Virus record (IMG/VR): IMGVR_UViG_3300047496_000106
Coordinates: 1 to 62,614 of that record
Origin: a virus
Reading direction: 5' to 3' (one strand)
Length of the DNA stretch: 62,614 nt
The position numbers and the translations under genes are program-made. Positions 1 to 62,614 of the stretch are shown one piece after another (within the stretch, counting starts at the first letter, position 1; each line of letters starts with the position of its first letter). Below the pieces are notes generated by a model, which had not been told where the DNA came from, did not search any database, and was given only the letters and a program-made list of their open reading frames with translations.

Positions 1-443
<443 letters not shown>

Positions 444-469
444 GAGATCATCCCAAGGAGGCGGAGAGA

Positions 470-886
470 ATGAGCTACGCGGTCGTGAGCGGAAATGTCG
501 TCGTGAATGTCATTGCATGGGATGGCGTGACGACTCTTGCAACGCAGCCAGGACAGACCATGATCCCCATGGCGAGCTTGCCCGTGGGCGCGGGCTTGGG
601 CTGGACGTTGGTGGGTAGCGCCTGGGAGCCGCCCCAGGTGGTTCCCGTCGTGCCGGACACCGTGGCGCTCTGGCAAGCCAAGGCGGCCCTAAGCGCGGCT
701 GGTCTCCTGACCCAGGCGGACGCGGCGATAGCGGCGGCCAACAACAGTGTCTTGACATTGTTTTGGGCGACCGCCGCCAACCTTGACCGGGCGTCACCGA
801 CGCTCGCCACGCTGGCGGGAGCGCTCAACCTGTCGAGCGCCCAGGTCGATCAGCTTTTCATCCAGGCGGCGGGCGTATCGTTGTGA
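470..886 (+). CDS. Tail-fibre-associated small protein
   Basis: This 138-residue protein has an ATG preceded by AAGGAGG at ideal spacing. The N-terminal half is beta-rich; the C-terminal half (about residues 65-138) is alpha-helical with the pattern LWQAKAALSAAGLL, then AAIAAAN and a closing helix pair ending in QVDQLFIQAAGV. The same helical layout is common in small proteins encoded just after phage tail-fibre genes, where they act in fibre assembly or as a fibre subunit; the specific role here is not proved. It follows the Gly-rich tail gene by 26 bases and overlaps the terminase start (GTGA at 883-886), so the two are probably translationally coupled. Confidence 0.55.
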   Translation: MSYAVVSGNVVVNVIAWDGVTTLATQPGQTMIPMASLPVGAGLGWTLVGSAWEPPQVVPVVPDTVALWQAKAALSAAGLLTQADAAIAAANNSVLTLFWATAANLDRASPTLATLAGALNLSSAQVDQLFIQAAGVSL

Positions 887-3333
887 GCACGATCACCTAC
901 AAGCCGCCTCCGATCTTGCGCGCATTCATCAAGCATTATCGCCCAGGCGAGCTGTTTTACGATTGGGTCGTCGGCCCGGTCGGCCCCCTTTCCGGCGACA
1001 GCGAGTTTCTGACTCCCGAAGGATGGAAGCGCATGGACGCTTACGCGCCCGGCGATCTCGTCGCGCAATGGGAGCCCGAGGGCGAGGCGTTAAGTTTCGT
1101 CGCGCCCTCGCGGTACATCGTCGGCGAGGCGGAAACCTTGATCCACTTCAAAAACAAGCATTCGTTGTCCATGGTTTTGTCCGACAATCATCGCTTGGTT
1201 TATTACGACGCTCGCGGAGAGCTTGCCGAAGCCCCCGCTGGGCATGTGGCGCGGCATCGGTCGAAAAGGCGCGTGCCGACCACGTTTGTTCCCTCGGGCA
1301 CGCGGGGCACGGGGATGCCGGAAGCCGTGCTGCGACTCGCCGTGGCGATCCACGCGGATGGTCACTTTCCCGCGACTAGCCCAGGGTCCACGGCGCGCGA
1401 TACGTCGTGCCATATCGTGCTGCGCAAGGCGCGCAAGAAGGAGCGCATTCGACAACTTTTGAGCGAGGCAGGCATCGAGTGGCGCGAGGCGGTCTACGAT
1501 CAACGTCCGACCGAGACGATTTTCCGATTTCAGTCTCCGTATGTGGGCAAAAGGTTCGAAGGGTCGTGGTGGAGAGCCACGGCGGTTGAGTTGGAAGTAA
1601 TCCTGGCCGAGGTCAAGCACTGGGACGGGCTGTTCGAGGGCGCGGATACGCGGTATACATCCACGGCGAAAGGGGACGCGGATTTTATCCAATATGCCGC
1701 CCATGCTTGTGGCGGACGCGCCACCATATCGACATACAACGATCCGCGCAATTCTGGTTGGGCGATGGTGTACACTGTACACATCTCGCCGGAGGGCTCG
1801 CGAAAATCGACGGTGCATATTCGCGAAAGCACACAAACAACACGCGTGCCGGCCGTGAACGGCAAGCAATATTGTTTTGGCACTCCGACCACTTATTTTT
1901 TGGCGCGGCATAATGGTTGCGTGTTCGTGACTGGGAACTCCGGCAAGACCACGTCGATCTTCATGAAGCTGGTCACGATGGCCAAGCTCCAGGAGCGCAG
2001 CTCGGACGGCATTCGGCGAACCCGAGCGGTCGTGGTGCGAAACACCGCGCCGCAGCTTCGGGACACGACCTTGGTCTCGTGGAACTATTGGTTCAAGGAT
2101 GGGCAGGCTGGCGACTGGCGGGCCACCGACAAGATATTCAACATGCGCTGGGACGACGTGGAGTGCGAGGTGCTGTTCCGGCCGCTCGACACGGCGCAGG
2201 ACATCGCGCGCGTGCTGTCGCTCGAAGTGACGTTCGCTGTCCTTGATGAGTTCGTCCAGATACCGAAGGAGATCATTGACGCGCTCTCCGCGCGGTGTGG
2301 ACGCTATCGGCCGCCGAGCGCCGCGCCTCCAACCAATTGGGGCATGTGGGGCGCGAGCAACCCGAGCACGGAAGATAATTGGTGGTTCGACTATCTGCAC
2401 GACGCGACCAGGGTCAGGCGGCATCGGACGTTCGAGAGCGAGGAAGTCCAGGAGTTCCACGACGCCACGGCGGGCCAGGACATCAACGCGACCTACTACC
2501 ATCAGCCAGGAGGCTTGGAGGCCGACGCCGAGAACCTGGACAACTTGCCGCCCTACGATGGGTCGAACAAGTATTATATCAACCAAGCCAAGGGCAAGTC
2601 CGACGCCTGGAAGAAGCAGTTCATCGACGCCGAGTGGGGCTTCAGCGTCTCGGGGAGGCCGGTCGCGCAGAGCTTCAGGCCCGAACAGCATGTCGCCAAG
2701 GGTTCCTTGATATATAATCCGCATCGGCGGCTCATCATTGGCCTTGACCCTGGGTTGGCTGGCACGGTCTTCACCTTCTGCCAGGAGGACGCGCATGGCC
2801 GGCTGCTCGTGCTCGGCGAGTTGCTGCTGGTCGGCGTCGGCATAGAGCGCGCGCTGCGCGACCACGTTAAGCCCTACATCAGGCATCGGTTCCCCGACGC
2901 CCAGGTGCTCGTGGTTCCCGACCCCGCCGCCAACAACCGGTCGCAGTCCGACGAGCGCTCGGTGGTGGATGTCATCAAGAAGGTCTATGATGTCGCGATC
3001 GAGAGCAACAACCGGCTCCCGATGCGGCTCAACGCCATTGACTATTTCTGCACGACCAGCACCGACCTTGGGCCTCGGCTCCAGATCGACGGCAAGGAGT
3101 GCCCGAGGCTCGTCCGCGCGCTGAAGGGCGGCTGGCGGTTCGACTTGTCCACGCCCAAGAGCACGGAACGCGGCGAGCCCGAGAAGAATGAATGGTCGCA
3201 TCATGGCGACAGCTTCGGCTACGCCTGTCGATACTTCCACAAGCAGACGGCGCGCGAGTTGCGAGGCATGGCGTCTTCTGGCAAGGTGTTCACGCCGCCC
3301 CGAACGTTCGGGGCTCCCTACCATTTTACTTGA
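883..3333 (+). CDS. terL: Terminase large subunit, intein-containing precursor
   Basis: This is the DNA-packaging motor ATPase and nuclease. The precursor is 816 residues. Removing residues 35-352 (intein) joins VVGPVG to SGKTTS, giving a perfect Walker A, GPVGSGKT, and a 498-residue terminase of normal length. Walker B is FAVLDEF in the ATPase domain. The C-terminal RNase H-like nuclease begins with IIGLDPGLAGT (an acidic residue on the first strand) and has a later acidic stretch around VPDPAANN. The start is GTG at 883 in a 4-base overlap with the preceding stop. Without splicing the P-loop would be destroyed, so packaging depends on intein excision. Two small paralogous genes and the portal follow. 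Confidence 0.93.
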   Translation: MSTITYKPPPILRAFIKHYRPGELFYDWVVGPVGPLSGDSEFLTPEGWKRMDAYAPGDLVAQWEPEGEALSFVAPSRYIVGEAETLIHFKNKHSLSMVLSDNHRLVYYDARGELAEAPAGHVARHRSKRRVPTTFVPSGTRGTGMPEAVLRLAVAIHADGHFPATSPGSTARDTSCHIVLRKARKKERIRQLLSEAGIEWREAVYDQRPTETIFRFQSPYVGKRFEGSWWRATAVELEVILAEVKHWDGLFEGADTRYTSTAKGDADFIQYAAHACGGRATISTYNDPRNSGWAMVYTVHISPEGSRKSTVHIRESTQTTRVPAVNGKQYCFGTPTTYFLARHNGCVFVTGNSGKTTSIFMKLVTMAKLQERSSDGIRRTRAVVVRNTAPQLRDTTLVSWNYWFKDGQAGDWRATDKIFNMRWDDVECEVLFRPLDTAQDIARVLSLEVTFAVLDEFVQIPKEIIDALSARCGRYRPPSAAPPTNWGMWGASNPSTEDNWWFDYLHDATRVRRHRTFESEEVQEFHDATAGQDINATYYHQPGGLEADAENLDNLPPYDGSNKYYINQAKGKSDAWKKQFIDAEWGFSVSGRPVAQSFRPEQHVAKGSLIYNPHRRLIIGLDPGLAGTVFTFCQEDAHGRLLVLGELLLVGVGIERALRDHVKPYIRHRFPDAQVLVVPDPAANNRSQSDERSVVDVIKKVYDVAIESNNRLPMRLNAIDYFCTTSTDLGPRLQIDGKECPRLVRALKGGWRFDLSTPKSTERGEPEKNEWSHHGDSFGYACRYFHKQTARELRGMASSGKVFTPPRTFGAPYHFT
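985..1938 (+). mobile_element. Intein with LAGLIDADG-type homing endonuclease in terminase P-loop (class-3-like)
   Basis: This is a 318-residue protein intron in the Walker A motif of the terminase. It starts at Pro (PLSGDSEFLTPEGW) rather than Cys, Ser or Thr and ends VFVTGN before Ser of the C-extein. The block B-like segment is SMVLSDNH (His at intein residue 69). The block F-like segment QYCFGT has Cys297, and Thr316 lies two residues before the terminal Asn318. A non-nucleophilic first residue with Cys in block F and Thr in block G is the known signature of class 3 inteins. The third class 3 mark, Trp in block B, is not seen (Leu at the expected site). The endonuclease motif LAVAIHADG is at intein residues 118-126, and a weaker second one (VKHWDGLF) follows about 90 residues later. 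Confidence 0.85.
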
Positions 3334-3355
3334 GGTCCGCCAAGGAGCGAGTGAC

Positions 3356-3709
3356 ATGACCACGCGCATCACCATCCAAGCATCCGACCAGCACGCCGTC
3401 CGCGTGCGGTTCAACAATCACCCCACGGGTGGCGTGACGATGCTCGATGAGAGCATCATCATCGCGGCCGGGGGCACGCACATGGTCACGGCGACGCAGA
3501 CATGCGATATCGCCATCCATGAGATCAACCCGACCGAGGCGCAGCCCGACAAGATCGCCGTGGCGGCCATGGCGAGCCACGCCGGCAAGAACCCCGTCAC
3601 GGGTGGCCCTGGGCATCACGAGCGCGTCGTCGGTCCTGGCGACGGCATCGTGGGCGAGAAGCCTCAGGACGAGGTCGAGCATGTTGACGACGAGGAGGAC
3701 GAGGAATGA
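3356..3709 (+). CDS. Small conserved protein, paralogue of the next gene
   Basis: This 117-residue protein of unknown function starts at ATG 3356, with AAGGAG 8 bases upstream. It has a predicted beta-rich N-terminal domain and an acidic C-terminal tail (DEVEHVDDEEDEE). Residues 1-65 align with the next gene: both begin MTT, share VRV near residue 15, a stretch of IV.AG, then CDI.IHEI.P or the close match CDLYVHEIQP. The pair lies between terminase and portal, so a packaging or virion role is possible but unproved. Its stop overlaps the start of the paralogue (ATGA at 3706-3709). Confidence 0.7.
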   Translation: MTTRITIQASDQHAVRVRFNNHPTGGVTMLDESIIIAAGGTHMVTATQTCDIAIHEINPTEAQPDKIAVAAMASHAGKNPVTGGPGHHERVVGPGDGIVGEKPQDEVEHVDDEEDEE

Positions 3710-4065
3710 CAACCGAGGTTCAAGTCAAGGCCAATCACGGCTGGCCCGTGCGTGTCACCTTGATCCAGTGGGGTCTGGACGAGGAGGTCAAGAGCGAGCA
3801 GGAGATCGTGGTCTCGGCTGGCGAGGTCCGGTCGTTCCATGTCCACTCCAACTGCGATCTCTATGTCCATGAGATACAGCCAGACGAAGGGCAGGTGGCC
3901 AAGGTCGATGTCGGTGACAAGATGGACGCCGAGGTGATCCGCGCCAAGGTCGACGACATCGTCGAGAAGGAATACGCGGATCAGAAGCCGCGTGTCGTCA
4001 CCGGCTACATCGCGCCCATTCACGTCAGCCAAGTCAAGGGCTCGGCCGACTTCGGCAAGGATTAA
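3706..4065 (+). CDS. Small conserved protein, tandem paralogue
   Basis: This 119-residue protein of unknown function is the second copy of a tandem duplication. The N-terminal 65 residues match the preceding gene in length and key positions (WPVRV, VVSAGEV, CDLYVHEIQP). The C-terminal half differs: it is Lys/Asp-rich and ends GSADFGKD instead of the acidic tail. The ATGA overlap with the previous gene and a 3-base gap before the portal indicate one translational unit. Confidence 0.7.
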   Translation: MTTEVQVKANHGWPVRVTLIQWGLDEEVKSEQEIVVSAGEVRSFHVHSNCDLYVHEIQPDEGQVAKVDVGDKMDAEVIRAKVDDIVEKEYADQKPRVVTGYIAPIHVSQVKGSADFGKD

Positions 4066-4068
4066 GGC

Positions 4069-6291
4069 ATGACCCCGACGGCGACCGCGCTCGCGACCAT
4101 TCTTCCTCCCGCGCAGACGGTGCCGTCGAACGACGACGCGCCCGTCCGCAAGATCGACCCGCAAGACCTGCTCCAGCTCGGCCAGAACATGGACAGGCTG
4201 TTCAGGCAGTACGTGTCCGATCGGCGGATCGCGGAGCTTCGCTGGACCCGCAACCAGCGCCAGTATCTCGGGGTCTACGATCCCGAGATCGACAAGCTGA
4301 TGTCCGTCGGGCGCTCGCGCGCCTACCCCAGGATCACGCGCGTTAAGTGCATCTCGGTCCTGGCGCGGATCATGAACTTGATGTTTCCCGGCAACGAGCG
4401 TAACTGGGAGCTGAAGGCGGCCCCGAACGCGGACATATCCAAGAAGGATGTCAAGGAGGCCATCGCCAAGGCCGTGGCCAAGGACCAGAAGGCCGGCGTG
4501 CAGCCCGCCATGGACCTTCAATACGTCATGGATGCCTGCCAGGAACTCGCGAACGGCCGGGCCGAGGAGCTATCCAAGCTGATCGACGATCAGCTCCAGG
4601 AACTCGGCGGCGACCAGACTTACGACTACGTGGCGCTCAACCGCGAGGTGTTGCGCTCGGGGATTATCTACGGCCTTGGACTGTTGCGCGGTCCCTACGC
4701 GCGCAAGGATGAGACCGTTGTTTGGAAGCTGGACGCCAAGGGCGAGCCAGTTCCGTCGACCACGACGGTCTACAAGCCCGTGTTTGAGTTCCTTGATGTT
4801 TGGGACTTCTACCCTGATATGTCGGCGAAGAAGTTCCGCCAGATGGACGGCTACTTCGTGCGTCAGGTGATGTCGCGAGCGCAGGTGCGAGACCTCGCGG
4901 ATCGCGCTGGGTTCTTCAAGAAGCAGGTGATCCAGTATCTCACGCGCAACCCCAACGGCAACTACCGGCCGCAACCGTTCGAGCTGGACCTGCGCTCGAT
5001 GGGCGTGCGCGTCAACGTTAATGAACTTCGCACGGAGACCAGCAAATACGAGGTGATCTCCTGGCATGGCAAGCTCTCGGGCGAGTGGCTGCGCTGGGCC
5101 GGCGTGGACGTGCCCGACGACAAGGTCGCCGACCATCTCGACGCGGAGTTGTGGATGATCGACGGCAACGTCATCATGTGTGATCTCAATCCATGGGTCG
5201 AGTTGGGCATCGATGTCGACACGTTGCATGCGTTCGTGTTTGACGAGGACGACACCTCGTTGATCGGCTCGGGCCTGCCGAACAACATTCGCGACAGCCA
5301 GATGGCGATCAGCGCGGCGACGCGCATGCTCATGGACAACGCGAGCGTGGTGTGCGGTCCGAACCTGGAGCTGAACACCGACCTCTTGCGCGCCGACCAG
5401 GACTTGAGTTCGACCACGGCCTACAAGATTTGGTATCGCGAGGGCACGGGGCCGGACGCGCAGTTCCCCGCCGTCAAGAACATTGATATCAACAGCCACA
5501 TGACGGAGCTACTGAAGATCATTGAATTGTTTATGAAGTTCGCGGACACCGAAACGTTCGTGGGGCCAGCCACGGGTGGCGACATGAGCCAGACCCCAAG
5601 CGAGCCGATGCGAACGGCGGCTGGCGCGTCCATGCTCCGAGGCGACGCCGCGCTGCCGTTCAAGGATATCGTGCGCTCGTTCGATGGGCTGACGCAGAGC
5701 ATCATCCAGGCGATGGTGCAGTTTAATCGCAAGTTCAATCCCAAGCTCATGCCCGAGGCGGATTACGACGTGATCGCGCGTGGCGCGACGAGCCTGATCG
5801 CCAAGGAGATCAGGGGCCAGCAAGTCGATCAGTTGGCCGCCACGCTCACGCCCGAGGAGAAGCAGGAAGTCGACATGCGCAAGCTGGTCAAGGCCCGCTT
5901 CGATGTCCGCGATCTCGGCGACCTGCTTCTTAGCCAAGCCGACAGCGATCGGGCGGCGCGACAGCGCGCGCAGGCTCAGCAGACGGCGCAACAGAGCCAA
6001 GATCAAATTCAGCAGGCGAACGTGCGCAAGCTATCGGCGGGAAGCTTCAAGGACATTTCCCAGGCGCAAAAGAACATGGCGGCGTCGGACGCCGCGTCGA
6101 TCAAGTCCGCGATCGAGATACTGGAGAAGGGTCTTCAGAACTCGCTGGCGATCATGGGAGGACAAGGTGGACAGGCAGGCCAAGCTGGCGCGGGAGGAGG
6201 CGATCAAGTTTCTTCACAGCCGCAGGGAAACAACGGAGGTCCAGGCGTTCCTGGCGGTCCTGGGGTCGTTCCAGGAGGAGGCGGTGTCTGA
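4069..6291 (+). CDS. Portal protein (head-tail connector)
   Basis: This 740-residue protein would form the dodecameric ring at the DNA entry vertex. Support is position (terminase, then portal, scaffold, capsid), size and pattern. The N-terminal third holds a helical region with RRIAELRWTRNQRQY and RAYPRITRVKCISVLARIM. The middle holds IRDSQMAISAATRMLMDNA, typical of portal proteins of this type. A Gln/Ala-rich helical region (AQAQQTAQQSQDQ) and a Gly/Pro-rich C terminus follow. The last 40 or so residues are of low complexity because the same DNA encodes the start of the next gene in another frame (from 6167). Confidence 0.8.
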   Translation: MTPTATALATILPPAQTVPSNDDAPVRKIDPQDLLQLGQNMDRLFRQYVSDRRIAELRWTRNQRQYLGVYDPEIDKLMSVGRSRAYPRITRVKCISVLARIMNLMFPGNERNWELKAAPNADISKKDVKEAIAKAVAKDQKAGVQPAMDLQYVMDACQELANGRAEELSKLIDDQLQELGGDQTYDYVALNREVLRSGIIYGLGLLRGPYARKDETVVWKLDAKGEPVPSTTTVYKPVFEFLDVWDFYPDMSAKKFRQMDGYFVRQVMSRAQVRDLADRAGFFKKQVIQYLTRNPNGNYRPQPFELDLRSMGVRVNVNELRTETSKYEVISWHGKLSGEWLRWAGVDVPDDKVADHLDAELWMIDGNVIMCDLNPWVELGIDVDTLHAFVFDEDDTSLIGSGLPNNIRDSQMAISAATRMLMDNASVVCGPNLELNTDLLRADQDLSSTTAYKIWYREGTGPDAQFPAVKNIDINSHMTELLKIIELFMKFADTETFVGPATGGDMSQTPSEPMRTAAGASMLRGDAALPFKDIVRSFDGLTQSIIQAMVQFNRKFNPKLMPEADYDVIARGATSLIAKEIRGQQVDQLAATLTPEEKQEVDMRKLVKARFDVRDLGDLLLSQADSDRAARQRAQAQQTAQQSQDQIQQANVRKLSAGSFKDISQAQKNMAASDAASIKSAIEILEKGLQNSLAIMGGQGGQAGQAGAGGGDQVSSQPQGNNGGPGVPGGPGVVPGGGGV

Positions 6292-6406
6292 TCTCATGGG
6301 CGAGTTGGACCCTGTTCGCATGTACCGGCTGCAAGGCACGGGCAGGGCGTATGCGAGCATCATTCACATGGTCAACCGCAAGCCGGTTGAAACTCAGAAG
6401 GAATAA
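6167..6406 (+). CDS. Small virion-region protein overlapping the portal C terminus
   Basis: This is a 79-residue protein in the frame offset from the portal, overlapping it by 125 bases. The start is GTG 6167 with GGGAGG five bases upstream. The sequence is helical and charged (VDRQAKLAREEAIKFLHSRR), then VQAFLAVLGSFQEEAVSDLM and a C-terminal segment ending KPVETQKE. It is followed 5 bases later by the scaffold-like gene. Position between portal and scaffold is common for small connector or assembly proteins in podoviruses, but I do not recognise the family. Balanced protein composition, against the poly-Gly portal frame, supports this as the constrained frame. Confidence 0.7.
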   Translation: MDRQAKLAREEAIKFLHSRRETTEVQAFLAVLGSFQEEAVSDLMGELDPVRMYRLQGTGRAYASIIHMVNRKPVETQKE

Positions 6407-6411
6407 GTATC

Positions 6412-7299
6412 ATGGCGTTGGAAGAAAACTCGGCCCAGGCAAACTCGGACGATGACTTCTCGAAGGCGTTCAACGATCTCGCGCTGAACGACGGGAAGCC
6501 GCCGCTCGATCCGGCTCCGCGCACGGATGAGCAGGTAGCCGCCCCAGAGGTCAAGACCGAGATTGTCGCGCCTTTGGAGCCCAAGGAAGGCGAGGAGAAG
6601 AAGCCGGCTGGGGGCGAGACCAAGACCTCGGAACCCGAGCCGGCTCCCACAACCCAGGAACCCAAGCTCGCGAGCGCCGACGACATCGCGCAGGCCTTCG
6701 CCAAGGTCATGCGCCAGGACGCGCCGCAGCCGGAGGTTCAACAGCATCAGGCGCAAGTCTATTCGTCGGAAGAAACAGCGTTCTTGCACGCCTTCGCGAC
6801 GGAGTGGCCCGATCCCGCGCGCGCCATGCAGATACAGTTGCGCGCGACCGTGGCGCAGTTGGTGCCTTATATTTTCGCCGAGGTCGCGAAAACAATTCAG
6901 CCGGTAATGGAAATCGCTCAAGCCATGGGCGAGCGCGCGCAACTGGATGATTTGCGATCGCATGTGAACGATTACGACGATATCAGGGATGGCGTCGTTT
7001 CTTGGGTTGACAAACAGCCCGCGTACTTGCAGCCCGCTTACAAGCATGTTATCGAGCAGGGAACCCTCGAACAAGTTACTGACTTGATCGAGCGATATCG
7101 GAAAGACACGGGAACGGTCGCCAAATCGGCCGAGCCCGCGCAGACGACGAAAGATGCAGAGCTGTCCCCGGCCGCCAAGCAAGCGGCGGCTCGGTTGGCC
7201 CCAGTCTCATCGAAGCGTTCGACGCCCACGGCTCCCACGGATGCCCTCGATTTCGACGGGGCGTTCCAAAAGGCGCTGGCGGCGATGGACAAATCCTGA
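6412..7299 (+). CDS. Putative capsid scaffolding protein
   Basis: This 295-residue protein lies directly before the major capsid gene, the usual place of podovirus scaffolds (as T7 gene 9). Its first 100 residues are acidic, Pro/Ala-rich and likely disordered (EKKPAGGETKTSEPEPAP). The middle is predicted helical. The C-terminal region is Ala/Lys-rich and ends in a short helix (FQKALAAMDKS), as expected of a capsid-binding tail. There are no catalytic motifs. The call rests on gene order, composition and length. Confidence 0.65.
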   Translation: MALEENSAQANSDDDFSKAFNDLALNDGKPPLDPAPRTDEQVAAPEVKTEIVAPLEPKEGEEKKPAGGETKTSEPEPAPTTQEPKLASADDIAQAFAKVMRQDAPQPEVQQHQAQVYSSEETAFLHAFATEWPDPARAMQIQLRATVAQLVPYIFAEVAKTIQPVMEIAQAMGERAQLDDLRSHVNDYDDIRDGVVSWVDKQPAYLQPAYKHVIEQGTLEQVTDLIERYRKDTGTVAKSAEPAQTTKDAELSPAAKQAAARLAPVSSKRSTPTAPTDALDFDGAFQKALAAMDKS

Positions 7300-7321
7300 G
7301 ATCAAACAAGGAGCCTAGGAC

Positions 7322-8389
7322 ATGGCTAACGTAACTGGTTATGGTGATATTTCGCCGGCCGTCGCCGCCTACAGCGTCGTCCGGATGCTCAAGCGCGCGA
7401 TGCCGTATCTTCATTTGGAGAAGTTTGGGCAGACCTACACCTTGCCGACGAACTCGACGCAGACCGCTAAGTTCCGTCGCTACTTCCTGACCGGCGCGGG
7501 CGGATCGGCGGGTCCCGACAATGGCGCTGGCGTGAACGGCGCGGGCACGGGCTTCTTTATCCCCCTGGCGACGACCCCCTTGGTGGAAGGCGTGACCCCG
7601 TCGGGTTCGCTGCTTACCAACCAAGATTACACCGTCACGCTCGCGCAGTACGGCGACTTCGTCACCATCACCGACGTGATCGAGGACACGCACACGGACC
7701 CGGTGCTCTCACAGGCGACGGACATCCTTGGCGAGCAGGCGGCTGTCACTGTCGAGACGTTGCGTTTCAACGTGCTCGTGGCGGGCACCAATGTCTGGTA
7801 CGCGAATGTCGTCTCGGGGCGTTCCAGCGTCGCGACGGCGGTTGCGCTCGCCGACCAGCGCCGCGTGACCACGGGCCTCAACCGTCAGAACGCGCGCAAG
7901 ATCAGTCAGGTCGTGGCGTCGAACCCCGACTTCAACACGAAGTCGGTTGAGGCGGCCTATTTCGCTGTATGCCACCCCGACCTGGAGAGCGACATCCGCA
8001 ACATGACGGGTTTCGTGCCGGTGGCGTCCTATGGCCCGCACACGAGTCCCTTCGAGGGCGAGATTGGCGCGGTCGAGCAGGTTCGGTATCTCACGTCCAC
8101 GATCATCGCGCCCTTCACCGGGACCGGCGTCGCGGTGGGGGCCACGGGCCTGCGCTCGGTTGGCGGCACCAATATCGACGTGTATCCGATCTTGATCTTT
8201 GGTCGCGACGCGTTCGGTATCGTGCCGCTCAAGGGCAAGTCCTCCATGACGCCCATGGTTGTGAACCCGAAGCCCGCGTCGGGCGACCCGCTGGCCCAGC
8301 GCGGCACGGTGGGCTGGAAGCTCTGGACCGGCACCGTGATCCTCCAGGATGCCTTCATGGCTCGCCTCGAAGTCGGCTGCACGGCGTAA
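7322..8389 (+). CDS. Major capsid protein, N4-gp56 family
   Basis: This 355-residue protein has a clear RBS (AAGGAGCC). It shows the layout of N4-gp56-type capsid proteins: an early strand with TAKFRRYFLTGAG, then PLVEGVTPSGS, DYTVTLAQYGDFVTITDVIED, LGEQAAVTVETLRFNVLVAG, HPDLESDIRN, and GEIGAVEQVRYLTSTII. A late strand, DAFGIVPLKG, follows. These proteins have the HK97 fold and build the head shell. It is followed by a hairpin and then a probable decoration gene. Confidence 0.9.
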   Translation: MANVTGYGDISPAVAAYSVVRMLKRAMPYLHLEKFGQTYTLPTNSTQTAKFRRYFLTGAGGSAGPDNGAGVNGAGTGFFIPLATTPLVEGVTPSGSLLTNQDYTVTLAQYGDFVTITDVIEDTHTDPVLSQATDILGEQAAVTVETLRFNVLVAGTNVWYANVVSGRSSVATAVALADQRRVTTGLNRQNARKISQVVASNPDFNTKSVEAAYFAVCHPDLESDIRNMTGFVPVASYGPHTSPFEGEIGAVEQVRYLTSTIIAPFTGTGVAVGATGLRSVGGTNIDVYPILIFGRDAFGIVPLKGKSSMTPMVVNPKPASGDPLAQRGTVGWKLWTGTVILQDAFMARLEVGCTA

Positions 8390-8395
8390 TCCTTT

Positions 8396-8423
8396 GTTAG
8401 CCCTATGTAGGCGCGGGGCTAAC
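8396..8423 (+). other. Hairpin between capsid gene and downstream gene
   Basis: GTTAGCCC (8396-8403) and GGGCTAAC (8416-8423) form a perfect 8-bp stem with a 12-base loop, followed by TTTCCC. It lies 6 bases after the capsid stop. It may be a weak terminator or an mRNA-stabilising or attenuating hairpin that raises capsid mRNA relative to downstream genes. The short T run makes full termination unlikely. Confidence 0.55.
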
Positions 8424-8450
8424 TTTCCCTAATTCGAGAGGATTTATAGA

Positions 8451-8855
8451 ATGGCTACTGACATCATTGATCCGGCTCTCAGTGTCGCGACGATCCCGTC
8501 CACCTATACTGGCCCCGCGACGATCGCGGCGGCTTGCTACAAGGCGGGCGGCGTGTGCGAGCGCATCAACGGCTTCTTCACCTCGGCGGGCAACGCGGTT
8601 CAGGTCAACGCCGGCTTTCGTCCAACCTCGGTGAAGATCATCAACACCACGGATGGTCTCATCTGGGAATGGCAGTACGGCATGGCGACGACGCAGTCGA
8701 TCAAGACCACGCTGGGCACCGGACAGGCGCTTGACACCGGCTCGGCGATCGTCGTGTCCGATCCCGATAGCGGGACGGCCTCGAACTACCGCGTCACGTT
8801 CAGCGCGACCGCCATGGGCACTAGCAAGGCCATTCGGTTCCAGATCGAAGGCTAA
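8451..8855 (+). CDS. Putative head decoration / minor virion protein
   Basis: This 134-residue protein has RBS GAGAGGA. It is rich in Thr, Ser, Ala and beta-forming residues with few charges (TSAGNAVQVNAGFRPTSVKI and IRFQIEG). I recognise no enzyme motif. A small beta-rich protein encoded right after the capsid gene and before a strong terminator is often a capsid decoration or stabilising protein made in high amounts. This is inferred from position and composition. Confidence 0.5.
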   Translation: MATDIIDPALSVATIPSTYTGPATIAAACYKAGGVCERINGFFTSAGNAVQVNAGFRPTSVKIINTTDGLIWEWQYGMATTQSIKTTLGTGQALDTGSAIVVSDPDSGTASNYRVTFSATAMGTSKAIRFQIEG

Positions 8856-8880
8856 AGCCTCCACTTCCTAAGTGGCCGAG

Positions 8881-8904
8881 GGCGAGCTTCGGCTCGCCTT
8901 TTTT
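8881..8904 (+). terminator. Rho-independent terminator after capsid operon
   Basis: Stem GGCGAGC (8881-8887), tetraloop TTCG and GCTCGCC (8892-8898) are followed by six T (8899-8904). This classical intrinsic terminator is 25 bases after the stop of the decoration-like gene and would separate highly expressed capsid genes from the tail genes. Confidence 0.9.
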
Positions 8905-8917
8905 GTTGGAGGCATTC

Positions 8918-9220
8918 ATGTACGGCGACGATAATTGCTGCATTCGGGTCGCGCGCAAGACCAATGGATACACGGTTGTCATTGATGATCCGGCGATCGT
9001 CAAGTACAATCGCGACCGCGACAAGACGAATTCGACGGCGAAGGGCGACAAGTATCTTCCGTACAAGGACCCTTCGAAAACGTTTGTGTTTAAGACCGCC
9101 AAGGAAGTTCTCAAGTTCTTGACGGACAACATCGAGAAAGCCATACCAAACGATGATGGCGACGGTTCCTATGATACGTCGTTCAAGCTAGCGGCGGCTG
9201 ACGCCGATGAGGATACATGA
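8918..9220 (+). CDS. Hypothetical protein, virion region
   Basis: This 100-residue charged protein starts MYGDDNCC, with TTGGAGG upstream of ATG 8918. It has a basic middle (Lys/Arg/Asp-rich) and an acidic C-terminal end. I do not recognise the family. It starts 14 bases after the terminator and is followed by another small gene after one base, so it probably opens the next transcription segment by readthrough. Confidence 0.65.
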   Translation: MYGDDNCCIRVARKTNGYTVVIDDPAIVKYNRDRDKTNSTAKGDKYLPYKDPSKTFVFKTAKEVLKFLTDNIEKAIPNDDGDGSYDTSFKLAAADADEDT

Positions 9221-9221
9221 C

Positions 9222-9575
9222 ATGACCAAGACTGGATTGACCCCGAATATCCCGCCCGCCAAGGATGAAGCGATGGCGGAGGCCGCCCTGGAGAAGCTGG
9301 TGGCCGTGACTCCCAGGGCGCGCGAGTACGTGAAGATAATCCTCGAAGACAACGAGGATATCCCGCCCACGGGATTGTTCGTCGGCCTCAATGGCGAGGG
9401 CTTCATGATCCGTCCCGGCTACGAGGTGCGCGTGCCGATCGGCGTCGTGGAAATCCTTCAGCACGCCATCACGCATGTCGCGACCAAGGACCCGCAGACC
9501 AATCGTTACATCGGGTCTCGCCCGCGTCAGCGTTTCCCCTTCCGGTTCGTCGGTCCCTCGAACGTCGCGGCTTAA
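9222..9575 (+). CDS. Hypothetical protein, virion region
   Basis: This 117-residue protein starts at ATG 9222, with GAGG 9 bases upstream. It has a helical N terminus and a beta-rich C-terminal half (GFMIRPGYEVRVPIGVVEIL, then RPRQRFPFRFVG). The final Arg/Phe-rich strand resembles the ends of small head-completion proteins, but no family is recognised. Its place between capsid and adaptor genes favours a structural role. Confidence 0.6.
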   Translation: MTKTGLTPNIPPAKDEAMAEAALEKLVAVTPRAREYVKIILEDNEDIPPTGLFVGLNGEGFMIRPGYEVRVPIGVVEILQHAITHVATKDPQTNRYIGSRPRQRFPFRFVGPSNVAA

Positions 9576-9586
9576 AGGAAATCATC

Positions 9587-10369
9587 ATGGACTTCGGCGA
9601 ACTGCTATGCGAGCTTCGAGAAAACATCCTCCATGATCGCTCGGATCAGGTTGCCGGAGCCTCCGACTATCTTTGGTCGGACACCACGCTTCTTCGCTAT
9701 ATCGATCAGGCGCAGCGCCGGTTCGCGCGTAAGTCGCTCTGTATTCGTGACTTCACGACCCCGCAGTGCTGCCAGATCAAGACTGTTGTCGGGCAGATTT
9801 ATTATCCGCTCGACCCGAGCGTCGTCGCGGTGATTTCGGCGAAGTTCACGGGTGACAACGCGGACTTGGCGCGCGCTGGGCATAGCGCGTTCAGCACGTA
9901 CACGATGCCCGACCCCTACTATTTCGACCCGAGTCAGTTGTCGCAGCTTCCGCCCGGCAAGCCGCTGGCCTATGGCACCGATGAAGGCGTGACGGCGACG
10001 GGGCGCGGATCGCAGAGTGTCATGAACTTGCGCATCTACCCCGCGCCGCTCGCGGCGTATAGCGGAGTTATCATCAATATGCGCGTGTGCCGCACACCAA
10101 TTGTTAGGTGCAAGGCGGACAATTTGACCGCGACCCCCGAAATTCCGGAGGACTACCAGCTCGACATGCTGGACTGGGCGGCCTATCTCGCGCTACGGAT
10201 CGATGACAAAGACATGGGCGATCCCGAGCGCGCCCAGGCATACAAGAATAGCTTCGCGGAGCACTGCGAGGAAGTCCGGCGCGAGATGCTTCGGAAGTTT
10301 TTCACGCCCATGCAGTGGGGCTTCGGGCGCAACGGCTTTTCTTGGGAAAGAGATGGCGAGGGTTACTGA
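9587..10369 (+). CDS. Putative head-tail adaptor protein
   Basis: This 260-residue protein opens with a helical segment containing LWSDTTLLRYIDQAQRRFAR and continues with a beta segment (FTTPQCCQIKTVVG, then YYPLDPSVVAVISAKF). This pattern, with an N-terminal helix ending LRYxxxAQRRxAR and a strand with YxLD, is typical of phage adaptor proteins that bind below the portal. The C-terminal helices (LDWAAYLALRIDD, HCEEVRREMLRKFF) fit this. Its stop overlaps the next start (TGATG). Confidence 0.65.
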   Translation: MDFGELLCELRENILHDRSDQVAGASDYLWSDTTLLRYIDQAQRRFARKSLCIRDFTTPQCCQIKTVVGQIYYPLDPSVVAVISAKFTGDNADLARAGHSAFSTYTMPDPYYFDPSQLSQLPPGKPLAYGTDEGVTATGRGSQSVMNLRIYPAPLAAYSGVIINMRVCRTPIVRCKADNLTATPEIPEDYQLDMLDWAAYLALRIDDKDMGDPERAQAYKNSFAEHCEEVRREMLRKFFTPMQWGFGRNGFSWERDGEGY

Positions 10370-12093
10370 TGCCGCAGATCATCAACATTCCGCAACCGGT
10401 CCAGTATTATCAGGACCCTCAACCAGCCTACGTGCCCGCTCCCCAGGCTCAGGGAGGTTCCACGATGGGTGGCGCGCTGGGGGGCGCGGGCCTGACGCTT
10501 GGCGCGCTCTACGCCAAGAACCGCTTGTTTGGCGCGAAGGCTCCGGTGCCCGTGTCGACGCCAGCCCCCGCGCAGGTTGCTCCCGTGGCCCCCACGGGTC
10601 CGGTCCCCGCTGCTCCAGCCGCCCCGGCCGCCCCCAAGGGCCCAGGACTGGCGGGGATCAAGGGATTTGGGATTAACCCCGCGCCCGACCCGGCGACGCT
10701 GGTCACGGATCAATCGAACGTGGTCAATCCTGGACGCATTTCGCGGTTTGTCAATCAAGCGCCTTCCCCACAAGGTCTACCGCCTGAGCCCGCGCCGCAG
10801 GCTCCGTCGTTCGGTCAGCGCGTTGGCGGCCCCGCGCCTCCGGAGGCTCCGTTCAGCGTGAACGACATCCAGGCGCGTCTCGACGCGATGGCCGCCGCGC
10901 GCGCCACGCCCGAGATACCGGAGGTGCCCCGCGCGTCGCAGATCAAGCCATTTACGATTAATGACATCGTGGAAGGGCTCCAACAGCGCGCGGCGGCGAG
11001 AGCGGCGGCTCCCCCACTCCAGTTGACGGGGCCTTCGACCGCGCGGCCATTGGGCCTTCCCGCGCCTCCCCGAGCGCCGGCCTTGACCACGGGCGTTAAC
11101 CCGAACGCGCCACGGCTCATGGGACCGCCACCCCAAGACGTGAACTCGCTCGTGCGTCAGCCCGGCGATCTCGCGAGGGTGTTGCAGCCGTTTCAGCCGG
11201 CCGCGCCGACTCAATCCGCGCCTCGCATTGGAGGCGCGCCGCCTTCGCGCGACGCGGCGGCGCAAATGGTCATGGGTGATGAAGGCCCAGTCTCCGCGCG
11301 CCCGTATGTCGCCCCCACAGGCGCTGCTCCGGCCGATCTCTCGCTTGAAGCCATGGCGATGTCGGGCGAGGGCGGTGGCTCGGGCATGAGTCGGTTCTTC
11401 AGCAACGTCCAAGGGGCGGCTCCCCTCAAGGTGGCGGGCGGGATGGCGAAAGGTGTTGGCGGTCTTGGAATGCTCGCGGAAGGGATCAATCAGAACGCGG
11501 TCATTCCCGCGCTCATGGGCGACAAGCAAGCCGGCGCGAAAGCGGTGCAACGAGAAGGCGCGCTCACGGGCGCGGTCGAGCCATCGCTCATGCATTATGT
11601 CGCGAACTCCTACCGCCAGGGCGATCCGGCCGCGCTGCTTGGGGCGAAAGCGATTGGGGCCGGCGCGGCCGATCTCGGCTCCCGCGTGCTCGATACGACG
11701 GGGCTCCCCGCGCTCGCGGCATACATCGGCAATGGGCTGGGCATCGGTGGAGGTTCAGCGGCCCCGGCGCGGGAGCCCGCGCCAGCTCCCCGGCTTCAAG
11801 CGTCGCAACTCCCCACGGGCGGCCACATGATGCCGAGTGGCGCGATCATGCATCCCGGTGTGCACACCGCCGAGGATTTCGTCAATCAAGCGCAGGCCGA
11901 GGGCGTCACCAAGGGTGATCTTCAGCGCATGTGGAGCCAGCAGCATTATCTCGATCCTCGCTCGAAAGCGACGGCGGCGCTTGAGGCGATGGAGGAGAGC
12001 CGGGCGGCCCAGACAGGCAACCCATCGCCGTACGAGATGCTGCTTCGTCAAATCACGGGTCTCGGCTTTCAACCCGACCCCAACGCTCAGTAG
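10369..12093 (+). CDS. Putative internal virion / structural protein
   Basis: This 574-residue protein starts at ATG 10369. It is dominated by Ala/Pro-rich, probably disordered sequence over residues 20-330 (for example PVPVSTPAPAQVAPVAPTGP). A Gly/Ala-rich segment with possible amphipathic or membrane-active helices follows at about 350-470. A charged helical C terminus includes HTAEDFVNQAQAEGVTKGDL. It lies directly before the giant internal virion gene, a typical place for ejection proteins in podoviruses. No enzymatic motif is visible; function is inferred from context. Confidence 0.6.
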   Translation: MPQIINIPQPVQYYQDPQPAYVPAPQAQGGSTMGGALGGAGLTLGALYAKNRLFGAKAPVPVSTPAPAQVAPVAPTGPVPAAPAAPAAPKGPGLAGIKGFGINPAPDPATLVTDQSNVVNPGRISRFVNQAPSPQGLPPEPAPQAPSFGQRVGGPAPPEAPFSVNDIQARLDAMAAARATPEIPEVPRASQIKPFTINDIVEGLQQRAAARAAAPPLQLTGPSTARPLGLPAPPRAPALTTGVNPNAPRLMGPPPQDVNSLVRQPGDLARVLQPFQPAAPTQSAPRIGGAPPSRDAAAQMVMGDEGPVSARPYVAPTGAAPADLSLEAMAMSGEGGGSGMSRFFSNVQGAAPLKVAGGMAKGVGGLGMLAEGINQNAVIPALMGDKQAGAKAVQREGALTGAVEPSLMHYVANSYRQGDPAALLGAKAIGAGAADLGSRVLDTTGLPALAAYIGNGLGIGGGSAAPAREPAPAPRLQASQLPTGGHMMPSGAIMHPGVHTAEDFVNQAQAEGVTKGDLQRMWSQQHYLDPRSKATAALEAMEESRAAQTGNPSPYEMLLRQITGLGFQPDPNAQ

Positions 12094-12099
12094 GACTGC

Positions 12100-15000
12100 A
12101 TGGCGACGTTCAACGATCCTGGATCATTCGCGGCGACGTACTTTCCATTGGGGAACGCGCCGTCGCTGGCGGATTACATGCGCGCGCGGGACCCGCAAGC
12201 CGGAGGGATGCCGCAGGCCACGGGCACCGGCAACCCAATCACGTCGGGTTTGTCGTCCGGCTTTCATGGCGCGCTCCAGGATATCGGCGGTTTCGGCGAG
12301 GCGGCGGCGCGCGCGGTTGGGCTGAACGGCCTCGCGGGTGGCGCGGCTCAATTCGCGGCCCAGCAGCAAGCGGCCGAGCGCGCGGCGGCGAATTCGCAAT
12401 ACGAAAACAATCCATGGTCCTTGGGCGGCATCGCTTACCAAGTCGCGAAAGCGGTTCCGTCGACCGTCGGCATCCTGGGTGGCGCGGCCCTCGCGCCTGA
12501 AGCGATCGGCTCCACGCTCGCGGCGGGAGCCTTGAGTTATCCTCTCGCGGTCGGTGGCAACGTCGCGGCGGCGAGACAAGCGCGCGGCGATCTTTCCCAG
12601 GGTGACGCGGCGAAGTCGCTGGCCTTGGGCGTTCCCGAGGCGGCGCTGGGCGCGATCGTGCCGGGTCAGCTCGCGCATCGCGTTGGCGTGGCGGCCGAGG
12701 GCGCGCTGGCGTCTCGCGTGTTCAAGGGCGCGGCGGTGTCGGCGGCCGAGCAGGCGGGCGTGGGAGCGGCGCAGACAGCCATTACGCAAGAGATGGGCGA
12801 TCCCAACCGTCCGATCGGGGATCGTGCCCAGGAGATCGTCCAGGGCGCGCTGGGAGGGGCTCTCCAGGGCGGCCTCACGGGAGGCGTCGTTCACGCGTTT
12901 CAACCTGCCAAAGCGCTTGCCAAGACGCCTCCAGGGGCGATCTCGACCGAGGCGCTGGATAGTGTTGTCGATCAGATGATGAAGGCTCCTGTCGCGCCCG
13001 CTCCGACCGCTGAGCCCGCTCCTGTCGCGTCGGCTCAGCTTCAGGTGGAGGGTCCGCCCGCTCGCTTGGCGCTGCCCGCGCCGGAGTCCGCTCCCGTCGC
13101 GCCGGAGTCCGCTCCCGTCGCGCCGGAGATCCCTGGACAGCCGACAGTCGTCCAGGCGACCGAGCCCACGGGGCCGTATTCGGAGCCCGCGTTAGCGGCG
13201 ACGCCAGAGCCCCCCGCGCCAGCGGTGGGGGCGCAGGCTCCCTCGGTTATCGAGCCGGAGCCCGCCGTTGAGCCAGCCCCCGCTCTGGGCGCTGACGTCT
13301 CTCCGCCAGCGCCTCCAAGCGTGGAAGACCTTCAGGCCGCGCGCACCGAGGTCATGAAATGGAAGGCGGGGAAAAAGCCGCCCGAGACGCTAACGCCTGT
13401 TCAGGTTGACGCGCTGCATCAGGTTTTGGCCGAGCAACAGCAGAATAACGACGGCGCGCTCAGCAAGCGTCTCGCGAGGATAGCGGCCGATCGCAAGCTG
13501 AACATCCTTGAAGGCAACGATCCCAACGGCGTGGTCGTGGCTGGGAAAGCCGAAACGCCGCCGCTAGTCGCGCCGACGGAGCTGGGAGCCGAGGAGCCCG
13601 GTCAGCCGGTGGGCGCGGCGAGCCCGCGCGACGCGATCCCCGACGCGCAGAAGGCGAACTTCGATCGTCTCGAAGCGTTGCGCGCCGATATTGGCGATAA
13701 CCCCGCGATCAAGGATCAAATCGACAAGGTTCAATCCTTGATGCTTGACGGTAAAAAGCAGAGCGTCAAGCAAGCATCGAAAGTCATCGATACGATCCAG
13801 AAGGTCGCGGAAGGCGAGCGCGCCAAGGCTGATCTAGGAGTGACGGATGCCGTTCAAGAGCCAAGCGCAGCGGGGGTTTCTGTTCGCGAACCATCCCCAG
13901 GTGGCGAAGGAGTTCGCGAAGGAAACGCCCAAGGGAGCGAAGCTGCCCCGCAAGCTCGGCAAGGGAATGCCCAAGCCACCTCCAGGCAAGTCTCGTCCGA
14001 AGCCCTCCAAGAGCTGACGAACCGGCTCGACGCGGCGCGCGCGGCCCTGGGCAAGGTGCAGGCGGGCGACGTGCGCGTGAAGAAGGATGATCCCAGCTAT
14101 GGCGCGGCCAAGGCCCAGTTTGATGACCTCACCGACGCGCATGACGAGCGCTTGTCCGGCGTGCGGATGGCGATCAAGGCGGCGAAGGCGGGCGACATGG
14201 GGCCGCTTTCCAAGATCGATGACGATTACTTTCTGAACGCCGTGCCAAAGTTGGCGACCAATCGCGAATTAGGAACCAATCTTTACGACCGCTACAACGA
14301 TCAGGTGAATACAGCCACGTCGAAGGCGATCCAAGCACACGCGGAGGCCGAGGCGCGCGTGCTCGATCAGGTTCACGCCATCGTTCGAGGCGAGACCCCA
14401 CGCATCGCCGAGCAGAGCGGCCCGCAAACGCCGCAGGATCAAGACCTGGAAAAGATCATTAATCAAGGCGGCACCGGCAAGGATGTCTTGGACTACCTTA
14501 AGCTCGCGGGGAGCAACGGCTACGTGAAGGCGTTCGCGGCGTATCTGTCGCGGCGAGGCGTGGACCCGTCGCTACGCTTCTCGACGCCGGATGGCGTGCG
14601 CTTTGACAATCCCAGGGCGAATATGGCCGGCGCGAACGTGGCGGCGTCCTACAACCATGACTTTGGGCGTGTGAATGTTTACGATCGGTCTGGGCTGGAG
14701 CAGTCGCTCCTGCATGAAATGACGCACGCGGCGACGATGGACGCGTTCGATCAGGGTGGCGAGGCCTCGAAAGAGGCGCAACGCATTTTCAACACCTTGA
14801 AGGCGCGCTCGCCCGACAACACCGCTTATGGGCTCACGAACCCCAAGGAGATGATCGCCGAGGCGGTCAGCAATCAGCGGTTTAGGGAGTTCCTACAAGG
14901 CCAGAATATCGCGGCCGGGTCGCGGGTCTCCAGCATGTGGCAGGCCGTGAAGAACATGGTCTTCAAAGCGCTGGGCATGCCCGAGCGCATGCGGACGGCG

Positions 15001-18000
15001 TTCGATCAGGTCATGGACGTAACGGATGCCCTGAGCCGTGGCGGCGCGGCGGCGCGCAACTCCCTTGGCGAGGAGACACCCTCGGTGCGGCCGGGCGCGC
15101 CCCAGGACGCGAACGCGAAGCTCAAGGAGTTCACGTCGTCGCTTGAAGGCCTGCGCGAGAACGGCGCGGAGATGCTGAAGCGCGAGGCGGCGGGCATTGG
15201 GCAGAACATTCTTCCGTTCTTCCGCGCGCAGTTCCTTCAGTGGCGCACGGATACCGGCATCGCGGGCGATTACAAGAAATTCGTGCCCGCGATGGACCCG
15301 TTCGTAAAGATCAGGGATGATCGCGCGCTTCGCGCCCAAGCGATGGCCCAGGTGTCGCGCGCGGCCGATCGGCTGACGAGCGCGCTCAACCCCAAGCAGC
15401 GCGAAAACATCAATGATCTCATGAAATACACGTTACTGAACGTCGATCCGCGCCGGCCTTGGGAGGAGCATAAGTGGTTGTTTGGCGAGAAGAACGCGGC
15501 GGCCTTGAGGGCCGAGACGGCGGTCGCCAATGAAAAGTGGAACCAAGCCAAGCGCGATGGCAGCGACAAGGCGTATTCAGCGTGGAAAGACGCCAACGAC
15601 GCGCATCTGCTGCATAAGATGGCGGTCTCCATGGATGATGTCATCCAGAATGGCTTCGCCGACAAGGGCATCGCCGGGTTCGAGGGCGACCCCTTCGCGA
15701 AGTTCCAGTACGCGAGCGAGCTGCATGACAGCCCGAGCGCCGCGAGCGCCTACTGGAGCGACGTGGTCAATAAGATGACTGGTGGGATCGACGCGTATCG
15801 GACAGCGCTGGAGAGCACGCGCAAGAGCGACCCCGAGGCCTTCAAGGCGAGCAACGTGGATCGGGCGCTGCTGCGCTCGCTACGTGGCGACATGCAGGAT
15901 GGGTTGGACAACTTGGAACGCGCGCCCAATTTTCACCTCGGCCGGCAAGGAGACTACTATGTCTCGGCGAAACTGCCGACCAACGAACAAGGTGTGGTCG
16001 ACAATGCGGCGATTTCCAAGGTGGAGGAGCGGCTTCAGAAGTCGGGCTTCCACAACATCGCGCTGCGCCAGAACGGCGACAACAATAGCTTCTACGCGCG
16101 CGTCGAGACGCCCGCGCAGATGGAGAACCTTTATCAGGCGATCGCCCAGCTTCACAAGGAAGGCGCGTTCGACAAGAGCGAAGCCGTGGCGCGTGGGCCG
16201 ATCAGCCAGTTGAACGTGCAGCGCGCGGTCTCGCCCGCGTGGGTGAAGCGCGCGGTCGACGCGGCGCGGGCCGCGATCCCCGAGCTGCCCGCCACGGCCA
16301 CGGACAAGGAGAAGGCGAACTACAAGGTCGCGGTCGACAAGCTCGTCAATCAACAGTACGCGACTTGGTTGGACATGCTCCCCGACAGCTCCGTGCGCAA
16401 AATCTACCAGCGGCGCGCGAACGTGCAAGGCTTCGACGAGGACATGATCCACAACGCCTCGAAGCGCGCGGCGATCAGTTCGAACGCGCTCGGGAACCTG
16501 TCGACCCAGCGCCAAATAAGCGCGTCGGCGGCGGCGATCAAGGATCAAGTCACGGGCTTGAAGCAAGGCATGGACAACGTGCGCTCGGACCAAATCATCG
16601 CGGCGCATCAGGCGGCGACCGAACTCATGACCCGCGAGGCTCAGCGCGCGTGGACATTGCCGACGCCGACCATGGATGTCATCCGAGGCTTGACGCATTC
16701 GATCGAGGTCGGCACGTCGCCGGCTTACTTCCTGACGCTTATGTCGCAGGTTGGCTCCTTGACATGGCCCGAGCTGGGAAAGACCCATGGCTTTGTCAAC
16801 GCGGCGAAGGCGATTTCGGGGGCCACGAACCCGGCGTTCAAGGTCATGCGCGCCACGCTCAAGGGACCGGAGAGCGCGACGTTCGGTCTGTCGCGCGACC
16901 AGCTCCTTAAGGAGGGCGTGCCGCAGGGCGATGTTAATTTCATCATGCATCACTCGAACCGAGGTGACTTCAACCTCAGCTCCTACACGCACGCGATGCA
17001 GGGGCATATCGACGCGAGCACGTCGCTGGGCAAGATCAGGCAGTGGTCGAGCACTCTTGGTCTTTATTCCGAGATGTTCCCTCGCGTGCTCACCGCGCTC
17101 GCGGCGCGCGATCTCGCGAACAATCAGCCGAACAAGGTGCCCGCGCGCTATAAGACGAATGGCGAGCTGACAAGCGACGGCTTCCATCAATTCATCAGCG
17201 ATAAGATCAAAGGTTCTCAGTTTGACTGGAACCCCGCGAACAACCCGCGCGCGGCGGGCAAGGGCGGCTTCTTTGGAGCGGCCGGCCCGCTCATCAATCA
17301 GTTCATGGGTTATAAGGTTCGCATGCTGGAGAAGTTGCATAAGGAAATTGGCGATGCGTTCGGTCGCAACGGCCCGGAGCAGGCGGCCGAGGCGCGGAAG
17401 TTCCTCGCTGGCCACCTCATCGCGACGACGGCGTTGGCGGGCACGTTGGGAGCGCCCTTCGCGGGCGCGTTCGCGGGCGCGGCCGATCGGCTCGCGGACT
17501 GGTTCACGGGCAAGGACGATTTCGACGTTAACGCGTCCTACCGGAACTTCCTTTCGAACACGTTTGGCAAGGATGTCGGGGAGGTCATCGCCCGGGGACT
17601 ACCGCGCGCCCTAGGCGTTGACTTCTCGCATCTGGGCGACCAGAACCTCCTGCCGGGCACGCAGTTCCTCCAGGAAAAGCGTAAGATGGAGGATGCCGAG
17701 AAGGACTACCTCAAGACCATGGCGGGCTCGTCGGCCGGGCTCGCGATGAATGTGCTAGCGGGCCTGCGCGATGTCTCGAACGGCGACATCATGGATGGGC
17801 TCATCAAGATCGCTCCCGAAATTGTCAAGGGACCGCTCGAAGCCGGGCGGCTTGCCAATCGTGGCTTCGTCGACAAGAACGGCGTGAAGCTGCCGATCAC
17901 GGCGAACGCGCAAGATATCATGGCGACCGCCTTGGGCATTGATCCCGCCAAGGAGGAGGAATACGACGAGAGCCGGCGTGTCGAGCAGGGCGCGACCAAT

Positions 18001-18273
18001 CTGCGCGAGCTGCGCTCGCAAAACATCACGCGTCACATGATCCAGGCGTACTCGCGTGGCGACAACCAAGACCTGTCCAAGTGGATTGGGCAATCGACCC
18101 AGTTCGGGCTGGACCATCCCGGCATCCCGCCGCCAGCCGTGAATTTGCAAGACGCGATCCAAGAGCATATGCAATCGGGGGCGCTTGCCAAGGCGCTGGG
18201 CGTCCCCCTTGGCGTCAAGCCGAACGATATCATCGGACGCGGCATGACATCGTTTGGTAACTTCAGACAATAA
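12100..18273 (+). CDS. Giant internal virion protein with gluzincin-like metallopeptidase motif and LPD38-like C terminus
   Basis: This 2057-residue protein is probably ejected with the DNA. Residues 1-280 are Ala/Gly-rich with hydrophobic segments (VGILGGAALAPEAIGSTLAA), perhaps membrane-active. Residues 300-430 are Pro/Ala-rich with a 7-residue repeat, PESAPVA. A zinc-peptidase motif LLHEMTHAA has His872, Glu873 and His876, and a downstream NPKEMIAEA offers Glu917 or Glu921 as third ligand, as in phage polyvalent-protein peptidases. Residues 1000-1500 are long helical repeats. The C terminus (PLINQFMGYKVRMLEKLHKE, then NGVKLPITANAQDIMATALG) resembles the LPD38 region of large phage internal proteins. 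A separate gene is nested out of frame at 13847-14017. No virion RNA polymerase motifs were found. Confidence 0.8.
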   Translation: MATFNDPGSFAATYFPLGNAPSLADYMRARDPQAGGMPQATGTGNPITSGLSSGFHGALQDIGGFGEAAARAVGLNGLAGGAAQFAAQQQAAERAAANSQYENNPWSLGGIAYQVAKAVPSTVGILGGAALAPEAIGSTLAAGALSYPLAVGGNVAAARQARGDLSQGDAAKSLALGVPEAALGAIVPGQLAHRVGVAAEGALASRVFKGAAVSAAEQAGVGAAQTAITQEMGDPNRPIGDRAQEIVQGALGGALQGGLTGGVVHAFQPAKALAKTPPGAISTEALDSVVDQMMKAPVAPAPTAEPAPVASAQLQVEGPPARLALPAPESAPVAPESAPVAPEIPGQPTVVQATEPTGPYSEPALAATPEPPAPAVGAQAPSVIEPEPAVEPAPALGADVSPPAPPSVEDLQAARTEVMKWKAGKKPPETLTPVQVDALHQVLAEQQQNNDGALSKRLARIAADRKLNILEGNDPNGVVVAGKAETPPLVAPTELGAEEPGQPVGAASPRDAIPDAQKANFDRLEALRADIGDNPAIKDQIDKVQSLMLDGKKQSVKQASKVIDTIQKVAEGERAKADLGVTDAVQEPSAAGVSVREPSPGGEGVREGNAQGSEAAPQARQGNAQATSRQVSSEALQELTNRLDAARAALGKVQAGDVRVKKDDPSYGAAKAQFDDLTDAHDERLSGVRMAIKAAKAGDMGPLSKIDDDYFLNAVPKLATNRELGTNLYDRYNDQVNTATSKAIQAHAEAEARVLDQVHAIVRGETPRIAEQSGPQTPQDQDLEKIINQGGTGKDVLDYLKLAGSNGYVKAFAAYLSRRGVDPSLRFSTPDGVRFDNPRANMAGANVAASYNHDFGRVNVYDRSGLEQSLLHEMTHAATMDAFDQGGEASKEAQRIFNTLKARSPDNTAYGLTNPKEMIAEAVSNQRFREFLQGQNIAAGSRVSSMWQAVKNMVFKALGMPERMRTAFDQVMDVTDALSRGGAAARNSLGEETPSVRPGAPQDANAKLKEFTSSLEGLRENGAEMLKREAAGIGQNILPFFRAQFLQWRTDTGIAGDYKKFVPAMDPFVKIRDDRALRAQAMAQVSRAADRLTSALNPKQRENINDLMKYTLLNVDPRRPWEEHKWLFGEKNAAALRAETAVANEKWNQAKRDGSDKAYSAWKDANDAHLLHKMAVSMDDVIQNGFADKGIAGFEGDPFAKFQYASELHDSPSAASAYWSDVVNKMTGGIDAYRTALESTRKSDPEAFKASNVDRALLRSLRGDMQDGLDNLERAPNFHLGRQGDYYVSAKLPTNEQGVVDNAAISKVEERLQKSGFHNIALRQNGDNNSFYARVETPAQMENLYQAIAQLHKEGAFDKSEAVARGPISQLNVQRAVSPAWVKRAVDAARAAIPELPATATDKEKANYKVAVDKLVNQQYATWLDMLPDSSVRKIYQRRANVQGFDEDMIHNASKRAAISSNALGNLSTQRQISASAAAIKDQVTGLKQGMDNVRSDQIIAAHQAATELMTREAQRAWTLPTPTMDVIRGLTHSIEVGTSPAYFLTLMSQVGSLTWPELGKTHGFVNAAKAISGATNPAFKVMRATLKGPESATFGLSRDQLLKEGVPQGDVNFIMHHSNRGDFNLSSYTHAMQGHIDASTSLGKIRQWSSTLGLYSEMFPRVLTALAARDLANNQPNKVPARYKTNGELTSDGFHQFISDKIKGSQFDWNPANNPRAAGKGGFFGAAGPLINQFMGYKVRMLEKLHKEIGDAFGRNGPEQAAEARKFLAGHLIATTALAGTLGAPFAGAFAGAADRLADWFTGKDDFDVNASYRNFLSNTFGKDVGEVIARGLPRALGVDFSHLGDQNLLPGTQFLQEKRKMEDAEKDYLKTMAGSSAGLAMNVLAGLRDVSNGDIMDGLIKIAPEIVKGPLEAGRLANRGFVDKNGVKLPITANAQDIMATALGIDPAKEEEYDESRRVEQGATNLRELRSQNITRHMIQAYSRGDNQDLSKWIGQSTQFGLDHPGIPPPAVNLQDAIQEHMQSGALAKALGVPLGVKPNDIIGRGMTSFGNFRQ
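13081..13122 (+). repeat. Two-copy 21-bp tandem repeat in the giant virion gene
   Basis: CCGGAGTCCGCTCCCGTCGCG occurs twice head to tail (13081-13101 and 13102-13122), apart from being cut short by the next unit. It encodes PESAPVA repeats in a disordered Pro/Ala linker. It probably arose by slippage, in keeping with a flexible spacer. Confidence 0.85.
13847..14017 (+). CDS. Nested small phage protein, MPFKSxAQR family
   Basis: This 56-residue protein lies in the +1 frame inside the giant virion gene. Its ATG has AGGAG six bases upstream (13836-13840). It begins MPFKSQAQRGFLFANHPQVA, continues with KEFAKETPKG and ends in a Lys/Pro-rich tail. The N-terminal pattern MPFKSxAQRRFMFAxHPxxAxxW, then ETP, is one I recognise from many small phage proteins of unknown function. 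The host frame over the same DNA is low-complexity Gly/Glu/Ala/Gln, which suggests the nested gene is the constrained one. An 18-base stretch (13958-13975) is identical to one in the small gene at 61351. Confidence 0.8.
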   Translation: MPFKSQAQRGFLFANHPQVAKEFAKETPKGAKLPRKLGKGMPKPPPGKSRPKPSKS

Positions 18274-18286
18274 GGACATAAAAATT

Positions 18287-18715
18287 ATGGGTAAAGGAGC
18301 TACGTTCGAAAACGCCTATTTGAAGTTGATCTTCAACGCGACGGCCATCGCGAATATCGCGGATAACGCCGCGTCGTCACCGCTCACAAGCCTTTATGTG
18401 AGCCTTCACACCTCGGACCCGACAAGCGCGGGCAATCAATCGAGCAACGAGGCAACCTACACGAGCTACGCGCGCGTCGCGGTGGCGCGGAGCACGAGCG
18501 GTTGGACTGTCAGCAGCAACGTGGTGTCTCCGGTGGCGGCCATTGTGTTTCCCGCTTGCACTGGAGGGACGAACACCATCACCAACTTCGCGATCGGCAC
18601 CGCCTCCTCGGGATCGGGTCAGATCCTCTACTCTGGCACCGTGACGCCCAATATCAGCGTCGCGAATGGAGTAACTCCTCAGCTCACGACAAGCTCCACG
18701 ATTACCGAGAGCTAG
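18287..18715 (+). CDS. Phage tail-associated protein, Gp80-like
   Basis: This 142-residue protein starts at ATG 18287 after AATAAGGA. It follows a common small virion-protein pattern: a short N-terminal helix (FENAYLKLIFNAT), the strand LYVSLHTSDPT, TYTSYARVAVAR, a beta segment with IVFPACTGGTNTITNFAIG and a closing beta region. These proteins are found in tail modules of many phages, but their exact role is unknown. The next gene follows 4 bases after the stop. Confidence 0.6.
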   Translation: MGKGATFENAYLKLIFNATAIANIADNAASSPLTSLYVSLHTSDPTSAGNQSSNEATYTSYARVAVARSTSGWTVSSNVVSPVAAIVFPACTGGTNTITNFAIGTASSGSGQILYSGTVTPNISVANGVTPQLTTSSTITES

Positions 18716-18719
18716 CCCC

Positions 18720-19529
18720 GTGGCGCGGCGATATTTGGACCGTGTTCGGATGACCGTCTCTGGAACGCCAGGGACGGGCAGCGTCACGCTGAGCAGCGCG
18801 TCGAGCGGGTATCAAACATTCGCGGCGGCGGGTGGGGTGGACGGCGACACGTTCCGATATCTGTTTACCGACACGGGAAACGCGTGGGAGGTCGGCATGG
18901 CGACCTACACGGCGTCGGGGACGTCAGTCACGCGCTCATTGTCAGCGAGTAGCACGGGCACTCTCTTGAGCTTGACATCGGCGGCGATCATGAGCGTGAT
19001 CGACGCGGGGGAAGACATCGCGGCCAATCAAGGCGATTGGACCGCGCTGACGTTCGGAAGCACGGGGACGATTTTCGGGGCGGCGGGAACGTACATATCC
19101 GATCAAACATTCAGTCTCGGCGCTGGGCAGATGCTTGAGATCGATGGCTATGTGCATAAGGCGCTCTCGGCCAACGGGCTCTTGGGCGTCAGCGTGGATG
19201 GCGGGTCGACCGGATATGTCGTGTTCGTGGGCAACGATGGCAACTACGCGATCAACTATTATGCGAGTTCCAACTACAACAACATCGTGAGCACGGGAGG
19301 CTCGTCGCCTCAGAATTGGGCTGGGCACCACAAGCTCATGCCCACCATTGTATGCGTGGGTAGCTCGGATAATCGTATTTATTGTTTGTTTGATGGCATG
19401 CTCTCGGGCATCCATGCCGATGTCAATGTTCAGATGGAAGGCACTGTTACGATCTACCTCGTGACCGATAGCGTGGCGGGGTGCTCGTATCGTGCTCGTG
19501 TCATCACTGGCGGCATGTTCACTCCTTGA
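18720..19529 (+). CDS. Tail fibre-like structural protein
   Basis: This 269-residue, Gly/Ser/Thr-rich beta protein has a GTG start at 18720 with only a weak RBS. The N-terminal 100 residues match a domain seen at the start of phage fibre proteins: TGSVTLSSASSGYQTFAAAG, FRYLFTDTGNAWEVGMATYT, then VTRSLSASSTGTLLSLT. The rest is a second beta domain, probably a C1q- or lectin-like jelly roll, with YVVFVGNDGNYAI and a hydrophobic end. It probably contributes to host recognition. Confidence 0.65.
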   Translation: MARRYLDRVRMTVSGTPGTGSVTLSSASSGYQTFAAAGGVDGDTFRYLFTDTGNAWEVGMATYTASGTSVTRSLSASSTGTLLSLTSAAIMSVIDAGEDIAANQGDWTALTFGSTGTIFGAAGTYISDQTFSLGAGQMLEIDGYVHKALSANGLLGVSVDGGSTGYVVFVGNDGNYAINYYASSNYNNIVSTGGSSPQNWAGHHKLMPTIVCVGSSDNRIYCLFDGMLSGIHADVNVQMEGTVTIYLVTDSVAGCSYRARVITGGMFTP

Positions 19530-19539
19530 GGATTGACGG

Positions 19540-20904
19540 ATGCCGATCGCGTCGGGACCCATAGCTGACGGCCCCATCGCGGACGATATCGCCGCGACGT
19601 TGCCGTCTGGGCAAGGCGCTGGCAGCGCGGCGGGCTCGTCAACCGTCGTTGGAGTTCCGCTTGGTCCCGCCGTCGCTTCCGCCTCGGGCTCGTCGTCCGT
19701 GGTGGGACACTCGACCGTGGGAGCCATCGGTGGCGCGGTGGGAAGCTCCCTGGCGCAGGCTATCAGCGCCGTGCTCGCGGGCTCGCGGGGCACCGCCACG
19801 GGCCAAGGAACGCCTCTTGGCGTCAGCGCCGCGAGCGCCGCGTCGGTTGGAGCCGCGACGGGGACGGCGACGACGAGTTATTTTGGGCAAGGCGTAAGGT
19901 CGGGGACGGCGCAAGCCGAGGGCGTGTCCCTGGTTCAAGCCGGTGGTCTGGAGAGCGCGATCGGAGCCGCCGCCAGTGCTTCGTTGTCGACGGTCGCTGG
20001 CGTCGGTCGATCTACGGCGCGAACGGCGGCTTCCGCGCTAGGCGCGGCCGTGGGCGTGTTTCGCGGCAAGGTCGTGCGATCGTTGCTCGCGGAGGCCTCG
20101 GGATCGGCCACGGTTCTCGCTCGCGGGGTCGGTCTCGTTTCGCCCATTGGAGCGTCTGTCGGCGCGGCCATTGTCACTGCTTTCGGTCGGATCACAAAGG
20201 ATGGCGCGGGAGCGGCGACAGGTTCCGTGTCCGTCGCGGGCGCGGCCACGACGCGGGCGTCCATGATCGGCGTGGCTCGGGGAACCGCCGTGGGCGCGGC
20301 CGTGGGTGGGCAGTTCCGTGGGTTCATAGGGCTATCGCGGGGAATGGGTGTCGCGCTAGGCGTCGCCGCCGCCATCAAGAAATCGGCCGCCATCGCTTTG
20401 GGCGCGGGCGCGGCGCTGGGCGTCTCGAAGGCCTCCAAGGCGGTGACAGGCGCGAGCGTGGGCCACGGGGCCGCCACGGGCGTCAGCGCCAAGCTAGCGA
20501 AGGCGTCGGCCGCCGCCACGGGCTCGGGTGTTGTCCTGGGCCATGGTTTCGCGCCGCAACGCGCGCAGGGCGTCGCCAGTGGCTCCGGCGTGGTTCATGG
20601 CGTCTCGGCCGCCAAGGTCGCTCGGAACGCCCAGGCGGCCGGCGTTGGCGTGGCGATTGGGCTCTCCTCGACAAAGGTCGGCCGGGCGGCGTCCGCTGTT
20701 GGCATTTCGCAGGTTTTCGGGTATGGAGGACGCATCCTCGATGAGCGCTTGGCGGGCGCGGCGGACGTTTCGCTAGGTGTTCAAGGTACGGTCGAGGTGG
20801 TGTTCACGGCGACGGGGGTTGTAGCGGGAGTGATGATCCAAGCTCCTTCCGTCGTCGTGAACCTAGCCCCGGAGGGGTCGGTTGAGGTAACGCTCGGAGA
20901 TTGA
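19540..20904 (+). CDS. Ala/Gly/Val repeat protein, probable tail structural spacer
   Basis: This 454-residue protein is made almost entirely of imperfect repeats of about 20-23 residues of type A-x-G-x-G-x-A-x-G-V-S-x-A, for example VGHGAATGVSAKLAKASAAA and ASGSGVVHGVSAAKVARNAQ. It has few charges and no known catalytic motif. The last 50 residues change to a beta sandwich-like segment (GTVEVVFTATGVVAGVMI). It lies in the tail cluster with TGATG overlap to the next gene. A fibrous or beta-solenoid-like spacer is likely. Extreme composition makes homology calls unreliable. Confidence 0.65.
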   Translation: MPIASGPIADGPIADDIAATLPSGQGAGSAAGSSTVVGVPLGPAVASASGSSSVVGHSTVGAIGGAVGSSLAQAISAVLAGSRGTATGQGTPLGVSAASAASVGAATGTATTSYFGQGVRSGTAQAEGVSLVQAGGLESAIGAAASASLSTVAGVGRSTARTAASALGAAVGVFRGKVVRSLLAEASGSATVLARGVGLVSPIGASVGAAIVTAFGRITKDGAGAATGSVSVAGAATTRASMIGVARGTAVGAAVGGQFRGFIGLSRGMGVALGVAAAIKKSAAIALGAGAALGVSKASKAVTGASVGHGAATGVSAKLAKASAAATGSGVVLGHGFAPQRAQGVASGSGVVHGVSAAKVARNAQAAGVGVAIGLSSTKVGRAASAVGISQVFGYGGRILDERLAGAADVSLGVQGTVEVVFTATGVVAGVMIQAPSVVVNLAPEGSVEVTLGD

Positions 20905-21203
20905 TGATGCCATCGTTTGTCAGGGGAAACGCTCTCGTGATCTCCGCGACGTTCACGCCAACGACGGGGACCGATCAACCGACCAGCGCGCTCGCGCGGC
21001 TTCAATTTGTCGATCTCAATGGCGTCAAGCAAAACGTAAGCGTGCCCATGACCGAGGGCGATGACAATCTTTGGACAGGCACGTGGGACACGTCCGCCGC
21101 TGGCGACGGAACGGTGTCATGGGTTGTCTATGGAACTGGTTCTCTTGAAGCCGCCGCTCAAGGGCAATTCCAGATCGAGGCGAACGCGGCGAATACCCTT
21201 TAG
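20904..21203 (+). CDS. Hypothetical small beta-rich virion protein
   Basis: This 99-residue protein has ATG at 20904 (TGATG overlap) or 20907. It has the look of a single immunoglobulin-like or beta-sandwich domain: GNALVISATFTPTTG, LARLQFVDLNGVKQNVSVPM, DDNLWTGTWDTSAAGDGTV, then GQFQIEA. Such domains often decorate virions or tails. It directly precedes the endolysin gene. No family is recognised with confidence. Confidence 0.6.
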   Translation: MMPSFVRGNALVISATFTPTTGTDQPTSALARLQFVDLNGVKQNVSVPMTEGDDNLWTGTWDTSAAGDGTVSWVVYGTGSLEAAAQGQFQIEANAANTL

Positions 21204-21214
21204 GAGGATCAAGC

Positions 21215-21940
21215 ATGTCAGGACTGTTTACCGCCAGCGTCATCGCCGCCGCCCAGGCCGCGCAGAAGAAGTGGGGTCCGCCCGCGTGCGTGGCCTTGGG
21301 CCAATATTTCATCGAGAGCGCGTGCGGCAAGCTGGAGCCGCCCGGCTCTCACAATGGCTTGGGCATTCAAGCGCTACCAGGGTTGCCTTTGGTGGAGGCG
21401 GTCTCGCACGAGTATATCAGCGGCAACTATGTACAAGTCACCGAGCGCTTCGCGAAGTTCAAGGACGATAACGAGGAGTTCGATTGCTGGGGGCGCTTGA
21501 TCGCGACCGGCAAAGTCAAGGCTTATAAGCTCGCGATGGCGCACTGCGACAATTGGCGGGACTTCGTTCATTATATGTCGAAGGCTTACTCGACCACGCC
21601 AGCCTACGAGCAGGCGTTGGAGAGCGTCATTACCAAGTATGATCTCGCCCAGTACAACGTCACCACCAAGACCAATGGTGGCGTGACTCCCGCCGCGCAC
21701 GGTGGCGACGCGCCTGGGCTTCAGATTGGCGGCGTGCTCTGGGTGCAACGTCATCTCATGTTCTTGGGCTATGACGTGGGTCCGACTGGAGCCGATGGCG
21801 TCATGGGGTCGAACACCAAGGGCGCGTTGAAAAAGTTCGCTTCCGACCATCAGCTCGCGGACATCGACGGCGTCTTGACGGTCGCGGAGATGCAGGCGAT
21901 CGATGAAGCCCTGGAGAAAGCCGTCGCCGAGAAAGCGTGA
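21215..21940 (+). CDS. Endolysin: glucosaminidase-type hydrolase with C-terminal peptidoglycan-binding domain
   Basis: This 241-residue cell-wall hydrolase has RBS TAGGAGG. The N-terminal domain (1-145) matches the FlgJ/glucosaminidase fold: CVALGQYFIESACGKLEPPG with probable catalytic Glu34, then SHNGLGIQAL, ERFAKFKDDNEEFDCWGRLI and YSTTPAYEQALESVITKYDL. After a Gly/Pro linker, residues 165-235 form a peptidoglycan-binding repeat (WVQRHLMFLGYDVGPTGADG, then NTKGALKKFASDHQL). No signal peptide is seen, so release would need the holin encoded just downstream. The stop overlaps the start of a tiny membrane gene. Confidence 0.88.
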   Translation: MSGLFTASVIAAAQAAQKKWGPPACVALGQYFIESACGKLEPPGSHNGLGIQALPGLPLVEAVSHEYISGNYVQVTERFAKFKDDNEEFDCWGRLIATGKVKAYKLAMAHCDNWRDFVHYMSKAYSTTPAYEQALESVITKYDLAQYNVTTKTNGGVTPAAHGGDAPGLQIGGVLWVQRHLMFLGYDVGPTGADGVMGSNTKGALKKFASDHQLADIDGVLTVAEMQAIDEALEKAVAEKA

Positions 21941-22041
21941 TCCTGATCCATCTAGGCATTCTCGTCGCCGCGTACTGCATCGGGCACTACGCGGCGACAG
22001 TCATGATGTACCCAGTCAAACACAAGGAAGATAACCCGTGA
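21937..22041 (+). CDS. Tiny single-pass membrane protein in lysis cassette (34 aa)
   Basis: A GTG start at 21937 shares GTGA with the endolysin stop, and its own TGA (22039-22041) overlaps the GTG of the next gene. The product is 34 residues: a hydrophobic segment ILIHLGILVAAYCIGHYAAT and a basic/acidic tail, VKHKEDNP. Both ends are translationally coupled to lysis genes, so it may be a pinholin, antiholin or holin helper. The function is inferred from size, hydrophobicity and position only. Confidence 0.65.
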   Translation: MILIHLGILVAAYCIGHYAATVMMYPVKHKEDNP

Positions 22042-22490
22042 CTGACACCGCCAACACCATTAGCGCCGCCCCCATCGTCAGTTTCATCGTCCCTTATATC
22101 CAGGTGATCGTGCCCGTGATCGTCACGGCGCTCTTGGGGTGGGCCGCCACCGCCATTCAAAAAGCCACGGGCTACGCGGTGAGCGACAGCATGAAGGCCT
22201 CGGTCGCCTCGCGGATCGACGCCTATGCCGGCGCGGCCATCGCCAAGAGCGCCACCAACCTGTCGACGGAGATTATTCCGATCACACATCCCTTGGTAAG
22301 GGAGATCGTCGCCAACGTGATGGCCGATCTCGCGCCAACTATCAATGACCTGGGATGGTCGCCAGCCGTGATCGCGCTCAAGGTCCAAGGCGCGATCGGG
22401 AAGCTTCAAGCCAGCAACACGGTGGTCACCCCCGGGGGAGCAATGGGTGTGGCGGCGTCGCAAACGCCGAGCGCCGTGGTGAAGTCGTGA
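22038..22490 (+). CDS. Putative holin, LLH-like
   Basis: This 150-residue protein starts at GTG 22038 in a GTGA overlap. The N-terminal 45 residues are strongly hydrophobic (APIVSFIVPYIQVIVPVIVT, ALLGWAATA), and the rest is soluble and helical. One N-terminal membrane helix followed by a cytoplasmic region of about 100 residues, next to an endolysin, resembles LLH-type phage holins. It would form the lesion that releases the endolysin. The stop overlaps an alternative GTG start of the lipoprotein gene. Confidence 0.6.
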   Translation: MTDTANTISAAPIVSFIVPYIQVIVPVIVTALLGWAATAIQKATGYAVSDSMKASVASRIDAYAGAAIAKSATNLSTEIIPITHPLVREIVANVMADLAPTINDLGWSPAVIALKVQGAIGKLQASNTVVTPGGAMGVAASQTPSAVVKS

Positions 22491-22573
22491 GCGTCGGCGT
22501 GGAGGGATGCAGGAGCGCCCAGGCCACTGCCCAAGCGAAAGCCAGGAGGTATGGGGGCGGCGGGGGTGGCGGC

Positions 22574-22939
22574 ATGCGGAAAGCCATCGTCTTCTCCCTG
22601 GTGCTGAATGCGCTTGCATTGAGCGCGTGTCAAATCACGGGTCCGACGCCTATCGTGGCCGCGCCGCAACCCGTCAAAGGTAAAGTTCTAACCCTCGCGC
22701 AAGTTGCGGGGAACGACTTCACGAAAGCGTGTTCGGTCTGGGGCGTCGCGGTTGGCTATTATGGCGATGTCTCTGGGATCGTTAGCGTCTTGTCGCCGTC
22801 TGTTGCGTCGGCGGCAAGCATCGCGATCTCGACAGGCAACACAATTTGCGCGCTCCCAGGAAATAATCTGTCGAGCGATCTCGCGAAACTGAACGCGTTG
22901 TGGGTGAAAATTCAAGCCTTTACGACCGTTCCCAAATAA
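22574..22939 (+). CDS. Lipoprotein in lysis cassette, possible o-spanin
   Basis: This 121-residue protein from ATG 22574 has a clear lipoprotein signal: MRKAIVFSLVLNALALSAC, with lipobox LSAC and a predicted acylated Cys19. The mature part is about 100 residues, with two further Cys that could form a disulphide. An alternative GTG at 22487 (GTGA overlap with the holin stop) would add 29 residues. Gene coupling favours it, but it would place the signal peptide internally. A lipoprotein next to endolysin and holin fits an outer-membrane spanin, supporting a Gram-negative host. The sequence is not Pro-rich like classical Rz1. Confidence 0.6.
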   Translation: MRKAIVFSLVLNALALSACQITGPTPIVAAPQPVKGKVLTLAQVAGNDFTKACSVWGVAVGYYGDVSGIVSVLSPSVASAASIAISTGNTICALPGNNLSSDLAKLNALWVKIQAFTTVPK

Positions 22940-22951
22940 TAGAGATATCTG

Positions 22952-23263
22952 ATGGTCGCCGAGGTAGTAAGTGATATGGCTCCAATTCCCGATGAAGATC
23001 GAGCCAAGTTGTTTAAGCTGCTGGCGGCCATCAAGCAGAGCGAAGATCGGAACGGCGAAGTGCCCCTCATCTTTTCCCGTGAAGAGCATCAGATTTTGTT
23101 GGAGATCATTACGTGGTGGATTGGCATGAAGGCGATCGGACGGTTCTCCCAGGTCGTAGGCTTTATTTTCCGGTTCGCGTCCCTGGCGTTCGGCGCGTAT
23201 TTGGCGTGGCGCGCGGGCATCTTGCCGTCCTGGTTCTACAACTTCGTCACAGGCCAGAAGTGA
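22952..23263 (+). CDS. Small membrane protein of the lysis region
   Basis: This 103-residue protein has start ATG 22952, or ATG 22976 with GAGG 11 bases upstream. The N terminus is charged and helical (EDRAKLFKLLAAIKQSEDRN). The C-terminal half has one or two membrane segments (ILLEIITWWIGMKAIGRF and QVVGFIFRFASLAFGAYLAW). It could be a second holin or a spanin partner. Its stop overlaps the next start (TGATG). Confidence 0.6.
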   Translation: MVAEVVSDMAPIPDEDRAKLFKLLAAIKQSEDRNGEVPLIFSREEHQILLEIITWWIGMKAIGRFSQVVGFIFRFASLAFGAYLAWRAGILPSWFYNFVTGQK

Positions 23264-23751
23264 TGCGGTATATCGTCAACGCTGTCTGGAACGTCGTGCC
23301 ATCGGTGCTCGCGGTGATCTGCGCGGCGTGGGTTCTCGCGAACATGTTTCTTCCAACCACGTACTGGGCCGAGGTGCGCCGGCTGCGCGTGGATGACGCC
23401 GAGATCGGCGTGTCGCCCTTGACGCATATCGACTTGGAAATTTACCGACCGTTCGAAATTCGCTGGCGCACCAGTGTCCGCAAGGAGGACGCGAACGACG
23501 CGGCGTTCTTCTCGGTTATTTGCTACTCGGAGGGAACCGCCAGCATGTATCCTGGCCGCAGGTTCCCCAAGATCATGGACATAGGATGGTGGGAGAGACC
23601 CAACACTTGCCCGATGCCGAAAGGTCATTACATCCTGGAAGTGAGTTGGGAGTGGGATGATCTTGGGTTTCATCGCACGCTCGTGACGACATCGAATATC
23701 TTTCACATTCCTCCCGAGGTCGTCACGCATGCCGATACCGCCGCCCCTTGA
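23263..23751 (+). CDS. Membrane-anchored protein of the lysis region
   Basis: This 162-residue protein starts at ATG 23263. It has an N-terminal membrane anchor (WNVVPSVLAVICAAWVLANM) followed by about 125 residues of predicted periplasmic beta-rich domain with DLEIYRPFEIRWRTSV and HYILEVSWEWDD. The topology resembles an inner-membrane anchored lysis protein, but it lacks the coiled coil of typical i-spanins. It overlaps the next tail gene by 23 bases. Confidence 0.6.
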   Translation: MRYIVNAVWNVVPSVLAVICAAWVLANMFLPTTYWAEVRRLRVDDAEIGVSPLTHIDLEIYRPFEIRWRTSVRKEDANDAAFFSVICYSEGTASMYPGRRFPKIMDIGWWERPNTCPMPKGHYILEVSWEWDDLGFHRTLVTTSNIFHIPPEVVTHADTAAP

Positions 23752-24865
23752 AGACGCGAGCCTTGTTTTCTCGAAATGGAACGGGCTCAAGAACACGGTC
23801 AATCCCGAGCGCCTAGCGCCCGAGGACTTAGCCGTGGGGATCAACATCGATCTCGATGATGTTGGTCAGCCCCATCGGCGTCGGGGGTATCAACAAGTCG
23901 CCACGGGCGATTTTCATAGCCTGTTCAACGCCGAGGATGAGACGGTTTACGGCGTCAAGAATAATGCTCTCGGGATCATCAACAAGGATTATAGCTTCAC
24001 GAGCTTGAGAACCGGGCTGAACTCAGACCCGACGGCGGGCATGTCGCCGCTCTCCTACGCGCAAGTAGGGACGAACATATATTTCTCCTCGGCCCAGGAT
24101 AACGGGATCATTGACACGGTGGGTGTCAAGGTCCTGCCTTGGGGCCAGGGGCAGGATATTTTCCTGAGCCCGGTTCTCAACCCAACCGCCAACCTTCCGG
24201 CGATCCGAGGCAAGCTGGTTGGCCCACCGCCGCTGGCGCGGTTCATCACCTATTACAACGGTCGCATCTTTCTCGCCCAAGGCAACACGGTCTGGGTGAC
24301 GGAGCTATATTCGTACAGTTTGGTTGATCGGACGCGCGGCTACTACATGTTCGAGGCCGAGGTCACGATGCTTGGCACCGTCGGCGATGGGGTTTATGTC
24401 GGCACCAAGGAAGGCCTATGGTTTCTCACGGGCACGCACAAGGAAGGCATGCCGCGCAAGCGCGTGATCGACACGGGCGTCATTCCAGGCACCATGGTCT
24501 ATATCCCCGCCGAACTGGGCAACCCGCCCCAGGTGGGCTTGGACGTGGATAGCGAGATGCAGGTCTCGATCGCGTTCATGACATCGAACGGGTTCTGCGT
24601 CGCCGAGGACGGCGGGGCGGCCTACAATCTGACCGAGAGCAAGTTCTTTTTCCCCTTCGCGGCGCGCGGCGCGTCCATGTTCCGGCGACAGGACGGGATG
24701 AATACGTTCGTCACCGTTCTTGACAGCGAGGGCGGACCCGTCAACAACGCCAGGATCGGGGATTACGTTGAGGCGGAAATCATCCGTTTCAACGCCAAGT
24801 GGGTCACGACGAGCGACAGCGTGAACATCGGTGATAGCTTCATCGCGACGATTATCAAACATTAG
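23729..24865 (+). CDS. Tail structural protein, beta-propeller-like (possible tail nozzle)
   Basis: This 378-residue beta-rich protein has an N-terminal segment with LAPEDLAVGINIDLDDVGQP and HRRRGY. This is like podovirus tail nozzle proteins, which carry an N-D-x-x-G-x-x-x-R-R-G pattern early in the chain. Repeating strand motifs follow: TVYGVKNNALGIINK, GTNIYFSSAQDNGII, NGRIFLAQGNTVWVTEL, GDGVYVGTKEGLWFLTG, as in beta-propeller blades. It probably forms part of the tail tube tip. The first 23 bases overlap the preceding membrane-protein gene. Confidence 0.6.
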   Translation: MPIPPPLEDASLVFSKWNGLKNTVNPERLAPEDLAVGINIDLDDVGQPHRRRGYQQVATGDFHSLFNAEDETVYGVKNNALGIINKDYSFTSLRTGLNSDPTAGMSPLSYAQVGTNIYFSSAQDNGIIDTVGVKVLPWGQGQDIFLSPVLNPTANLPAIRGKLVGPPPLARFITYYNGRIFLAQGNTVWVTELYSYSLVDRTRGYYMFEAEVTMLGTVGDGVYVGTKEGLWFLTGTHKEGMPRKRVIDTGVIPGTMVYIPAELGNPPQVGLDVDSEMQVSIAFMTSNGFCVAEDGGAAYNLTESKFFFPFAARGASMFRRQDGMNTFVTVLDSEGGPVNNARIGDYVEAEIIRFNAKWVTTSDSVNIGDSFIATIIKH

Positions 24866-24874
24866 GAGGTCATA

Positions 24875-25222
24875 ATGCACGTAGTTCATGGTCGGCGAGG
24901 CAACGGAGCGTACTGGCAAGCCGTGATCGACGCCGTCGCGTCGAGCTACGCCAGCGCCAAGCTTGCGCTTCAGGCGCAGCTTTCGGCGGGTCTGGCGAGC
25001 GTGGGGACCCTCACGGCGAACGGCGCGACGCCCGTGACGGTCACGGACGCCAATATCAAGACGACCAGCATCGTGATGTTTGGCCTGAACACGGTCGGCG
25101 GCACCGTGGGCGCGATCCCGACCGTCAAGACCATCACGGCGGGCACGAGCTTCACCGTGGCGGGGACGGCGTCGGACACCTCGATCTACAACTACGCGAT
25201 CATCAACCCGGTCGCCAACTAA
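24875..25222 (+). CDS. Small tail/virion protein
   Basis: This 115-residue protein has RBS TAGGAGG. A helical N terminus (QAVIDAVASSYASAKLALQA) is followed by a beta domain with TLTANGATPVTVTDANIKTT, then GGTVGAIPTVKTITAGTSFT and TASDTSIYNYAII. The DTSxYNY ending is familiar from small virion proteins of phages in this group. Its precise role is unknown. Confidence 0.6.
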   Translation: MHVVHGRRGNGAYWQAVIDAVASSYASAKLALQAQLSAGLASVGTLTANGATPVTVTDANIKTTSIVMFGLNTVGGTVGAIPTVKTITAGTSFTVAGTASDTSIYNYAIINPVAN

Positions 25223-25234
25223 AAGGATCATTAA

Positions 25235-25813
25235 ATGCAAAACCACCAGAAAACCCCATCCGGCCTCCTGGTGCCGGCAAGGTCTCGGCTTCAGCCGATT
25301 GGGCGTCGACGGCATATCAGGGACTTGGCGCGCGTGGGAGGCATTTTCCACTGCGAACATATTCGGGATGGCAAGATCATTGATGAGTGGGACACCCACA
25401 ACTTAGTGACAAATGAAGCCCTCAACCATCTTCTCGGCGTTGAGCTGGCAGGCGTCACGCAAGTCACGACATGGTATCTCGCGCTCTACACCGGGAATTA
25501 CACCCCGCTCGCCACGGACACGGCGGCGACGCTTCCCGGCAACGCGACGGAATGCACGGGCTACACCGCTGGCACGCGCCAACAGTTCGTGCCGGGGTCC
25601 GTCTCTGGCCAGTCGGTCAGCAACAGCGCCTCGCGGGCGTCCTACACGTTCAACACCACGCAGACGATCTACGGCGCGTTCATGACCTCCAGCGCCACGA
25701 TCGGCGGCACGGGCGGCGTGTCGTTCGCGGCGGCGTTGTTCGGGACGGCGAAGAACGTCGTCAATCTTGACCAATTACTCTTGACTTACACCTTCGGCGC
25801 GTCCAGCTCATAA
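25235..25813 (+). CDS. Tail/virion structural protein
   Basis: This 192-residue protein has a basic N terminus (residues 1-35) followed by a beta domain with WDTHNLVTNEALNHLLG, TTWYLALYTGNYTPLATDT and a Thr/Ser-rich beta C terminus. The pattern W-x-x-H-N-L-V-T followed by WYLxLYxxNxTPxxxDT occurs in many phage tail-module proteins. No enzyme motif is visible. Confidence 0.6.
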   Translation: MQNHQKTPSGLLVPARSRLQPIGRRRHIRDLARVGGIFHCEHIRDGKIIDEWDTHNLVTNEALNHLLGVELAGVTQVTTWYLALYTGNYTPLATDTAATLPGNATECTGYTAGTRQQFVPGSVSGQSVSNSASRASYTFNTTQTIYGAFMTSSATIGGTGGVSFAAALFGTAKNVVNLDQLLLTYTFGASSS

Positions 25814-25822
25814 GGCGTTTCC

Positions 25823-26995
25823 GTGACCATCTTCCTTCAGGTCGAGACCGAAAATCTGGCGATGCGACACGCATCGCCAGTCGGCGTCGCGTCCGCGCTG
25901 TCAGAAACATTGACGCTCTCGAATATCATCGTCGTGGCCCAAGGCGTCCAGCTCAAGGATGGGCTTGTCACCGTCGACACGCCCAAGGGCGACATGCGCT
26001 GGGGCGTTTTGTTGACCGAGAACGTCCTGATCGCGTGGCGGGCCAGCGAGCGGATGACGTTCAGTCAACTATCCCAGTTCTTGCTGAGGATGTCGGCGAC
26101 GGATCAACTAGGGTATCCAGTCTCCTTGTCCGAGCGCGTCACGATCGGCGTCGCGTCGTCGCAGATCGTCGCGTGGACGATCATCGAGCGGTTCCGCGTC
26201 TCGCACGCGGCGGCTCCCACGTTTACGTTTGGCGTGGCGCTGGCCGAGGCGCTTCGAGTCAACAGCGCGCTCGCGAGCTTCTTCGGCGCGTCGATCGACG
26301 ACAATCTCCGCATTGGGCTGACGCAGAACCCGACCTACGTCGCCAATGGCAATATTTCCGACTTGCTGGCGATCCACCCATCATTCGCGAACACGATGGT
26401 GTTCAACCTCGCGTCGTCGTTCGATCTTGTCATGGACGACGGCGAGTTTCTGAGCATGATTTATGCCGGCGATCCCTTGATGGACATCGTCAACGTCTCC
26501 GCGCTCTACGTCGCGCCCAACGGCAACTACACGACATGGGCCATCAACACGCGAACCAACGCGATCACCGAATACCAAAACTTCTTCTTCAACGGGTTCG
26601 CGCGGATGGGGCGCAAATATATCGCCGCGAATAGCGGGGGGCTTTATGAACTCGATGGACCCACGGACTTGGTCCTTGATGTCGATGGCACGATACAGAG
26701 TGGGTTTTTCGCCCCTGGCGGTTCCAAGTTCACGGCCTTCAACAACATTTACATCGGCATGCGAACCAACAGCGCGGGAGCCAAGGACTTTCTTCTCCAA
26801 CTCATCGCTGGCGACGGACGGACCTACACCTACGCCTTCCAACCCCAGCCCGGTCCCGACATCATGACATCCAAGATCAACACCGGCAAGGGGCTGCGCT
26901 CGCGCTATTTCGCGTTTAAGCTGATCGTGCCGGGGCAGGATTTTGATTTCGACAGCATTGAGTTCATTCCCTTGATCTCCAAGAGGCGAGTGTGA
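25823..26995 (+). CDS. Tail protein
   Basis: This 390-residue protein has a GTG start at 25823. The first 210 residues consist of repeated beta units with sequence of type LSETLTLSN, LTENVLIAW, LSERVTIGV, LAEALRVNS, IDDNLRIGL. The C-terminal part has NGGLYELDGPTDL-like sequence (SGGLYELDGPTDLVLDVDG), KDFLLQLIAGDGRTYTYAFQ and a closing GKGLRSRYFAFKLI with DFDFDSIEFIPL. That last segment is a recognised ending of phage tail proteins of this class. The stop overlaps the next GTG start. Confidence 0.6.
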   Translation: MTIFLQVETENLAMRHASPVGVASALSETLTLSNIIVVAQGVQLKDGLVTVDTPKGDMRWGVLLTENVLIAWRASERMTFSQLSQFLLRMSATDQLGYPVSLSERVTIGVASSQIVAWTIIERFRVSHAAAPTFTFGVALAEALRVNSALASFFGASIDDNLRIGLTQNPTYVANGNISDLLAIHPSFANTMVFNLASSFDLVMDDGEFLSMIYAGDPLMDIVNVSALYVAPNGNYTTWAINTRTNAITEYQNFFFNGFARMGRKYIAANSGGLYELDGPTDLVLDVDGTIQSGFFAPGGSKFTAFNNIYIGMRTNSAGAKDFLLQLIAGDGRTYTYAFQPQPGPDIMTSKINTGKGLRSRYFAFKLIVPGQDFDFDSIEFIPLISKRRV

Positions 26996-29292
26996 CCTCC
27001 TTTAACGCGCCTTTTGGCGATATCTCGATCGACGAGAGCAAGCCCAATCATATCTCCGGGCCGCCCATGGTCAGGCGGCTTATCGAGACCGCTCCTGGCT
27101 GGACCCCTGGCGACGGCGTGACGCAGTCCGAATACGCCGACAGGATCGTCTCGACGCGATCGGCGGAGATCACGCAGTTCATGCTGGGCCAGCGCCAGAA
27201 CTATCTCGCGGGCTCCGCCCCCGTCTATCGCGGGCACCTGGACTTGCCCCAATTGCGTGTCATGTATGACGCCGCGTTCGGCCAGGAAATCATCACGCTG
27301 ACAGTCGTGCCGGCCAACGTCATCAACAAGGGTCGCGAGCTGGCGACCTTTGGGTTCTTCGACATCGATGTGCCGTTCACGGGTTGGCCGATCGCGGGCT
27401 TCACGAATATAACGGACACCCAGTTTCCGAACGACTCCTATCTCTACGATCCGTTCTTCACGCCCACGGTGCCGACCGCCGACAACCCCGACATCCCCGC
27501 CATGGCGGACCCGGCGCAAGGCGGGACGGGCATCTTTAACGTCTTCCTTCATAGCGAGGGCGGCGCGGGCGCGGGCTACTATGACTTGGAATGGCTCGAC
27601 GCGAACGGCCCCAGCGGGTTCGTCACGGACCCCGACAAGGGCACATTCAACAAGAACGGGGTGCCGTCGAACTGGTGGACGGCGGGCGTGGGTGGCTCCG
27701 GCATCTGCGTGACCGCGCTCGACGGGCTGCAATACTGGGAGATCAAGATACTGAAGCTGCCCACCAATGTGCCCGACACGCAAACCTTTCACGCCAAGAA
27801 TGGCGATGACGATCAGCAGAGCTGGACCCAAACGCCGGAGGAATATCTGAGCGAGGGAACGATCATGGAGTTCTTCCCGCCGACGCTCAATACCTTCTTC
27901 AGCCCATGCATTGGGCTGGTCACGCAAGAGTATCTAGATCCTCGGTGGAAAAAGAACACCGTGGCCTATGGTGGCGTCATTGGACTTGATCCAGACCCCA
28001 AGCCCATGGCGCGCACGATCGGCATGACGCGGCTCAGCACGCTTGTCGGCCCCGTCGAGAGCGGCGACTATATCCCGGACAGCTACCGCGTCGACAAGCC
28101 ATTCAAGCTCAAGTTCGTGCCCATAGGGGGCGGCGCGCTGGGCGGGTCGTGGGAGGATGACACAATCCTCATGGACGACGATATCTTCCTGAACATCGGC
28201 CGTGGCCTCGCGCGGTCGCCCCAAGGCAAGCCACTCACGCAGTTTCCCGACCCTTATCCCTGGGGTTTGGAAAATATCGTGGTTCAAGGCACGACAATCA
28301 AGAACTTGAGTAGCGACGGCAGCACGGACGGGCAGTACATCTATTGCATGTGGGCGATAGGCCCCGGCACGGTCAACGGTCCCTTGAACATCGGGGATGT
28401 CTATAACACGAGGCCTTTCGCCGAGGATGGCGACAACACCGTGGTCTTGGGACCCTTCGATCAGAACGGACCCATGCAGAACGACGAGGTTATCCTGTTC
28501 CCCCTGACTCTGGGCGAGGCGTGCTTCGTGTGTTGCGGGCAGGTCGGCGGCCCTGTCTGGGGCAAGGAAGCGCAGTCTCCGGGCTGGATCACCAATGAAG
28601 TTGAGCTCATCAACAATGAAAGTGTCGCGCCTTTGTGGACGTGGCAGATCGACGCCGTTCAAAGCCACGACGCGTTCGGATTTCCCGTGACCGAGTATGT
28701 CGCCATCCAGACCGAGAACTCGTTCCTCACCTATCTCGATAAGAAAACAGGAGAGGTGTATCACCTCAACGGCGGGACCGTCATGTACCAGCCCGGTCAA
28801 AACAAGGTCAACAACTCGTTCGAAGAGCTTTTCGGCGATCTTGGGTACGGGTATTCCGACAACAAGACCACGACGTATTCGCCGATCTACAAGGGCCGGC
28901 TTGATTGCTTGCCAGTGAACGCGTCGCCCGCCGACGATAGCCCAATCAGCAATATCGGCCAGAACGGCGTGTGGTCCGGCATTGATCTCGGGCCGCTGGC
29001 CGTGGACGATGTCATCATGATGGCGACGGACACGCACTCGCGCAAGGTTTGGTACGGCAAGAACGGCAGGTGGCACGATCAAGACGGACCAAGCAAGAAG
29101 CAGCCCGGCGACAAGAATTTTCCTTGCGCCATGCTGATGGACGGCGACCACTCGGTCAAGTATTATCCCGCCGCGTCGTTCCGGCTTGGGCCGACGCACA
29201 TGCGGATGTATTTCGGCGTCGTGCAGAAGTATCAGCCGCCACCGGGGTTCTCGTCTTACGGTGTCCTCAAGATCGATTTGCCGGAGGGGTGA
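26992..29292 (+). CDS. Large tail protein with C-terminal SPRY-like domain
   Basis: This 766-residue protein has a GTG start in a GTGA overlap. It is acidic and aromatic-rich, with many Gly, Pro and Asp, as in tail fibre or baseplate-type proteins. Residues from about 590 on contain IGQNGVWSGIDLGPLAVDDV, MATDTHSRKVWYGKNGRWHD and YYPAASFRLGP. This is the SPRY/B30.2 signature: a D-V-I strand, K-V-W-Y-G-K-N-G-x-W, then YPAAS. SPRY domains bind proteins or glycans, so host-surface binding is plausible. The N-terminal two-thirds is not recognised. Confidence 0.65.
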   Translation: MTSFNAPFGDISIDESKPNHISGPPMVRRLIETAPGWTPGDGVTQSEYADRIVSTRSAEITQFMLGQRQNYLAGSAPVYRGHLDLPQLRVMYDAAFGQEIITLTVVPANVINKGRELATFGFFDIDVPFTGWPIAGFTNITDTQFPNDSYLYDPFFTPTVPTADNPDIPAMADPAQGGTGIFNVFLHSEGGAGAGYYDLEWLDANGPSGFVTDPDKGTFNKNGVPSNWWTAGVGGSGICVTALDGLQYWEIKILKLPTNVPDTQTFHAKNGDDDQQSWTQTPEEYLSEGTIMEFFPPTLNTFFSPCIGLVTQEYLDPRWKKNTVAYGGVIGLDPDPKPMARTIGMTRLSTLVGPVESGDYIPDSYRVDKPFKLKFVPIGGGALGGSWEDDTILMDDDIFLNIGRGLARSPQGKPLTQFPDPYPWGLENIVVQGTTIKNLSSDGSTDGQYIYCMWAIGPGTVNGPLNIGDVYNTRPFAEDGDNTVVLGPFDQNGPMQNDEVILFPLTLGEACFVCCGQVGGPVWGKEAQSPGWITNEVELINNESVAPLWTWQIDAVQSHDAFGFPVTEYVAIQTENSFLTYLDKKTGEVYHLNGGTVMYQPGQNKVNNSFEELFGDLGYGYSDNKTTTYSPIYKGRLDCLPVNASPADDSPISNIGQNGVWSGIDLGPLAVDDVIMMATDTHSRKVWYGKNGRWHDQDGPSKKQPGDKNFPCAMLMDGDHSVKYYPAASFRLGPTHMRMYFGVVQKYQPPPGFSSYGVLKIDLPEG

Positions 29293-29295
29293 TCC

Positions 29296-31308
29296 ATGCC
29301 TATTATTTCGGGAGCCGGCGTCGCCCAGGGGATGGCTGGCGTAAGCGGCCTTGGCTCGTCCGGCGGCACGCAGCCCAGCAATACAGGCGGGGGCGGCAGC
29401 TCGCCCAATGGGCAGTCGTCGCAGGCGGCGTTGATGTTGCCGTCGTCCCAGAACAAAAGCCCGCAACAAACAGGCATGATCCCACAATGGGGCGACGCCA
29501 TCAATATGTTCTCGTGCGCCCAAGCTTTGGTTGATTACGCCGGCACGATGATCTCAGCCTTGAGCGCGGAAGCGCAGGGCATCGTTCCTCCCTCGATCAT
29601 TCCGAACTTCCCCATCGCGGGCACGCCGCCCACGCCGATCACGGTCCAGCCGCCGACGCTGATCGATGTCGCGTGGACGACGCCCAACCAGCCCGCGCCC
29701 TTCTCGGGGACGCTCTCGCTCGGCAACGCGCTCCCCGGTCCGCTCCAGGCCCAGCCGCCGGTTCTTGACTTCGGCGCGGCCCCCGCCGCGTTCAGCGGCG
29801 CGATCCCCACGCCGCCGACGCTCGACCTCAATTTCACCTACCCCACGGTGAACATACAGTTGCCGAACCCGCCTTCATTGATGTCGCTGGACACCGTCCA
29901 GTTCAAGCCCTTGGACATTCCCACCTTCGATGTCCTGGTGCCGACATTGACGATCGCGACGCCGAATATCATCCCCTACGTGGAGGGGGCCGGCTACGCA
30001 TCTGGGCTTCTGACCGATCTTCAGAGTAGCCTTGATCTCGCGATCCAAACAGGGGCGTTCACGACGCTCACGACGCAAGCGCAGCAAGCGTTGTTCGACG
30101 CCGGTCGCGAGCGCGAGTATCGCCAGCAAGCCGACGCGCTTTTGGAGTTGGAGCGCATGGAAACGCTGGGCTACGCGTTTCCGCCCGGCGTGTTCATCGA
30201 CGCGCGCGTCAAGCTTCAGACAGAGACGGCCAACACCATTTCCGGCTTATCGCGCGACATCATGTATAAGCAGGCCGATATCCAGCTCCAGAACATCATT
30301 TCGGCGCGCGCGCAGGCCGTTGAGCTGGAAGGCAAGCTGATCGACTACGCCAATCAAGTGAACCAGCGCGCGTTGGAGGCGGCGAAGTATGTCACCGACG
30401 CGGCGGTGTCGATCTACAACGCGCAAGTGCAAGCCTACGCGGCGCGGCTGGAGGGCTACAAGACGCAAGCCCTGGTTTACGACACCCAGCTCAAGGGCAT
30501 CCAGGCCTACGTGGATGAGCTGAACGCCCAGATCGCCTTCGAGAAGACCAAGGCCGACATCAACACGGCCTTGGTCGAGCAGTACAAGGTCGAAGTCGAC
30601 GCCGCGCTGGCCAACCTCGAAATCTACAAGGTCGAAGCCCAGATCATTCAGATCCAGGCGGAGGTGGAGAAGATCAAGGTTGATGCGTTCGGGGCGCAAA
30701 TTCAGGCTTACGTCGGGACCGTCAACGCCTATACCGCCCAGATCGAGGGCTACAAGGCGCGGGTCGAGACCCAGGGCGTGATCGAGAACGTCTACAAGAC
30801 CCAGGTCGACGCCTACGCGGCGGAGGTTCAAGCCGGCGTCGCCGAGATCGGCGCGACGGTGGAGGCGTACAAGGCCAACATCCAGGCCTACGAGGCACAG
30901 CTCGAAGGCTACAAGGCGGCGCTTCAGGCCATGGTCGAGCAGGCTCGCTCGGCGAGCGAGTACAATCAATCACAAGTCGCGGAGTACACGGGTCAGGTCC
31001 AGGCGTCGAGCGCGCTCAACCAAGCCGTGACCCAGCAGTGGGAAGCGATCCTCAACGAGCAGGAAAAGATCGCGGAGGTAGCGGTCAAGGCGGCGGAAGC
31101 CAACGGCCAGCTCTACATCGCGGCGAAACAACTCTCGATGGACGCGTCCAAGGTTGGAGCGCAGGTGGCGGCGCAGCTTGGCGCGGCGGCCCTGAACGCG
31201 ATACACTGGTCGAACAGTTCGACGTGGAACATCTCCAGCAGCGTCAGCCTGTCGGCGAGCAACGTCAGTTCGAACAGCGACGATCATATCTTCACGCAAA
31301 GCGAGTAA
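29296..31308 (+). CDS. Long coiled-coil tail protein
   Basis: This 670-residue protein has residues 1-235 rich in Pro, Gly and Thr. From about 260 to 620 it is one uninterrupted alpha-helical region with repeating units of type Y-K-x-x-V-x-A-Y-x-A-x-V-E-G-Y-K (for example QAYAARLEGYKTQ, NAYTAQIEGYKARVE, QAYEAQLEGYKAALQ). The spacing suggests a long coiled coil. A Ser/Asn-rich end follows. This suits a tail fibre shaft or an internal rod. The function is structural by inference. Confidence 0.65.
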   Translation: MPIISGAGVAQGMAGVSGLGSSGGTQPSNTGGGGSSPNGQSSQAALMLPSSQNKSPQQTGMIPQWGDAINMFSCAQALVDYAGTMISALSAEAQGIVPPSIIPNFPIAGTPPTPITVQPPTLIDVAWTTPNQPAPFSGTLSLGNALPGPLQAQPPVLDFGAAPAAFSGAIPTPPTLDLNFTYPTVNIQLPNPPSLMSLDTVQFKPLDIPTFDVLVPTLTIATPNIIPYVEGAGYASGLLTDLQSSLDLAIQTGAFTTLTTQAQQALFDAGREREYRQQADALLELERMETLGYAFPPGVFIDARVKLQTETANTISGLSRDIMYKQADIQLQNIISARAQAVELEGKLIDYANQVNQRALEAAKYVTDAAVSIYNAQVQAYAARLEGYKTQALVYDTQLKGIQAYVDELNAQIAFEKTKADINTALVEQYKVEVDAALANLEIYKVEAQIIQIQAEVEKIKVDAFGAQIQAYVGTVNAYTAQIEGYKARVETQGVIENVYKTQVDAYAAEVQAGVAEIGATVEAYKANIQAYEAQLEGYKAALQAMVEQARSASEYNQSQVAEYTGQVQASSALNQAVTQQWEAILNEQEKIAEVAVKAAEANGQLYIAAKQLSMDASKVGAQVAAQLGAAALNAIHWSNSSTWNISSSVSLSASNVSSNSDDHIFTQSE

Positions 31309-31318
31309 GGAGGCCGTC

Positions 31319-32242
31319 ATGGCCGGAGCGCCCCCAGGGTTTTCAGAGCGGATCGACCGCAAATACGACATCCTCCAGCAGCAAGCCGACGCGCAGACCG
31401 GGCTGGAGAACGCCCAGGCGAGCGTGCTCCCTGGCGACGCCGCCGCGCGGCAAGCGCTTCAGCGCGCGCAGGCTTTCCAAACCAACCAGACGGCGCAGCA
31501 GGTCGCGCCGCTCGCCCAGGCGCAGCTCCAGCAAACTCAAGCGGGGATTGGCGAGACAGGCGCTCGCGCCGGCTACTACGGAGCCTTGGGCCGAGCGACG
31601 CTCGACCCTTTGAGCGCGCCCTCGGCGCTGGAGCTGCATAGTTTCGCGACGCAGTACGGCTACCCCTCGGGCCGGCTTAACGTGCAGCCAGGGGCGAACG
31701 GCGGCCTAACTGGGACCCAGGGCGGAGAAGCGGCTGGCGGTCTCGCCCCTGGCGCGTTCAGCGCCGACAACAAACTCCACCTGGACGGTGGCGAGCCGGG
31801 CTACAGCAAGGGCACGGCCAAGGTGCCGGGCAAGCCCAACGGCAACAAAGACACCGTCAAGGCGAAGCTCGCGCCGGGCGAGGCGGTCTTGAACAAGGGC
31901 GCGGCCGAGCACATGGGCCGTGGGCTCATCGGCGTGCTCAACGCGATCGGCCAGCACAAGATGGAGACCCAAGGCGAGCCGGGGACGACCGGTTCGAGCT
32001 TCCCGCAGCCCAACGCGGGCGTCCAGCCCATGGGCAGCGCCAATCAGGCCCAGGCCTTCGCCAAGGGCACGCCGAAGGTGGGGAAGGGGAAATCAGCCCC
32101 GAACCCGGCGATGCCGCCAGCGGGGCTCCAGGCCATCATGGCGATGATGCAGAATGGGGGCGGGATGCCGGGAGCGATGCCGATGAGCACGCCGGGCGCG
32201 GCTCGGACGGGCGGCTCGATGGCGCGCAAGGGGATGCCCTAA
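31319..32242 (+). CDS. Virion-associated protein
   Basis: This 307-residue protein has RBS AAGGAGG. The N-terminal third is a Gln/Ala-rich helix. The centre holds GNKDTVKAKLAPGEAVLNKG and AAEHMGRGLIGVLNAIG; D-T-V-x-A-x-L-x-P-G-E-x-V-L-N is a motif I know from phage virion proteins. The C terminus is Gly/Met/Pro-rich and disordered, ending ARKGMP. It is the last gene of the rightward unit and precedes a convergent terminator. Confidence 0.6.
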   Translation: MAGAPPGFSERIDRKYDILQQQADAQTGLENAQASVLPGDAAARQALQRAQAFQTNQTAQQVAPLAQAQLQQTQAGIGETGARAGYYGALGRATLDPLSAPSALELHSFATQYGYPSGRLNVQPGANGGLTGTQGGEAAGGLAPGAFSADNKLHLDGGEPGYSKGTAKVPGKPNGNKDTVKAKLAPGEAVLNKGAAEHMGRGLIGVLNAIGQHKMETQGEPGTTGSSFPQPNAGVQPMGSANQAQAFAKGTPKVGKGKSAPNPAMPPAGLQAIMAMMQNGGGMPGAMPMSTPGAARTGGSMARKGMP

Positions 32243-32244
32243 AC

Positions 32245-32275
32245 GAAAAAACCCCGGCTTGGTGAGAGCCGGGGG
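32245..32275 (-). terminator. Intrinsic terminator between convergent units
   Basis: CCCCGGCT (32252-32259) and AGCCGGGG (32267-32274) form an 8-bp stem with a 7-base loop. On the minus strand it is followed by a T run (A run at 32246-32251 on +). It ends the leftward early unit; the hairpin may also slow rightward transcription from the tail genes, which end at 32242. Confidence 0.85.
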
Positions 32276-32311
32276 TCGAGAAAGTCTGTGGTGGACTAGA
32301 CCAAGGCGTGC

Positions 32312-32698
32312 TTAGCCCGACGGCCCGGAGCTGTCAACCTCGCGCCAGGAATGGATGTTGGCGGGGTTGAATGTCCTGGGCGCGTTCTTGCCAATGTCGT
32401 GCGCCTCGATGAGATAGAACACGCCGGGGTAATAGATCGACTTCGGCAGGTAGACCATATGAGGGTCGAGAATGCGCCTGACGCCGCGCTTGCCCTTGTG
32501 GTTCGTGTAGTCAATCTCGATTAAGATCATGGATGTTACCTCTTTTCTTGTCACGATATGTCCCGCGCCCCAGCACTCGTCGCAACGTTTTCGCGTATAC
32601 CCGCGCATGGTGCCGCATCTGCCCGCGCGTTCGCGCGTGCCTTTCAACCGTCCGGTGCCCTCGCAAGTAGCACAGAAAACGCGAACCCATGCTTTCAT
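32312..32698 (-). CDS. Small protein with DnaJ-type zinc motif
   Basis: This 128-residue protein starts at ATG 32698, sharing ATGA with the stop of the primase-helicase gene. Residues 9-48 contain two CxxCxGxG-like pairs: CATCEGTG and CDECWGAG, as in DnaJ zinc fingers. The C-terminal 72 residues (from MILIEIDY) form a separate domain that could also be made alone from ATG 32530, preceded by AGAGGT. Zinc binding is likely; the target is unknown. Confidence 0.65.
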   Translation of the reverse strand: MKAWVRVFCATCEGTGRLKGTRERAGRCGTMRGYTRKRCDECWGAGHIVTRKEVTSMILIEIDYTNHKGKRGVRRILDPHMVYLPKSIYYPGVFYLIEAHDIGKNAPRTFNPANIHSWREVDSSGPSG

Positions 32699-35694
32699 GG
32701 ATGTTGCTTCCCTCCAAAGGCGCGCGCCTGGATGTTGGGCTTGAGCGCCACGACGTTCGATCCCGGCGCGGGCGCGGCGACGCCTGGGACGATCCCCGAC
32801 AGCTCGGGATGATCCATATTGACGGCGAGGCAGACGGTGCGCCCCTTGGCGTGCTCGGTGCCCTGGCCCAGGATGCGCTTCACGTCCTGGTGGCCGAACA
32901 CGGCCTTGGCTTGAAGCTCGCGGATGACCATGCCGGCGCTGCGTCCGTGCCGCGAGCAATAGTCCCTGAACACGTCCTTGCGTATCCACATAAAGCGCCG
33001 ATGCAGGTCGTAATGCGCCTTCATCTCGCCGCGCGGAAGCTGGATGATGTCGGGCATCGGATCGCCGGGCTCCTGGCGCGTCTTCATCATGTCTCCGTTG
33101 GCGAACTCCATGAAGTTGGTCAAGACGGTGATGGGATCGATCGCGTTGCTCTCGTCCACGACCACGCCGCGCATGAGCGGAACCTGCTCGTGCTCCAGAA
33201 AGTCCATGACGGGCTTCATGGCGAATGGCAGGATGCCGAGCTGGATCGCCAGCTCCAGCGCCACCAGGGCGACGGTGATGACCGCGCTGTAGAAGCGCTC
33301 GCTGCTCTCGAATGAGAACTTGCGGTCGACGATCTTCTGCACCGCGATCAGCCGCGCCTGGACGCGGTCCAGGTTGGGCACGACATGGAGCATCATCGCC
33401 TCGCCGATATGCCCATGGTTCAGCTCCAGCGCGCGCAGGAACTCGTCGGCTCGATGCTTGTTCTTGCGGTCGGCCTTGGGGAAATGCATCTCGAACACGC
33501 GCATGGCCGTGGCGACGCCAGCCGTGTTGGCATTGTTGATGATGCTGTGCAAGCTGCTGTTCGCCGACGTGGCCATGATGAGGCCCTTGTCCTCCGAGCG
33601 GATGGGTTGCGGCGAGCCGTCGGCGCGGTTGCGCATGCGGTCGGGCACCGGCTGCGAAATGCTGAGCGCGGTGTTCTGGGCGACCTCGGTCGGCCATCGC
33701 GTGATCTCGTCGACTGGGAACGGATAGTTGGCAAGCGTGACCATTCTCGTGATCGTGCTGACGACGGTGGCGGAGTTGTCGGTGCCGGACAAGGGATATT
33801 GGGTCGGGCTCCCCCAGAACGACGCGCCGGTGAACAGCGCGGTCGACTTCGACGAGCCCGTCTCGCCGCTGGCGTTGACGATCGCGCCATGGATGTTCAG
33901 AAGCGGCAGTAGCGGCGAGCCCAGCATGGTCAGCATTAGGAATTGATGCTTGATGTATTCCGGTTCGTTGTAGAACGACATCAGTTCGATCTGCTTGTCC
34001 AGCGTGCCGCGCTGCGTGAGGTAGCGCTTCACGTCGCTCGCGATCTGGGAGAGCTGCGTGGGCTTGGTTGTTCCGTCGGCGTTGATGACGATCCTTGGCG
34101 TCACGAACTTAGAGCGGTGCTCGGTCCAGCCCAAGTGATCGTGCTGGCGCTGGCTATCCTGGGCCTTCTGAAGTTCACGGATGTACGCAACCATGTAGTT
34201 CCTCACATGACCTATCTGGGAAGGCGTGACCATGACGCCTTCGTCCATGAGTTGAAGCTGGAGTTGGCGGTCGTCTCCAAGCGAGGCCGTGGAGACGGAT
34301 ATTTGGCGCTGACCCACGCGTGGGAGCGTAATGATCCAAGCGGAGCGCGATCGTTCCAACTCGGTCTTTGTCGAGAGTTCAACCGGAAACATGTCATATG
34401 GTAGCACGATAATCTCATCTGGCTCTCCCTTGGCTTTCGCGAGTTCCATCATGATCCCCGCCTTGACCCGCGAGAACGGATACGGCGGCGCTGGGATCAT
34501 GGTCGGTTGTTGCGCTGGCGGTGGGTCGACCTCCGGCTCGGGCGCTAGCATCATGGCGGGAGGCGGCGCGGGCGCGAGACGCTTCAGGGCGCGGGCGATC
34601 GAGAATGGGCTGTTACCCTTGGACTTGACTGGGCACGTCGCGCAGATGTCGTTGCCGCACTTCTGATCGAGGGTCGAGCAGAGCGGCGGTCCATCGGCGT
34701 TGCGCATGTACTGGCGCACCTTCTCCGTCGTGCCGTCGGGGTCGTAGTCCTTGTGACCGCTTGAGAGATGCTGATACCATTCCTGCCCATCGGCGGCATG
34801 GTAGATCGCGCCGAGCGCGTTGAACCAGTAGGGCTCCAGCACGTTGCCCAGCACCGACGCGAAGTAGGCGATCTGCCCGCACGCCGTGATGAGGTCCATG
34901 ACGGTCACTGGCTCGCCTTGGAACTTGACGCCACCCTGGTCGCCAAGGCCTTTGGCGACCGCCTTGACGCGCAGGGGTGTCTTGTCGATGACTTCATCGC
35001 GCCCGACGAGCCGGTCGATCTGATCGACCAAGTCCTGGTTGGGCGTGATCGCGCCGTGGCTCAGAAGCTTGACGGGCGTTCGGTTGGGCTTTCGCTTGTA
35101 GTTATACGTGTTGAGGACACGGAGCACGCTGGATTGATCCATGGTCCTGGCAGGGTCGGCCCTAAGACCCTCGCGCCGAACAACATGGTTGAACTTGGTG
35201 GCGAGAAACTTCCAGTCGGCGGAAGGTATCGCCTCCTCCATGATCCAGTAGACGTGCGCTCCGGAACCGGATGACACGACCATGGGCTGGGGTAATCCAG
35301 TGCGTAGGAGAAATCGGTCAAGCTCGGTGAGCGCGGTGTCGCGATCGGGATAGCGAGGTGTTTTATCATCAGTCTCTCCCACGTCAAGATCAAGGAACAA
35401 ACACTTGCACTCGGACATGTTGTCCTGCGTGCGAACCTCGAACGCGCCGGCCTTCTCGGTCTTGAAATTCTTCTTGGCCTCGTTCCACACGCGGGGCAGC
35501 TTCAGCGTGTGGACGGCGAAGAATACATTCTCTTGGTTCTTGCGACGATTGACGATCGCCAGCGCGGCGTCAATGGTCTTGGCGGTCTCATGGATGTAGA
35601 CCGGCTTGGCGCGGCCGGGAGGAACCCAAGGCACCGCGATGCAGTAAATGCCCGTCGCTGGCCAGACGGTTTCGAGGAAGGCCTTGGTGTCCAT
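32695..35694 (-). CDS. Primase-helicase (AEP-type primase with DUF927-like helicase domain)
   Basis: This 999-residue protein has an N-terminal archaeo-eukaryotic primase-like domain with acidic pair LFLDLD (Asp102, Asp104) and SSGSGAHVYW (His147 at the second catalytic motif). A Cys cluster follows (CSTLDQKCGNDICATC), a probable zinc site. After a Pro-rich linker the C-terminal helicase-like ATPase has Walker A GETGSSKST at 610-618, then GSPTQYPLSGTDNSATVVS and PFPVDEITRWPT, as in DUF927 proteins. It would prime and unwind DNA at the fork. It overlaps the downstream zinc-motif gene by 4 bases. Confidence 0.85.
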   Translation of the reverse strand: MDTKAFLETVWPATGIYCIAVPWVPPGRAKPVYIHETAKTIDAALAIVNRRKNQENVFFAVHTLKLPRVWNEAKKNFKTEKAGAFEVRTQDNMSECKCLFLDLDVGETDDKTPRYPDRDTALTELDRFLLRTGLPQPMVVSSGSGAHVYWIMEEAIPSADWKFLATKFNHVVRREGLRADPARTMDQSSVLRVLNTYNYKRKPNRTPVKLLSHGAITPNQDLVDQIDRLVGRDEVIDKTPLRVKAVAKGLGDQGGVKFQGEPVTVMDLITACGQIAYFASVLGNVLEPYWFNALGAIYHAADGQEWYQHLSSGHKDYDPDGTTEKVRQYMRNADGPPLCSTLDQKCGNDICATCPVKSKGNSPFSIARALKRLAPAPPPAMMLAPEPEVDPPPAQQPTMIPAPPYPFSRVKAGIMMELAKAKGEPDEIIVLPYDMFPVELSTKTELERSRSAWIITLPRVGQRQISVSTASLGDDRQLQLQLMDEGVMVTPSQIGHVRNYMVAYIRELQKAQDSQRQHDHLGWTEHRSKFVTPRIVINADGTTKPTQLSQIASDVKRYLTQRGTLDKQIELMSFYNEPEYIKHQFLMLTMLGSPLLPLLNIHGAIVNASGETGSSKSTALFTGASFWGSPTQYPLSGTDNSATVVSTITRMVTLANYPFPVDEITRWPTEVAQNTALSISQPVPDRMRNRADGSPQPIRSEDKGLIMATSANSSLHSIINNANTAGVATAMRVFEMHFPKADRKNKHRADEFLRALELNHGHIGEAMMLHVVPNLDRVQARLIAVQKIVDRKFSFESSERFYSAVITVALVALELAIQLGILPFAMKPVMDFLEHEQVPLMRGVVVDESNAIDPITVLTNFMEFANGDMMKTRQEPGDPMPDIIQLPRGEMKAHYDLHRRFMWIRKDVFRDYCSRHGRSAGMVIRELQAKAVFGHQDVKRILGQGTEHAKGRTVCLAVNMDHPELSGIVPGVAAPAPGSNVVALKPNIQARAFGGKQHP

Positions 35695-35695
35695 G

Positions 35696-36070
35696 CTACG
35701 TCACCGGAGTTTCAAGCGCCATCAATACAGTCGCCATGCCTTTGGACTTGTCGCGGTTGTCGATCAGGTTGTTCGTGTATTGCGCGTCCAGTAGGATCGC
35801 GCAGCACGCGCGGATATGGGCGAGATGCGAAACTTTACTTTCGGGATCGTCCTCGATCCCATCCTCCCATTGCTGAATATGGCGGTATATGGCATCAATA
35901 TATGTGTTGGCTTCAATCGGGTCTTTGCGCCAGTTGAAGCGACCGTACTTGGCCGCTCCAAGCATCATAACCTTTGCTTCGAGAATACGCGCCAGCGGCG
36001 GCACGAACGAGAGGCATACTTTCGCGATGCCGTATTTTTCTTTTGGGTTGGGCGAGGCGTCCTTGACCAT
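35696..36070 (-). CDS. dATP/dGTP diphosphohydrolase-like protein (MazG-like fold)
   Basis: This 124-residue protein contains MMLGAAKYGRFNWRKDPI, then DAIYRHIQQWEDGIEDDPES and HLAHIRACCAILLDAQ. The pattern GAxKYGxxNW, RHxxxWxxGExxDxExxxxHL is that of the phage dATP/dGTP diphosphohydrolase N-terminal family (DUF5664-like). The Glu/Asp residues of WEDGIEDDPE would bind metal. A likely role is shaping dNTP pools. It lies one base upstream of the primase-helicase gene. Confidence 0.65.
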   Translation of the reverse strand: MVKDASPNPKEKYGIAKVCLSFVPPLARILEAKVMMLGAAKYGRFNWRKDPIEANTYIDAIYRHIQQWEDGIEDDPESKVSHLAHIRACCAILLDAQYTNNLIDNRDKSKGMATVLMALETPVT

Positions 36071-36097
36071 GACTTTGACCGACCCTTAAAATACAAA

Positions 36098-36119
36098 GGG
36101 CCGCCGAGATTGGCGGCCC
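36098..36119 (-). terminator. Intrinsic terminator-like hairpin
   Basis: GGGCCGCC (36098-36105), a 6-base loop and GGCGGCCC (36112-36119) make a perfect 8-bp stem. On the minus strand it is followed by TTTGTATTTT. It lies between the putative ssDNA-binding protein gene and the dNTP hydrolase gene and may partly terminate leftward transcription. Confidence 0.7.
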
Positions 36120-36159
36120 CAGGTTATCGCGCTTCGGAACCGAGGCGACAAGTCCGGCG

Positions 36160-37416
36160 TTAGCCCCAATCGCCCAGCAGCGCTTCCACGTCGCCCGGAA
36201 CCTCCTCGGCGGCCGGAGCCGGCTTGTCGGCCTTGGGCTTCGCGGTGGCCTTCGTTGTAACCGGCTTGGTGGGCGCGGCGTTGACCGGCTTGGCCTTGTC
36301 GGCGGCCGGCGACGAAGCTCCGGGAACAATGATCTCGCCGTCATCCCCGTCATCATCGGAGGCGACCGTGATCGTCTCGTCGGCGTCTTCATCCTCGTCG
36401 GCTTCAGCCTCGGCCGCGAGACGGTCGGCTTCTTCCTTGGCCTTGCGCGCCATTTCCGCCTTGGCGGCCTTGGCGACAGCCTTGGGGTCGGGCGTGGGAG
36501 CCTTCGCGGCGTTGTCGGCGGCGACCTTTTGCGTGGCGGCCTGGGCCAGCGCCTTGGCCTTCTCGGCGGCGGCCTTGGGATCGACCTTCACAACATTCGA
36601 CGCGGCCGGCGCTTCGTCCTCATCCTGCTTCACGCCATCGGCCCCAGCCGGCGTCCAGGTCCCGCCTAGGAGGTTCTTGACGGCGTCCTGGCGCTGGATT
36701 TCATCAATGATCGGGATGTCGTCCTGGCTGACCCAGCTATCCCGCGCGAACAGGATTTTGGGATAGGTGATGTTCGGGTCCGGATCGAACTTCATCTTCG
36801 TGACGACATAGCCCGTGTTGTTCAAGCCCATGCCACGCAGGTGATCGATGTAGCGCGAGAAGGCGAACCAACCATCCTTCTCGTGTTCCTGGTTCTTGCC
36901 GGTGTAGTCCGAGGTCATCGGCACCTTCATGCGCAGCGGCGAGAAGTCCAGGCGCTTGGATGGGATGACAGCCGTCATGCGATGCTGGCGGCAAGCCGTG
37001 GTCGCGTCGCCCGCCTCCGTCACCTTGTCGCCCTTCACCGCGCGCGGGCAACCGGCGCAGGTCGAGTTCTGGATTTGCGCCGACTTTGGCGACGGCTTGA
37101 CGCCATCCTCGGACCAGCAGCCGGGAGCCGTGACATTGTTGGGGTCGAACGCGCCGACGTAATACTGGCGACCGCGCTCCTTGGCGTAGTCAAGGACGAT
37201 CACGCGCATGGTCTGAACCGGCTCTTCGTCACCGTTGGACAGGCGGCGCATCAACGGCGTCTTGACGCCCTCGATCACCGTGGCCCAGGTCTTGCCGCCG
37301 AAGGTCAGCGACGGGACTGTTTGGCGATCGGCGATGTTGCCCTCGTTGCTCTCCTGGTGAGCGACGATATACGCGGGCAACGCTTCCTTGGTCGTGGTCT
37401 GAACAGCATTAGGCAT
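36160..37416 (-). CDS. Putative single-stranded DNA-binding protein
   Basis: This 418-residue protein starts at ATG 37416, with GGAGA upstream. Residues 1-250 form a globular domain with a Cys cluster (APGCWSEDG, NSTCAGCPRA, TTACRQHR) and beta-rich sequence (NTGYVVTKMKFDP). The rest is an Ala/Lys-rich linker and a short acidic C-terminal tip, DVEALLGDWG. A globular domain plus flexible linker plus acidic tip is the plan of ssDNA-binding proteins, and the Cys-containing domain recurs in phage replication modules. The call is from architecture and neighbours (primase, helicase, polymerase). Confidence 0.5.
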   Translation of the reverse strand: MPNAVQTTTKEALPAYIVAHQESNEGNIADRQTVPSLTFGGKTWATVIEGVKTPLMRRLSNGDEEPVQTMRVIVLDYAKERGRQYYVGAFDPNNVTAPGCWSEDGVKPSPKSAQIQNSTCAGCPRAVKGDKVTEAGDATTACRQHRMTAVIPSKRLDFSPLRMKVPMTSDYTGKNQEHEKDGWFAFSRYIDHLRGMGLNNTGYVVTKMKFDPDPNITYPKILFARDSWVSQDDIPIIDEIQRQDAVKNLLGGTWTPAGADGVKQDEDEAPAASNVVKVDPKAAAEKAKALAQAATQKVAADNAAKAPTPDPKAVAKAAKAEMARKAKEEADRLAAEAEADEDEDADETITVASDDDGDDGEIIVPGASSPAADKAKPVNAAPTKPVTTKATAKPKADKPAPAAEEVPGDVEALLGDWG

Positions 37417-37433
37417 GTTACTATCTTCTCCAA

Positions 37434-37820
37434 TCAAGACTTGCGTACGTGAACTTCATATTTGTCGAACGTGCTTACGCCTGGAGGCAACCTATTTTCG
37501 TTGGTCTCCATGTACTCGGTGATCGCGGTGCGCTTGATGCGCCGCTCCAGGAAATCGAACGCGTTGTTTTCGGCGATCCAGGCGTAGAAGGCCTCCCAGT
37601 CGCTCGCCGACGGCATGACGACCTTCTGCTTGTAGAAGGTGCCGGCGTTCGTGCTCGATGAGTTGACCTTGGCGTCGTTGAGATGCTTGAGCAAGAACAT
37701 GCCCAAGCGGTCTTGGTCGGCGGAAAGCTTGGCGTCCTCGGCCTCCCATTCCCGCTTGCGCTTAGCGCGCGCGTCGCGGATATTCACATAAGCGCGCACC
37801 ACGCGTTCCATGTCGGCCAT
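37434..37820 (-). CDS. Conserved phage protein of replication module
   Basis: This 128-residue protein has ATG 37820 with GAGGTGGCG upstream. The layout is familiar: MADMERVVRAYVNIRDARAK, a charged helix with WEAEDAKL, then TFYKQKVVMPSASDWEAFYA, FLERRIKRTAITEYME and a closing LPPGVSTFDKYEVHVRKS. I know this arrangement from many phage replication regions, but no function has been assigned that I can name. A promoter-like sequence lies in the gap upstream. Confidence 0.7.
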   Translation of the reverse strand: MADMERVVRAYVNIRDARAKRKREWEAEDAKLSADQDRLGMFLLKHLNDAKVNSSSTNAGTFYKQKVVMPSASDWEAFYAWIAENNAFDFLERRIKRTAITEYMETNENRLPPGVSTFDKYEVHVRKS

Positions 37821-37842
37821 CGCGCCACCTCTGATTAATGTT

Positions 37843-37872
37843 GTAGCATATACCTTGTAGGGATGTCAAGCC
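37843..37872 (-). promoter_or_regulatory. Candidate sigma70 promoter upstream of the 37.8 kb gene
   Basis: On the minus strand TTGACA (about 37867-37872) is followed after 18 bases by TACAAC (37843-37848). The -35 is perfect but the -10 matches only four of six positions, so this is a weak or regulated candidate. It reads toward the conserved replication-module gene and the putative ssDNA-binding protein gene. Confidence 0.4.
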
Positions 37873-39425
37873 GCGATGGACTTGTAGAGGCCGAGGATAC
37901 TGTCTTGGTTGATCCTGCGTCCGTCGACCATTTGATAGATTTTCCACTCCAGCGCGCAACCGCCGATGCGGAAAATGCTCATCACCCTTGTTTGTCCTGT
38001 TCGGTTGAACCTCTCCTTCACTTGCTCATATTCGTCACCGGAATAGATCGGCGCGTAGAAGATCAAGGTGTCGGCCTCCACGAGGTTCAACCCATGGGCC
38101 ATGACCTTGGGATGGCAGAGCAGCACGCGCGGGTCGGCGCTCGTCTTGAACGCCTGGATGATCCGGTTGCGCGCCCCCGACGAAACGTCGCCGTTGAGGA
38201 CGCCGACGCCATGGTGCTGGCCGATCTCGCGGCCAAGCTCTTTGATGATCCCCTTGAACGGCACGACGACCAGCACCTTGGCGCTCGCCTTGGCGATGAG
38301 GTCGAGCACCGCCCTGACGCGCGGCGCGTGGTCCACGCTCTCGTATGTGTCGGTCCCAGGTATCTTGATCGCGCCGCAACATATCTGGCGAAGCTTATTG
38401 ATCTTGTCCGCCGCGTTGACGGCGGTGATCTTTCCCGCCCGCAGCGTCGCTTGCATGTCCTCCTTCATGTCGGCGTAGGCCGCGAGCTGGGCCTTGGTCA
38501 AGGGCACGAAATGATCCCTGGGCGGCATCATCTCGGGCAGCGTGAGGCAGTCCGCCTTGAGGAAACGAATGGCGGGCTGGAGCGCGTTGTAGGCGTCGCG
38601 GTAGCTGTCGGCGCGCGGCACCCACTTGAACTGCGTCACCTGAAGCATGGTGGCCCGCCTGAACGCGCCGAAGAACCTCGGCACCTTGGACGGGTCGACG
38701 ATTTGCGCCAAGGCCCAGGCGTCGGTTGGGTTGTTCGGGCATGGTGTTCCGGTCAAGGCCCATACCTTGTGCCGAGGCTTCAGCATGGTGATGAGCGACT
38801 TGAACTTGTCGGTCGTTCGCTCGCGGAACTGATGCGCCTCGTCAATGATGATGAGATCGATGTCCGGACGCTTGCGCAGCGCCTCGCGGACTTCCCCGAT
38901 CTTCAACCCATCATGATTTAGCAGATAGAAGTCCTGGTCGCGCCCTAGCGCTTCTCGACGGTTCTCCCTTGACCCATGGACCACGACGGCCTTGCGATGC
39001 ATGAGCACGTCGAAGATGTCCTGGAGCCACACGCGCTCCAGCGTCGAGAGCGGCGAGAGGATGAGCACGCGGCGCACCACGCCGATCGACATCAGGTAGT
39101 CGGCGGCCCACAGCGCCGAGGCCGTCTTGCCGATGCCCATCTCTGAAAGATTGAAGCAGCGATCGTGCAGCGTCATGAACGACGCCATCTCGATCTGGTG
39201 GGCGAACGGCTTGTACTTTCCAGGGAACTTGTATTGATTGACGATCGGCGACTGGACCTTGAACCCAATGTTGTTGAGGAGCTTCGCCGTCTCAAGCGTG
39301 TGCTTGACGGTGATGTTGAAGTCGGGGTGGCTGATATGCCGGCTCTCCGCCGGCATCAGGTCGCGCAAGATCAAGGGATCAGGCGCTTGCAGGACCACGG
39401 ACCTCGTCGCCGCGTGAAGCAGCAT
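37866..39425 (-). CDS. SNF2-like superfamily 2 helicase
   Basis: This 519-residue ATP-dependent DNA helicase or translocase has Walker A MGIGKT (96-101), LILSPLSTLERVW (motif Ia), DEAH box IIIDEAHQF (195-198), ALTGTPCPN (motif III), VVVPFKG (motif IV) and GLNLVEAD with ERFNRTGQT (motifs V/VI). A N-terminal KYKPFAHQIEMASFM is the Q-like motif of SNF2 enzymes. It probably acts in replication or recombination. It starts in a TGATG overlap with the VRR-NUC gene. Confidence 0.88.
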   Translation of the reverse strand: MLLHAATRSVVLQAPDPLILRDLMPAESRHISHPDFNITVKHTLETAKLLNNIGFKVQSPIVNQYKFPGKYKPFAHQIEMASFMTLHDRCFNLSEMGIGKTASALWAADYLMSIGVVRRVLILSPLSTLERVWLQDIFDVLMHRKAVVVHGSRENRREALGRDQDFYLLNHDGLKIGEVREALRKRPDIDLIIIDEAHQFRERTTDKFKSLITMLKPRHKVWALTGTPCPNNPTDAWALAQIVDPSKVPRFFGAFRRATMLQVTQFKWVPRADSYRDAYNALQPAIRFLKADCLTLPEMMPPRDHFVPLTKAQLAAYADMKEDMQATLRAGKITAVNAADKINKLRQICCGAIKIPGTDTYESVDHAPRVRAVLDLIAKASAKVLVVVPFKGIIKELGREIGQHHGVGVLNGDVSSGARNRIIQAFKTSADPRVLLCHPKVMAHGLNLVEADTLIFYAPIYSGDEYEQVKERFNRTGQTRVMSIFRIGGCALEWKIYQMVDGRRINQDSILGLYKSIAA

Positions 39426-39841
39426 CAGGCGTCGCTCTTCAGTTGCTCGGTCATGATCCGAATAGCCTCAAGCATCATCGCGCCGTCCTCGGGATCGGGG
39501 GCAGCGCCTTGGGCCTTAGCTTGCGTCGAGCGCTCGAACGCGTCAAGCCATTTCTTGAGCACGCTCGTGGTCTCGGCGTTGACCACGAACCCAAAGGCCA
39601 TGTGGGCGTTGACCGAGTTGAGAAAGCCGCGCTGAAGCGCGCTGGGTCGCGCCTTTTTGCCGGTGTTGGCGAGCTTGGCCTCGATCGCGATGAACACCCC
39701 ATTCTTCAGGGCGTGGAGATCGCTGACGCCTGAGCGACCGAAACCATTTTGGGGGACCATCCACCAAAACCAGCCTCGATCATCAAGGAGCTCTTTCACG
39801 GATTTCTTCACGTCGGCTTCGAGAGGGTTGAGCTTGGTCAT
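39425..39841 (-). CDS. VRR-NUC domain nuclease
   Basis: This 138-residue protein shows the VRR-NUC layout: N-terminal helix (ADVKKSVKELLDDRGWFWWM), GFGRSGVSDLHALKNGVFIA and IEAKLAN. The catalytic set is probably Asp41, Glu54 and Lys56, as in the PD-(D/E)XK superfamily. These small nucleases occur in phage replication modules next to SNF2-type helicases, which is also the arrangement here. It is likely to cleave branched DNA. It overlaps both neighbours by a few bases. Confidence 0.85.
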   Translation of the reverse strand: MTKLNPLEADVKKSVKELLDDRGWFWWMVPQNGFGRSGVSDLHALKNGVFIAIEAKLANTGKKARPSALQRGFLNSVNAHMAFGFVVNAETTSVLKKWLDAFERSTQAKAQGAAPDPEDGAMMLEAIRIMTEQLKSDA

Positions 39842-39987
39842 TTGTCATCCTTGATGATGCGTTCGTCGCCAGTAAGTATCCTGACCGGCGTGCCGGGCGG
39901 GATGTCATTGGGCTTGCGCGGGTAGCGCTTGGGTATCGGATTAACCGTGGTCGGCTTGATGGGAGGGTTCTTCTTGTCGTCGCTCAT
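39838..39987 (-). CDS. Small basic protein (49 aa)
   Basis: This 49-residue protein starts at ATG 39987 and lies between two overlaps: its ATGA overlaps the stop of the upstream 64-residue gene, and its stop TGA overlaps the VRR-NUC start. The sequence is MSDDKKNPPIKPTTVNPIPK, then a proline-rich, basic middle and IPPGTPVRILTGDERIIKDD. The coupled overlaps are the main support that it is real. Function is unknown. Confidence 0.65.
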   Translation of the reverse strand: MSDDKKNPPIKPTTVNPIPKRYPRKPNDIPPGTPVRILTGDERIIKDDK

Positions 39988-40178
39988 TTAGTTGGCTTCC
40001 CTACTGCAATGTATCGTTGGTGGCCGCTCTCGCCATTAGCGCGCATAAGGTAGAAGTCCGTGACTTCGGCGGCTTGCGCCTCGAAGTCATCGTAAGCGCC
40101 GTTGGCGACACCCACGGGCAGCTTGCGGTCCTCCTCGCTCAAGGCTTGCAGCATCACGATGAGTTCGTCGCCGGTCAT
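39984..40178 (-). CDS. Small hypothetical protein (64 aa)
   Basis: This 64-residue protein starts at ATG 40178, sharing one base with the stop of the Cas4-like nuclease gene, and ends in an ATGA overlap with the 49-residue gene. The sequence MTGDELIVMLQALSEEDRKL, PVGVANGAYDDFEAQAAEV and a closing beta strand (HQRYIAVGKP) is a small alpha/beta protein. I know no family. Longer readings upstream overlap the nuclease gene and are not supported. Confidence 0.65.
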   Translation of the reverse strand: MTGDELIVMLQALSEEDRKLPVGVANGAYDDFEAQAAEVTDFYLMRANGESGHQRYIAVGKPTK

Positions 40179-40888
40179 CACTTCTTCTCCTTCATCGGAC
40201 GCCAGTGCTCGCACGTCTTCACGGGGCACCACCCATGGCAAAGTCCCGAGGGTCGTGGTTGCCATGTGTCCGTCTTGAACGCGAGCGCGTACTGCTTCAG
40301 GTCGGGCAAGAACATATTCCAGAGCGTGGGGATGTCGGCTCGCCCCCACACCTTCCGGGTCTCCGTTTTGTCGACGGTCCAGTAATAGCGAGCGTCAATC
40401 AAGTTGATGTGCGGGAACTGGAGAAATGTGTGAATGGCGAACATCGCCAGCTCATCCCATTGATCTTTCTTCTTGCCGGTCTTGTAATCGACCAGCATGC
40501 AGAAATCGCCCGCCTCCTCGCGGTCGAGCACGCGGAAGTCGATTTTGCCGCGATACCATATTCCGTCGTTGCGCCACGAGGACGCGATCGGCTTGGCCTT
40601 GTGGTCGAGCGCGATCGGGGCCTCGCAGAACTTGATCCGGCCGATCTCCCAGCCCGCCGCGTCGAGCTTGGTCATATAGGTTTCATGATCCGCGATGTTC
40701 GCGGGCAGCTTGTATTCGATCCGCGATTGGCGTTTGTCGAACTCCTCATGGACATAGTTGCCCCAGTCCATGGCTTCGCTTTTCACCTCGGGTGGCAAGT
40801 CCTTGAGCACGCGCTTGTGGTGATATTGCCGAGGGCAATTACGAAAATCAGATAAAGCCGTAAACGACCATGCGAGGGGCTTGTTCAT
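40178..40888 (-). CDS. RecB/Cas4-like PD-(D/E)XK exonuclease
   Basis: This 236-residue protein begins WSFTALSDFRNCPRQYHHKR, the usual S-x-x-x-F-x-x-C-P-x-x-Y opening of RecB/Cas4-like nucleases. It continues with GNYVHEEFD (His in the active site), GKIDFRVL (Asp) and CMLVDYKTGKK (Asp-x-Lys, catalytic), and ends with CHGWCPVKTCEHW. The four Cys (one early, three late) could hold an iron-sulphur cluster as in Cas4. It probably processes DNA ends in recombination or packaging. It overlaps neighbours by ATGA. Confidence 0.82.
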   Translation of the reverse strand: MNKPLAWSFTALSDFRNCPRQYHHKRVLKDLPPEVKSEAMDWGNYVHEEFDKRQSRIEYKLPANIADHETYMTKLDAAGWEIGRIKFCEAPIALDHKAKPIASSWRNDGIWYRGKIDFRVLDREEAGDFCMLVDYKTGKKKDQWDELAMFAIHTFLQFPHINLIDARYYWTVDKTETRKVWGRADIPTLWNMFLPDLKQYALAFKTDTWQPRPSGLCHGWCPVKTCEHWRPMKEKK

Positions 40889-41274
40889 ATGTGTCTCCAG
40901 GTATCACGGTTGATGATGTTGCGTAGCGTCGAGCGCGTGATCCCGTAATGCGCGCAGAGCTTCGACGCGCCGCTGCGCTGGCCCGGCTTGACCTTCTGAT
41001 AGGTCGCCCTAATCTCCAGGACTTCCCTCTCGGAAAGCTTGGAACTCATGCAGAGCTGGCCCACGAGATGCCCAGACTTGACGCGCTCGCGAGCCATGGG
41101 CGCGGCGCGCAGGCGCAACTGCTCGGGGGCGTAAATGTGAAGCGCGCCACGCACGGCGGGCACGATGCACTCCACCACGACGCGGGTCTCTCCGCGCACG
41201 GTCTTGAACACGGCGACCACGACGCCGGGCCAGCGGTAGCCCTTGATCTTCTCGACGCGGTCGCCGATGTTCAT
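40885..41274 (-). CDS. Fusion of SH3-like domain and C-terminal HTH
   Basis: This 129-residue protein has an N-terminal 55-residue beta domain (MNIGDRVEKIKGYRWPGVVV, VVECIVPAVRGALHIYAPEQ) typical of small phage proteins with a KOW- or SH3-like fold. The C-terminal part, LSEREVLEIRATYQ, then KLCAHYGITRSTLRNIINRD, has a helix-turn-helix pattern (YGITRSTLRNII). It is a candidate regulator for the operator-like repeats of this genome, one of which lies 14-30 bases upstream of its start. Confidence 0.6.
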   Translation of the reverse strand: MNIGDRVEKIKGYRWPGVVVAVFKTVRGETRVVVECIVPAVRGALHIYAPEQLRLRAAPMARERVKSGHLVGQLCMSSKLSEREVLEIRATYQKVKPGQRSGASKLCAHYGITRSTLRNIINRDTWRHI

Positions 41275-41287
41275 GGCCTAGTCTCCC

Positions 41288-41304
41288 TGTTAGCGGAGGT
41301 AATA
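41288..41304. promoter_or_regulatory. Operator-like inverted repeat (site 1)
   Basis: TGTTA GCGGAGG TAATA: one mismatch from TGTTA-N7-TAACA. It lies upstream of the HTH-fusion gene (start at 41274). The purine-rich centre faces the + strand, opposite to the gene, so here it is not the ribosome-binding site. Confidence 0.6.
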
Positions 41305-41306
41305 GA

Positions 41307-41888
41307 TCAGATATCGAGCGATAGCTGTCCCGAGCCCATGAGTGCCTGGGCTTGGTGAGCTTGGGTTATCGCATCGTCGAGCGCCCCGTGCAGCGTGCCG
41401 GTTCGCTTGACATCCGCGTAGCGCTTCCAAGCGTCACCGGGCGCGAGCGCCTTCAGCGTGCGGAAGCAGCGCTCATCCTTGTAGGACCACGGCATCGTCT
41501 CGCCGACGACGATCCTGAAGGCGTTCTTCAGGATCACGAGATCGAAAGTCGCGCCGTTGCCCCAGGTCGGCAGGCTCTTGGGGCCGAACCAGTCTTTGAA
41601 GGCCCATAGCGCTTCGACCACGTCGACGCCCTTCTCCTTCATGATCGCGTGGCGGGCGGCGTCGTTCTTCTCGGCCATCCAGAACAAGAGCGTTCCGACA
41701 TCCATCTTGAAGCCGAACGGCTGGATGAACTTCTCGCAAAACCCGAGGTCAATGACAACGTGGAAACTGTCCTCCACCCGCCCAGGCTTGTCGAACAGAA
41801 ACTTCACCGCCCCGATCGACCATATCAGCGCGTTGTCGTTGGTACCCCAGGTCTCCAGGTCGACCATGACTTGCAATCCATTATCCAT
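41307..41888 (-). CDS. DEDDh-type 3'-5' exonuclease
   Basis: This 193-residue protein (from ATG 41888) opens with VMVDLETWGTNDNALIWSIG, giving the DxE motif. It continues with TWGNGATFDLVILKNAF (second Asp) and HGALDDAITQAHQA (His and Asp of the third motif). The length and layout fit the exonuclease VIII / Rv2179c-like DEDDh families. A longer form from GTG 41918 would add ten residues and overlap the upstream gene; both starts have weak ribosome-binding sites. Confidence 0.8.
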   Translation of the reverse strand: MDNGLQVMVDLETWGTNDNALIWSIGAVKFLFDKPGRVEDSFHVVIDLGFCEKFIQPFGFKMDVGTLLFWMAEKNDAARHAIMKEKGVDVVEALWAFKDWFGPKSLPTWGNGATFDLVILKNAFRIVVGETMPWSYKDERCFRTLKALAPGDAWKRYADVKRTGTLHGALDDAITQAHQAQALMGSGQLSLDI

Positions 41889-41889
41889 G

Positions 41890-42150
41890 TTAGTGAACTT
41901 TCCCTGAAGGGTTTCCACCCTGTTGCTCCATGTCCTGCTTCACGAGCGAGCCCACGATGCCGCTGACCATCAAGTTCAGCAGCGGCGGGCGCTCGAGGGG
42001 CGGGATGTGGGCGAGATAGGTCGAGACGAACGTCCCGGCCGCGATGATGAATATCCGGATGTCGAATGGCTCGCCTTGGCTTACCTCCGCGAACGCTTGG
42101 TTAAGCTTGTTGGCGAGTTCGTTGGCCTTCTTGAAGTCGTCCTCGGTCAC
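41890..42150 (-). CDS. Hypothetical protein (86 aa)
   Basis: This 86-residue protein has a GTG start at 42150, in a GTGA overlap with the upstream gene. The N terminus is a charged helix (DDFKKANELANKLNQAFAEV), followed by a moderately hydrophobic stretch (IRIFIIAAGTFVSTYLAHIP) that might be a membrane segment. No family is recognised. Confidence 0.65.
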   Translation of the reverse strand: MTEDDFKKANELANKLNQAFAEVSQGEPFDIRIFIIAAGTFVSTYLAHIPPLERPPLLNLMVSGIVGSLVKQDMEQQGGNPSGKVH

Positions 42151-42698
42151 TTCATCTCCTCTGTGTAGGCGTCGAAATTCTCCGTGATATCTTCCTTGAC
42201 TTCGTCCTCCGTATCATGGGTCTTGGTGAAAACCTTAGCCCCTCCCGCGCCTGAGATGATCCCGCCGTATCCAGGACCACGTTTGCTCCGAAACACAGTG
42301 CAGGAGTAGCCCTTGATCTTGGCCGTCGGGTTGCCGTTCTGCGACTTTTTCCACTCGACAGACCGATGCGCGCCGGCCACGCGAACTTGCGACGGCTTTT
42401 CGGGCTCCGTCTCGAACGCGAAACCGCCCAATCCTTTCGGCGACGCGACATAGTAGTGCGTCGCGTCTCGCCACATAAAGCCCAGCTCGACTCCCTTGCC
42501 GAGCACTGGTACCGGGAACACGAGGTAATCGCCCTCGATCTGCCCAGGCCAGCCAACCCGCTGGGCGGCGATCATGGCCTCGCCGAGCTGGGCGACGACC
42601 ACGTCCTCGTTGAACCCAGCGAGCATGTCGCTGAGCCCTGGCATATAGTCCATGCCGTTGTCAGGCATGTCGTCGACGTTGACGCGATACGCGATCAT
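42147..42698 (-). CDS. Hypothetical protein (183 aa)
   Basis: This 183-residue protein has ATG 42698 in an ATGA overlap with the HNH gene. It has a beta-rich middle (LGKGVELGFMWRDATHYYVA) and a basic/Gly region with KIKGYSCTVFRSKRGPGYGG. The C-terminal 30 residues are acidic. I recognise no family. Confidence 0.65.
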   Translation of the reverse strand: MIAYRVNVDDMPDNGMDYMPGLSDMLAGFNEDVVVAQLGEAMIAAQRVGWPGQIEGDYLVFPVPVLGKGVELGFMWRDATHYYVASPKGLGGFAFETEPEKPSQVRVAGAHRSVEWKKSQNGNPTAKIKGYSCTVFRSKRGPGYGGIISGAGGAKVFTKTHDTEDEVKEDITENFDAYTEEMK

Positions 42699-43009
42699 TT
42701 CTTGTCGTGTCCTGGCTTGGTGGCTTCGTGGTTGGCCTTCATGGAGCCGTCCGGATTGCGCGGATAGCTCCGGTTGGCGTGGACGCTCTCGGCGCGATAG
42801 TTCGAGGGCGTGTTCGCCCCGCCCTTGCCGAGCGGCTTCTTGTGGTCCAGGTCTTGCTTGGGCTTGACCAGCCCAAGCTTGAGCGCTTGCCGGCGAGCGC
42901 GGTGCCGGGTGGCGTCGCCGCTGTCGTGGCCCGCGCCAGTCTCGCCCCTGGCCTTGGCGGTCTTTTCTTCTTCCTTGTAGTTCCTGACGTAGCCGGGTGA
43001 GCTAGGCAT
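42695..43009 (-). CDS. Small HNH-type endonuclease-like protein
   Basis: This 104-residue protein has ATG 43009 with AAGGAG upstream. The layout is that of small phage HNH-like proteins: SSPGYVRNYKEEEKTAKARG, RHRARRQALKLGLVKPKQDL, DHKKPLGKGGANTPSNYRAE and HANRSYPRNPDG. The Asp-His pair in DLDHKKPL and the Asn/His residues that follow are the probable catalytic core. It may help packaging or cut host DNA. Confidence 0.65.
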   Translation of the reverse strand: MPSSPGYVRNYKEEEKTAKARGETGAGHDSGDATRHRARRQALKLGLVKPKQDLDHKKPLGKGGANTPSNYRAESVHANRSYPRNPDGSMKANHEATKPGHDKK

Positions 43010-43012
43010 ATA

Positions 43013-43240
43013 TCACTCCTTGCTGACTTGATCGATGATGTCCAGGACCGTGTCCATTTGCACACGGCGATCTTTCTTGTCGATCGAGGCGCATATATTG
43101 ATCTCGATAGCCGTGATGGTCTTGCCCGCGTGAGCGTCGCGCAGCCGCGCGACCTCGGCCTCGAACGCGTCACGCGCCACTATTACGAGCATGTCGATAT
43201 TGTCGAGATCGCGCGTGTCGGCATGGGTCTTGGTTATCAT
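43013..43240 (-). CDS. Hypothetical protein (75 aa)
   Basis: This 75-residue alpha/beta protein (IDMLVIVARDAFEAEVARLR, then a helix ending MDTVLDIIDQVSKE) starts at ATG 43240 in an ATGA overlap with the tiny membrane gene upstream. No family is recognised. Confidence 0.6.
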   Translation of the reverse strand: MITKTHADTRDLDNIDMLVIVARDAFEAEVARLRDAHAGKTITAIEINICASIDKKDRRVQMDTVLDIIDQVSKE

Positions 43241-43332
43241 TGGCGTGGTCCTAGAAACTGAAACGCCGCCATCAAGACAATGATGAGGATCAGCGCGAGC
43301 GCGAACCGCTCGGGCTCACTGAGGAGCGACAT
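43237..43332 (-). CDS. Tiny membrane peptide (31 aa)
   Basis: ATG 43332 to TGA 43237 encodes MSLLSEPERFALALILIIVL, then MAAFQFLGPRQ: a short cytoplasmic start, one membrane helix and a short tail. It overlaps the upstream gene by 17 bases and the downstream one by ATGA, which fits the close packing of real genes here. Function is unknown. Confidence 0.6.
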   Translation of the reverse strand: MSLLSEPERFALALILIIVLMAAFQFLGPRQ

Positions 43333-43510
43333 CGGGCACCTCCAACTTCACCGGCTTGTAGCCGAGCTTCTTCAACTTCTCGATGTCGTAGGGATCTGTG
43401 AAGGCGTTGTGGTCGCCCTTCAACGTGATCTCTTTCTTGGTGGCGTCGATCTTAATGATCCTGAACTTCTTGCCTGTGCGCTCGTTCAACAGAAACATGG
43501 CTTCGGCCAT
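43316..43510 (-). CDS. Small hypothetical protein (64 aa)
   Basis: This 64-residue protein has ATG 43510 chosen because AGGAG is 8 bases upstream; two further ATG codons directly upstream have poor spacing. The sequence MAEAMFLLNERTGKKFRIIK, then ITLKGDHNAFTDPYDIEKLK and a basic end. It is a probable small beta-rich protein. Function is unknown. Confidence 0.65.
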   Translation of the reverse strand: MAEAMFLLNERTGKKFRIIKIDATKKEITLKGDHNAFTDPYDIEKLKKLGYKPVKLEVPDVAPQ

Positions 43511-43521
43511 CATCATCACTC

Positions 43522-45351
43522 CTAGTGAAACTCGTAACCCTTGAGCTGGCCCCACGATGGGCCGACCTTGCAATCCCAGACCAAGGGGATGGGCGGCGTG
43601 AAGTCCCATGCCCGCTTGTAGGGGAGGTTGTCCAGCCGCTTCTTGATCTCATGCGCCGCGCGATCGACGATGGCGTCGGGCACGTAGAAATAGAGACCGT
43701 CGTGTAGGTCCCAGCCGAGGTGGATGTCGTTCGGAACGCAATAGCCCTTGAGCACCGCCAAGGCCAGATACTTCTGGTCAGCGCCGGTGCCTTGAATGCG
43801 GTAGTTGATCGCGGTCGAGCCCATGCGCCAGCCGTCCCGCGACCAGTTGCCCTCGACCTGGACGCGCCGTCCCGCGAAGGTTTCGACATACTTGGTCTTC
43901 TTTGTCAGCGCGATCTGTCTCTCCCAATAAATGGGGACCCGGCGATAGGTCCTGGGATAGACAGAATGTATCCTCTTGGCTTGGCCCATGGTCATGTCGA
44001 TATTGTACTGCACGCGCGCCACCTGGAGCAGCTTGGGGGCCGACGTGCGGTATTGAAGCGAGTTGTGGACGATGAACCCATTCGCCGAAAATCGCCGACG
44101 TGGGCCGCAATTCACGATGTCGTAGCAAGGAGCTTCAACTGGATCGTTCGCCACCCTTTGCGTTTCTCCTGAACGGCGAGCCACGCTCGGCGCAGAATAT
44201 CTTCGCCAGAAAGCCCGCGCGCCGCATAGCGCATCGTACAAGTCAGCGAGTAAGGACTTTCGACCCAGGTTGAGGTCGGGATCGATGCCCCCCTCCACGA
44301 CACTGTGCTCCCACCACGCTTGTTCAGCAGGTTCACCTTGCGCGTGACCAGCCGCAGGTTGCCCGGCTCGTAGTGCCCCTCGTTGTCTTTTCGATCGATA
44401 TCCAGACCCGCGTAAGTTGGGTGAGGTAGCGTCTTCTTGACGTACTCCACCCCCTCTTTGACCGAGGCAAACCGACACTCGATCCCACGTGCGCCATAGT
44501 TGCGATAGGACCCGTCCCCCGAATTGCCGCAACGCGAAAACCAGTTCGATACCCTCAGTTGCAGGGTTCGATCCACTGGCGTGACATTGACATGGTGTCC
44601 TGCCTCGGCGTGTCGGCGACGAGCCGCGCACGACCTGCATGCCGTTGACTTGCCCATGCGCAAATTCTGGAGCCCGACCAACAACACTGTCCCACACTCG
44701 CATGCACACCTCACGTATTTTTCGCTGTCCCTCCTTTCTAGCTCGGCGGATAATACCGTCCACAATCCGAACCTTTGACCAACATGCGGAGGCAATGCGG
44801 AGACCACGCTTCGCGACTTCTTGGAACTCGACCCAATCATCATCAACTAACACCTTGTGGTCTGGCGTCAGGGTTAGCCCTTGGTGTGTCATCACCGGAA
44901 GTACACCACTGAACACGACGCCATCGTGAGCGACAAACTCAATCCCATCCCACACGAGGTCGTCGTGTCGCACGTCCTGTATGGCGACATGCCCACGGTC
45001 TGTCAAAATGGGAGAAGAATGACTAGCGCACAGGTTCGCCACCTTGCCGTTCTTGCGAAGTGGCTTCGTCCACTTCTCTTCCTTCAAATGCCCCGCGAGC
45101 AACATCTCGTAGGCGACCTCGTCGGGTGTGCCAGCGGTGCAACGCGCGCCCATGTAAGAGTGCGCGTCCTCGCCGGGCTCGCACATTTGCAACATCACGG
45201 GATCGCCGCTCGCGATGGCCATCCAGCGAAACTCTTGGCCCGCCGCGTCGAACTCCATGAGCGTGTAGCCGGGCGGAGGCACGACGCCGTCCCTGAACTC
45301 GGGATCGTTCTTCATTTGATGAAGGGCGAACCCGATGGGAAGATCAGGCAT
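43522..45351 (-). CDS. DNA polymerase family A, C-terminal part, intein-containing
   Basis: This 609-residue precursor carries the palm and fingers. Motif A is LMEFDAAGQEFRW (Asp35). The O-helix motif B is interrupted: LRKNGKVANL, intein (residues 108-430), then SLQYRTSA. Motif C is WDLHDGLYFY. After splicing, the mature protein is 286 residues and would rely on the separate N-terminal half (45520-46623) for the exonuclease and thumb. The start ATG 45351 overlaps the stop of the zinc-ribbon gene by one base. Confidence 0.9.
   Translation of the reverse strand: MPDLPIGFALHQMKNDPEFRDGVVPPPGYTLMEFDAAGQEFRWMAIASGDPVMLQMCEPGEDAHSYMGARCTAGTPDEVAYEMLLAGHLKEEKWTKPLRKNGKVANLCASHSSPILTDRGHVAIQDVRHDDLVWDGIEFVAHDGVVFSGVLPVMTHQGLTLTPDHKVLVDDDWVEFQEVAKRGLRIASACWSKVRIVDGIIRRARKEGQRKIREVCMRVWDSVVGRAPEFAHGQVNGMQVVRGSSPTRRGRTPCQCHASGSNPATEGIELVFALRQFGGRVLSQLWRTWDRVSVCLGQRGGGVRQEDATSPNLRGSGYRSKRQRGALRAGQPAAGHAQGEPAEQAWWEHSVVEGGIDPDLNLGRKSLLADLYDALCGARAFWRRYSAPSVARRSGETQRVANDPVEAPCYDIVNCGPRRRFSANGFIVHNSLQYRTSAPKLLQVARVQYNIDMTMGQAKRIHSVYPRTYRRVPIYWERQIALTKKTKYVETFAGRRVQVEGNWSRDGWRMGSTAINYRIQGTGADQKYLALAVLKGYCVPNDIHLGWDLHDGLYFYVPDAIVDRAAHEIKKRLDNLPYKRAWDFTPPIPLVWDCKVGPSWGQLKGYEFH
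44062..45030 (-). mobile_element. Intein in DNA polymerase O-helix
   Basis: This 323-residue intein starts Cys (CASHSSPILTDRGHVAIQDV) and ends GFIVHN before Ser. Block B is TLTPDHKVLV; block F-like sequence is CYDIVNCGPRRRFSANGFIV. With Cys1 and His-Asn end it is a standard class 1 intein. The middle of this frame (Arg-, Gly- and Ser-rich) reads through a homing endonuclease coded in another frame. The insertion site in motif B, the most conserved part of the polymerase, is typical. Confidence 0.92.
44112..44846 (-). CDS. HNH homing endonuclease nested out of frame in the polymerase intein
   Basis: This 244-residue protein lies wholly inside the intein but in the +1 frame. ATG 44846 is preceded by AAGGTG with 7-base spacing. 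The N-terminal domain has PHVGQRFGLWTVLS and a zinc ribbon (RCACECGTVL, NLRMGKSTACRSC), typical of phage HNH endonucleases. The HNH core is SVKEGVEY..., with YRNYGARGIECRF, LDIDRKDNEGHYEPGNLRLV and TRKVNLLNKRG. This matches the phage HNH pattern YGGRGI, DRxDNxGxYxPxN, N-K/R-R. The intein frame stays open through it. Confidence 0.88.
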   Translation of the reverse strand: MMMIGSSSKKSRSVVSALPPHVGQRFGLWTVLSAELERRDSEKYVRCACECGTVLLVGLQNLRMGKSTACRSCAARRRHAEAGHHVNVTPVDRTLQLRVSNWFSRCGNSGDGSYRNYGARGIECRFASVKEGVEYVKKTLPHPTYAGLDIDRKDNEGHYEPGNLRLVTRKVNLLNKRGGSTVSWRGASIPTSTWVESPYSLTCTMRYAARGLSGEDILRRAWLAVQEKRKGWRTIQLKLLATTS

Positions 45352-45527
45352 CAGAACTCGTCCTCGTTAAGAACGCCAGAGAGGCGCGGCTTGGACAAAG
45401 CCTGGGCACACACAACACATACGCCAGGATACTTGTATGTGTGATTGCGTGGTTTCTGTCGCGTCTTGGTCTTGCCGCAACGCTTGCAGACGTAAATCTC
45501 CCGCACAGGCTTGGCGCGCTCAGGCAT
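45351..45527 (-). CDS. Small zinc-ribbon protein between polymerase halves
   Basis: This 58-residue protein has ATG 45527, 8 bases inside the end of the N-terminal polymerase gene, and a stop that overlaps the start of the C-terminal polymerase gene. It has two CxxC pairs (YVCKRCGKT and GVCVVC), a probable zinc ribbon, and an acidic end, LNEDEF. It sits exactly at the split of the polymerase and may be a polymerase accessory subunit or a relic of the event that split it. Confidence 0.65.
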   Translation of the reverse strand: MPERAKPVREIYVCKRCGKTKTRQKPRNHTYKYPGVCVVCAQALSKPRLSGVLNEDEF

Positions 45528-46623
45528 CCTCGCTCTCCACCTCGATCTCAACATCCTTGGGCTTGCGCCCCGCTCGCTGCTTCGAGCTGTAGCTCATGCG
45601 CCCCGAGTAGGTCTTGAACGCGCCGACCAAGGGATGAGAGCAGCCGTCGTCGTTGTAGGCCGACGAGATCAAGGGACCGTCGCAGAACTTGGTTCGGTTG
45701 TTCAGCGCCTCGCGATACGCCCTGATATCCTTGACCCTGGGATCGTGTATGCCCAGTTCGTGCAGCACCGACTTGTCCGTGCTGCGCGTGGTCTTGCCCG
45801 TCTTCTTCGACTTGTTGAGCTTGAGCACGGGCAAGCCCCAATCCTCGAACAGCACCTTGGCCAGCTTGACGGGCGAACGTATGACGACCTCGTCCACGCC
45901 CATCATGCCCAGCTTGGCGCTCATGATCTCGACCGTGTCGTCCAGCTTGGCCTTGAGCGCGTGGACCACGGGGCGGTCGATCAGGAGCCCGCGTAGGTTG
46001 GCCTCGGCCAGCATGGGCAGGCACTCGGCCTCGATCAGCGCCGCCCGCCGCTGACGCTCGTTGAGCGCGTCCCAGAGCGCCCCAGCGATCTGAAGCGTGA
46101 ACGTGCTGTCGCGGACGTTGTAGGCGTGCAGCTTGGCGCGCGCGGCTGGGCTTGGGTCGTGGAAGTTCACGTCTTCCTCGTAGCCGGCGTGCTCGGGCAT
46201 GAACTTGGCGACGGCGGTCTTCAACCCAAACGACTTCTTCGAGCGCGGCATCATGTCGTACTCGGGCTCCACCTCCAGGTGCCGCCACAGAAGCATGCCG
46301 TCCAGCCACTTGCATTGGTAAGCTCGCTTCTCCAGCCCATAAGCCATGAGCACGCTGATATCGAACACCGTGTTCCACCCCACAAGGGTCTTCCTCTCAT
46401 CGAGCGCCTGCTCCAGCATGCGCGACATCATGAGCGCGCTTGGCTCTAGGCCACCTTGGTCGGGGTAGGCCAGCTCGTCGTCGACCAGCTCCGCGTTGAC
46501 CCAAACCAAGGATGTCGCCCAGAAGTCGCCAGCCCGCGCGCGCCAGGGCTGGAGCGCGTGCTCGGGCTTCGTGCCACTTGTTTCGAAATCGAACGCCGTG
46601 TGTCTGAAGATGTCCCACTCCAT
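45520..46623 (-). CDS. DNA polymerase family A, N-terminal part (3'-5' exonuclease and thumb)
   Basis: This 367-residue protein has exonuclease motifs: Exo I AFDFETSG (Asp12, Glu14), Exo II VGWNTVFDIS, Exo III AYNVRDSTF. A thumb-like helical region follows, then the conserved TYSGRMSYSSKQ that normally leads into the palm. It ends there, in a Lys/Glu-rich tail. In typical family A polymerases the next segment carries motif A; here that is in the separate downstream gene. An operator-like repeat overlaps its ribosome-binding region. Confidence 0.88.
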   Translation of the reverse strand: MEWDIFRHTAFDFETSGTKPEHALQPWRARAGDFWATSLVWVNAELVDDELAYPDQGGLEPSALMMSRMLEQALDERKTLVGWNTVFDISVLMAYGLEKRAYQCKWLDGMLLWRHLEVEPEYDMMPRSKKSFGLKTAVAKFMPEHAGYEEDVNFHDPSPAARAKLHAYNVRDSTFTLQIAGALWDALNERQRRAALIEAECLPMLAEANLRGLLIDRPVVHALKAKLDDTVEIMSAKLGMMGVDEVVIRSPVKLAKVLFEDWGLPVLKLNKSKKTGKTTRSTDKSVLHELGIHDPRVKDIRAYREALNNRTKFCDGPLISSAYNDDGCSHPLVGAFKTYSGRMSYSSKQRAGRKPKDVEIEVESEDA

Positions 46624-46627
46624 TATC

Positions 46628-46644
46628 TGTTACCCTTGTTGACA
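46628..46644. promoter_or_regulatory. Operator-like inverted repeat (site 2)
   Basis: On the minus strand TGTCA ACAAGGG TAACA, 5 bases before ATG 46623 of the polymerase N-terminal gene. The AAGGG in the centre is the probable Shine-Dalgarno sequence. One mismatch from TGTTA-N7-TAACA. Confidence 0.65.
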
Positions 46645-46693
46645 GATCATGATCGAACCTGAGTCGCCGAGAGAAACCGCGTACTCAACAGTT

Positions 46694-46987
46694 TCACTTT
46701 GTTCTCCACACCATGATGCCCTTGACCGAGCCCTTGGTCCCTTCCGGGCACGGCTCCCAGGCACTCTTCTTGTTCTTGACAGCCCACAACAGCCGCGTCG
46801 TGAACTCGCGATCCAGCGCCTTGCCTTGGTGCGAGGCGTAGGACATGATGTTATTGCGCTCGCGGTTCTCAATAAAAAATATCTCGCCCACGCCCATGGT
46901 GGCGAACGGGTAAACGCGTGTCTTCCGGCCTGCCTTCCCATGCGACTTCCTAGGGATTGGCACGCCGGAAAATGTTTCCAGTTCCAT
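46694..46987 (-). CDS. Conserved phage protein of replication region (97 aa)
   Basis: This 97-residue protein has ATG 46987 with GAAGGCGG upstream. It contains FSGVPIPRKSHGKAGRKTR, VYPFATMGVGEIFFIENRER, NNIMSYASHQGKALDREFTT and a C-terminal GTKGSVKGIMVWR. The pattern PFATMxVGEIFFI, ...GKALDRxF, ...VKGIxVWR is common in small phage proteins near DNA polymerase genes. Function is unknown. An alternative reading at 46630-46941 is a shadow. Confidence 0.7.
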   Translation of the reverse strand: MELETFSGVPIPRKSHGKAGRKTRVYPFATMGVGEIFFIENRERNNIMSYASHQGKALDREFTTRLLWAVKNKKSAWEPCPEGTKGSVKGIMVWRTK

Positions 46988-47017
46988 GGTCGCCGCCTTC
47001 GTGGTGAAAGCGACTAC

Positions 47018-47245
47018 CTACAACGTTTCCGTTTGCAGGTCAAGCTTCATGCGCAGCGGATGCTTGCCGGTCTTGTCGCGCTCTCGGTGCGCCGTGACCA
47101 GCCACGCGAGGTCATCATCGCCCAACGCCCAAATGTGATCGAGCGTTTCCTGACGAAGGTCCTTGACAACACGTCGCGCCATGGCCTCGTCATAGCGCCC
47201 GCGCATCTTGCCGAACGGGTTTTCGACGGGGTAGTCACCGCTCAT
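47018..47245 (-). CDS. Hypothetical protein (75 aa)
   Basis: This 75-residue helical protein has ATG 47245 with AGGAG upstream. It is charged (ENPFGKMRGRYDEAMARRVV, then LDHIWALGDDDLAWLVTAHR). No family is recognised. Confidence 0.65.
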   Translation of the reverse strand: MSGDYPVENPFGKMRGRYDEAMARRVVKDLRQETLDHIWALGDDDLAWLVTAHRERDKTGKHPLRMKLDLQTETL

Positions 47246-47254
47246 GGATGGCTC

Positions 47255-47863
47255 CTAGGTTTGCGTCCATGTGCCGTCGCCATTGTCATACCTTGCCCCT
47301 GTTACGCCTGATTGACCGCTGTACTTGCCGTTGGTGTAAGGCTTGTCGCTGGCTTGGTCGAGCCAATGGAACACGAGCTGGCCGATGGGGTCGCCCGCCT
47401 GGATTTCCACGACTTGATCGCTGTTGTTGATGATCTCCAGCGTCAAGTCGCCCTCGAACCCAGGATCAAGGAGTGTGTTGTAGAGCGCCACATGGACACG
47501 CGCCCACGTGCTTTTGTCCAGGAGATAGCCGGCGACATGATTGGGAATGCACACCGTCTCCAGCGCGACGCCGAGCGCGTAGCAGGGCGGAGCATGACGC
47601 AAGCGTTCGCGCATTTCACTGACTAGGTCATAGCTGTCCGGCCAATCCATGATGAGATCACGCATCATGAACCCCGGATGCGGTCCCAGCACCAGCGCGT
47701 CGCGCAGGCGGATGTCATAGCTCGCCGACGAAAGCCCGTGGCTCTTGCCATTGACGATGGTCTTCTTGCCCACGAAAGGCGAGATCATGGGCTTGCCGAA
47801 GGAGATGGCGGGGTCCTTGAACGCCCCGCACATCCACGCAATTGAGTGATCGCTGAGTTGCAT
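47255..47863 (-). CDS. dUTPase / dCTP deaminase family protein
   Basis: This 202-residue trimeric-fold enzyme would lower dUTP or deaminate dCTP. It contains SHGLSSASYDIRLRDALVLG, LGVALETVCIPNHVAGYLLD, STWARVHVALYNTLLDPGFE and GDLTLEIINNSDQVVEIQAG, DPIGQLVFHWLD, then KYSGQSGV. This order of S-x-S-Y-D-I-R-L, DPGFEGxLTLEI and GxxIGQLxF is diagnostic of the family. ATG 47863 has AAGGAG upstream. I cannot decide between dCTP deaminase and dUTPase from sequence alone. Confidence 0.85.
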   Translation of the reverse strand: MQLSDHSIAWMCGAFKDPAISFGKPMISPFVGKKTIVNGKSHGLSSASYDIRLRDALVLGPHPGFMMRDLIMDWPDSYDLVSEMRERLRHAPPCYALGVALETVCIPNHVAGYLLDKSTWARVHVALYNTLLDPGFEGDLTLEIINNSDQVVEIQAGDPIGQLVFHWLDQASDKPYTNGKYSGQSGVTGARYDNGDGTWTQT

Positions 47864-48151
47864 TTACGTCTCCTTGTAAAATCCGAGGCTGGCCACGCGC
47901 TTGGTTTTGTGAATGATGTTCGCCATTGGCGAGGTTACGGGGATCACCGCCAGGATGTCGTCGAGCCGCGCCGACATCGAGGGGATGACGACGTGGTCCT
48001 GTCGCCATTCAGGCTTCTTCGAGCCGGTGTCGAAGCCGTTCTGCTCCATGAACGATGTCAGGCGCGTCTCGATGCGCCTGAGCCGATCCTTCATCTCCTG
48101 GGTGTCGGCGATCTGCTGCTGGATCAGGATCAAGATTTCTTCGTGTGTCAT
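47864..48151 (-). CDS. Hypothetical protein (95 aa)
   Basis: This 95-residue protein has ATG 48151 in an ATGA overlap with the DUF3150-like gene. It starts with a charged helix, possibly coiled coil (ILILIQQQIADTQEMKDRLR), then a beta segment. Function is unknown. Confidence 0.65.
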   Translation of the reverse strand: MTHEEILILIQQQIADTQEMKDRLRRIETRLTSFMEQNGFDTGSKKPEWRQDHVVIPSMSARLDDILAVIPVTSPMANIIHKTKRVASLGFYKET

Positions 48152-49014
48152 TCACTATCTCCGAACGCCTTCATGTAACCAGACATGCCCTCGAAGATGG
48201 CCTGGGCTTGGTCGGCCGCCTCCGAGCGAGCCTTCTTGGACTTGCGCAAGTCCTTGGCCTCGTAGCCGTAGATCGTGTCCCTGATCTCCGCGCCAATGCG
48301 ATCCAGTTCGGGGTCGTCAAGGATGTTCATCGCGGGCAACAAGTCCACGATCTCGCGCAGGTTCTCGATGGTGCTGTCGCGAAAGATCGCGTCGCCGTCG
48401 GCCATCTTCGCGGCGAAATGGCCGAGCGCCTTGCCCAGACGCCCCCACACCTCGCCCATGGCCTTGTTGACCCGCTCGGTCATCGCCGCCTCCATGTCCT
48501 CGCGGATCGACTTGAGCTGGTCCTTCTCCATGTTGACGCGGAAGTCCTTGGCCTCCGTGACCGCGTCGATCACGAGCCGCGCGTAGAACTTGCCCTCCAG
48601 GTCTTGGACGCGCGGGTAATCAGCGGGGTTGAACAACTCGCCCATCCGGAACTCGGCTTGGTCGATCGCTGTCGGGTAGCCCTTGGTGAGAAAGGTTTTG
48701 ACCTCCTTCTTGAAGGCGGCATGCAGTCGCTCGAACTCCTCGATGAACGGCTCGTAGGCGCGGCGCGGAAGTAGCCGGTCGCCGTTGTCCTTCCACGGCA
48801 GCGTCATGCCCATGACGTAGTTACGCAGCGTGCCGCGCGCCGTGATGATGGGAGCGAGCCACTCCTTGGCGATGAGATGCTTGTTGACGCGCGCCGCGTC
48901 GGCGCTGGCTCCCGCCCGATCGGTCAGCTCCTTGGTCGCGCCTCGATCGAGGCGAGTCCCCTCCCACATGCCGACGTTGCAGTTGACGATCATGGCCTTG
49001 GTAACGATGCTCAT
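48148..49014 (-). CDS. DUF3150-like protein
   Basis: This 288-residue helical protein has the layout of DUF3150 proteins, which in phages often accompany a MoxR-type ATPase and a VWA protein, both also present here (53241-54263 and 50111-51187). It begins NCNVGMWEGTRLDRGATKEL, continues with a charged middle (EEFERLHAAFKKEVKTFLTK) and closes with a helical region. Function is unknown in the family. It shares ATGA overlaps with both neighbours. Confidence 0.65.
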   Translation of the reverse strand: MSIVTKAMIVNCNVGMWEGTRLDRGATKELTDRAGASADAARVNKHLIAKEWLAPIITARGTLRNYVMGMTLPWKDNGDRLLPRRAYEPFIEEFERLHAAFKKEVKTFLTKGYPTAIDQAEFRMGELFNPADYPRVQDLEGKFYARLVIDAVTEAKDFRVNMEKDQLKSIREDMEAAMTERVNKAMGEVWGRLGKALGHFAAKMADGDAIFRDSTIENLREIVDLLPAMNILDDPELDRIGAEIRDTIYGYEAKDLRKSKKARSEAADQAQAIFEGMSGYMKAFGDSE

Positions 49015-49373
49015 TTTCGTGTTTCCTTTCGTTGTGTAATCAATCTTCGCTTAAGGTCGAGAACTTCTTGGCGCGTATCCAAGAGCGTGGGCCTCAGGCA
49101 CACGCCAAGATCAATGGCGAACCGCGCCGCTTCCTCGGTGGGAAATCGCCTATGCGTGGTCGACCGCGCGTAAGGCTCATCCATATACACTTCAATGCCA
49201 AGAATGTCAATGATGTACCAACCATCGACGCATCTTAGTAGTGCTCCACGCGTCTCGTCCCCGGCGACATCGATAAGCTCGTGGAGAGTAAGCGTTCGCC
49301 CCACATGCGCGCCGATGAAGAAATGCCCATCGACATGGATGTAGCCCCTGACCTCTCCCGCCGTCTCGATCAT
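49011..49373 (-). CDS. Small protein, member of a local paralogue group (120 aa)
   Basis: This 120-residue protein has ATG 49373 preceded by GAGGAAG and overlapping the upstream stop (ATGA). It has YIHVDGHFFIGAHVGRTLTL and RRFPTEEAARFAIDLGVCLR. The segment R-R-F-P-T-x-E-x-A-x-x-A weakly matches the two genes upstream (R-x-F-P-T-L-D-A-A and R-S-F-R-T-I-D-A-A), so it may be the most diverged of three tandem copies. Function is unknown. Confidence 0.6.
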   Translation of the reverse strand: MIETAGEVRGYIHVDGHFFIGAHVGRTLTLHELIDVAGDETRGALLRCVDGWYIIDILGIEVYMDEPYARSTTHRRFPTEEAARFAIDLGVCLRPTLLDTRQEVLDLKRRLITQRKETRK

Positions 49374-49738
49374 GTTTCTTCCTCGAACATGATGGACTTG
49401 ATCCACTCATTCTCCTTTAGCGTGCCCAAGATCGGGCCAAAATTGTTGGAAATTTCCAGGTGGGACATCAACAACGCCGCGTCGAGCGTCGGGAACTTGC
49501 GACCACGAGGCAGCACGACATCATACATTGATTTCGCATGTATTTTAACAATTCGAGCGGCTTCCAGGTTCGTCGCCCAATACGATCCTTGATCTTGATA
49601 TATCAGGTACACACAGTCGCTATAAAAGTCGTAAACATCTCGCAAGGTCTTGACCGCGTCCTTGGTTGTCCTGGTGTGGAACATCAGCACTTCTTGCGTG
49701 GGGGATACGAGCGCGACGATATCGATCCGGCTATCCAT
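49370..49738 (-). CDS. Small protein, tandem paralogue (122 aa)
   Basis: This 122-residue protein resembles the next gene upstream: TLRDVYDFYSDCVYLIYQD against TLRDVYMALANEWVWLIHK, then VLPRGRKFPTLDAALL against FLPEGRSFRTIDAAKF. The ATG 49738 lies 8 bases inside the upstream gene. The fold is probably alpha/beta. Function is unknown. Confidence 0.65.
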   Translation of the reverse strand: MDSRIDIVALVSPTQEVLMFHTRTTKDAVKTLRDVYDFYSDCVYLIYQDQGSYWATNLEAARIVKIHAKSMYDVVLPRGRKFPTLDAALLMSHLEISNNFGPILGTLKENEWIKSIMFEEET

Positions 49739-50114
49739 CCTCGGGGTCCTCCTCCTCGATCACGGTACTGAACGTGACCGCCTTGCTTTGATTGACGAGA
49801 AACCGACGCTTGGTGGTCAGACGTTTTTTGTCTTGGATCGACGCCGCGAACTTGGCGGCGTCAATGGTCCTGAACGATCGCCCCTCGGGGAGGAAAAGAA
49901 CGATCAGGTTGTTCGGCTTGAATGGCCGCAGGTCGTCGAGATGAGTGAGATGAAACCGATCTTTCCTTTTGTGGATCAGCCAAACCCATTCATTCGCCAA
50001 GGCCATGTAGACATCGCGCAACGTGGTGTGCATGCCTTGGATGACCATCTCGCCGCCGTCCGCGCGCATGACCCAGCGAGCATCCACGAAACTGTCGTGG
50101 TAGCGCCCGGTCAT
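49731..50114 (-). CDS. Small protein, tandem paralogue (127 aa)
   Basis: This 127-residue protein has ATG 50114 in an ATGA overlap with the VWA gene. It has MVIQGMHTTLRDVYMALANE, HLTHLDDLRPFKPNNLIVLF and LPEGRSFRTIDAAKFAASIQ. These segments align with the following gene, which shows a tandem duplication. Function is unknown; it lies next to the VWA metallopeptidase-like gene. Confidence 0.65.
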   Translation of the reverse strand: MTGRYHDSFVDARWVMRADGGEMVIQGMHTTLRDVYMALANEWVWLIHKRKDRFHLTHLDDLRPFKPNNLIVLFLPEGRSFRTIDAAKFAASIQDKKRLTTKRRFLVNQSKAVTFSTVIEEEDPEDG

Positions 50115-51187
50115 TCCACCCCGATCCTTATCCTCATGGCCCAATCAGGCGAGGGCGCGTCCGTCGTCGACAGCACGATCAGGGGGTAGGGCGTCGGCTC
50201 GCTCGGCCAAGGCGTCCAGCAGTCCGTGACCAGGACCACGACAACCGGGTCGTGCTGCTCGATGAACCGCAGCGGCTTGCGCATGTCCGTGCCTCCGCCG
50301 CCCTTGGGATGAAGCTTCACTTCCTCGCCACGCTCGAACACCTCCTGGAGCGAGCACTCGGCGTCGTCGGCCCACACGACGCGAACGCGCTCGGGGTTGA
50401 CGGTGTCGATTGCATAATTGATCTCGCTGGCGATCCGGCCGAACACGCTATTGTCCATGGACGCCGAGGTGTCCCCGATCACGACGAACTCACCCATGGA
50501 TTTGTTCCAGCGCGCCGGCATGTAGATGCCTTCCCAGCGCCTATTGCGACGCGACCACGTCATGTCGTCGTGCGAGACGCGCTGGAGATACGCGGCCAAC
50601 ACCTCGTTCCAAGGCACCGGCTTGTTCAGGATGTCGTCGACCACGCGCTCCAGGTTGCCCGGCATCTTGCCCGCCAGCCTCGCCGACGTGGTCGCGCTGG
50701 CGATCATCTGGTCTATCTGGCGATTGGCTTGCGCCTGGGCGCTGGAATCGCTCGGGCCGTCCATGAGGTCGTCGCCGATGCCGTCGTCCTCGGGCTCGTC
50801 GGGCAGGAGATCATGGATCACCTCCGCGCTCATGCCGGCGTACTTAGGGTCCTGGCAGGCTTGCGACCATACCTGCATGCCGCTGTCCTTGAGCATGAGA
50901 TTGATCGCGTGGTCGCACGCCCGGTTCCACTTCCTGGGGTTGCGACCGCCTCGCCGGAACCCATGCTTCAGGAAGATATGGGCGATCTCGTGGACCAGGG
51001 CGAACATCGCCACCTCGATCGCGAGATCGTTGAGGAAGTCGGGGTTGTACTCGACCACGACCATGTCGGTGCGCAGCGTCGGGATGTCCTTGTTCACGAT
51101 GAACTTGGTCTGCAAGACCATGGTCGCGAAAAAAACGTGTTTCACAAGTAGTCTAGCGCGGGCTTTCTCGTATGTCGTCATGCTCAT
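50111..51187 (-). CDS. VWA-like / DUF2201-type putative metallopeptidase
   Basis: This 358-residue protein starts at ATG 51187 (ATGA overlap). The N-terminal domain contains EVAMFALVHEIAHIFLKHGF, an HExxH zinc motif at 66-70, followed by conserved RACDHAINLMLKDSG. The C-terminal half is a VWA-like domain with metal-ion site GEFVVIGDTSASMDNSVFG (DxSxS), GGGGTDMRKPL and VVVVLVTDCWTPW. This pair of domains is typical of DUF2201 proteins, which work with MoxR-type AAA ATPases. Substrate unknown. Confidence 0.85.
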   Translation of the reverse strand: MSMTTYEKARARLLVKHVFFATMVLQTKFIVNKDIPTLRTDMVVVEYNPDFLNDLAIEVAMFALVHEIAHIFLKHGFRRGGRNPRKWNRACDHAINLMLKDSGMQVWSQACQDPKYAGMSAEVIHDLLPDEPEDDGIGDDLMDGPSDSSAQAQANRQIDQMIASATTSARLAGKMPGNLERVVDDILNKPVPWNEVLAAYLQRVSHDDMTWSRRNRRWEGIYMPARWNKSMGEFVVIGDTSASMDNSVFGRIASEINYAIDTVNPERVRVVWADDAECSLQEVFERGEEVKLHPKGGGGTDMRKPLRFIEQHDPVVVVLVTDCWTPWPSEPTPYPLIVLSTTDAPSPDWAMRIRIGVE

Positions 51188-51543
51188 GTGATGCTGTCTT
51201 TCTGGTGCGTTAGCGGAGATAACAGAACGGGTTCGGACCAGTGATCGGACCAAGCCATGGGCTTCCACGCTGTCACGGGAATTTTCGCGGCCTCGTCGAT
51301 GAACCGAGGCATTTCGCCTGGAGCGCAGGCGACGACCATGTCGCCGTGGATATAGGCCCGGCCGACACGGATATAATACGCTACATCATCGGTAATGTCA
51401 AGATCATTGATGTAGAAACGGTTCTTGAGCCCGAGTGGGTTGGCGCTGCCATGCTTGACATCGGTTATCACGCGGTTGACGATCCCCATCTGGATCGCGA
51501 ACCACGCCCGCTCAAGTTGTTGTTTGCGCTTGCCCTCGCCCAT
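51184..51543 (-). CDS. Small paralogue array member a (119 aa)
   Basis: This 119-residue protein is the last of a five-gene array read right to left. Motif 1: LERAWFAIQMGIVNRVI; motif 2: FYINDLDITDDVAYYIR. Both match the array pattern (+ x V/W x F A, then Y-x-N-x-x-D-I/V-T). A unique C-terminal tail follows, with an operator-like repeat (51208-51224) inside its coding sequence. The start is 1 base after the upstream stop. Confidence 0.65.
   Translation of the reverse strand: MGEGKRKQQLERAWFAIQMGIVNRVITDVKHGSANPLGLKNRFYINDLDITDDVAYYIRVGRAYIHGDMVVACAPGEMPRFIDEAAKIPVTAWKPMAWSDHWSEPVLLSPLTHQKDSIT
51208..51224. promoter_or_regulatory. Operator-like inverted repeat (site 3)
   Basis: On the + strand CGTTA GCGGAGA TAACA: one mismatch from TGTTA-N7-TAACA. 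It lies in the 3' end of the small gene at 51184-51543, 21 bases upstream of the VWA gene start. The purine core faces the + strand, so it is not the RBS of the VWA gene. Confidence 0.55.
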
Positions 51544-51544
51544 G

Positions 51545-51757
51545 TCATCTCTCCAGTCTCACGACGCCGCGCTCGGCCATCATCTTGCGCTTGTTCTTTG
51601 AGCCCTTGATAAGGGAGTATCTTGGGCCGCGCTCCTTGATATTAACACCGATCCGGCGCTTTTTCCGCATGCGCTCCAACGCGCGCCAATTCCCGATTTC
51701 CGTGATGTTGGCGAGGATGGCGAACTCCACGCGTTTTTCAGCGTCGGTTAAAGGCAC
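51545..51757 (-). CDS. Small paralogue array member b (70 aa)
   Basis: This 70-residue protein has GTG 51757 with AAGGAG 7 bases upstream. Motif 1 is present (LTDAEKRVEFAILANITEIG), but motif 2 is absent: after it the protein is Lys/Arg-rich (RMRKKRRIGVNIKERG), which may bind nucleic acid. A longer reading from an upstream TTG at 51790 lacks a good RBS. Confidence 0.6.
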   Translation of the reverse strand: MPLTDAEKRVEFAILANITEIGNWRALERMRKKRRIGVNIKERGPRYSLIKGSKNKRKMMAERGVVRLER

Positions 51758-51986
51758 GGTTGAACTCCTTGTCTCGCTCTTTCTCGTCAAGGATGTCCCA
51801 TCTATCGTTGACGGCGTCTAACCTTATGCGTCGATCGCTCTCCAGGGCGCACACGATAGAGGTGACATCCTCGCCGTTGAAAACATAAATATGTATGCCG
51901 GCATTACTGTACTTGGGTATAAGTCTCACGTCGCCGTTGGCGAGGGCGAACATGACGCGGGCGCAGTTGTCGGACGTGATGTCCAT
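51738..51986 (-). CDS. Small paralogue array member c (82 aa)
   Basis: This 82-residue protein shows motif 1 (NCARVMFALANGDVRLI) and motif 2 (IHIYVFNGEDVTSIVCALE) of the array. The start ATG 51986 (or 52004 in the same frame) lies within the 3' end of the upstream paralogue; neither has a strong RBS. A charged C terminus follows (DEKERDKEFNRAFNRR). Confidence 0.6.
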   Translation of the reverse strand: MDITSDNCARVMFALANGDVRLIPKYSNAGIHIYVFNGEDVTSIVCALESDRRIRLDAVNDRWDILDEKERDKEFNRAFNRR

Positions 51987-52231
51987 GGGTTTTTGTCTTT
52001 CCATTTCTCGCGTGGATTTGGTCTGTAATGGAAGTCGATCATGCCGCGTCGCTGAAACTTCAGGATCGTGTTCGTCACGTCTCGTCTGTTGAAGAAGTAT
52101 TTCGGCTTTTCGCCCCATCGCAGGGAAGCCTGGCTCGCGGGCGTGATCTTCGCGGACCATCGATCGACGCCGCCAACGAGGAAAGCGAACCACACACGCT
52201 CATCATGCTCGGTCAATTTTTTGAACGGCAT
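51926..52231 (-). CDS. Small paralogue array member d (101 aa)
   Basis: This 101-residue protein has ATG 52231 with AAGGATGA upstream. Motif 1: LTEHDERVWFAFLVGGVDRW; motif 2: PKYFFNRRDVTNTILKFQRR. The last 20 residues are Pro/Ser/Thr-rich because the DNA also codes the start of the next paralogue; the C-terminal end may be less constrained. Confidence 0.65.
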   Translation of the reverse strand: MPFKKLTEHDERVWFAFLVGGVDRWSAKITPASQASLRWGEKPKYFFNRRDVTNTILKFQRRGMIDFHYRPNPREKWKDKNPWTSRPTTAPASCSPSPTAT

Positions 52232-52237
52232 AGTAGA

Positions 52238-52477
52238 TCATCCTTCTCCATCCACGCCATTGACATGTATGTCATCAAGGAAATCGTTTTCAATCAAGTG
52301 TTCTAGCTCCCGCGTGACATCCCTGCTGTTGAGATAATAGTGCGTGAGGCGATACTGTCCCCTGTCGTCCCACACGCGCTCCATCTTGAACCTCGCGCCT
52401 GTTTGAGCGGCAAACAGAACGCGAACCTCCGCATCGGACAACGAAGCCCGACGCGGATCATCCTTGCCTTCGGTCAC
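52238..52477 (-). CDS. Small paralogue array member e (79 aa)
   Basis: This 79-residue protein has GTG 52477 in a GTGA overlap with the histone-like gene. Motif 1: LSDAEVRVLFAAQTGARFKM; motif 2: THYYLNSRDVTRELEHLIEN. It is the first-read member of the five-gene array. Confidence 0.65.
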   Translation of the reverse strand: MTEGKDDPRRASLSDAEVRVLFAAQTGARFKMERVWDDRGQYRLTHYYLNSRDVTRELEHLIENDFLDDIHVNGVDGEG

Positions 52478-53142
52478 GCCAGCACGGCCTTGTCAATGCT
52501 CTGACGAACCGCCTCGCTCAGGGACACCGCGTTGTCCTTGGCGAACCGCGCCAGCTTCTTGTGCTGCTTCAAGGTGATTGTCATCGTCACCTGTCGCAGG
52601 CCGCCATCCGCGCCGCGCACCGCGCCCGCTCCCACGCCGCCCTTGCGCTGGCGCGACCGCGAGAGCGACACCTCGATCTTGGGCTGTCGAGCCTCGGTCT
52701 TCTTGGCCTTGGCGACGGGCTTGGCCTTCTTCACAGGCACCTTGGCGGCCACAAGAACCTTGACTGGTGTTTTGCTTTTGGAGCGCCGCGCCGCGACCGC
52801 CGCCTTGACCTCCTTGTCGCTCGCGCCATGGACCTTGAGCGCGCCGCCCAAGCGCTTGTCCGCCGTCGCGGCCTCCTTCACTGCCTTGGCCGGCTTCTTG
52901 GCGCGAGCCGCGCGCATCTCCTTGCCCACATAGGGGACAGGCGCGGTCTTGGCCTGCCCGATGACCTTGCGCTTTGCCTTGGCCGCCTTCACCTCGGGCT
53001 CGTCGATCGGCTCGCGGTCGACCTTCTCCGCGATCACCGGCTTGGGCCGCGTCCGCTTGGGCTTGGCTTGGATGGGCGCGTCATCCTCGTCGCCGCTGAA
53101 GGCGTTGGCGATCTCGGCGGCGTTTACGTTGTCTTCGGTCAC
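52474..53142 (-). CDS. Histone H1-like, Lys/Ala-rich protein with C-terminal ribbon-helix-helix motif
   Basis: This 222-residue protein has GTG 53142 with GGAG 9 bases upstream. Residues 25-185 are Lys/Ala/Val/Pro-rich with repeats such as KPVIAEK, AAKAKRKVIGQAK, KTPVKVLVAAKVPVKKAKPV, like histone H1 or bacterial Hc1 tails. The C-terminal 40 residues (RQVTMTITLKQHKKLARFAK, DNAVSLSEAVRQSIDKAVLA) form a ribbon-helix-helix DNA-binding domain. It may compact DNA or repress genes and is a candidate operator-binding regulator. A half operator site lies upstream of its start. Confidence 0.7.
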   Translation of the reverse strand: MTEDNVNAAEIANAFSGDEDDAPIQAKPKRTRPKPVIAEKVDREPIDEPEVKAAKAKRKVIGQAKTAPVPYVGKEMRAARAKKPAKAVKEAATADKRLGGALKVHGASDKEVKAAVAARRSKSKTPVKVLVAAKVPVKKAKPVAKAKKTEARQPKIEVSLSRSRQRKGGVGAGAVRGADGGLRQVTMTITLKQHKKLARFAKDNAVSLSEAVRQSIDKAVLA

Positions 53143-53216
53143 TGCATGTACTCCATCTGTTATCAATGGCGGCACCATGACATGAGGTCCATGCCATGGC
53201 AAGGGTCTTGCCCCGA

Positions 53217-53222
53217 ATTATA
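53217..53222 (-). promoter_or_regulatory. TATAAT -10 like element and palindrome upstream of histone-like gene
   Basis: The 98-base gap 53143-53240 holds a perfect TATAAT on the minus strand (53217-53222), partly within an 18-bp near-palindrome at 53220-53237 centred on CCTAGG. No matching -35 is visible at 16-18 bases. A regulated promoter with an activator or repressor site is possible. A hairpin GGCAAG-GGT-CTTGCC is nearby (about 53199-53213). Confidence 0.4.
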
Positions 53223-53240
53223 CTACCTAGGCAGTATGTA

Positions 53241-54263
53241 TCACTGGAACAAGGAACGATAGCGCTTGGCGACTTCGAGATAAGCGTCGCTGTCGTAGAG
53301 CCGGCCGTCCCGCTTGGCCGCGAGCTGCCAGATCAGGACCGCGAACTCGGGCGGCAGCTTGTGCATGACATATTTATTGAGCGCGTCCACGTTCTTGGGC
53401 GTCATGTCGCCGCTGATCGAGATCGACATGGCGTACTGCATGCTGGGCTCGGTTGGGGCGTCGCACTTCATGGGGTCGGCCAGTATCTTGGCGGTCGGAA
53501 TGATCTTGGACCATACGTCGTTGAAGGCGTGGAACTCCAACACCGGACCCTCGCCGACCGCGCCCGCCATCGCCGCCTCTTTCAGCGTCGCGGGCAGGCT
53601 GGAGTTCCAATAGTTGATCGCCTTGCCCCAAGTGCGCGGCGTCGCCACGATATTCTCGACCTTGGCCGGATCGAACGTCGAGAGCAGGTTCTTGCGCCAG
53701 CGCATGAAGGCGTTGAAGATCGGCGGCATCCCACGGTTGGCGGTCATGAAGTCACACCACGCCTCCACATCCAGGCCCAGCTCGAACCATGTCAGCCGGT
53801 TGCAGAGCGGGAACGGCATGCGGTTCACGATGCCCCGGTCGATCGCCCTATTGCCCAAGGCGAGGATCGAGACGTTGTCCTTCAGCTCGTGCTCGCCGAC
53901 CCGGCGCTCGTTCACGAGCTGGTAGGCGATGGCGAACACGTCCTGCTTGGCCGACGTGATTTCGTCGAGCTTCAAGACGATGGGCCTGTCGTCGGGGAAC
54001 GCGTCGTTGCCCTTGAAGGGCAGCGTCGCGGGCGGGAACCAGATGAGATGATTGTCCTTCTTGGCGGGGATGCCGTGAAGGTCGACGCTCTCGTACATGG
54101 CGAGGCGCACGTCGCACTCGAACGCGCCGGCTTCCTCGATGGCTTGGGCGGCGATTTCGGACTTGCCGCCGCCCGACGCGCCAACGACCATGCAGGGCTC
54201 GCCCATGCCGATGACGATATCCTTGATGATGCGCTTTAATTGATCCGGCGTTATGACATGCAT
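53241..54263 (-). CDS. MoxR-type AAA ATPase
   Basis: This 340-residue ATPase has Walker A VVGASGGGKSE (28-35), Walker B IVLKLDEI (Asp100-Glu101), a sensor-like ILALGNRAIDR and an Arg finger-like RMPFPLCNRL. It has the layout of MoxR/CbbQ-type AAA proteins, which remodel partners that carry VWA domains. The VWA gene (50111-51187) and DUF3150-like gene (48148-49014) in the same operon are the expected partners. Its ATG 54263 is 2 bases from an operator-like repeat whose centre holds the RBS. Confidence 0.85.
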   Translation of the reverse strand: MHVITPDQLKRIIKDIVIGMGEPCMVVGASGGGKSEIAAQAIEEAGAFECDVRLAMYESVDLHGIPAKKDNHLIWFPPATLPFKGNDAFPDDRPIVLKLDEITSAKQDVFAIAYQLVNERRVGEHELKDNVSILALGNRAIDRGIVNRMPFPLCNRLTWFELGLDVEAWCDFMTANRGMPPIFNAFMRWRKNLLSTFDPAKVENIVATPRTWGKAINYWNSSLPATLKEAAMAGAVGEGPVLEFHAFNDVWSKIIPTAKILADPMKCDAPTEPSMQYAMSISISGDMTPKNVDALNKYVMHKLPPEFAVLIWQLAAKRDGRLYDSDAYLEVAKRYRSLFQ

Positions 54264-54264
54264 G

Positions 54265-54281
54265 TGTTATCTCCGATAACA
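54265..54281. promoter_or_regulatory. Operator-like inverted repeat (site 4)
   Basis: On the minus strand TGTTA TCGGAGA TAACA, 1-2 bases before ATG 54263 of the MoxR gene. The GGAG in the centre is 7 bases from the ATG, so the inverted repeat contains the RBS. Perfect match to TGTTA-N7-TAACA. Confidence 0.75.
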
Positions 54282-54283
54282 GA

Positions 54284-54497
54284 TTAGGCGGCTCGCTTGA
54301 CCAGCGCCTCGTTGACTTCATCCCCGCACTCGCGAAGCAACTCGTTGGCCACCTCGTCGAGATACTTGTTCTTGCGCTTGCCGGGATAGTTCGCCTCCAC
54401 GCCCCACAACGCGTGGGCATATTCATGCGTGATGGGCACGCCGTCGCGCTCGGCGCGGACGGACACGCCGCAGTAGAACCATTCGTCGTTTTTTCAC
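54284..54497 (-). CDS. Small protein, possibly frameshifted (60-70 aa)
   Basis: As written, a 60-residue reading starts at GTG 54466. The protein-like sequence extends upstream in the same frame (DEWFYCGVSVRAERDGVPIT) to the stop at 54494-54496. The GTG 54497, which overlaps the upstream TGA as most starts here do, is out of frame by one base; deleting one A from the A6 run (54489-54494 on +, T6) would restore a 70-residue protein starting MKNDEWFY. Contains HEYAHALWG and a helical charged C terminus. Function unknown. Confidence 0.6.
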
Positions 54498-54733
54498 GCC
54501 TCCATGACCGCCTGGGCGCGCTTCATGTGGCGCTCCAGCGTTCGCTTGGACTTGGGACCGATGTAGCCAGCATCGTTGGGATCGAGGCTGGGCCAAAAGC
54601 CGCAGTCGCGCTCGTCTGGCTTGTCGGGAATTTCATCGCGATGGATCGTGGCGAAGTAGGTGACATCGCCTATCGCGACATAGATGCTGTCGCCCTCGCG
54701 GACATAATCGCCGAAGCGGGTCTTGAACTTCAT
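54494..54733 (-). CDS. Hypothetical protein (79 aa)
   Basis: This 79-residue protein has ATG 54733 with AAGGAAAGG upstream. Sequence: MKFKTRFGDYVREGDSIYVA, a beta-barrel-like N terminus with GDVTYFATIHRDEI, then DCGFWPSLDPNDAGYIGPKS and a helical end. It is the first gene after a strong promoter (54764-54792). Function unknown. Confidence 0.7.
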   Translation of the reverse strand: MKFKTRFGDYVREGDSIYVAIGDVTYFATIHRDEIPDKPDERDCGFWPSLDPNDAGYIGPKSKRTLERHMKRAQAVMEA

Positions 54734-54763
54734 GGGATAACCTTTCCTTGTGTGTATCTAGGC

Positions 54764-54792
54764 ATATTACATCATGCACTTGATCTTGTCAA
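54764..54792 (-). promoter_or_regulatory. Sigma70-type early promoter
   Basis: On the minus strand TTGACA (54787-54792), 17 bases, TAATAT (54764-54769). The same -35 box, spacer length, CATGATG before the -10 and identical -10 occur at 58144-58172. The spacing and perfect -35 indicate use by host RNA polymerase. It drives the gene at 54733 and leftward genes. Confidence 0.8.
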
Positions 54793-55031
54793 CCCTTCCG
54801 CTGGCGGTTGCGTTTGTAGGCCATGGCGAAACCGGCCGTTCTGGGGTCGGCCCAGCCTTTTAGAACCTCAAAACCATGGTCTCGGGCATAGTCCATGGCT
54901 TGCGCGAGATCGAGATGGGGGAACACGCGTCCGCCACGATGCCCCCGCGTGGCGAACGGATGGGGGTGGACGACGACCCAGCACGGCTGGATCATGGGAC
55001 TTCGCCAACGGTTTGCGACATAGTAGATCAC
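54789..55031 (-). CDS. Hypothetical protein (80 aa)
   Basis: This 80-residue protein has GTG 55031 in a GTGA overlap with the tiny membrane gene. Its sequence includes PCWVVVHPHPFATRGHRGGR, FPHLDLAQAMDYARDHGFEV and a basic end (KRNRQRKG). No family is recognised. Confidence 0.65.
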   Translation of the reverse strand: MIYYVANRWRSPMIQPCWVVVHPHPFATRGHRGGRVFPHLDLAQAMDYARDHGFEVLKGWADPRTAGFAMAYKRNRQRKG

Positions 55032-55099
55032 TCCCTATCCGAGCGGGCGTCGTTGCCCGCGACGATGATATACATGATAAGCATTATGAGAAGGATCAT
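55028..55099 (-). CDS. Tiny membrane peptide (23 aa)
   Basis: ATG 55099 to TGA 55028 encodes MILLIMLIMYIIVAGNDARS, then DRE: a membrane helix with a short charged end. It has an AGGGG core of operator site 5 as RBS (6 bases upstream) and a GTGA overlap with the next gene, which support expression. Function unknown; possibly a membrane-targeting early peptide. Confidence 0.6.
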   Translation of the reverse strand: MILLIMLIMYIIVAGNDARSDRE

Positions 55100-55100
55100 C

Positions 55101-55117
55101 TGTTACCCCTGTTAACA
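55101..55117. promoter_or_regulatory. Operator-like inverted repeat (site 5)
   Basis: On the minus strand TGTTA ACAGGGG TAACA, 1 base before ATG 55099 of the tiny membrane gene; AGGGG is the probable RBS. Perfect match to TGTTA-N7-TAACA. Confidence 0.75.
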
Positions 55118-55121
55118 GACG

Positions 55122-55145
55122 CGCCCACGCGGGATTGCGTGGGCG
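55122..55145 (-). terminator. Strong hairpin, possible terminator
   Basis: CGCCCACGC (55122-55130) and GCGTGGGCG (55137-55145) form a perfect 9-bp stem with a 6-base loop, after the stop of the 439-residue gene. No T run follows on the minus strand, so it may be a weak or Rho-aided terminator or a stabilising hairpin. Confidence 0.5.
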
Positions 55146-55154
55146 CTGGTTGGA

Positions 55155-56474
55155 TCAAGCCGCGATCGGGACGGGCAGCGGATACCGAGGCTTGACCAAG
55201 CGCGGGACTTCCTTGATAGCAAGTCGTTCCATCTCGTCGAACATCAAGTAATGACAGCCGACAACGCAGTCGCCGTCCTTGGTGATCTTGGTCAGTTGGA
55301 AGACGCCGCAGCGAATGCGCCCCTCGTTGATCGTGTCGGGGACGAACTCGACGCCGCGCTCCTTGATCTTGGCCGCGAGCTGGTAGAGCCTGACCGCGTC
55401 CTTGAAGGGAACCTCGGCCCCGCGACTGGTCTCGACCACGTCGCCGACACGACGCACCATGGTCGGCGGCGCTACCTTTCCCCAGTCGCGCGCCAGGTTT
55501 CCCTTCCGGCTAGCTCGCCACTCATCAGAAGTGATGATCTCGTAGCGGCGCTGGTTTTGCGCGGCTTTCACATCGGGCGCGAGCGGATGCAGAGCTTGAT
55601 GGACGCGTTCGATCTCGAACTCAAGCATCTTTTCGCTCACCTTGGCGAGCTTGGGCAGGATCAAGTCGGGCTTGAGCTTGACCGCCTCCGCGACGATCGC
55701 GTCCATCTCGGGATTAATCTTGCTCACTCGCCGGCCGCGCTCCCACCCGTATGCATCTTCCAAGAACCTATCGATCGCGTCCATGGTTTTCCTGACGCAA
55801 GAGTTCCTGGCGCTCTTGGCCCGCGCCGCGACACGCTTGGGATCATTGAACTTGGCGTAGCCCTCGCGGATGATCTGGCGTAGCGCCTCGATGTCATGCG
55901 CGGGCGTGTCAGCCGTCCCCGGCCCAAACAGCTCGATGATTTCGAAGATGCGCGCGTCGGATATAGAGCGGCATCGCGCCTCGCGTTCGTCATCGCTACC
56001 CTCGGCAAAGGCATGGCCATCGGGGCGGATGACATCCCAAGCGTTCACCAGCGGCTTGGCGTAGCGCTCGGCCTTGTCCTTCAACTTCTCGATCTCGGCC
56101 GCGACCTGGGAGACGCCCAGGCTGGTCCACGCGGCGGCCGAGCCATGCGCGCGCTGATCGCTGATGTACTTGATGATTTGCGCGCGATTGACACTGATCT
56201 GGATGTCTTCGCGGCCGCGCAGCGCGTCGTCCAACAGCCGACGTTGCTTGCCGTCACTGTTCCATCCTCGATGACCGCTGTCCTCGGTGTTGACGAGGAT
56301 CACGCGCGGGTTGGCTCGGCCTGGGACAAAGGTCGCGAGCGGCCAGCTATCCCTGAAGCTATAGAGCGTCGGACCTTGGAAGTAGAAGTTGCCCGATTCT
56401 ATCGAGCCGTGGGTTATCTCGGGGCTCTGCTCGACGTAGACATGAGCGAGCTGGTGTTGGGTGTAGCGGACCAT
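55155..56474 (-). CDS. Conserved phage protein of unknown function (439 aa)
   Basis: This 439-residue protein has ATG 56474 with GGAG 8 bases upstream. The N terminus contains SIESGNFYFQGPTLYSFRDS and WPLATFV, then VILVNTEDSGHRGWNSDGKQ. This start (GNxYFxGxxxYSYxxxxPxA) is one I know from many phage early-region proteins without a known function. The middle is helical and charged; the end contains GDCVVGCHYLMFDEMERLAI. An operator-like repeat (site 6) is 21 bases upstream of the start. Confidence 0.7.
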   Translation of the reverse strand: MVRYTQHQLAHVYVEQSPEITHGSIESGNFYFQGPTLYSFRDSWPLATFVPGRANPRVILVNTEDSGHRGWNSDGKQRRLLDDALRGREDIQISVNRAQIIKYISDQRAHGSAAAWTSLGVSQVAAEIEKLKDKAERYAKPLVNAWDVIRPDGHAFAEGSDDEREARCRSISDARIFEIIELFGPGTADTPAHDIEALRQIIREGYAKFNDPKRVAARAKSARNSCVRKTMDAIDRFLEDAYGWERGRRVSKINPEMDAIVAEAVKLKPDLILPKLAKVSEKMLEFEIERVHQALHPLAPDVKAAQNQRRYEIITSDEWRASRKGNLARDWGKVAPPTMVRRVGDVVETSRGAEVPFKDAVRLYQLAAKIKERGVEFVPDTINEGRIRCGVFQLTKITKDGDCVVGCHYLMFDEMERLAIKEVPRLVKPRYPLPVPIAA

Positions 56475-56494
56475 GATCGATACTCCATTGATTG

Positions 56495-56511
56495 TGTTAG
56501 CGTTGGTAGCA
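56495..56511. promoter_or_regulatory. Operator-like inverted repeat (site 6)
   Basis: On the minus strand TGCTA CCAACGC TAACA: one mismatch. It lies 21 bases upstream of ATG 56474; the core holds no RBS (the RBS is a separate GGAG), which favours a DNA-binding site over a ribosome-binding role. Confidence 0.6.
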
Positions 56512-56521
56512 GATGCTTGGG

Positions 56522-56734
56522 TTAGCGCGTGGCGTCCTCCCACCACGAGCCATCATCGAGCGCCGCGACGATATCGCAAGCCCGTCGCCGGGACTTGACC
56601 TTGATATCCTTGCCCCGACGAGCCAAGTGTACCACGCATTGGCTTGGTTTGTCAAGATACTTGATGAACTCCTCGTAAGCGTTGACCGGCTCGACGAGTT
56701 CATCGAGATCGTAGATGTCATGCATTCGCATCAC
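56522..56734 (-). CDS. Hypothetical protein (70 aa)
   Basis: This 70-residue protein has GTG 56734 (GTGA overlap) or ATG 56731. Sequence includes HDIYDLDELVEPVNAYEEFI, SQCVVHLARRGKDIKVKSRR, and an end with SWWEDATR. Small alpha/beta protein; function unknown. A TTGACA box lies in this gene but the matching -10 is poor. Confidence 0.6.
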   Translation of the reverse strand: MMRMHDIYDLDELVEPVNAYEEFIKYLDKPSQCVVHLARRGKDIKVKSRRRACDIVAALDDGSWWEDATR

Positions 56735-56886
56735 CGCCCCCTCAAGCTAATGTATGTCTGGTTCCCGGCGCGATCATGCTTGCCACGCCACTCGCGCTCC
56801 TGGCGCTTGTTGAGGTAGCGCGCCGACCCATTCGCTCGGCGCTTGATCTTGAACGGCTTGGGTTCGTCATCCTTGCTCACTGTCAT
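56731..56886 (-). CDS. Small basic protein (51 aa)
   Basis: This 51-residue protein has ATG 56886, or GTG 56880 with better spacing to GAGGGAG. It starts inside the 3' end of the upstream gene. It is Lys/Arg-rich (FKIKRRANGSARYLNKRQER) and ends TYISLRGR. It may bind nucleic acid. Function unknown. Confidence 0.55.
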   Translation of the reverse strand: MTVSKDDEPKPFKIKRRANGSARYLNKRQEREWRGKHDRAGNQTYISLRGR

Positions 56887-57166
56887 CTCCCTCGATCTTG
56901 AGAAGTTGTTCGAGCTTGAACATCTCGTGCTCGGTCGGCTCGGGCGGAGCCTCGGGCGGACTGAACTGTTCATAGGGATCGCCCACGATCATGGCCGCGA
57001 ACGGAACCATGTCGTAGTCGCCCGGCTTGTCCACGCTATCACTCAACGCGACGATGACGTAAGCCGGCTGGCCCTGCTTGTCCTTGGCCTCCAGCACGGC
57101 CAAGCGCCCCTGGTGGCAGGCTCGCTTGAGCGTGTCGAAGTTGTATCGTATCTCGTTGGGGATCAT
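56867..57166 (-). CDS. Conserved phage protein, DUF6117-like (99 aa)
   Basis: This 99-residue protein has ATG 57166 with GGAGG six bases upstream inside operator site 7. The sequence IPNEIRYNFDTLKRACHQGR, LAVLEAKDKQGQPAYVIVAL and an acidic Pro-rich C terminus (EQFSPPEAPPEPTEHE) matches small phage proteins of the DUF6117 type, as I recall. Function unknown. Confidence 0.6.
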   Translation of the reverse strand: MIPNEIRYNFDTLKRACHQGRLAVLEAKDKQGQPAYVIVALSDSVDKPGDYDMVPFAAMIVGDPYEQFSPPEAPPEPTEHEMFKLEQLLKIEGDDSEQG

Positions 57167-57414
57167 GTGTTACCTCCGGTAACAGTTAGCTTGGCGATGG
57201 CATGGGCGTCGGCGTGCCGCCAGAAGTCCATGTAATGCTTGTCGGCTTGCGCGTCCGAGCGAACGTCGACCATGACCATCGCCTTGCCCGCGCTCCCGGT
57301 CAAGCTTGGCGTCAAGAGCCTTGAGATCGCGAGAAAGGCCAACGTCATGAGCAAGGCGCTATTCCGATGGATCGCCCTGGCCCACAAGCCCATGACGTAT
57401 TCGTCGCGGAGCAT
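57163..57414 (-). CDS. Small membrane protein (83 aa)
   Basis: This 83-residue protein has ATG 57414, 2 bases after the upstream stop. It has one hydrophobic segment (ALLMTLAFLAISRLLTPSLT) followed by a soluble end. A longer reading from 57486 overlaps the upstream gene by 70 bases and is less likely. Function unknown. Confidence 0.6.
   Translation of the reverse strand: MLRDEYVMGLWARAIHRNSALLMTLAFLAISRLLTPSLTGSAGKAMVMVDVRSDAQADKHYMDFWRHADAHAIAKLTVTGGNT
57168..57184. promoter_or_regulatory. Operator-like inverted repeat (site 7)
   Basis: On the minus strand TGTTA CCGGAGG TAACA, 1 base before ATG 57166. Perfect match to TGTTA-N7-TAACA; GGAGG is the RBS of the 99-residue gene. Confidence 0.75.
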
Positions 57415-57416
57415 GT

Positions 57417-57836
57417 TCAGCGCCTCGCCCTGGCGCTCCAGTTTGTCGGGCGCGGGTCGGAGGATCGTCGCTCGACCTCCAGCCAACCCATGACGACGCG
57501 CACGTTGGCGCGCCTGTCGGGGCGCAAAAAACCCACGAACTCCTCGTGGGCCTGCTCGCGTGAGTTGTAGACGCCCAACACTTGATCGTCCTGATTGCGA
57601 AAAACCAGGGCGACCCGCCTGAGCCTGGGCTTTTGGGGTGGCTGACCAGCGACGACGCCGGCAAGAACCGCGCTAGCGTGGCGCTCGGCGGCCTTCAGCG
57701 CCTCGGGAGTCACCAACCCGCTCGAATGGAGGCCATGGGCGCTGGCGGGCTTCTGTGTTGATTTGCGCTTGTCTCGCATGGCGCGTTCCTTTCGTTGCGT
57801 GGCGTACTTCGCGAGGTTCCGGTCGTTGAAGCCCAT
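57417..57836 (-). CDS. Hypothetical basic protein (139 aa)
   Basis: This 139-residue Arg-rich protein starts at ATG 57836, 3 bases after the upstream stop codon. It begins MGFNDRNLAKYATQRKERAM, with a helical middle (LVTPEALKAAERHASAVLAG) and an alpha/beta C-terminal half (RRVALVFRNQDDQVLGVYNS). Function unknown. Confidence 0.6.
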   Translation of the reverse strand: MGFNDRNLAKYATQRKERAMRDKRKSTQKPASAHGLHSSGLVTPEALKAAERHASAVLAGVVAGQPPQKPRLRRVALVFRNQDDQVLGVYNSREQAHEEFVGFLRPDRRANVRVVMGWLEVERRSSDPRPTNWSARARR

Positions 57837-57839
57837 GGC

Positions 57840-58070
57840 TCAGGCCACCACGCTGGCTTGCGCATAGAGCGATCCGACCACGTCCGCGACGCGCTCGCAA
57901 TAGCGCGCCCGCTCCTTGGCGTTGATGGCGATCTCGTTGGCATGCAGGCGGTCGGCCTCGCCCAGCGCGATCTCATGGAGCATTCGCAGCGTCGGGGCGA
58001 GTCCCTGGCGCTCGACGATCCGCTCCAGCCCAACGCGATCAATGATGGTTTGCTTGTTGTTGTTGGGCAT
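57840..58070 (-). CDS. Hypothetical helical protein (76 aa)
   Basis: This 76-residue helical protein has ATG 58070. Sequence includes NNNKQTIIDRVGLERIVERQ, MLHEIALGEADRLHANEIAI and RARYCERVADVVGSLYAQA. It is the first gene after the 58.1 kb promoter. Its RBS (GGAGG in operator site 8) is 13 bases away, longer than usual. Function unknown. Confidence 0.6.
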   Translation of the reverse strand: MPNNNKQTIIDRVGLERIVERQGLAPTLRMLHEIALGEADRLHANEIAINAKERARYCERVADVVGSLYAQASVVA

Positions 58071-58078
58071 GATGCTTG

Positions 58079-58095
58079 TGTTACCTCCGTTAACA
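58079..58095. promoter_or_regulatory. Operator-like inverted repeat (site 8)
   Basis: On the minus strand TGTTA ACGGAGG TAACA: perfect match to TGTTA-N7-TAACA. It lies 8 bases upstream of ATG 58070 and about 50 bases downstream of the promoter -10 at 58144-58149, a position suited to transcriptional repression or RNA control. Confidence 0.7.
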
Positions 58096-58143
58096 GATTG
58101 TCGGGGACGCTCGCCGCCCGGTTTCGTCGAGCGGCGAGTTCAC

Positions 58144-58172
58144 ATATTACATCATGTAATGTATCTTGTCAA
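58144..58172 (-). promoter_or_regulatory. Sigma70-type early promoter
   Basis: On the minus strand TTGACA (58167-58172), 17 bases, TAATAT (58144-58149). The spacer contains a palindrome ATTACATGATGTAAT that overlaps the -10. Near-identical to the promoter at 54764-54792. It reads into the 76-residue gene and leftward early genes. Confidence 0.82.
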
Positions 58173-58186
58173 TCCCCCCTCTGGTT

Positions 58187-58921
58187 TCAAGTGTACCGCT
58201 GGCACCGATACCGAGCCATCGGATACCAAGACCGTCGACCGAGTTGGGGACGCGCGATTTGTTGCGCGATGAACGCGGCGGCTTTCGCGCACGTCGGCTC
58301 GCCTACCTTGGCGTTCGCGTGGAAGCGCAACTCGACGACCGCGATCTCTTGAGGCGTCATTTTCGACCATCCCTTGGGCCTGAGCACGGGCTTGTAGTCG
58401 GCGAGCGGATAAAGGAACCAACCCAACAGCCGCGCCCGCGACTGATCTTCCTCTGTCCAGCGCGTCATGTCTTTCGAGGCTAGTCCTGGGTCGGCTCGCC
58501 GCGACAAGCCCTTCTCGGCGTCGCGCGCCGCGTAGTCCTCCAAGCGCTCTAATCGCCGCATGGCCATGTCGAACTTCGCGCCCAGCGCGCCGCACGCGCC
58601 TTCCCAGCCGCGCGGAGCCATGGTGGCGTTTTGATAGGCCATGAAGCCCAAGGCTTCGCTGAACAGCCCTGGCGCGTCCCGGAAGCTCTCGCGCTCGGCT
58701 TCTGTCAGCACGAATAACAGCGCCGCGTTGTCGTCGCGAAAGCGAGCTAGGTCGATGGCCGCGATCCAAGCCATGAACTTGCCAGCGCTCCAGCGACGGC
58801 GCTTGACCATCCAGCCCATGGCGTAAGCCGCTGACTGTTGCCGCTTGGTCCATACGCGCTCGCGTGGCGGGGGAAGCGGTCGAACCCTAGGACGGCCTCG
58901 CGGCCTGATAGGTTTTAGCAT
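58187..58921 (-). CDS. Hypothetical protein (244 aa)
   Basis: This 244-residue protein has ATG 58921 with GAAGGA upstream. The N terminus is Arg/Pro-rich (LKPIRPRGRPRVRPLPPPRE), the rest helical and charged with many Arg, Ala and aromatic residues (RLLGWFLYPLADYKPVLRPK). I do not recognise the family; DNA binding is possible from composition. It is the leftmost-reading gene after the AT-rich control region. Confidence 0.6.
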   Translation of the reverse strand: MLKPIRPRGRPRVRPLPPPRERVWTKRQQSAAYAMGWMVKRRRWSAGKFMAWIAAIDLARFRDDNAALLFVLTEAERESFRDAPGLFSEALGFMAYQNATMAPRGWEGACGALGAKFDMAMRRLERLEDYAARDAEKGLSRRADPGLASKDMTRWTEEDQSRARLLGWFLYPLADYKPVLRPKGWSKMTPQEIAVVELRFHANAKVGEPTCAKAAAFIAQQIARPQLGRRSWYPMARYRCQRYT

Positions 58922-59472
58922 ACGCACGTTCCTTCTGTGATTGGTTCGCGATCTTTGCATAAAATCCAAGCAGTTGCAAGACGCGATTAACAAAACCATG
59001 GGTCGGCTAGGCCCGATGGTTAATGATGCCTAACAAATGGACTTCGACTTGGACACGGATTTGGCCTAAAGTACGTTATTTATCAATGCTTTATTTGATG
59101 ACAAACAGAAATTCAGGCGCGGCATATCGTGAGAAGGAGCTAACACTCTGTAGGGATGATTTCTAAACACGTTTAATCGCGACGCGGAAATCATGTGGTG
59201 ACGTGGTCGAAATTTGAATTGTTTGTTTATAAAAGTGCTCGCAGACGTGTTAGCTATTATATTTCTTTAGACAAGACAGACAGACAAACCCGCTTTTTGA
59301 AACATCAGTGGGTTATAACCGCGTCTAACAATATTTAACGTGGTTAGGTCCAGGTCGATTTGTATTAAACGTGGTTAGAATCCCGGAAAATCAATAACTA
59401 CTATGACATGTGATAGGCTGAGGCGCAAAAAAAGCGCCTCGAAGGGCGCTCTGAGTATTGGTTAATACGTGT
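58922..59472. other. AT-rich non-coding region with repeats (possible origin or control region)
   Basis: This 551-base gap is much richer in A+T than its surroundings and has no gene-like reading in either strand. It contains three copies of a 14-base motif TTAAACGTGGTTAG (one base difference per copy): 59163-59176 (inverted), about 59335-59347 and 59365-59378. A short (GTCT)n run is at about 59269-59286 and a -10 like TATAAT on the minus strand at 59256-59261. Iteron-like repeats in AT-rich DNA suit a replication origin or regulator-binding region. A terminator bounds its right side (59427-59450). Confidence 0.6.
59427..59450 (-). terminator. Intrinsic terminator for leftward early gene
   Basis: On the minus strand AGCGCC (+ 59445-59450), 6-base loop, GGCGCT and a run of seven T (A run 59427-59433 on +). 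It ends transcription of the 232-residue gene 23 bases downstream of its stop. A second overlapping stem, GAGGCGC and GCGCCTC around the A run, exists on both strands. Confidence 0.85.
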
Positions 59473-60171
59473 TCAGCCTATCGCGGCTTTCACGGCGCGG
59501 TTAAATTCTGTGATCGCACTCCGTAGAGCGCTCCCCTTGTCACCCATGGCGTCAAGCGCCTTGGCATGGGCGTTGACCGCGCGCATGGATTGTGACGCCA
59601 CCAACGATATCCACTTACGTACGTCCTCAGTGCCGGCCGTCGCGGAGGGAACTCGCACCACTTCGTTTTCAGACGCGACGGCATCGTTCAGCGTCACCTT
59701 GGGCGCGTCGGGCGATTGCTTGCCGGCATCCTTGGTGTTGCGCGCTCCCCCATTCTTGGGCGCGTTGGGATCTTTGGGAACAGCCCAACCGCAAGCTTGG
59801 TTGATTTTCATCCAGTACAATCTCGCCGCGCCGCTGGCCTTGTTCTGAGCTTTGGTGAACGGCTTCAAATCCGCGCCATCGCCCTTCGTGGTCTTATTGG
59901 CGATGCGCGCGTAGAGCATCGTCGCCTCGTCCTTGGCGATGCCAAGCGATATCATAAAGCGCGCCGTGAACACGGCTTGACGCGCGTTGTCCTCGCCAAG
60001 CTCCTTGGCGAGCGCGATCAACGCTTGTTTGCTCGAAAACTCATTGACGACGGCGTCAATCAACGCATCCCGACGCGTGGCGAGCGCGGCTTGCGCGTCG
60101 GCAAGTTGGGCGAGCTTCGCGGCGCGCTCGGCTTCGGCGGCGAGCTTCCGAGCCTGAGTGGTCTTTACCAT
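59473..60171 (-). CDS. Hypothetical protein (232 aa)
   Basis: This 232-residue protein has ATG 60171 with GGAGAATT upstream. It is Ala/Lys-rich and helical (KLAAEAERAAKLAQLADAQA), with a middle including NKASGAARLYWMKINQACGW and a C-terminal helix (AITEFNRAVKAAIG). No family is recognised. It lies between the first early gene and the AT-rich region and ends at a strong terminator, so it may be an abundant early protein. Confidence 0.65.
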   Translation of the reverse strand: MVKTTQARKLAAEAERAAKLAQLADAQAALATRRDALIDAVVNEFSSKQALIALAKELGEDNARQAVFTARFMISLGIAKDEATMLYARIANKTTKGDGADLKPFTKAQNKASGAARLYWMKINQACGWAVPKDPNAPKNGGARNTKDAGKQSPDAPKVTLNDAVASENEVVRVPSATAGTEDVRKWISLVASQSMRAVNAHAKALDAMGDKGSALRSAITEFNRAVKAAIG

Positions 60172-60249
60172 GATAATTCTCCAATGTTTGGGTAGTGGGC
60201 GAAGTCGCCCGGACTGGCGCGAAGTTTCCCCCGCGCCACGCCGTGCCTC

Positions 60250-60459
60250 TCAGTCCTTGACCTGTATCTTGCGAGCCGTGACCTTAAGTCCGACCCAACT
60301 CGCTAGTTCCTTGACCGTGGTCGCGAGTTTGTCGGCGTCGTGCTTGGGCTGCGCCGTGGTCATGGCATACGTGAACCGACCGACAGTGAAGGCGACGCGG
60401 TATTCAGGGGAAGCCTTCGCGACTTTGCGGCCGAAGGCGACGACGTTGGCGTTATGCAT
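60250..60459 (-). CDS. Small early protein (69 aa)
   Basis: This 69-residue protein has ATG 60459 with AAAGGAG upstream. Sequence MHNANVVAFGRKVAKASPEY, RVAFTVGRFTYAMTTAQPK and a basic end. It is the first leftward gene from the divergent control region. Function unknown. Confidence 0.65.
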   Translation of the reverse strand: MHNANVVAFGRKVAKASPEYRVAFTVGRFTYAMTTAQPKHDADKLATTVKELASWVGLKVTARKIQVKD

Positions 60460-60490
60460 GGGATGCTCCTTTGTTTGTGTTGACCACATC

Positions 60491-60518
60491 AATGTAGCAC
60501 AAGTATAAGCGAAGTCAA
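60491..60518 (-). promoter_or_regulatory. Candidate leftward promoter
   Basis: On the minus strand TTGACT (60513-60518), 16 bases, TACATT (60491-60496), about 32 bases upstream of ATG 60459. Both boxes are near consensus. The operator site 9 lies just upstream. Confidence 0.55.
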
Positions 60519-60525
60519 ATGCCCT

Positions 60526-60542
60526 TGTTAGCGCCGGTAACA
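60526..60542. promoter_or_regulatory. Operator-like inverted repeat (site 9)
   Basis: TGTTA GCGCCGG TAACA, perfect match. It is 8 bases upstream of the leftward -35 and not near a start codon, so it is a DNA-binding-type site without RBS function. Confidence 0.7.
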
Positions 60543-60661
60543 GATGACCTTGAAGTAATTCTTTGTTTGGGCGAAGATGGGGGAAGGGGTTTGATCGATG
60601 CGCCTGGGTAGCATTCATGGTCGCTCACACAAAATATCCTGCGAAACACCTCTTTACATCT

Positions 60662-60755
60662 TTAAACAGTTAAATATCTACTGACAAAGCGTGACGAGCT
60701 ACTTACAATTAAACAGTTAAATATCTACTGACAAAGCGTAACGAGCTACTTACAA
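60662..60755 (+). repeat. Two-copy 47-bp tandem repeat containing promoters
   Basis: Copy 1 (60662-60708) and copy 2 (60709-60755) differ at one base (G/A). Each starts TTAAACAGTTAAATATC and contains CTGACA. A degenerate third unit begins at 60756. The repeat length places identical promoters 47 bases apart. Confidence 0.95.
60681..60709 (+). promoter_or_regulatory. Rightward sigma70-type promoter, copy 1
   Basis: CTGACA (60681-60686), 17 bases, TACAAT (60704-60709): five of six matches in each box and ideal spacing. It reads toward the small terminase-like gene and the virion operon. Confidence 0.8.
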
Positions 60756-60756
60756 T
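60728..60756 (+). promoter_or_regulatory. Rightward sigma70-type promoter, copy 2
   Basis: CTGACA (60728-60733), 17 bases, TACAAT (60751-60756), identical to copy 1. The predicted transcript start is about 100 bases before ATG 60863. Confidence 0.8.
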
Positions 60757-60862
60757 TATGCGGTTAAATACCAAACACCCACCGACAATAGCAATCAAGG
60801 ATCGTGCCCACCAAAAATTTTTGGCCCTGGAAAATCTCCATCATATATGTATAAGGAGATGC

Positions 60863-61309
60863 ATGAGCAGCCCAGTCCCCGCGACCATCACGCCCCTGGC
60901 TCCCCCGACCGATCCCTCGCGGCTTGGGTTTCCCCCGACGCTGCCGATCGAGATCGCCCTGAAGACGGCTCCGACCATCAGGGAAATCTTCGAGAGCTAT
61001 GGGCTGACGCAGACGGATTACCTCCGGCTCAAACACGACCCAGCGTTCAAGCAAGCGCTTCGCGACGCGGTGATCCTCGTGCGCCAAGAGGGGATGAGCT
61101 TCAAGATGAAGGCCCGGCTCCAGGCCGAGGAATTGCTCGCCACGAACTGGCGGCTCATCCATGACCGGACAGGCGAGGTGAGCGCCGAGGTCAAGGCCAA
61201 GCTCTCCATGTTCACGATCAAGATCGCTGGATACGATCCGACCGTGGGCCAAGCCAACATGGTTGGGGGTGGCGGCGGAAGTCCCATGCAAATAAATATC
61301 ATTTTGTGA
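60863..61309 (+). CDS. Putative terminase small subunit
   Basis: This 148-residue protein has ATG 60863 with AAGGAG upstream. The helical core TIREIFESYGLTQTDYLRLK, ALRDAVILVRQEGMSFKMKA and RLQAEELLATNWRLIHDRTG is reminiscent of small phage packaging or DNA-binding proteins with an HTH-like start. It opens the rightward unit; on a circular molecule the terminase large subunit lies about 2.6 kb downstream. The call rests on position and pattern. Confidence 0.45.
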   Translation: MSSPVPATITPLAPPTDPSRLGFPPTLPIEIALKTAPTIREIFESYGLTQTDYLRLKHDPAFKQALRDAVILVRQEGMSFKMKARLQAEELLATNWRLIHDRTGEVSAEVKAKLSMFTIKIAGYDPTVGQANMVGGGGGSPMQINIIL

Positions 61310-61350
61310 GTGTGTAGCCAGCGCTCCCCAAAGGGAGAGAAAGAGAGTAC

Positions 61351-61530
61351 ATGATGTTTGGCAAGGGAATGCCCAAGGGATCGCCCATGAAGAAGATGGA
61401 CCCGGCCAAGGGGAAAATGAAGGGAAAATCCAAGCCTTTCAAGAAGCTCCCCAACAACGCTCAACCAACCAAGAACGATCTTTCCAAGCCCGCCGAAAAG
61501 GCTCAAACAGGAGGCAAGCCATGGGCTTGA
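61351..61530 (+). CDS. Small Lys/Gly/Pro-rich protein (59 aa)
   Basis: This 59-residue protein starts at ATG 61351 (or 61354) after AGAGAAAGAGAG and ends at TGA 61528. It is very basic: GKGMPKGSPMKKMDPAKGKM, then KPFKKLPNNAQPTKND. The DNA for GKGMPK is identical over 18 bases to the nested gene at 13958-13975, suggesting shared origin. It may bind DNA or virion proteins. Function unknown. Confidence 0.65.
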   Translation: MMFGKGMPKGSPMKKMDPAKGKMKGKSKPFKKLPNNAQPTKNDLSKPAEKAQTGGKPWA

Positions 61531-61620
61531 CGGCCAGGAAACACCTTGGACTTGTTCGGTTCCCCGAGCAAAGATCATGGGTTAAATCGCCGCCGACGAA
61601 AAAGCCATCGGAGACACATA

Positions 61621-62025
61621 ATGAGTAATGATCTTGTGGGATTTCTGGTGGGAGGCAAGGTTACTCCGGTGACGCCCGCCACCCCGTTGCCGGTGACGCC
61701 CGCTGGACCGGGTGGTGGCTCGGCTGTCGGCGGCGTGCCCAATGTTGGGGCCGGAAACATTGTTCACAATCAGGTTTCGGTTGGAACCAGTCCGACGCTT
61801 ATCGTCGCCGCGCGAACCGGAGCGCAAGGGACGGGACGCGTGGATGTCGTCATATCGTCGACCGGTGGCGCTCCCGTGTATCTTGGCGGGTCGAGCGTGA
61901 CGACGAGTTCCGGGCTTTACCTTGGCGCGGGTCCAGGGTCGTCCGTCGTTTTGTCCAACACCGCCGCGATTTACGGCGTTGTCGCCACCGGGACGGTGGT
62001 TGTGACATACATGGAAGAATTTTAA
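61621..62025 (+). CDS. Tail/virion protein
   Basis: This 134-residue beta-rich, uncharged protein has ATG 61621 with GGAGACAC upstream. The pattern VGTSPTLIVAARTGAQGTGR, VDVVISSTGGAPVYLGGSSV and TTSSGLYLGAGPGSSVVL, then AAIYGVVATGTVVVTYMEEF, is common in small virion proteins. It lies directly before the Gly-rich tail tip gene. Role unknown. Confidence 0.65.
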   Translation: MSNDLVGFLVGGKVTPVTPATPLPVTPAGPGGGSAVGGVPNVGAGNIVHNQVSVGTSPTLIVAARTGAQGTGRVDVVISSTGGAPVYLGGSSVTTSSGLYLGAGPGSSVVLSNTAAIYGVVATGTVVVTYMEEF

Positions 62026-62039
62026 GAGGAGCCGCGTCG

Positions 62040-62614
62040 ATGAGCGTCGTCAATAATCTAGCGCCACCGCCTAACACTCAAGTCTTTAATTCAAGTGGGA
62101 CATACACACGCTCGCCTGGAATGCTGTACGCGGTCATGTACGCTAAGTCGGCTGGTGGTGGAGGGGGTGGTGGCGCGCTTGAGCTTGCCTCGACCGCTTG
62201 CAGTGGTGGTGGTGGTGGCGGCGGTGGCGCGTGTTCTCCATCCAAGCGGTTCACCGCCTCGCAGATGGGCGCGACAGGCGCGGTCGTGATTGGCGCTGGC
62301 GGGGCTGGCGGGGCCGCCGCGACGACGATCACGACCGCTGGCGGGAACGGCGCGGCGGGAGGCATGACCTCATACACCAACGCATCCTCGGTGGCGTTGT
62401 TGCAGATTGGCGGCGCTGGGGGCGGGGCTGGAGGTCAGTTGGCCGCGACGGCGTCTGGTGGGGGCGGAGGCGCGGGTTTGGCCGCTGGGGGGAATGGCTC
62501 GGGCGCGGCGGGAGGTGGAGGCGGCGGCCTTGGCGGCGCTCCTGGCGGGTCGGGCGTCGGAGGGAGCGCGCCTGTCGATAATGGTGGGGCGGGGGCGGGC
62601 GGCGCTGGTTGTGG
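62040..62614 (+). CDS. Glycine-rich tail tip / receptor-binding protein, N-terminal part (runs off end)
   Basis: ATG 62040 follows AAGAGGAG with good spacing. The N terminus NTQVFNSSGTYTRSPGMLYA, VMYAKSAGGGGGGG is a known start of Gly-rich phage tail proteins (a short strand, then Y-T-R-x-P-G-M-L-Y-x). It continues as Gly/Ala/Ser-rich sequence to the window end at codon 192 plus two bases. The same composition continues at the left edge (1-443). These two parts are probably one gene of at least 335 residues. Confidence 0.75.
   Translation, partial: MSVVNNLAPPPNTQVFNSSGTYTRSPGMLYAVMYAKSAGGGGGGGALELASTACSGGGGGGGGACSPSKRFTASQMGATGAVVIGAGGAGGAAATTITTAGGNGAAGGMTSYTNASSVALLQIGGAGGGAGGQLAATASGGGGGAGLAAGGNGSGAAGGGGGGLGGAPGGSGVGGSAPVDNGGAGAGGAGC

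What the first reader, a model, noticed from the sequence alone, without database searches (positions are those of the whole stretch)
44112..44846. Homing endonuclease coded out of frame inside a polymerase intein
The intein is complete and open (Cys1 to His-Asn/Ser). Its centre in that frame reads as Arg/Gly-rich filler, while the +1 frame has a full HNH endonuclease with zinc ribbon and its own RBS. So the endonuclease is made as a free protein rather than as an intein domain, with the intein frame kept open around it. I do not know of a described intein with this arrangement.
Basis: partly seen in the sequence, partly recalled or inferred. Interest (0 to 1): 0.88.

Follow-up and report, generated by a model that had tools for sequence, protein, structure and literature searches.

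The report
Inteins hiding an overlapping homing endonuclease
In this phage, a self-splicing insert in the DNA polymerase carries a second, overlapping gene for a DNA-cutting enzyme written in a shifted reading frame, and the same hidden layout recurs in about a hundred other phage genes where annotation mostly misses it.

Summary
On the minus strand, 45030-44062 is an uninterrupted 323-aa intein (Cys1, TPDH, His-Asn|Ser) in a family-A polymerase. An intact HNH endonuclease gene, ending in a stop at 44112, lies in the +1 frame inside it. It is neither chance nor a sequencing error. Profile searches found about 115 distinct inteins with an HNH gene at +1 and a few at +2, none in frame. They come from unrelated contigs, isolated phages and bacterial genomes of 35-67% GC. 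In 65 tested loci the intein frame has 0 stops; 11.7 per locus are expected from synonymous recoding. In the overlap the endonuclease is under purifying selection (omega about 0.1-0.2), while the intein frame is neutral except that stops are avoided. AlphaFold gives a confident splicing domain with a disordered middle, and a confident free endonuclease. Most relatives have a Shine-Dalgarno and ATG built into the intein codons KEVITY|D, so internal initiation is the likely route. Empty sites, decaying copies, mini-inteins with remnants and split versions complete a homing cycle. The closest published case (ShiLan domain) is an out-of-frame HNH without an intein. A 2025 preprint on non-canonical phage inteins could not be read. 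Splicing, expression and cleavage are inferred.

The parts
45031..45351 (-). N-extein part of the family-A DNA polymerase C-terminal ORF, ending ...NGKVANL
   Evidence: ORF list; Pfam DNA_pol_A on the ORF; aligns with intein-less polymerases L190 and L191
44062..45030 (-). Intein, 323 aa: Cys1 to His-Asn; open frame throughout
   Evidence: Motifs CASHSS..TDRG, TPDH, YDIVNCGPRRRF, IVHN|S; AlphaFold splicing domain pLDDT about 95 with Foldseek hits to Ssp DnaB, Npu DnaE and gp41-1 inteins
44791..45030 (-). N-terminal splicing domain of the intein (blocks A and B)
   Evidence: Alignment A3 of 28 inteins; residues 1-80 pLDDT about 95
44112..44843 (-). HNH endonuclease gene in the +1 frame relative to the intein, likely start ATG 44843, stop TGA 44114-44112; 243 aa, zinc ribbon then HNH core DIDRKDNEGHYEPGNLR
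   Evidence: PHROG matches; AlphaFold mean pLDDT 91.9; BFVD hits to phage HNH endonucleases; alignment A5; start candidates
44853..44858 (-). Putative Shine-Dalgarno AAGGTG ahead of ATG 44843/44840, inside the codons for K-V of the intein motif TPDHKV
   Evidence: Sequence; duplex energy -6.5 kcal/mol
44117..44790 (-). Dual-coding stretch: intein frame reads as Arg/Gly-rich filler, +1 frame is the endonuclease
   Evidence: Stop-avoidance and selection tests; mostly disordered in the intein model
44062..44133 (-). C-terminal splicing motifs (blocks F and G); the endonuclease stop codon lies inside the YDIV-N codons of block F
   Evidence: Codon display
43522..44061 (-). C-extein of the polymerase (SLQYRTSAPKL...)
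   Evidence: Pfam DNA_pol_A match at residues 448-602
45520..46623 (-). N-terminal part of the same polymerase (separate ORF)
   Evidence: Pfam and PHROG DNA polymerase matches

Best explanation
It is a mobile intein in which the homing endonuclease gene is nested out of frame instead of being a domain of the intein. One transcript gives two products. Read in the polymerase frame, it makes a polymerase precursor; the intein N- and C-terminal blocks fold into a splicing domain around a disordered, Arg-rich loop and excise themselves, joining polymerase at NL|S. Read from an internal start one base ahead, it makes a free 243-aa zinc-ribbon HNH endonuclease that ends at its own stop inside block F. 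The free enzyme would cut intein-less polymerase alleles at the insertion site, and repair would copy the intein with its nested gene. The arrangement probably arose when complete free-standing HNH genes, with their own start and stop, landed in inteins. In frame, the gene's stop would truncate the host protein, so only out-of-frame insertions with an open host frame survive. Shown here: both frames, their conservation, which frame is under selection, the predicted folds, empty sites and decay products. Inferred: splicing, internal initiation, cleavage and homing.
For: Same +1 relation in 62 of 71 distinct endonuclease-anchored loci with no stop in the intein frame, 3 at +2, none in frame. Intein-anchored census: 68 rows with HNH at +1 (4 of them remnants, 1 counted twice), 2 at +2, 9 mini-inteins, 0 in frame. 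Synonymous recoding predicts 11.7 intein-frame stops per locus, 0 seen in 65 loci. Six closest pairs: HEN omega 0.10, intein-frame omega 0.91, 8.5 stop-creating changes expected, 0 seen; nine pairs: 0.22 and 1.16. Control: relatives of the endonuclease without an intein do not have another frame open across them, with one exception in 20 matches. Folds: intein ends pLDDT about 95, middle mostly below 50, top PDB hits all inteins; endonuclease pLDDT 91.9. Internal start: 110 of 115 distinct +1 loci have an ATG in the open endonuclease frame before the core, 69 with duplex energy of -8 or stronger, 67 at the same intein codon, e.g. AAGGAGGTAATCACCTATG encoding K-E-V-I-T-Y-(D). Mobility: Javan639 has an exact empty site where Javan255 has the intein; L191 (GKVANL|SLQYRT) and L190 are intein-less relatives of the window polymerase. 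Decay: L083 endonuclease has a stop; mini-inteins L144, L152 and L159 keep endonuclease remnants in +1.
Against: No experiment shows splicing, translation of the +1 frame, or cleavage. The window's own Shine-Dalgarno is only moderate and its start position is ambiguous. Much of the strong Shine-Dalgarno in relatives follows from the amino acids KEV; codon choice adds only a modest skew (median P 0.29, 21 of 90 at or below 0.1), and mini-inteins keep it too. No PDB structure matches the endonuclease model confidently, and Pfam gives no HNH hit.
Confidence: 0.83

Rival explanations
1. The endonuclease is made by programmed +1 ribosomal frameshifting, so its product is a polymerase-N / intein-N / endonuclease fusion rather than a free protein.
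For: The relation is almost always +1 and the shift could occur in the stretch of open +1 frame before the endonuclease core; nothing measured here excludes it directly.
Against: 112 of 115 distinct +1 loci have a +1-frame stop between Cys1 and the endonuclease core, limiting the window for a shift. A conserved ATG with Shine-Dalgarno sits right after that stop in many loci. Other loci use +2, and the split loci place the endonuclease as a separate ORF.
Confidence: 0.08
2. A sequencing or assembly frameshift has put an ordinary in-frame HNH intein domain out of frame.
For: A single contig alone could not exclude it.
Against: Same relation in L001 (73% identical), L002, L003 and about a hundred further loci, including isolated phages and prophages such as Javan255 and Gardnerella vB_Gva_AB1. 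Both edges would need compensating errors everywhere, and the endonuclease has its own stop inside block F.
Confidence: 0.01
3. The insert is a group I intron carrying an endonuclease ORF (as annotated in Sodalis phage SO-1), and the open frame through it is incidental.
For: Sodalis phage SO-1 annotates the overlapping gene as 'type I self-splicing intron'; HNH endonucleases also occur in phage introns (general knowledge).
Against: No Rfam match in the window at gathering level, nor at E<=1 across 43400-46700. Intein motifs, splicing-domain fold and zero stops in 65 loci need no intron and would not be kept by one.
Confidence: 0.02
4. The endonuclease frame is a relic: intein and splicing are real, but the endonuclease is no longer made in this phage.
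For: Decayed copies exist (L083, L144, L152, L159), and the window has lost the strong conserved start.
Against: In the window the frame is intact with conserved core residues, and close pairs elsewhere show omega 0.10 for the endonuclease.
Confidence: 0.06

Closest known systems
ShiLan domain and Pacc40 insertion in mycobacteriophage DNA methylases (Arsenault, Gosselin, Gogarten 2025, PMC11855218)
   Same: An HNH endonuclease with zinc finger hidden out of frame in an insertion that leaves the host frame open; disjunct distribution suggesting homing.
   Different: The authors find no intein or intron motifs, suppose the insert stays in the protein, and find no ribosome-binding site. Here the host frame is a complete intein and many loci carry a Shine-Dalgarno and ATG within the intein codons.
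Canonical endonuclease-containing inteins (LAGLIDADG such as PI-SceI; HNH in some; from general knowledge)
   Same: Splicing domain with an endonuclease between blocks B and F, homing into conserved enzyme motifs.
   Different: There the endonuclease is a domain of the same polypeptide and frame. Here it is a separate overlapping gene.
Fractured genes with split inteins and free endonuclease (Dassa et al. 2009, from memory; not re-read)
   Same: A free-standing endonuclease gene lies between the two intein halves; some relatives here (L028, L069, L078, L080, L033) look of this type.
   Different: The window and nearly all relatives keep one continuous intein frame (cis-splicing). The endonuclease is HNH, not the Vsr-like type recalled for that work.
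Phage group I introns with HNH endonuclease genes (I-HmuI / I-TwoI type, from memory)
   Same: Free HNH endonuclease translated from inside a self-removing element.
   Different: Removal here is at protein level, so the endonuclease gene must leave another frame open.
Actinobacteriophage inteins preprint (Gosselin et al., 10.1101/2025.01.02.630785)
   Same: Title announces non-canonical intein architecture, and the ShiLan paper cites it for overlapping frames.
   Different: Could not be read here; it may already describe this arrangement for actinobacteriophages.

Membership tests
Intein (HINT protein-splicing element) | Nucleophile at position 1 and block B TxxH | tested here: met
   Cys1 at 45030; TPDH
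Intein (HINT protein-splicing element) | C-terminal His-Asn followed by Ser/Thr/Cys | tested here: met
   IVHN|S
Intein (HINT protein-splicing element) | HINT fold | tested here: met
   AlphaFold ends pLDDT about 95; Foldseek top hits Ssp DnaB, Npu DnaE and gp41-1 inteins, probability 1.00; E-values only 1e-3 to 1e-2, as most of the query is disordered
Intein (HINT protein-splicing element) | Insertion in a conserved enzyme motif, with intein-less alleles | tested here: met
   L191 GKVANL|SLQYRT; Javan639 against Javan255
Intein (HINT protein-splicing element) | Splices itself out | not testable with these tools
   needs expression
Canonical full-length intein with endonuclease domain | Endonuclease in the same frame and polypeptide | tested here: not met
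   +1 frame in the window; no in-frame case in either census
HNH homing endonuclease | HNH core and zinc ribbon sequence | tested here: met
   phrog_374 E=3e-27, phrog_3377 E=4.5e-14; invariant or near-invariant D150, N154, H157, N162, N174 and C48, C50, C69, C72. Pfam has no hit
HNH homing endonuclease | Cuts the intein-less allele at the insertion site | not testable with these tools
   biochemistry needed
ShiLan-type hidden HNH insertion | Out-of-frame HNH in an open host frame | tested here: met
ShiLan-type hidden HNH insertion | No self-splicing domains in the host frame | tested here: not met
   complete intein blocks and fold; contrast PMC11855218
Fractured gene with split intein | Intein halves on separate ORFs | tested here: not met
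   no stop between Cys1 and Asn323
Group I intron | Conserved RNA core | tested here: not met
   no Rfam match

The most novel reading that the evidence does not exclude
A major, largely unannotated architecture of mobile inteins: a dual-coding element in which an HNH homing endonuclease gene of this family always overlaps the intein out of frame, with its ribosome-binding site and start codon written into the conserved intein motif KEVITY-D/E-G. It arose several times, because a gene with its own stop can only live in an intein out of frame, and it decays to mini-inteins or to split inteins.
Probability: 0.6. Interest if true: 0.85.

Novelty: new variant of a known kind. Interest (0 to 1): 0.74.

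Why it matters
Inteins are usually sorted into those with an in-frame endonuclease, endonuclease-free mini-inteins and split inteins. Here is a further, widespread type in which two overlapping genes serve one mobile element. It shows how a free-standing endonuclease can join a splicing element without a fusion, why many supposed phage mini-inteins may still be mobile, and one route to mini- and split inteins. Pfam and NCBIfam models recognise neither the intein nor the endonuclease, and most phage records annotate only 'DNA polymerase', so the endonuclease in one lineage of 165 phage records is mostly unannotated. It also gives a clean natural system for overlapping-gene evolution: one frame under strong selection, the other neutral except for stops.

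Tried and rejected
Assembly frameshift: rejected by independent loci. Group I intron: no Rfam match. Openness by base composition alone: rejected by recoding, by GC 35% loci, and by endonucleases without an intein whose other frames are closed. TTG 44846 as start: not excluded, but ATG 44843/44840 pair slightly better with the same AAGGTG. I first favoured GTG 44807 because it aligns with the ATG of L001, but its Shine-Dalgarno is weak (-1.6). Codon-level selection on the Shine-Dalgarno: only a modest skew. PDB search for the endonuclease by sequence and fold gave nothing reliable. A search of viral contigs with the whole window polymerase ORF found nothing. Papers: ten searches; PMC11855218 was the only close match, and the preprint and Gorbalenya 1998 were not held. 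Pairs with L083 are invalid, because its endonuclease holds a stop that shifted the alignment; the selection tests leave it out.

Full report
The window is a 62.6-kb virus record. The finding lies on the minus strand in a family-A DNA polymerase. ORF 45351-43522 holds the C-terminal part of the polymerase (Pfam DNA_pol_A) with an intein from Cys1 at 45030 to Asn ending at 44062. The flanks ...NGKVANL and SLQYRTSAPKL join exactly as in the intein-less relative L191 (GKVANLSLQYRT). One base ahead, an ORF ending at a TGA at 44114-44112 encodes a protein that matches phage HNH endonucleases. Both frames are intact.

Relatives settle whether this is real. A close search gave three loci, all with the same layout. 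A profile search gave about 100 more. Using profiles of the endonuclease and of the two intein halves, 62 of 71 distinct loci have the endonuclease at +1 and an intein frame without a stop. Three are at +2. Six lack a continuous open intein frame (five with the C half in a third frame, plus L065). None is in frame. Starting from the intein N-domain instead of the endonuclease gives the same picture, plus nine mini-inteins of 110-150 aa without an endonuclease. Isolated phages and prophages share it: Streptococcus Javan255 and Gardnerella vB_Gva_AB1 (+1), and EBPR siphovirus 2, Pseudomonas MR14 and Salmonella phage Ent1 (+2). The Ent1-type element is in 165 phage records.

The open intein frame is maintained by selection. 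Recoding the endonuclease synonymously predicts on average 11.7 stops per locus in the intein frame (7.6 in the window; over 20 in many genomes of about 35% GC). None is seen in 65 loci. Endonuclease relatives with no intein around them have closed alternative frames, with one exception in 20 matches. Within the overlap, differences between the six closest pairs fall where they spare the endonuclease: omega 0.10 for the endonuclease, 0.91 for the intein frame, and 0 of 8.5 expected stop-creating changes. Nine pairs including divergent ones give 0.22 and 1.16. So the central part of the intein frame is a neutral by-product kept free of stops.

AlphaFold agrees. With an alignment of 37 relatives the intein model has pLDDT about 95 in residues 1-80 and about 300-323, below 50 through most of the middle, and its best matches are intein structures. 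The endonuclease alone is predicted at mean pLDDT 91.9 and resembles viral HNH endonucleases. No PDB entry matches it confidently.

Expression of the second frame is inferred, but the sequence is suggestive. In 67 of 115 distinct +1 loci the best start is an ATG at one fixed intein codon. The intein motif K-E-V-I-T-Y-D/E-G is encoded as, for example, AAG GAG GTA ATC ACC TAT GAC, which reads in the +1 frame as a Shine-Dalgarno followed by ATG. A +1-frame stop lies between Cys1 and the endonuclease core in 112 of 115. Part of this signal is forced by the amino acids; codon choice adds only a modest skew. In the window that ATG is absent, and in L001 it is followed by a +1-frame stop. In the window the best candidate is ATG 44843 or 44840 behind AAGGTG (-6.5 kcal/mol).

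The loci span a homing life cycle. Empty sites: Javan639 lacks the intein at exactly the site filled in Javan255. Decay: L083 has a stop in the endonuclease with the intein intact, and L144, L152 and L159 keep endonuclease fragments in the +1 frame of shrunken inteins. Splitting: in L028, L069, L078, L080 and L033 the N half, the endonuclease and the C half are successive ORFs, each one frame on. Host genes are polymerases at several conserved sites and helicases. On the endonuclease tree the architecture labels need at least nine changes. One +1 group (the second inteins of L069, L070, L078, L147 and L153) sits among endonucleases without inteins, and the +2 loci fall in at least two places, which suggests several captures. 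Support on many deep branches is weak.

A simple reason would explain why the endonuclease is never in frame: a free-standing gene brings its own stop, which in frame would truncate the host protein, while out of frame it is harmless. This is inference.

Known context. The 2025 ShiLan paper (PMC11855218) describes out-of-frame HNH genes in phage methylases, but reports no intein motifs, no splicing and no ribosome-binding site. It cites a preprint on non-canonical actinobacteriophage inteins that is not held here. Sodalis phage SO-1 annotates the overlapping gene but calls it a group I intron. LPSE1 lists a 247-aa hypothetical protein at the corresponding place. I therefore class this as a new variant of a known kind, with the caveat that the preprint may already describe it.

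Noticed in passing
46623-43522, minus strand; small gene about 45526-45351: The polymerase is split into two ORFs between ...SSKQRAGRKPKD and DLPIGFALHQMK by a small zinc-ribbon-like gene whose start overlaps the upstream stop and whose stop overlaps the downstream ATG (TGATG). Relatives L001, L190 and L191 have one uninterrupted polymerase there.
   Followed up: partly
L028 1124-1906; L033 2741-3652; L069 12-965; L078 1343-2299; L080 2732-3694: Fractured polymerase genes: intein N half, HNH endonuclease and intein C half in three successive reading frames, so probably natural split inteins with trans-splicing.
   Followed up: partly
L107 2265-3161 (Salmonella phage Ent1) and 165 phage records: The polymerase intein of the Ent1 group hides the HNH gene in the +2 frame. 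Most records annotate only the polymerase, and some members infect Escherichia coli.
   Followed up: partly
L194 1576-2334 (Sodalis phage SO-1 gp39): An ORF overlapping the polymerase at the endonuclease position is annotated but explained as a type I self-splicing intron.
   Followed up: no
phrog_26005: A PHROG family of unknown function matches all 37 inteins scanned, over the N-terminal splicing domain in the window intein; it is probably an unrecognised intein family.
   Followed up: no
42695-43009, minus strand: Small 104-aa protein (phrog_4590, unknown function) with an HNH-like LDHKKPLGKGGANTPSN motif, also found near the polymerase in L001 and L002.
   Followed up: no
L152/L153 3001-3543, L180 3001-3525, L159 3001-3372: Shrunken inteins with a remnant of the HNH gene still readable in the +1 frame.
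   Followed up: partly
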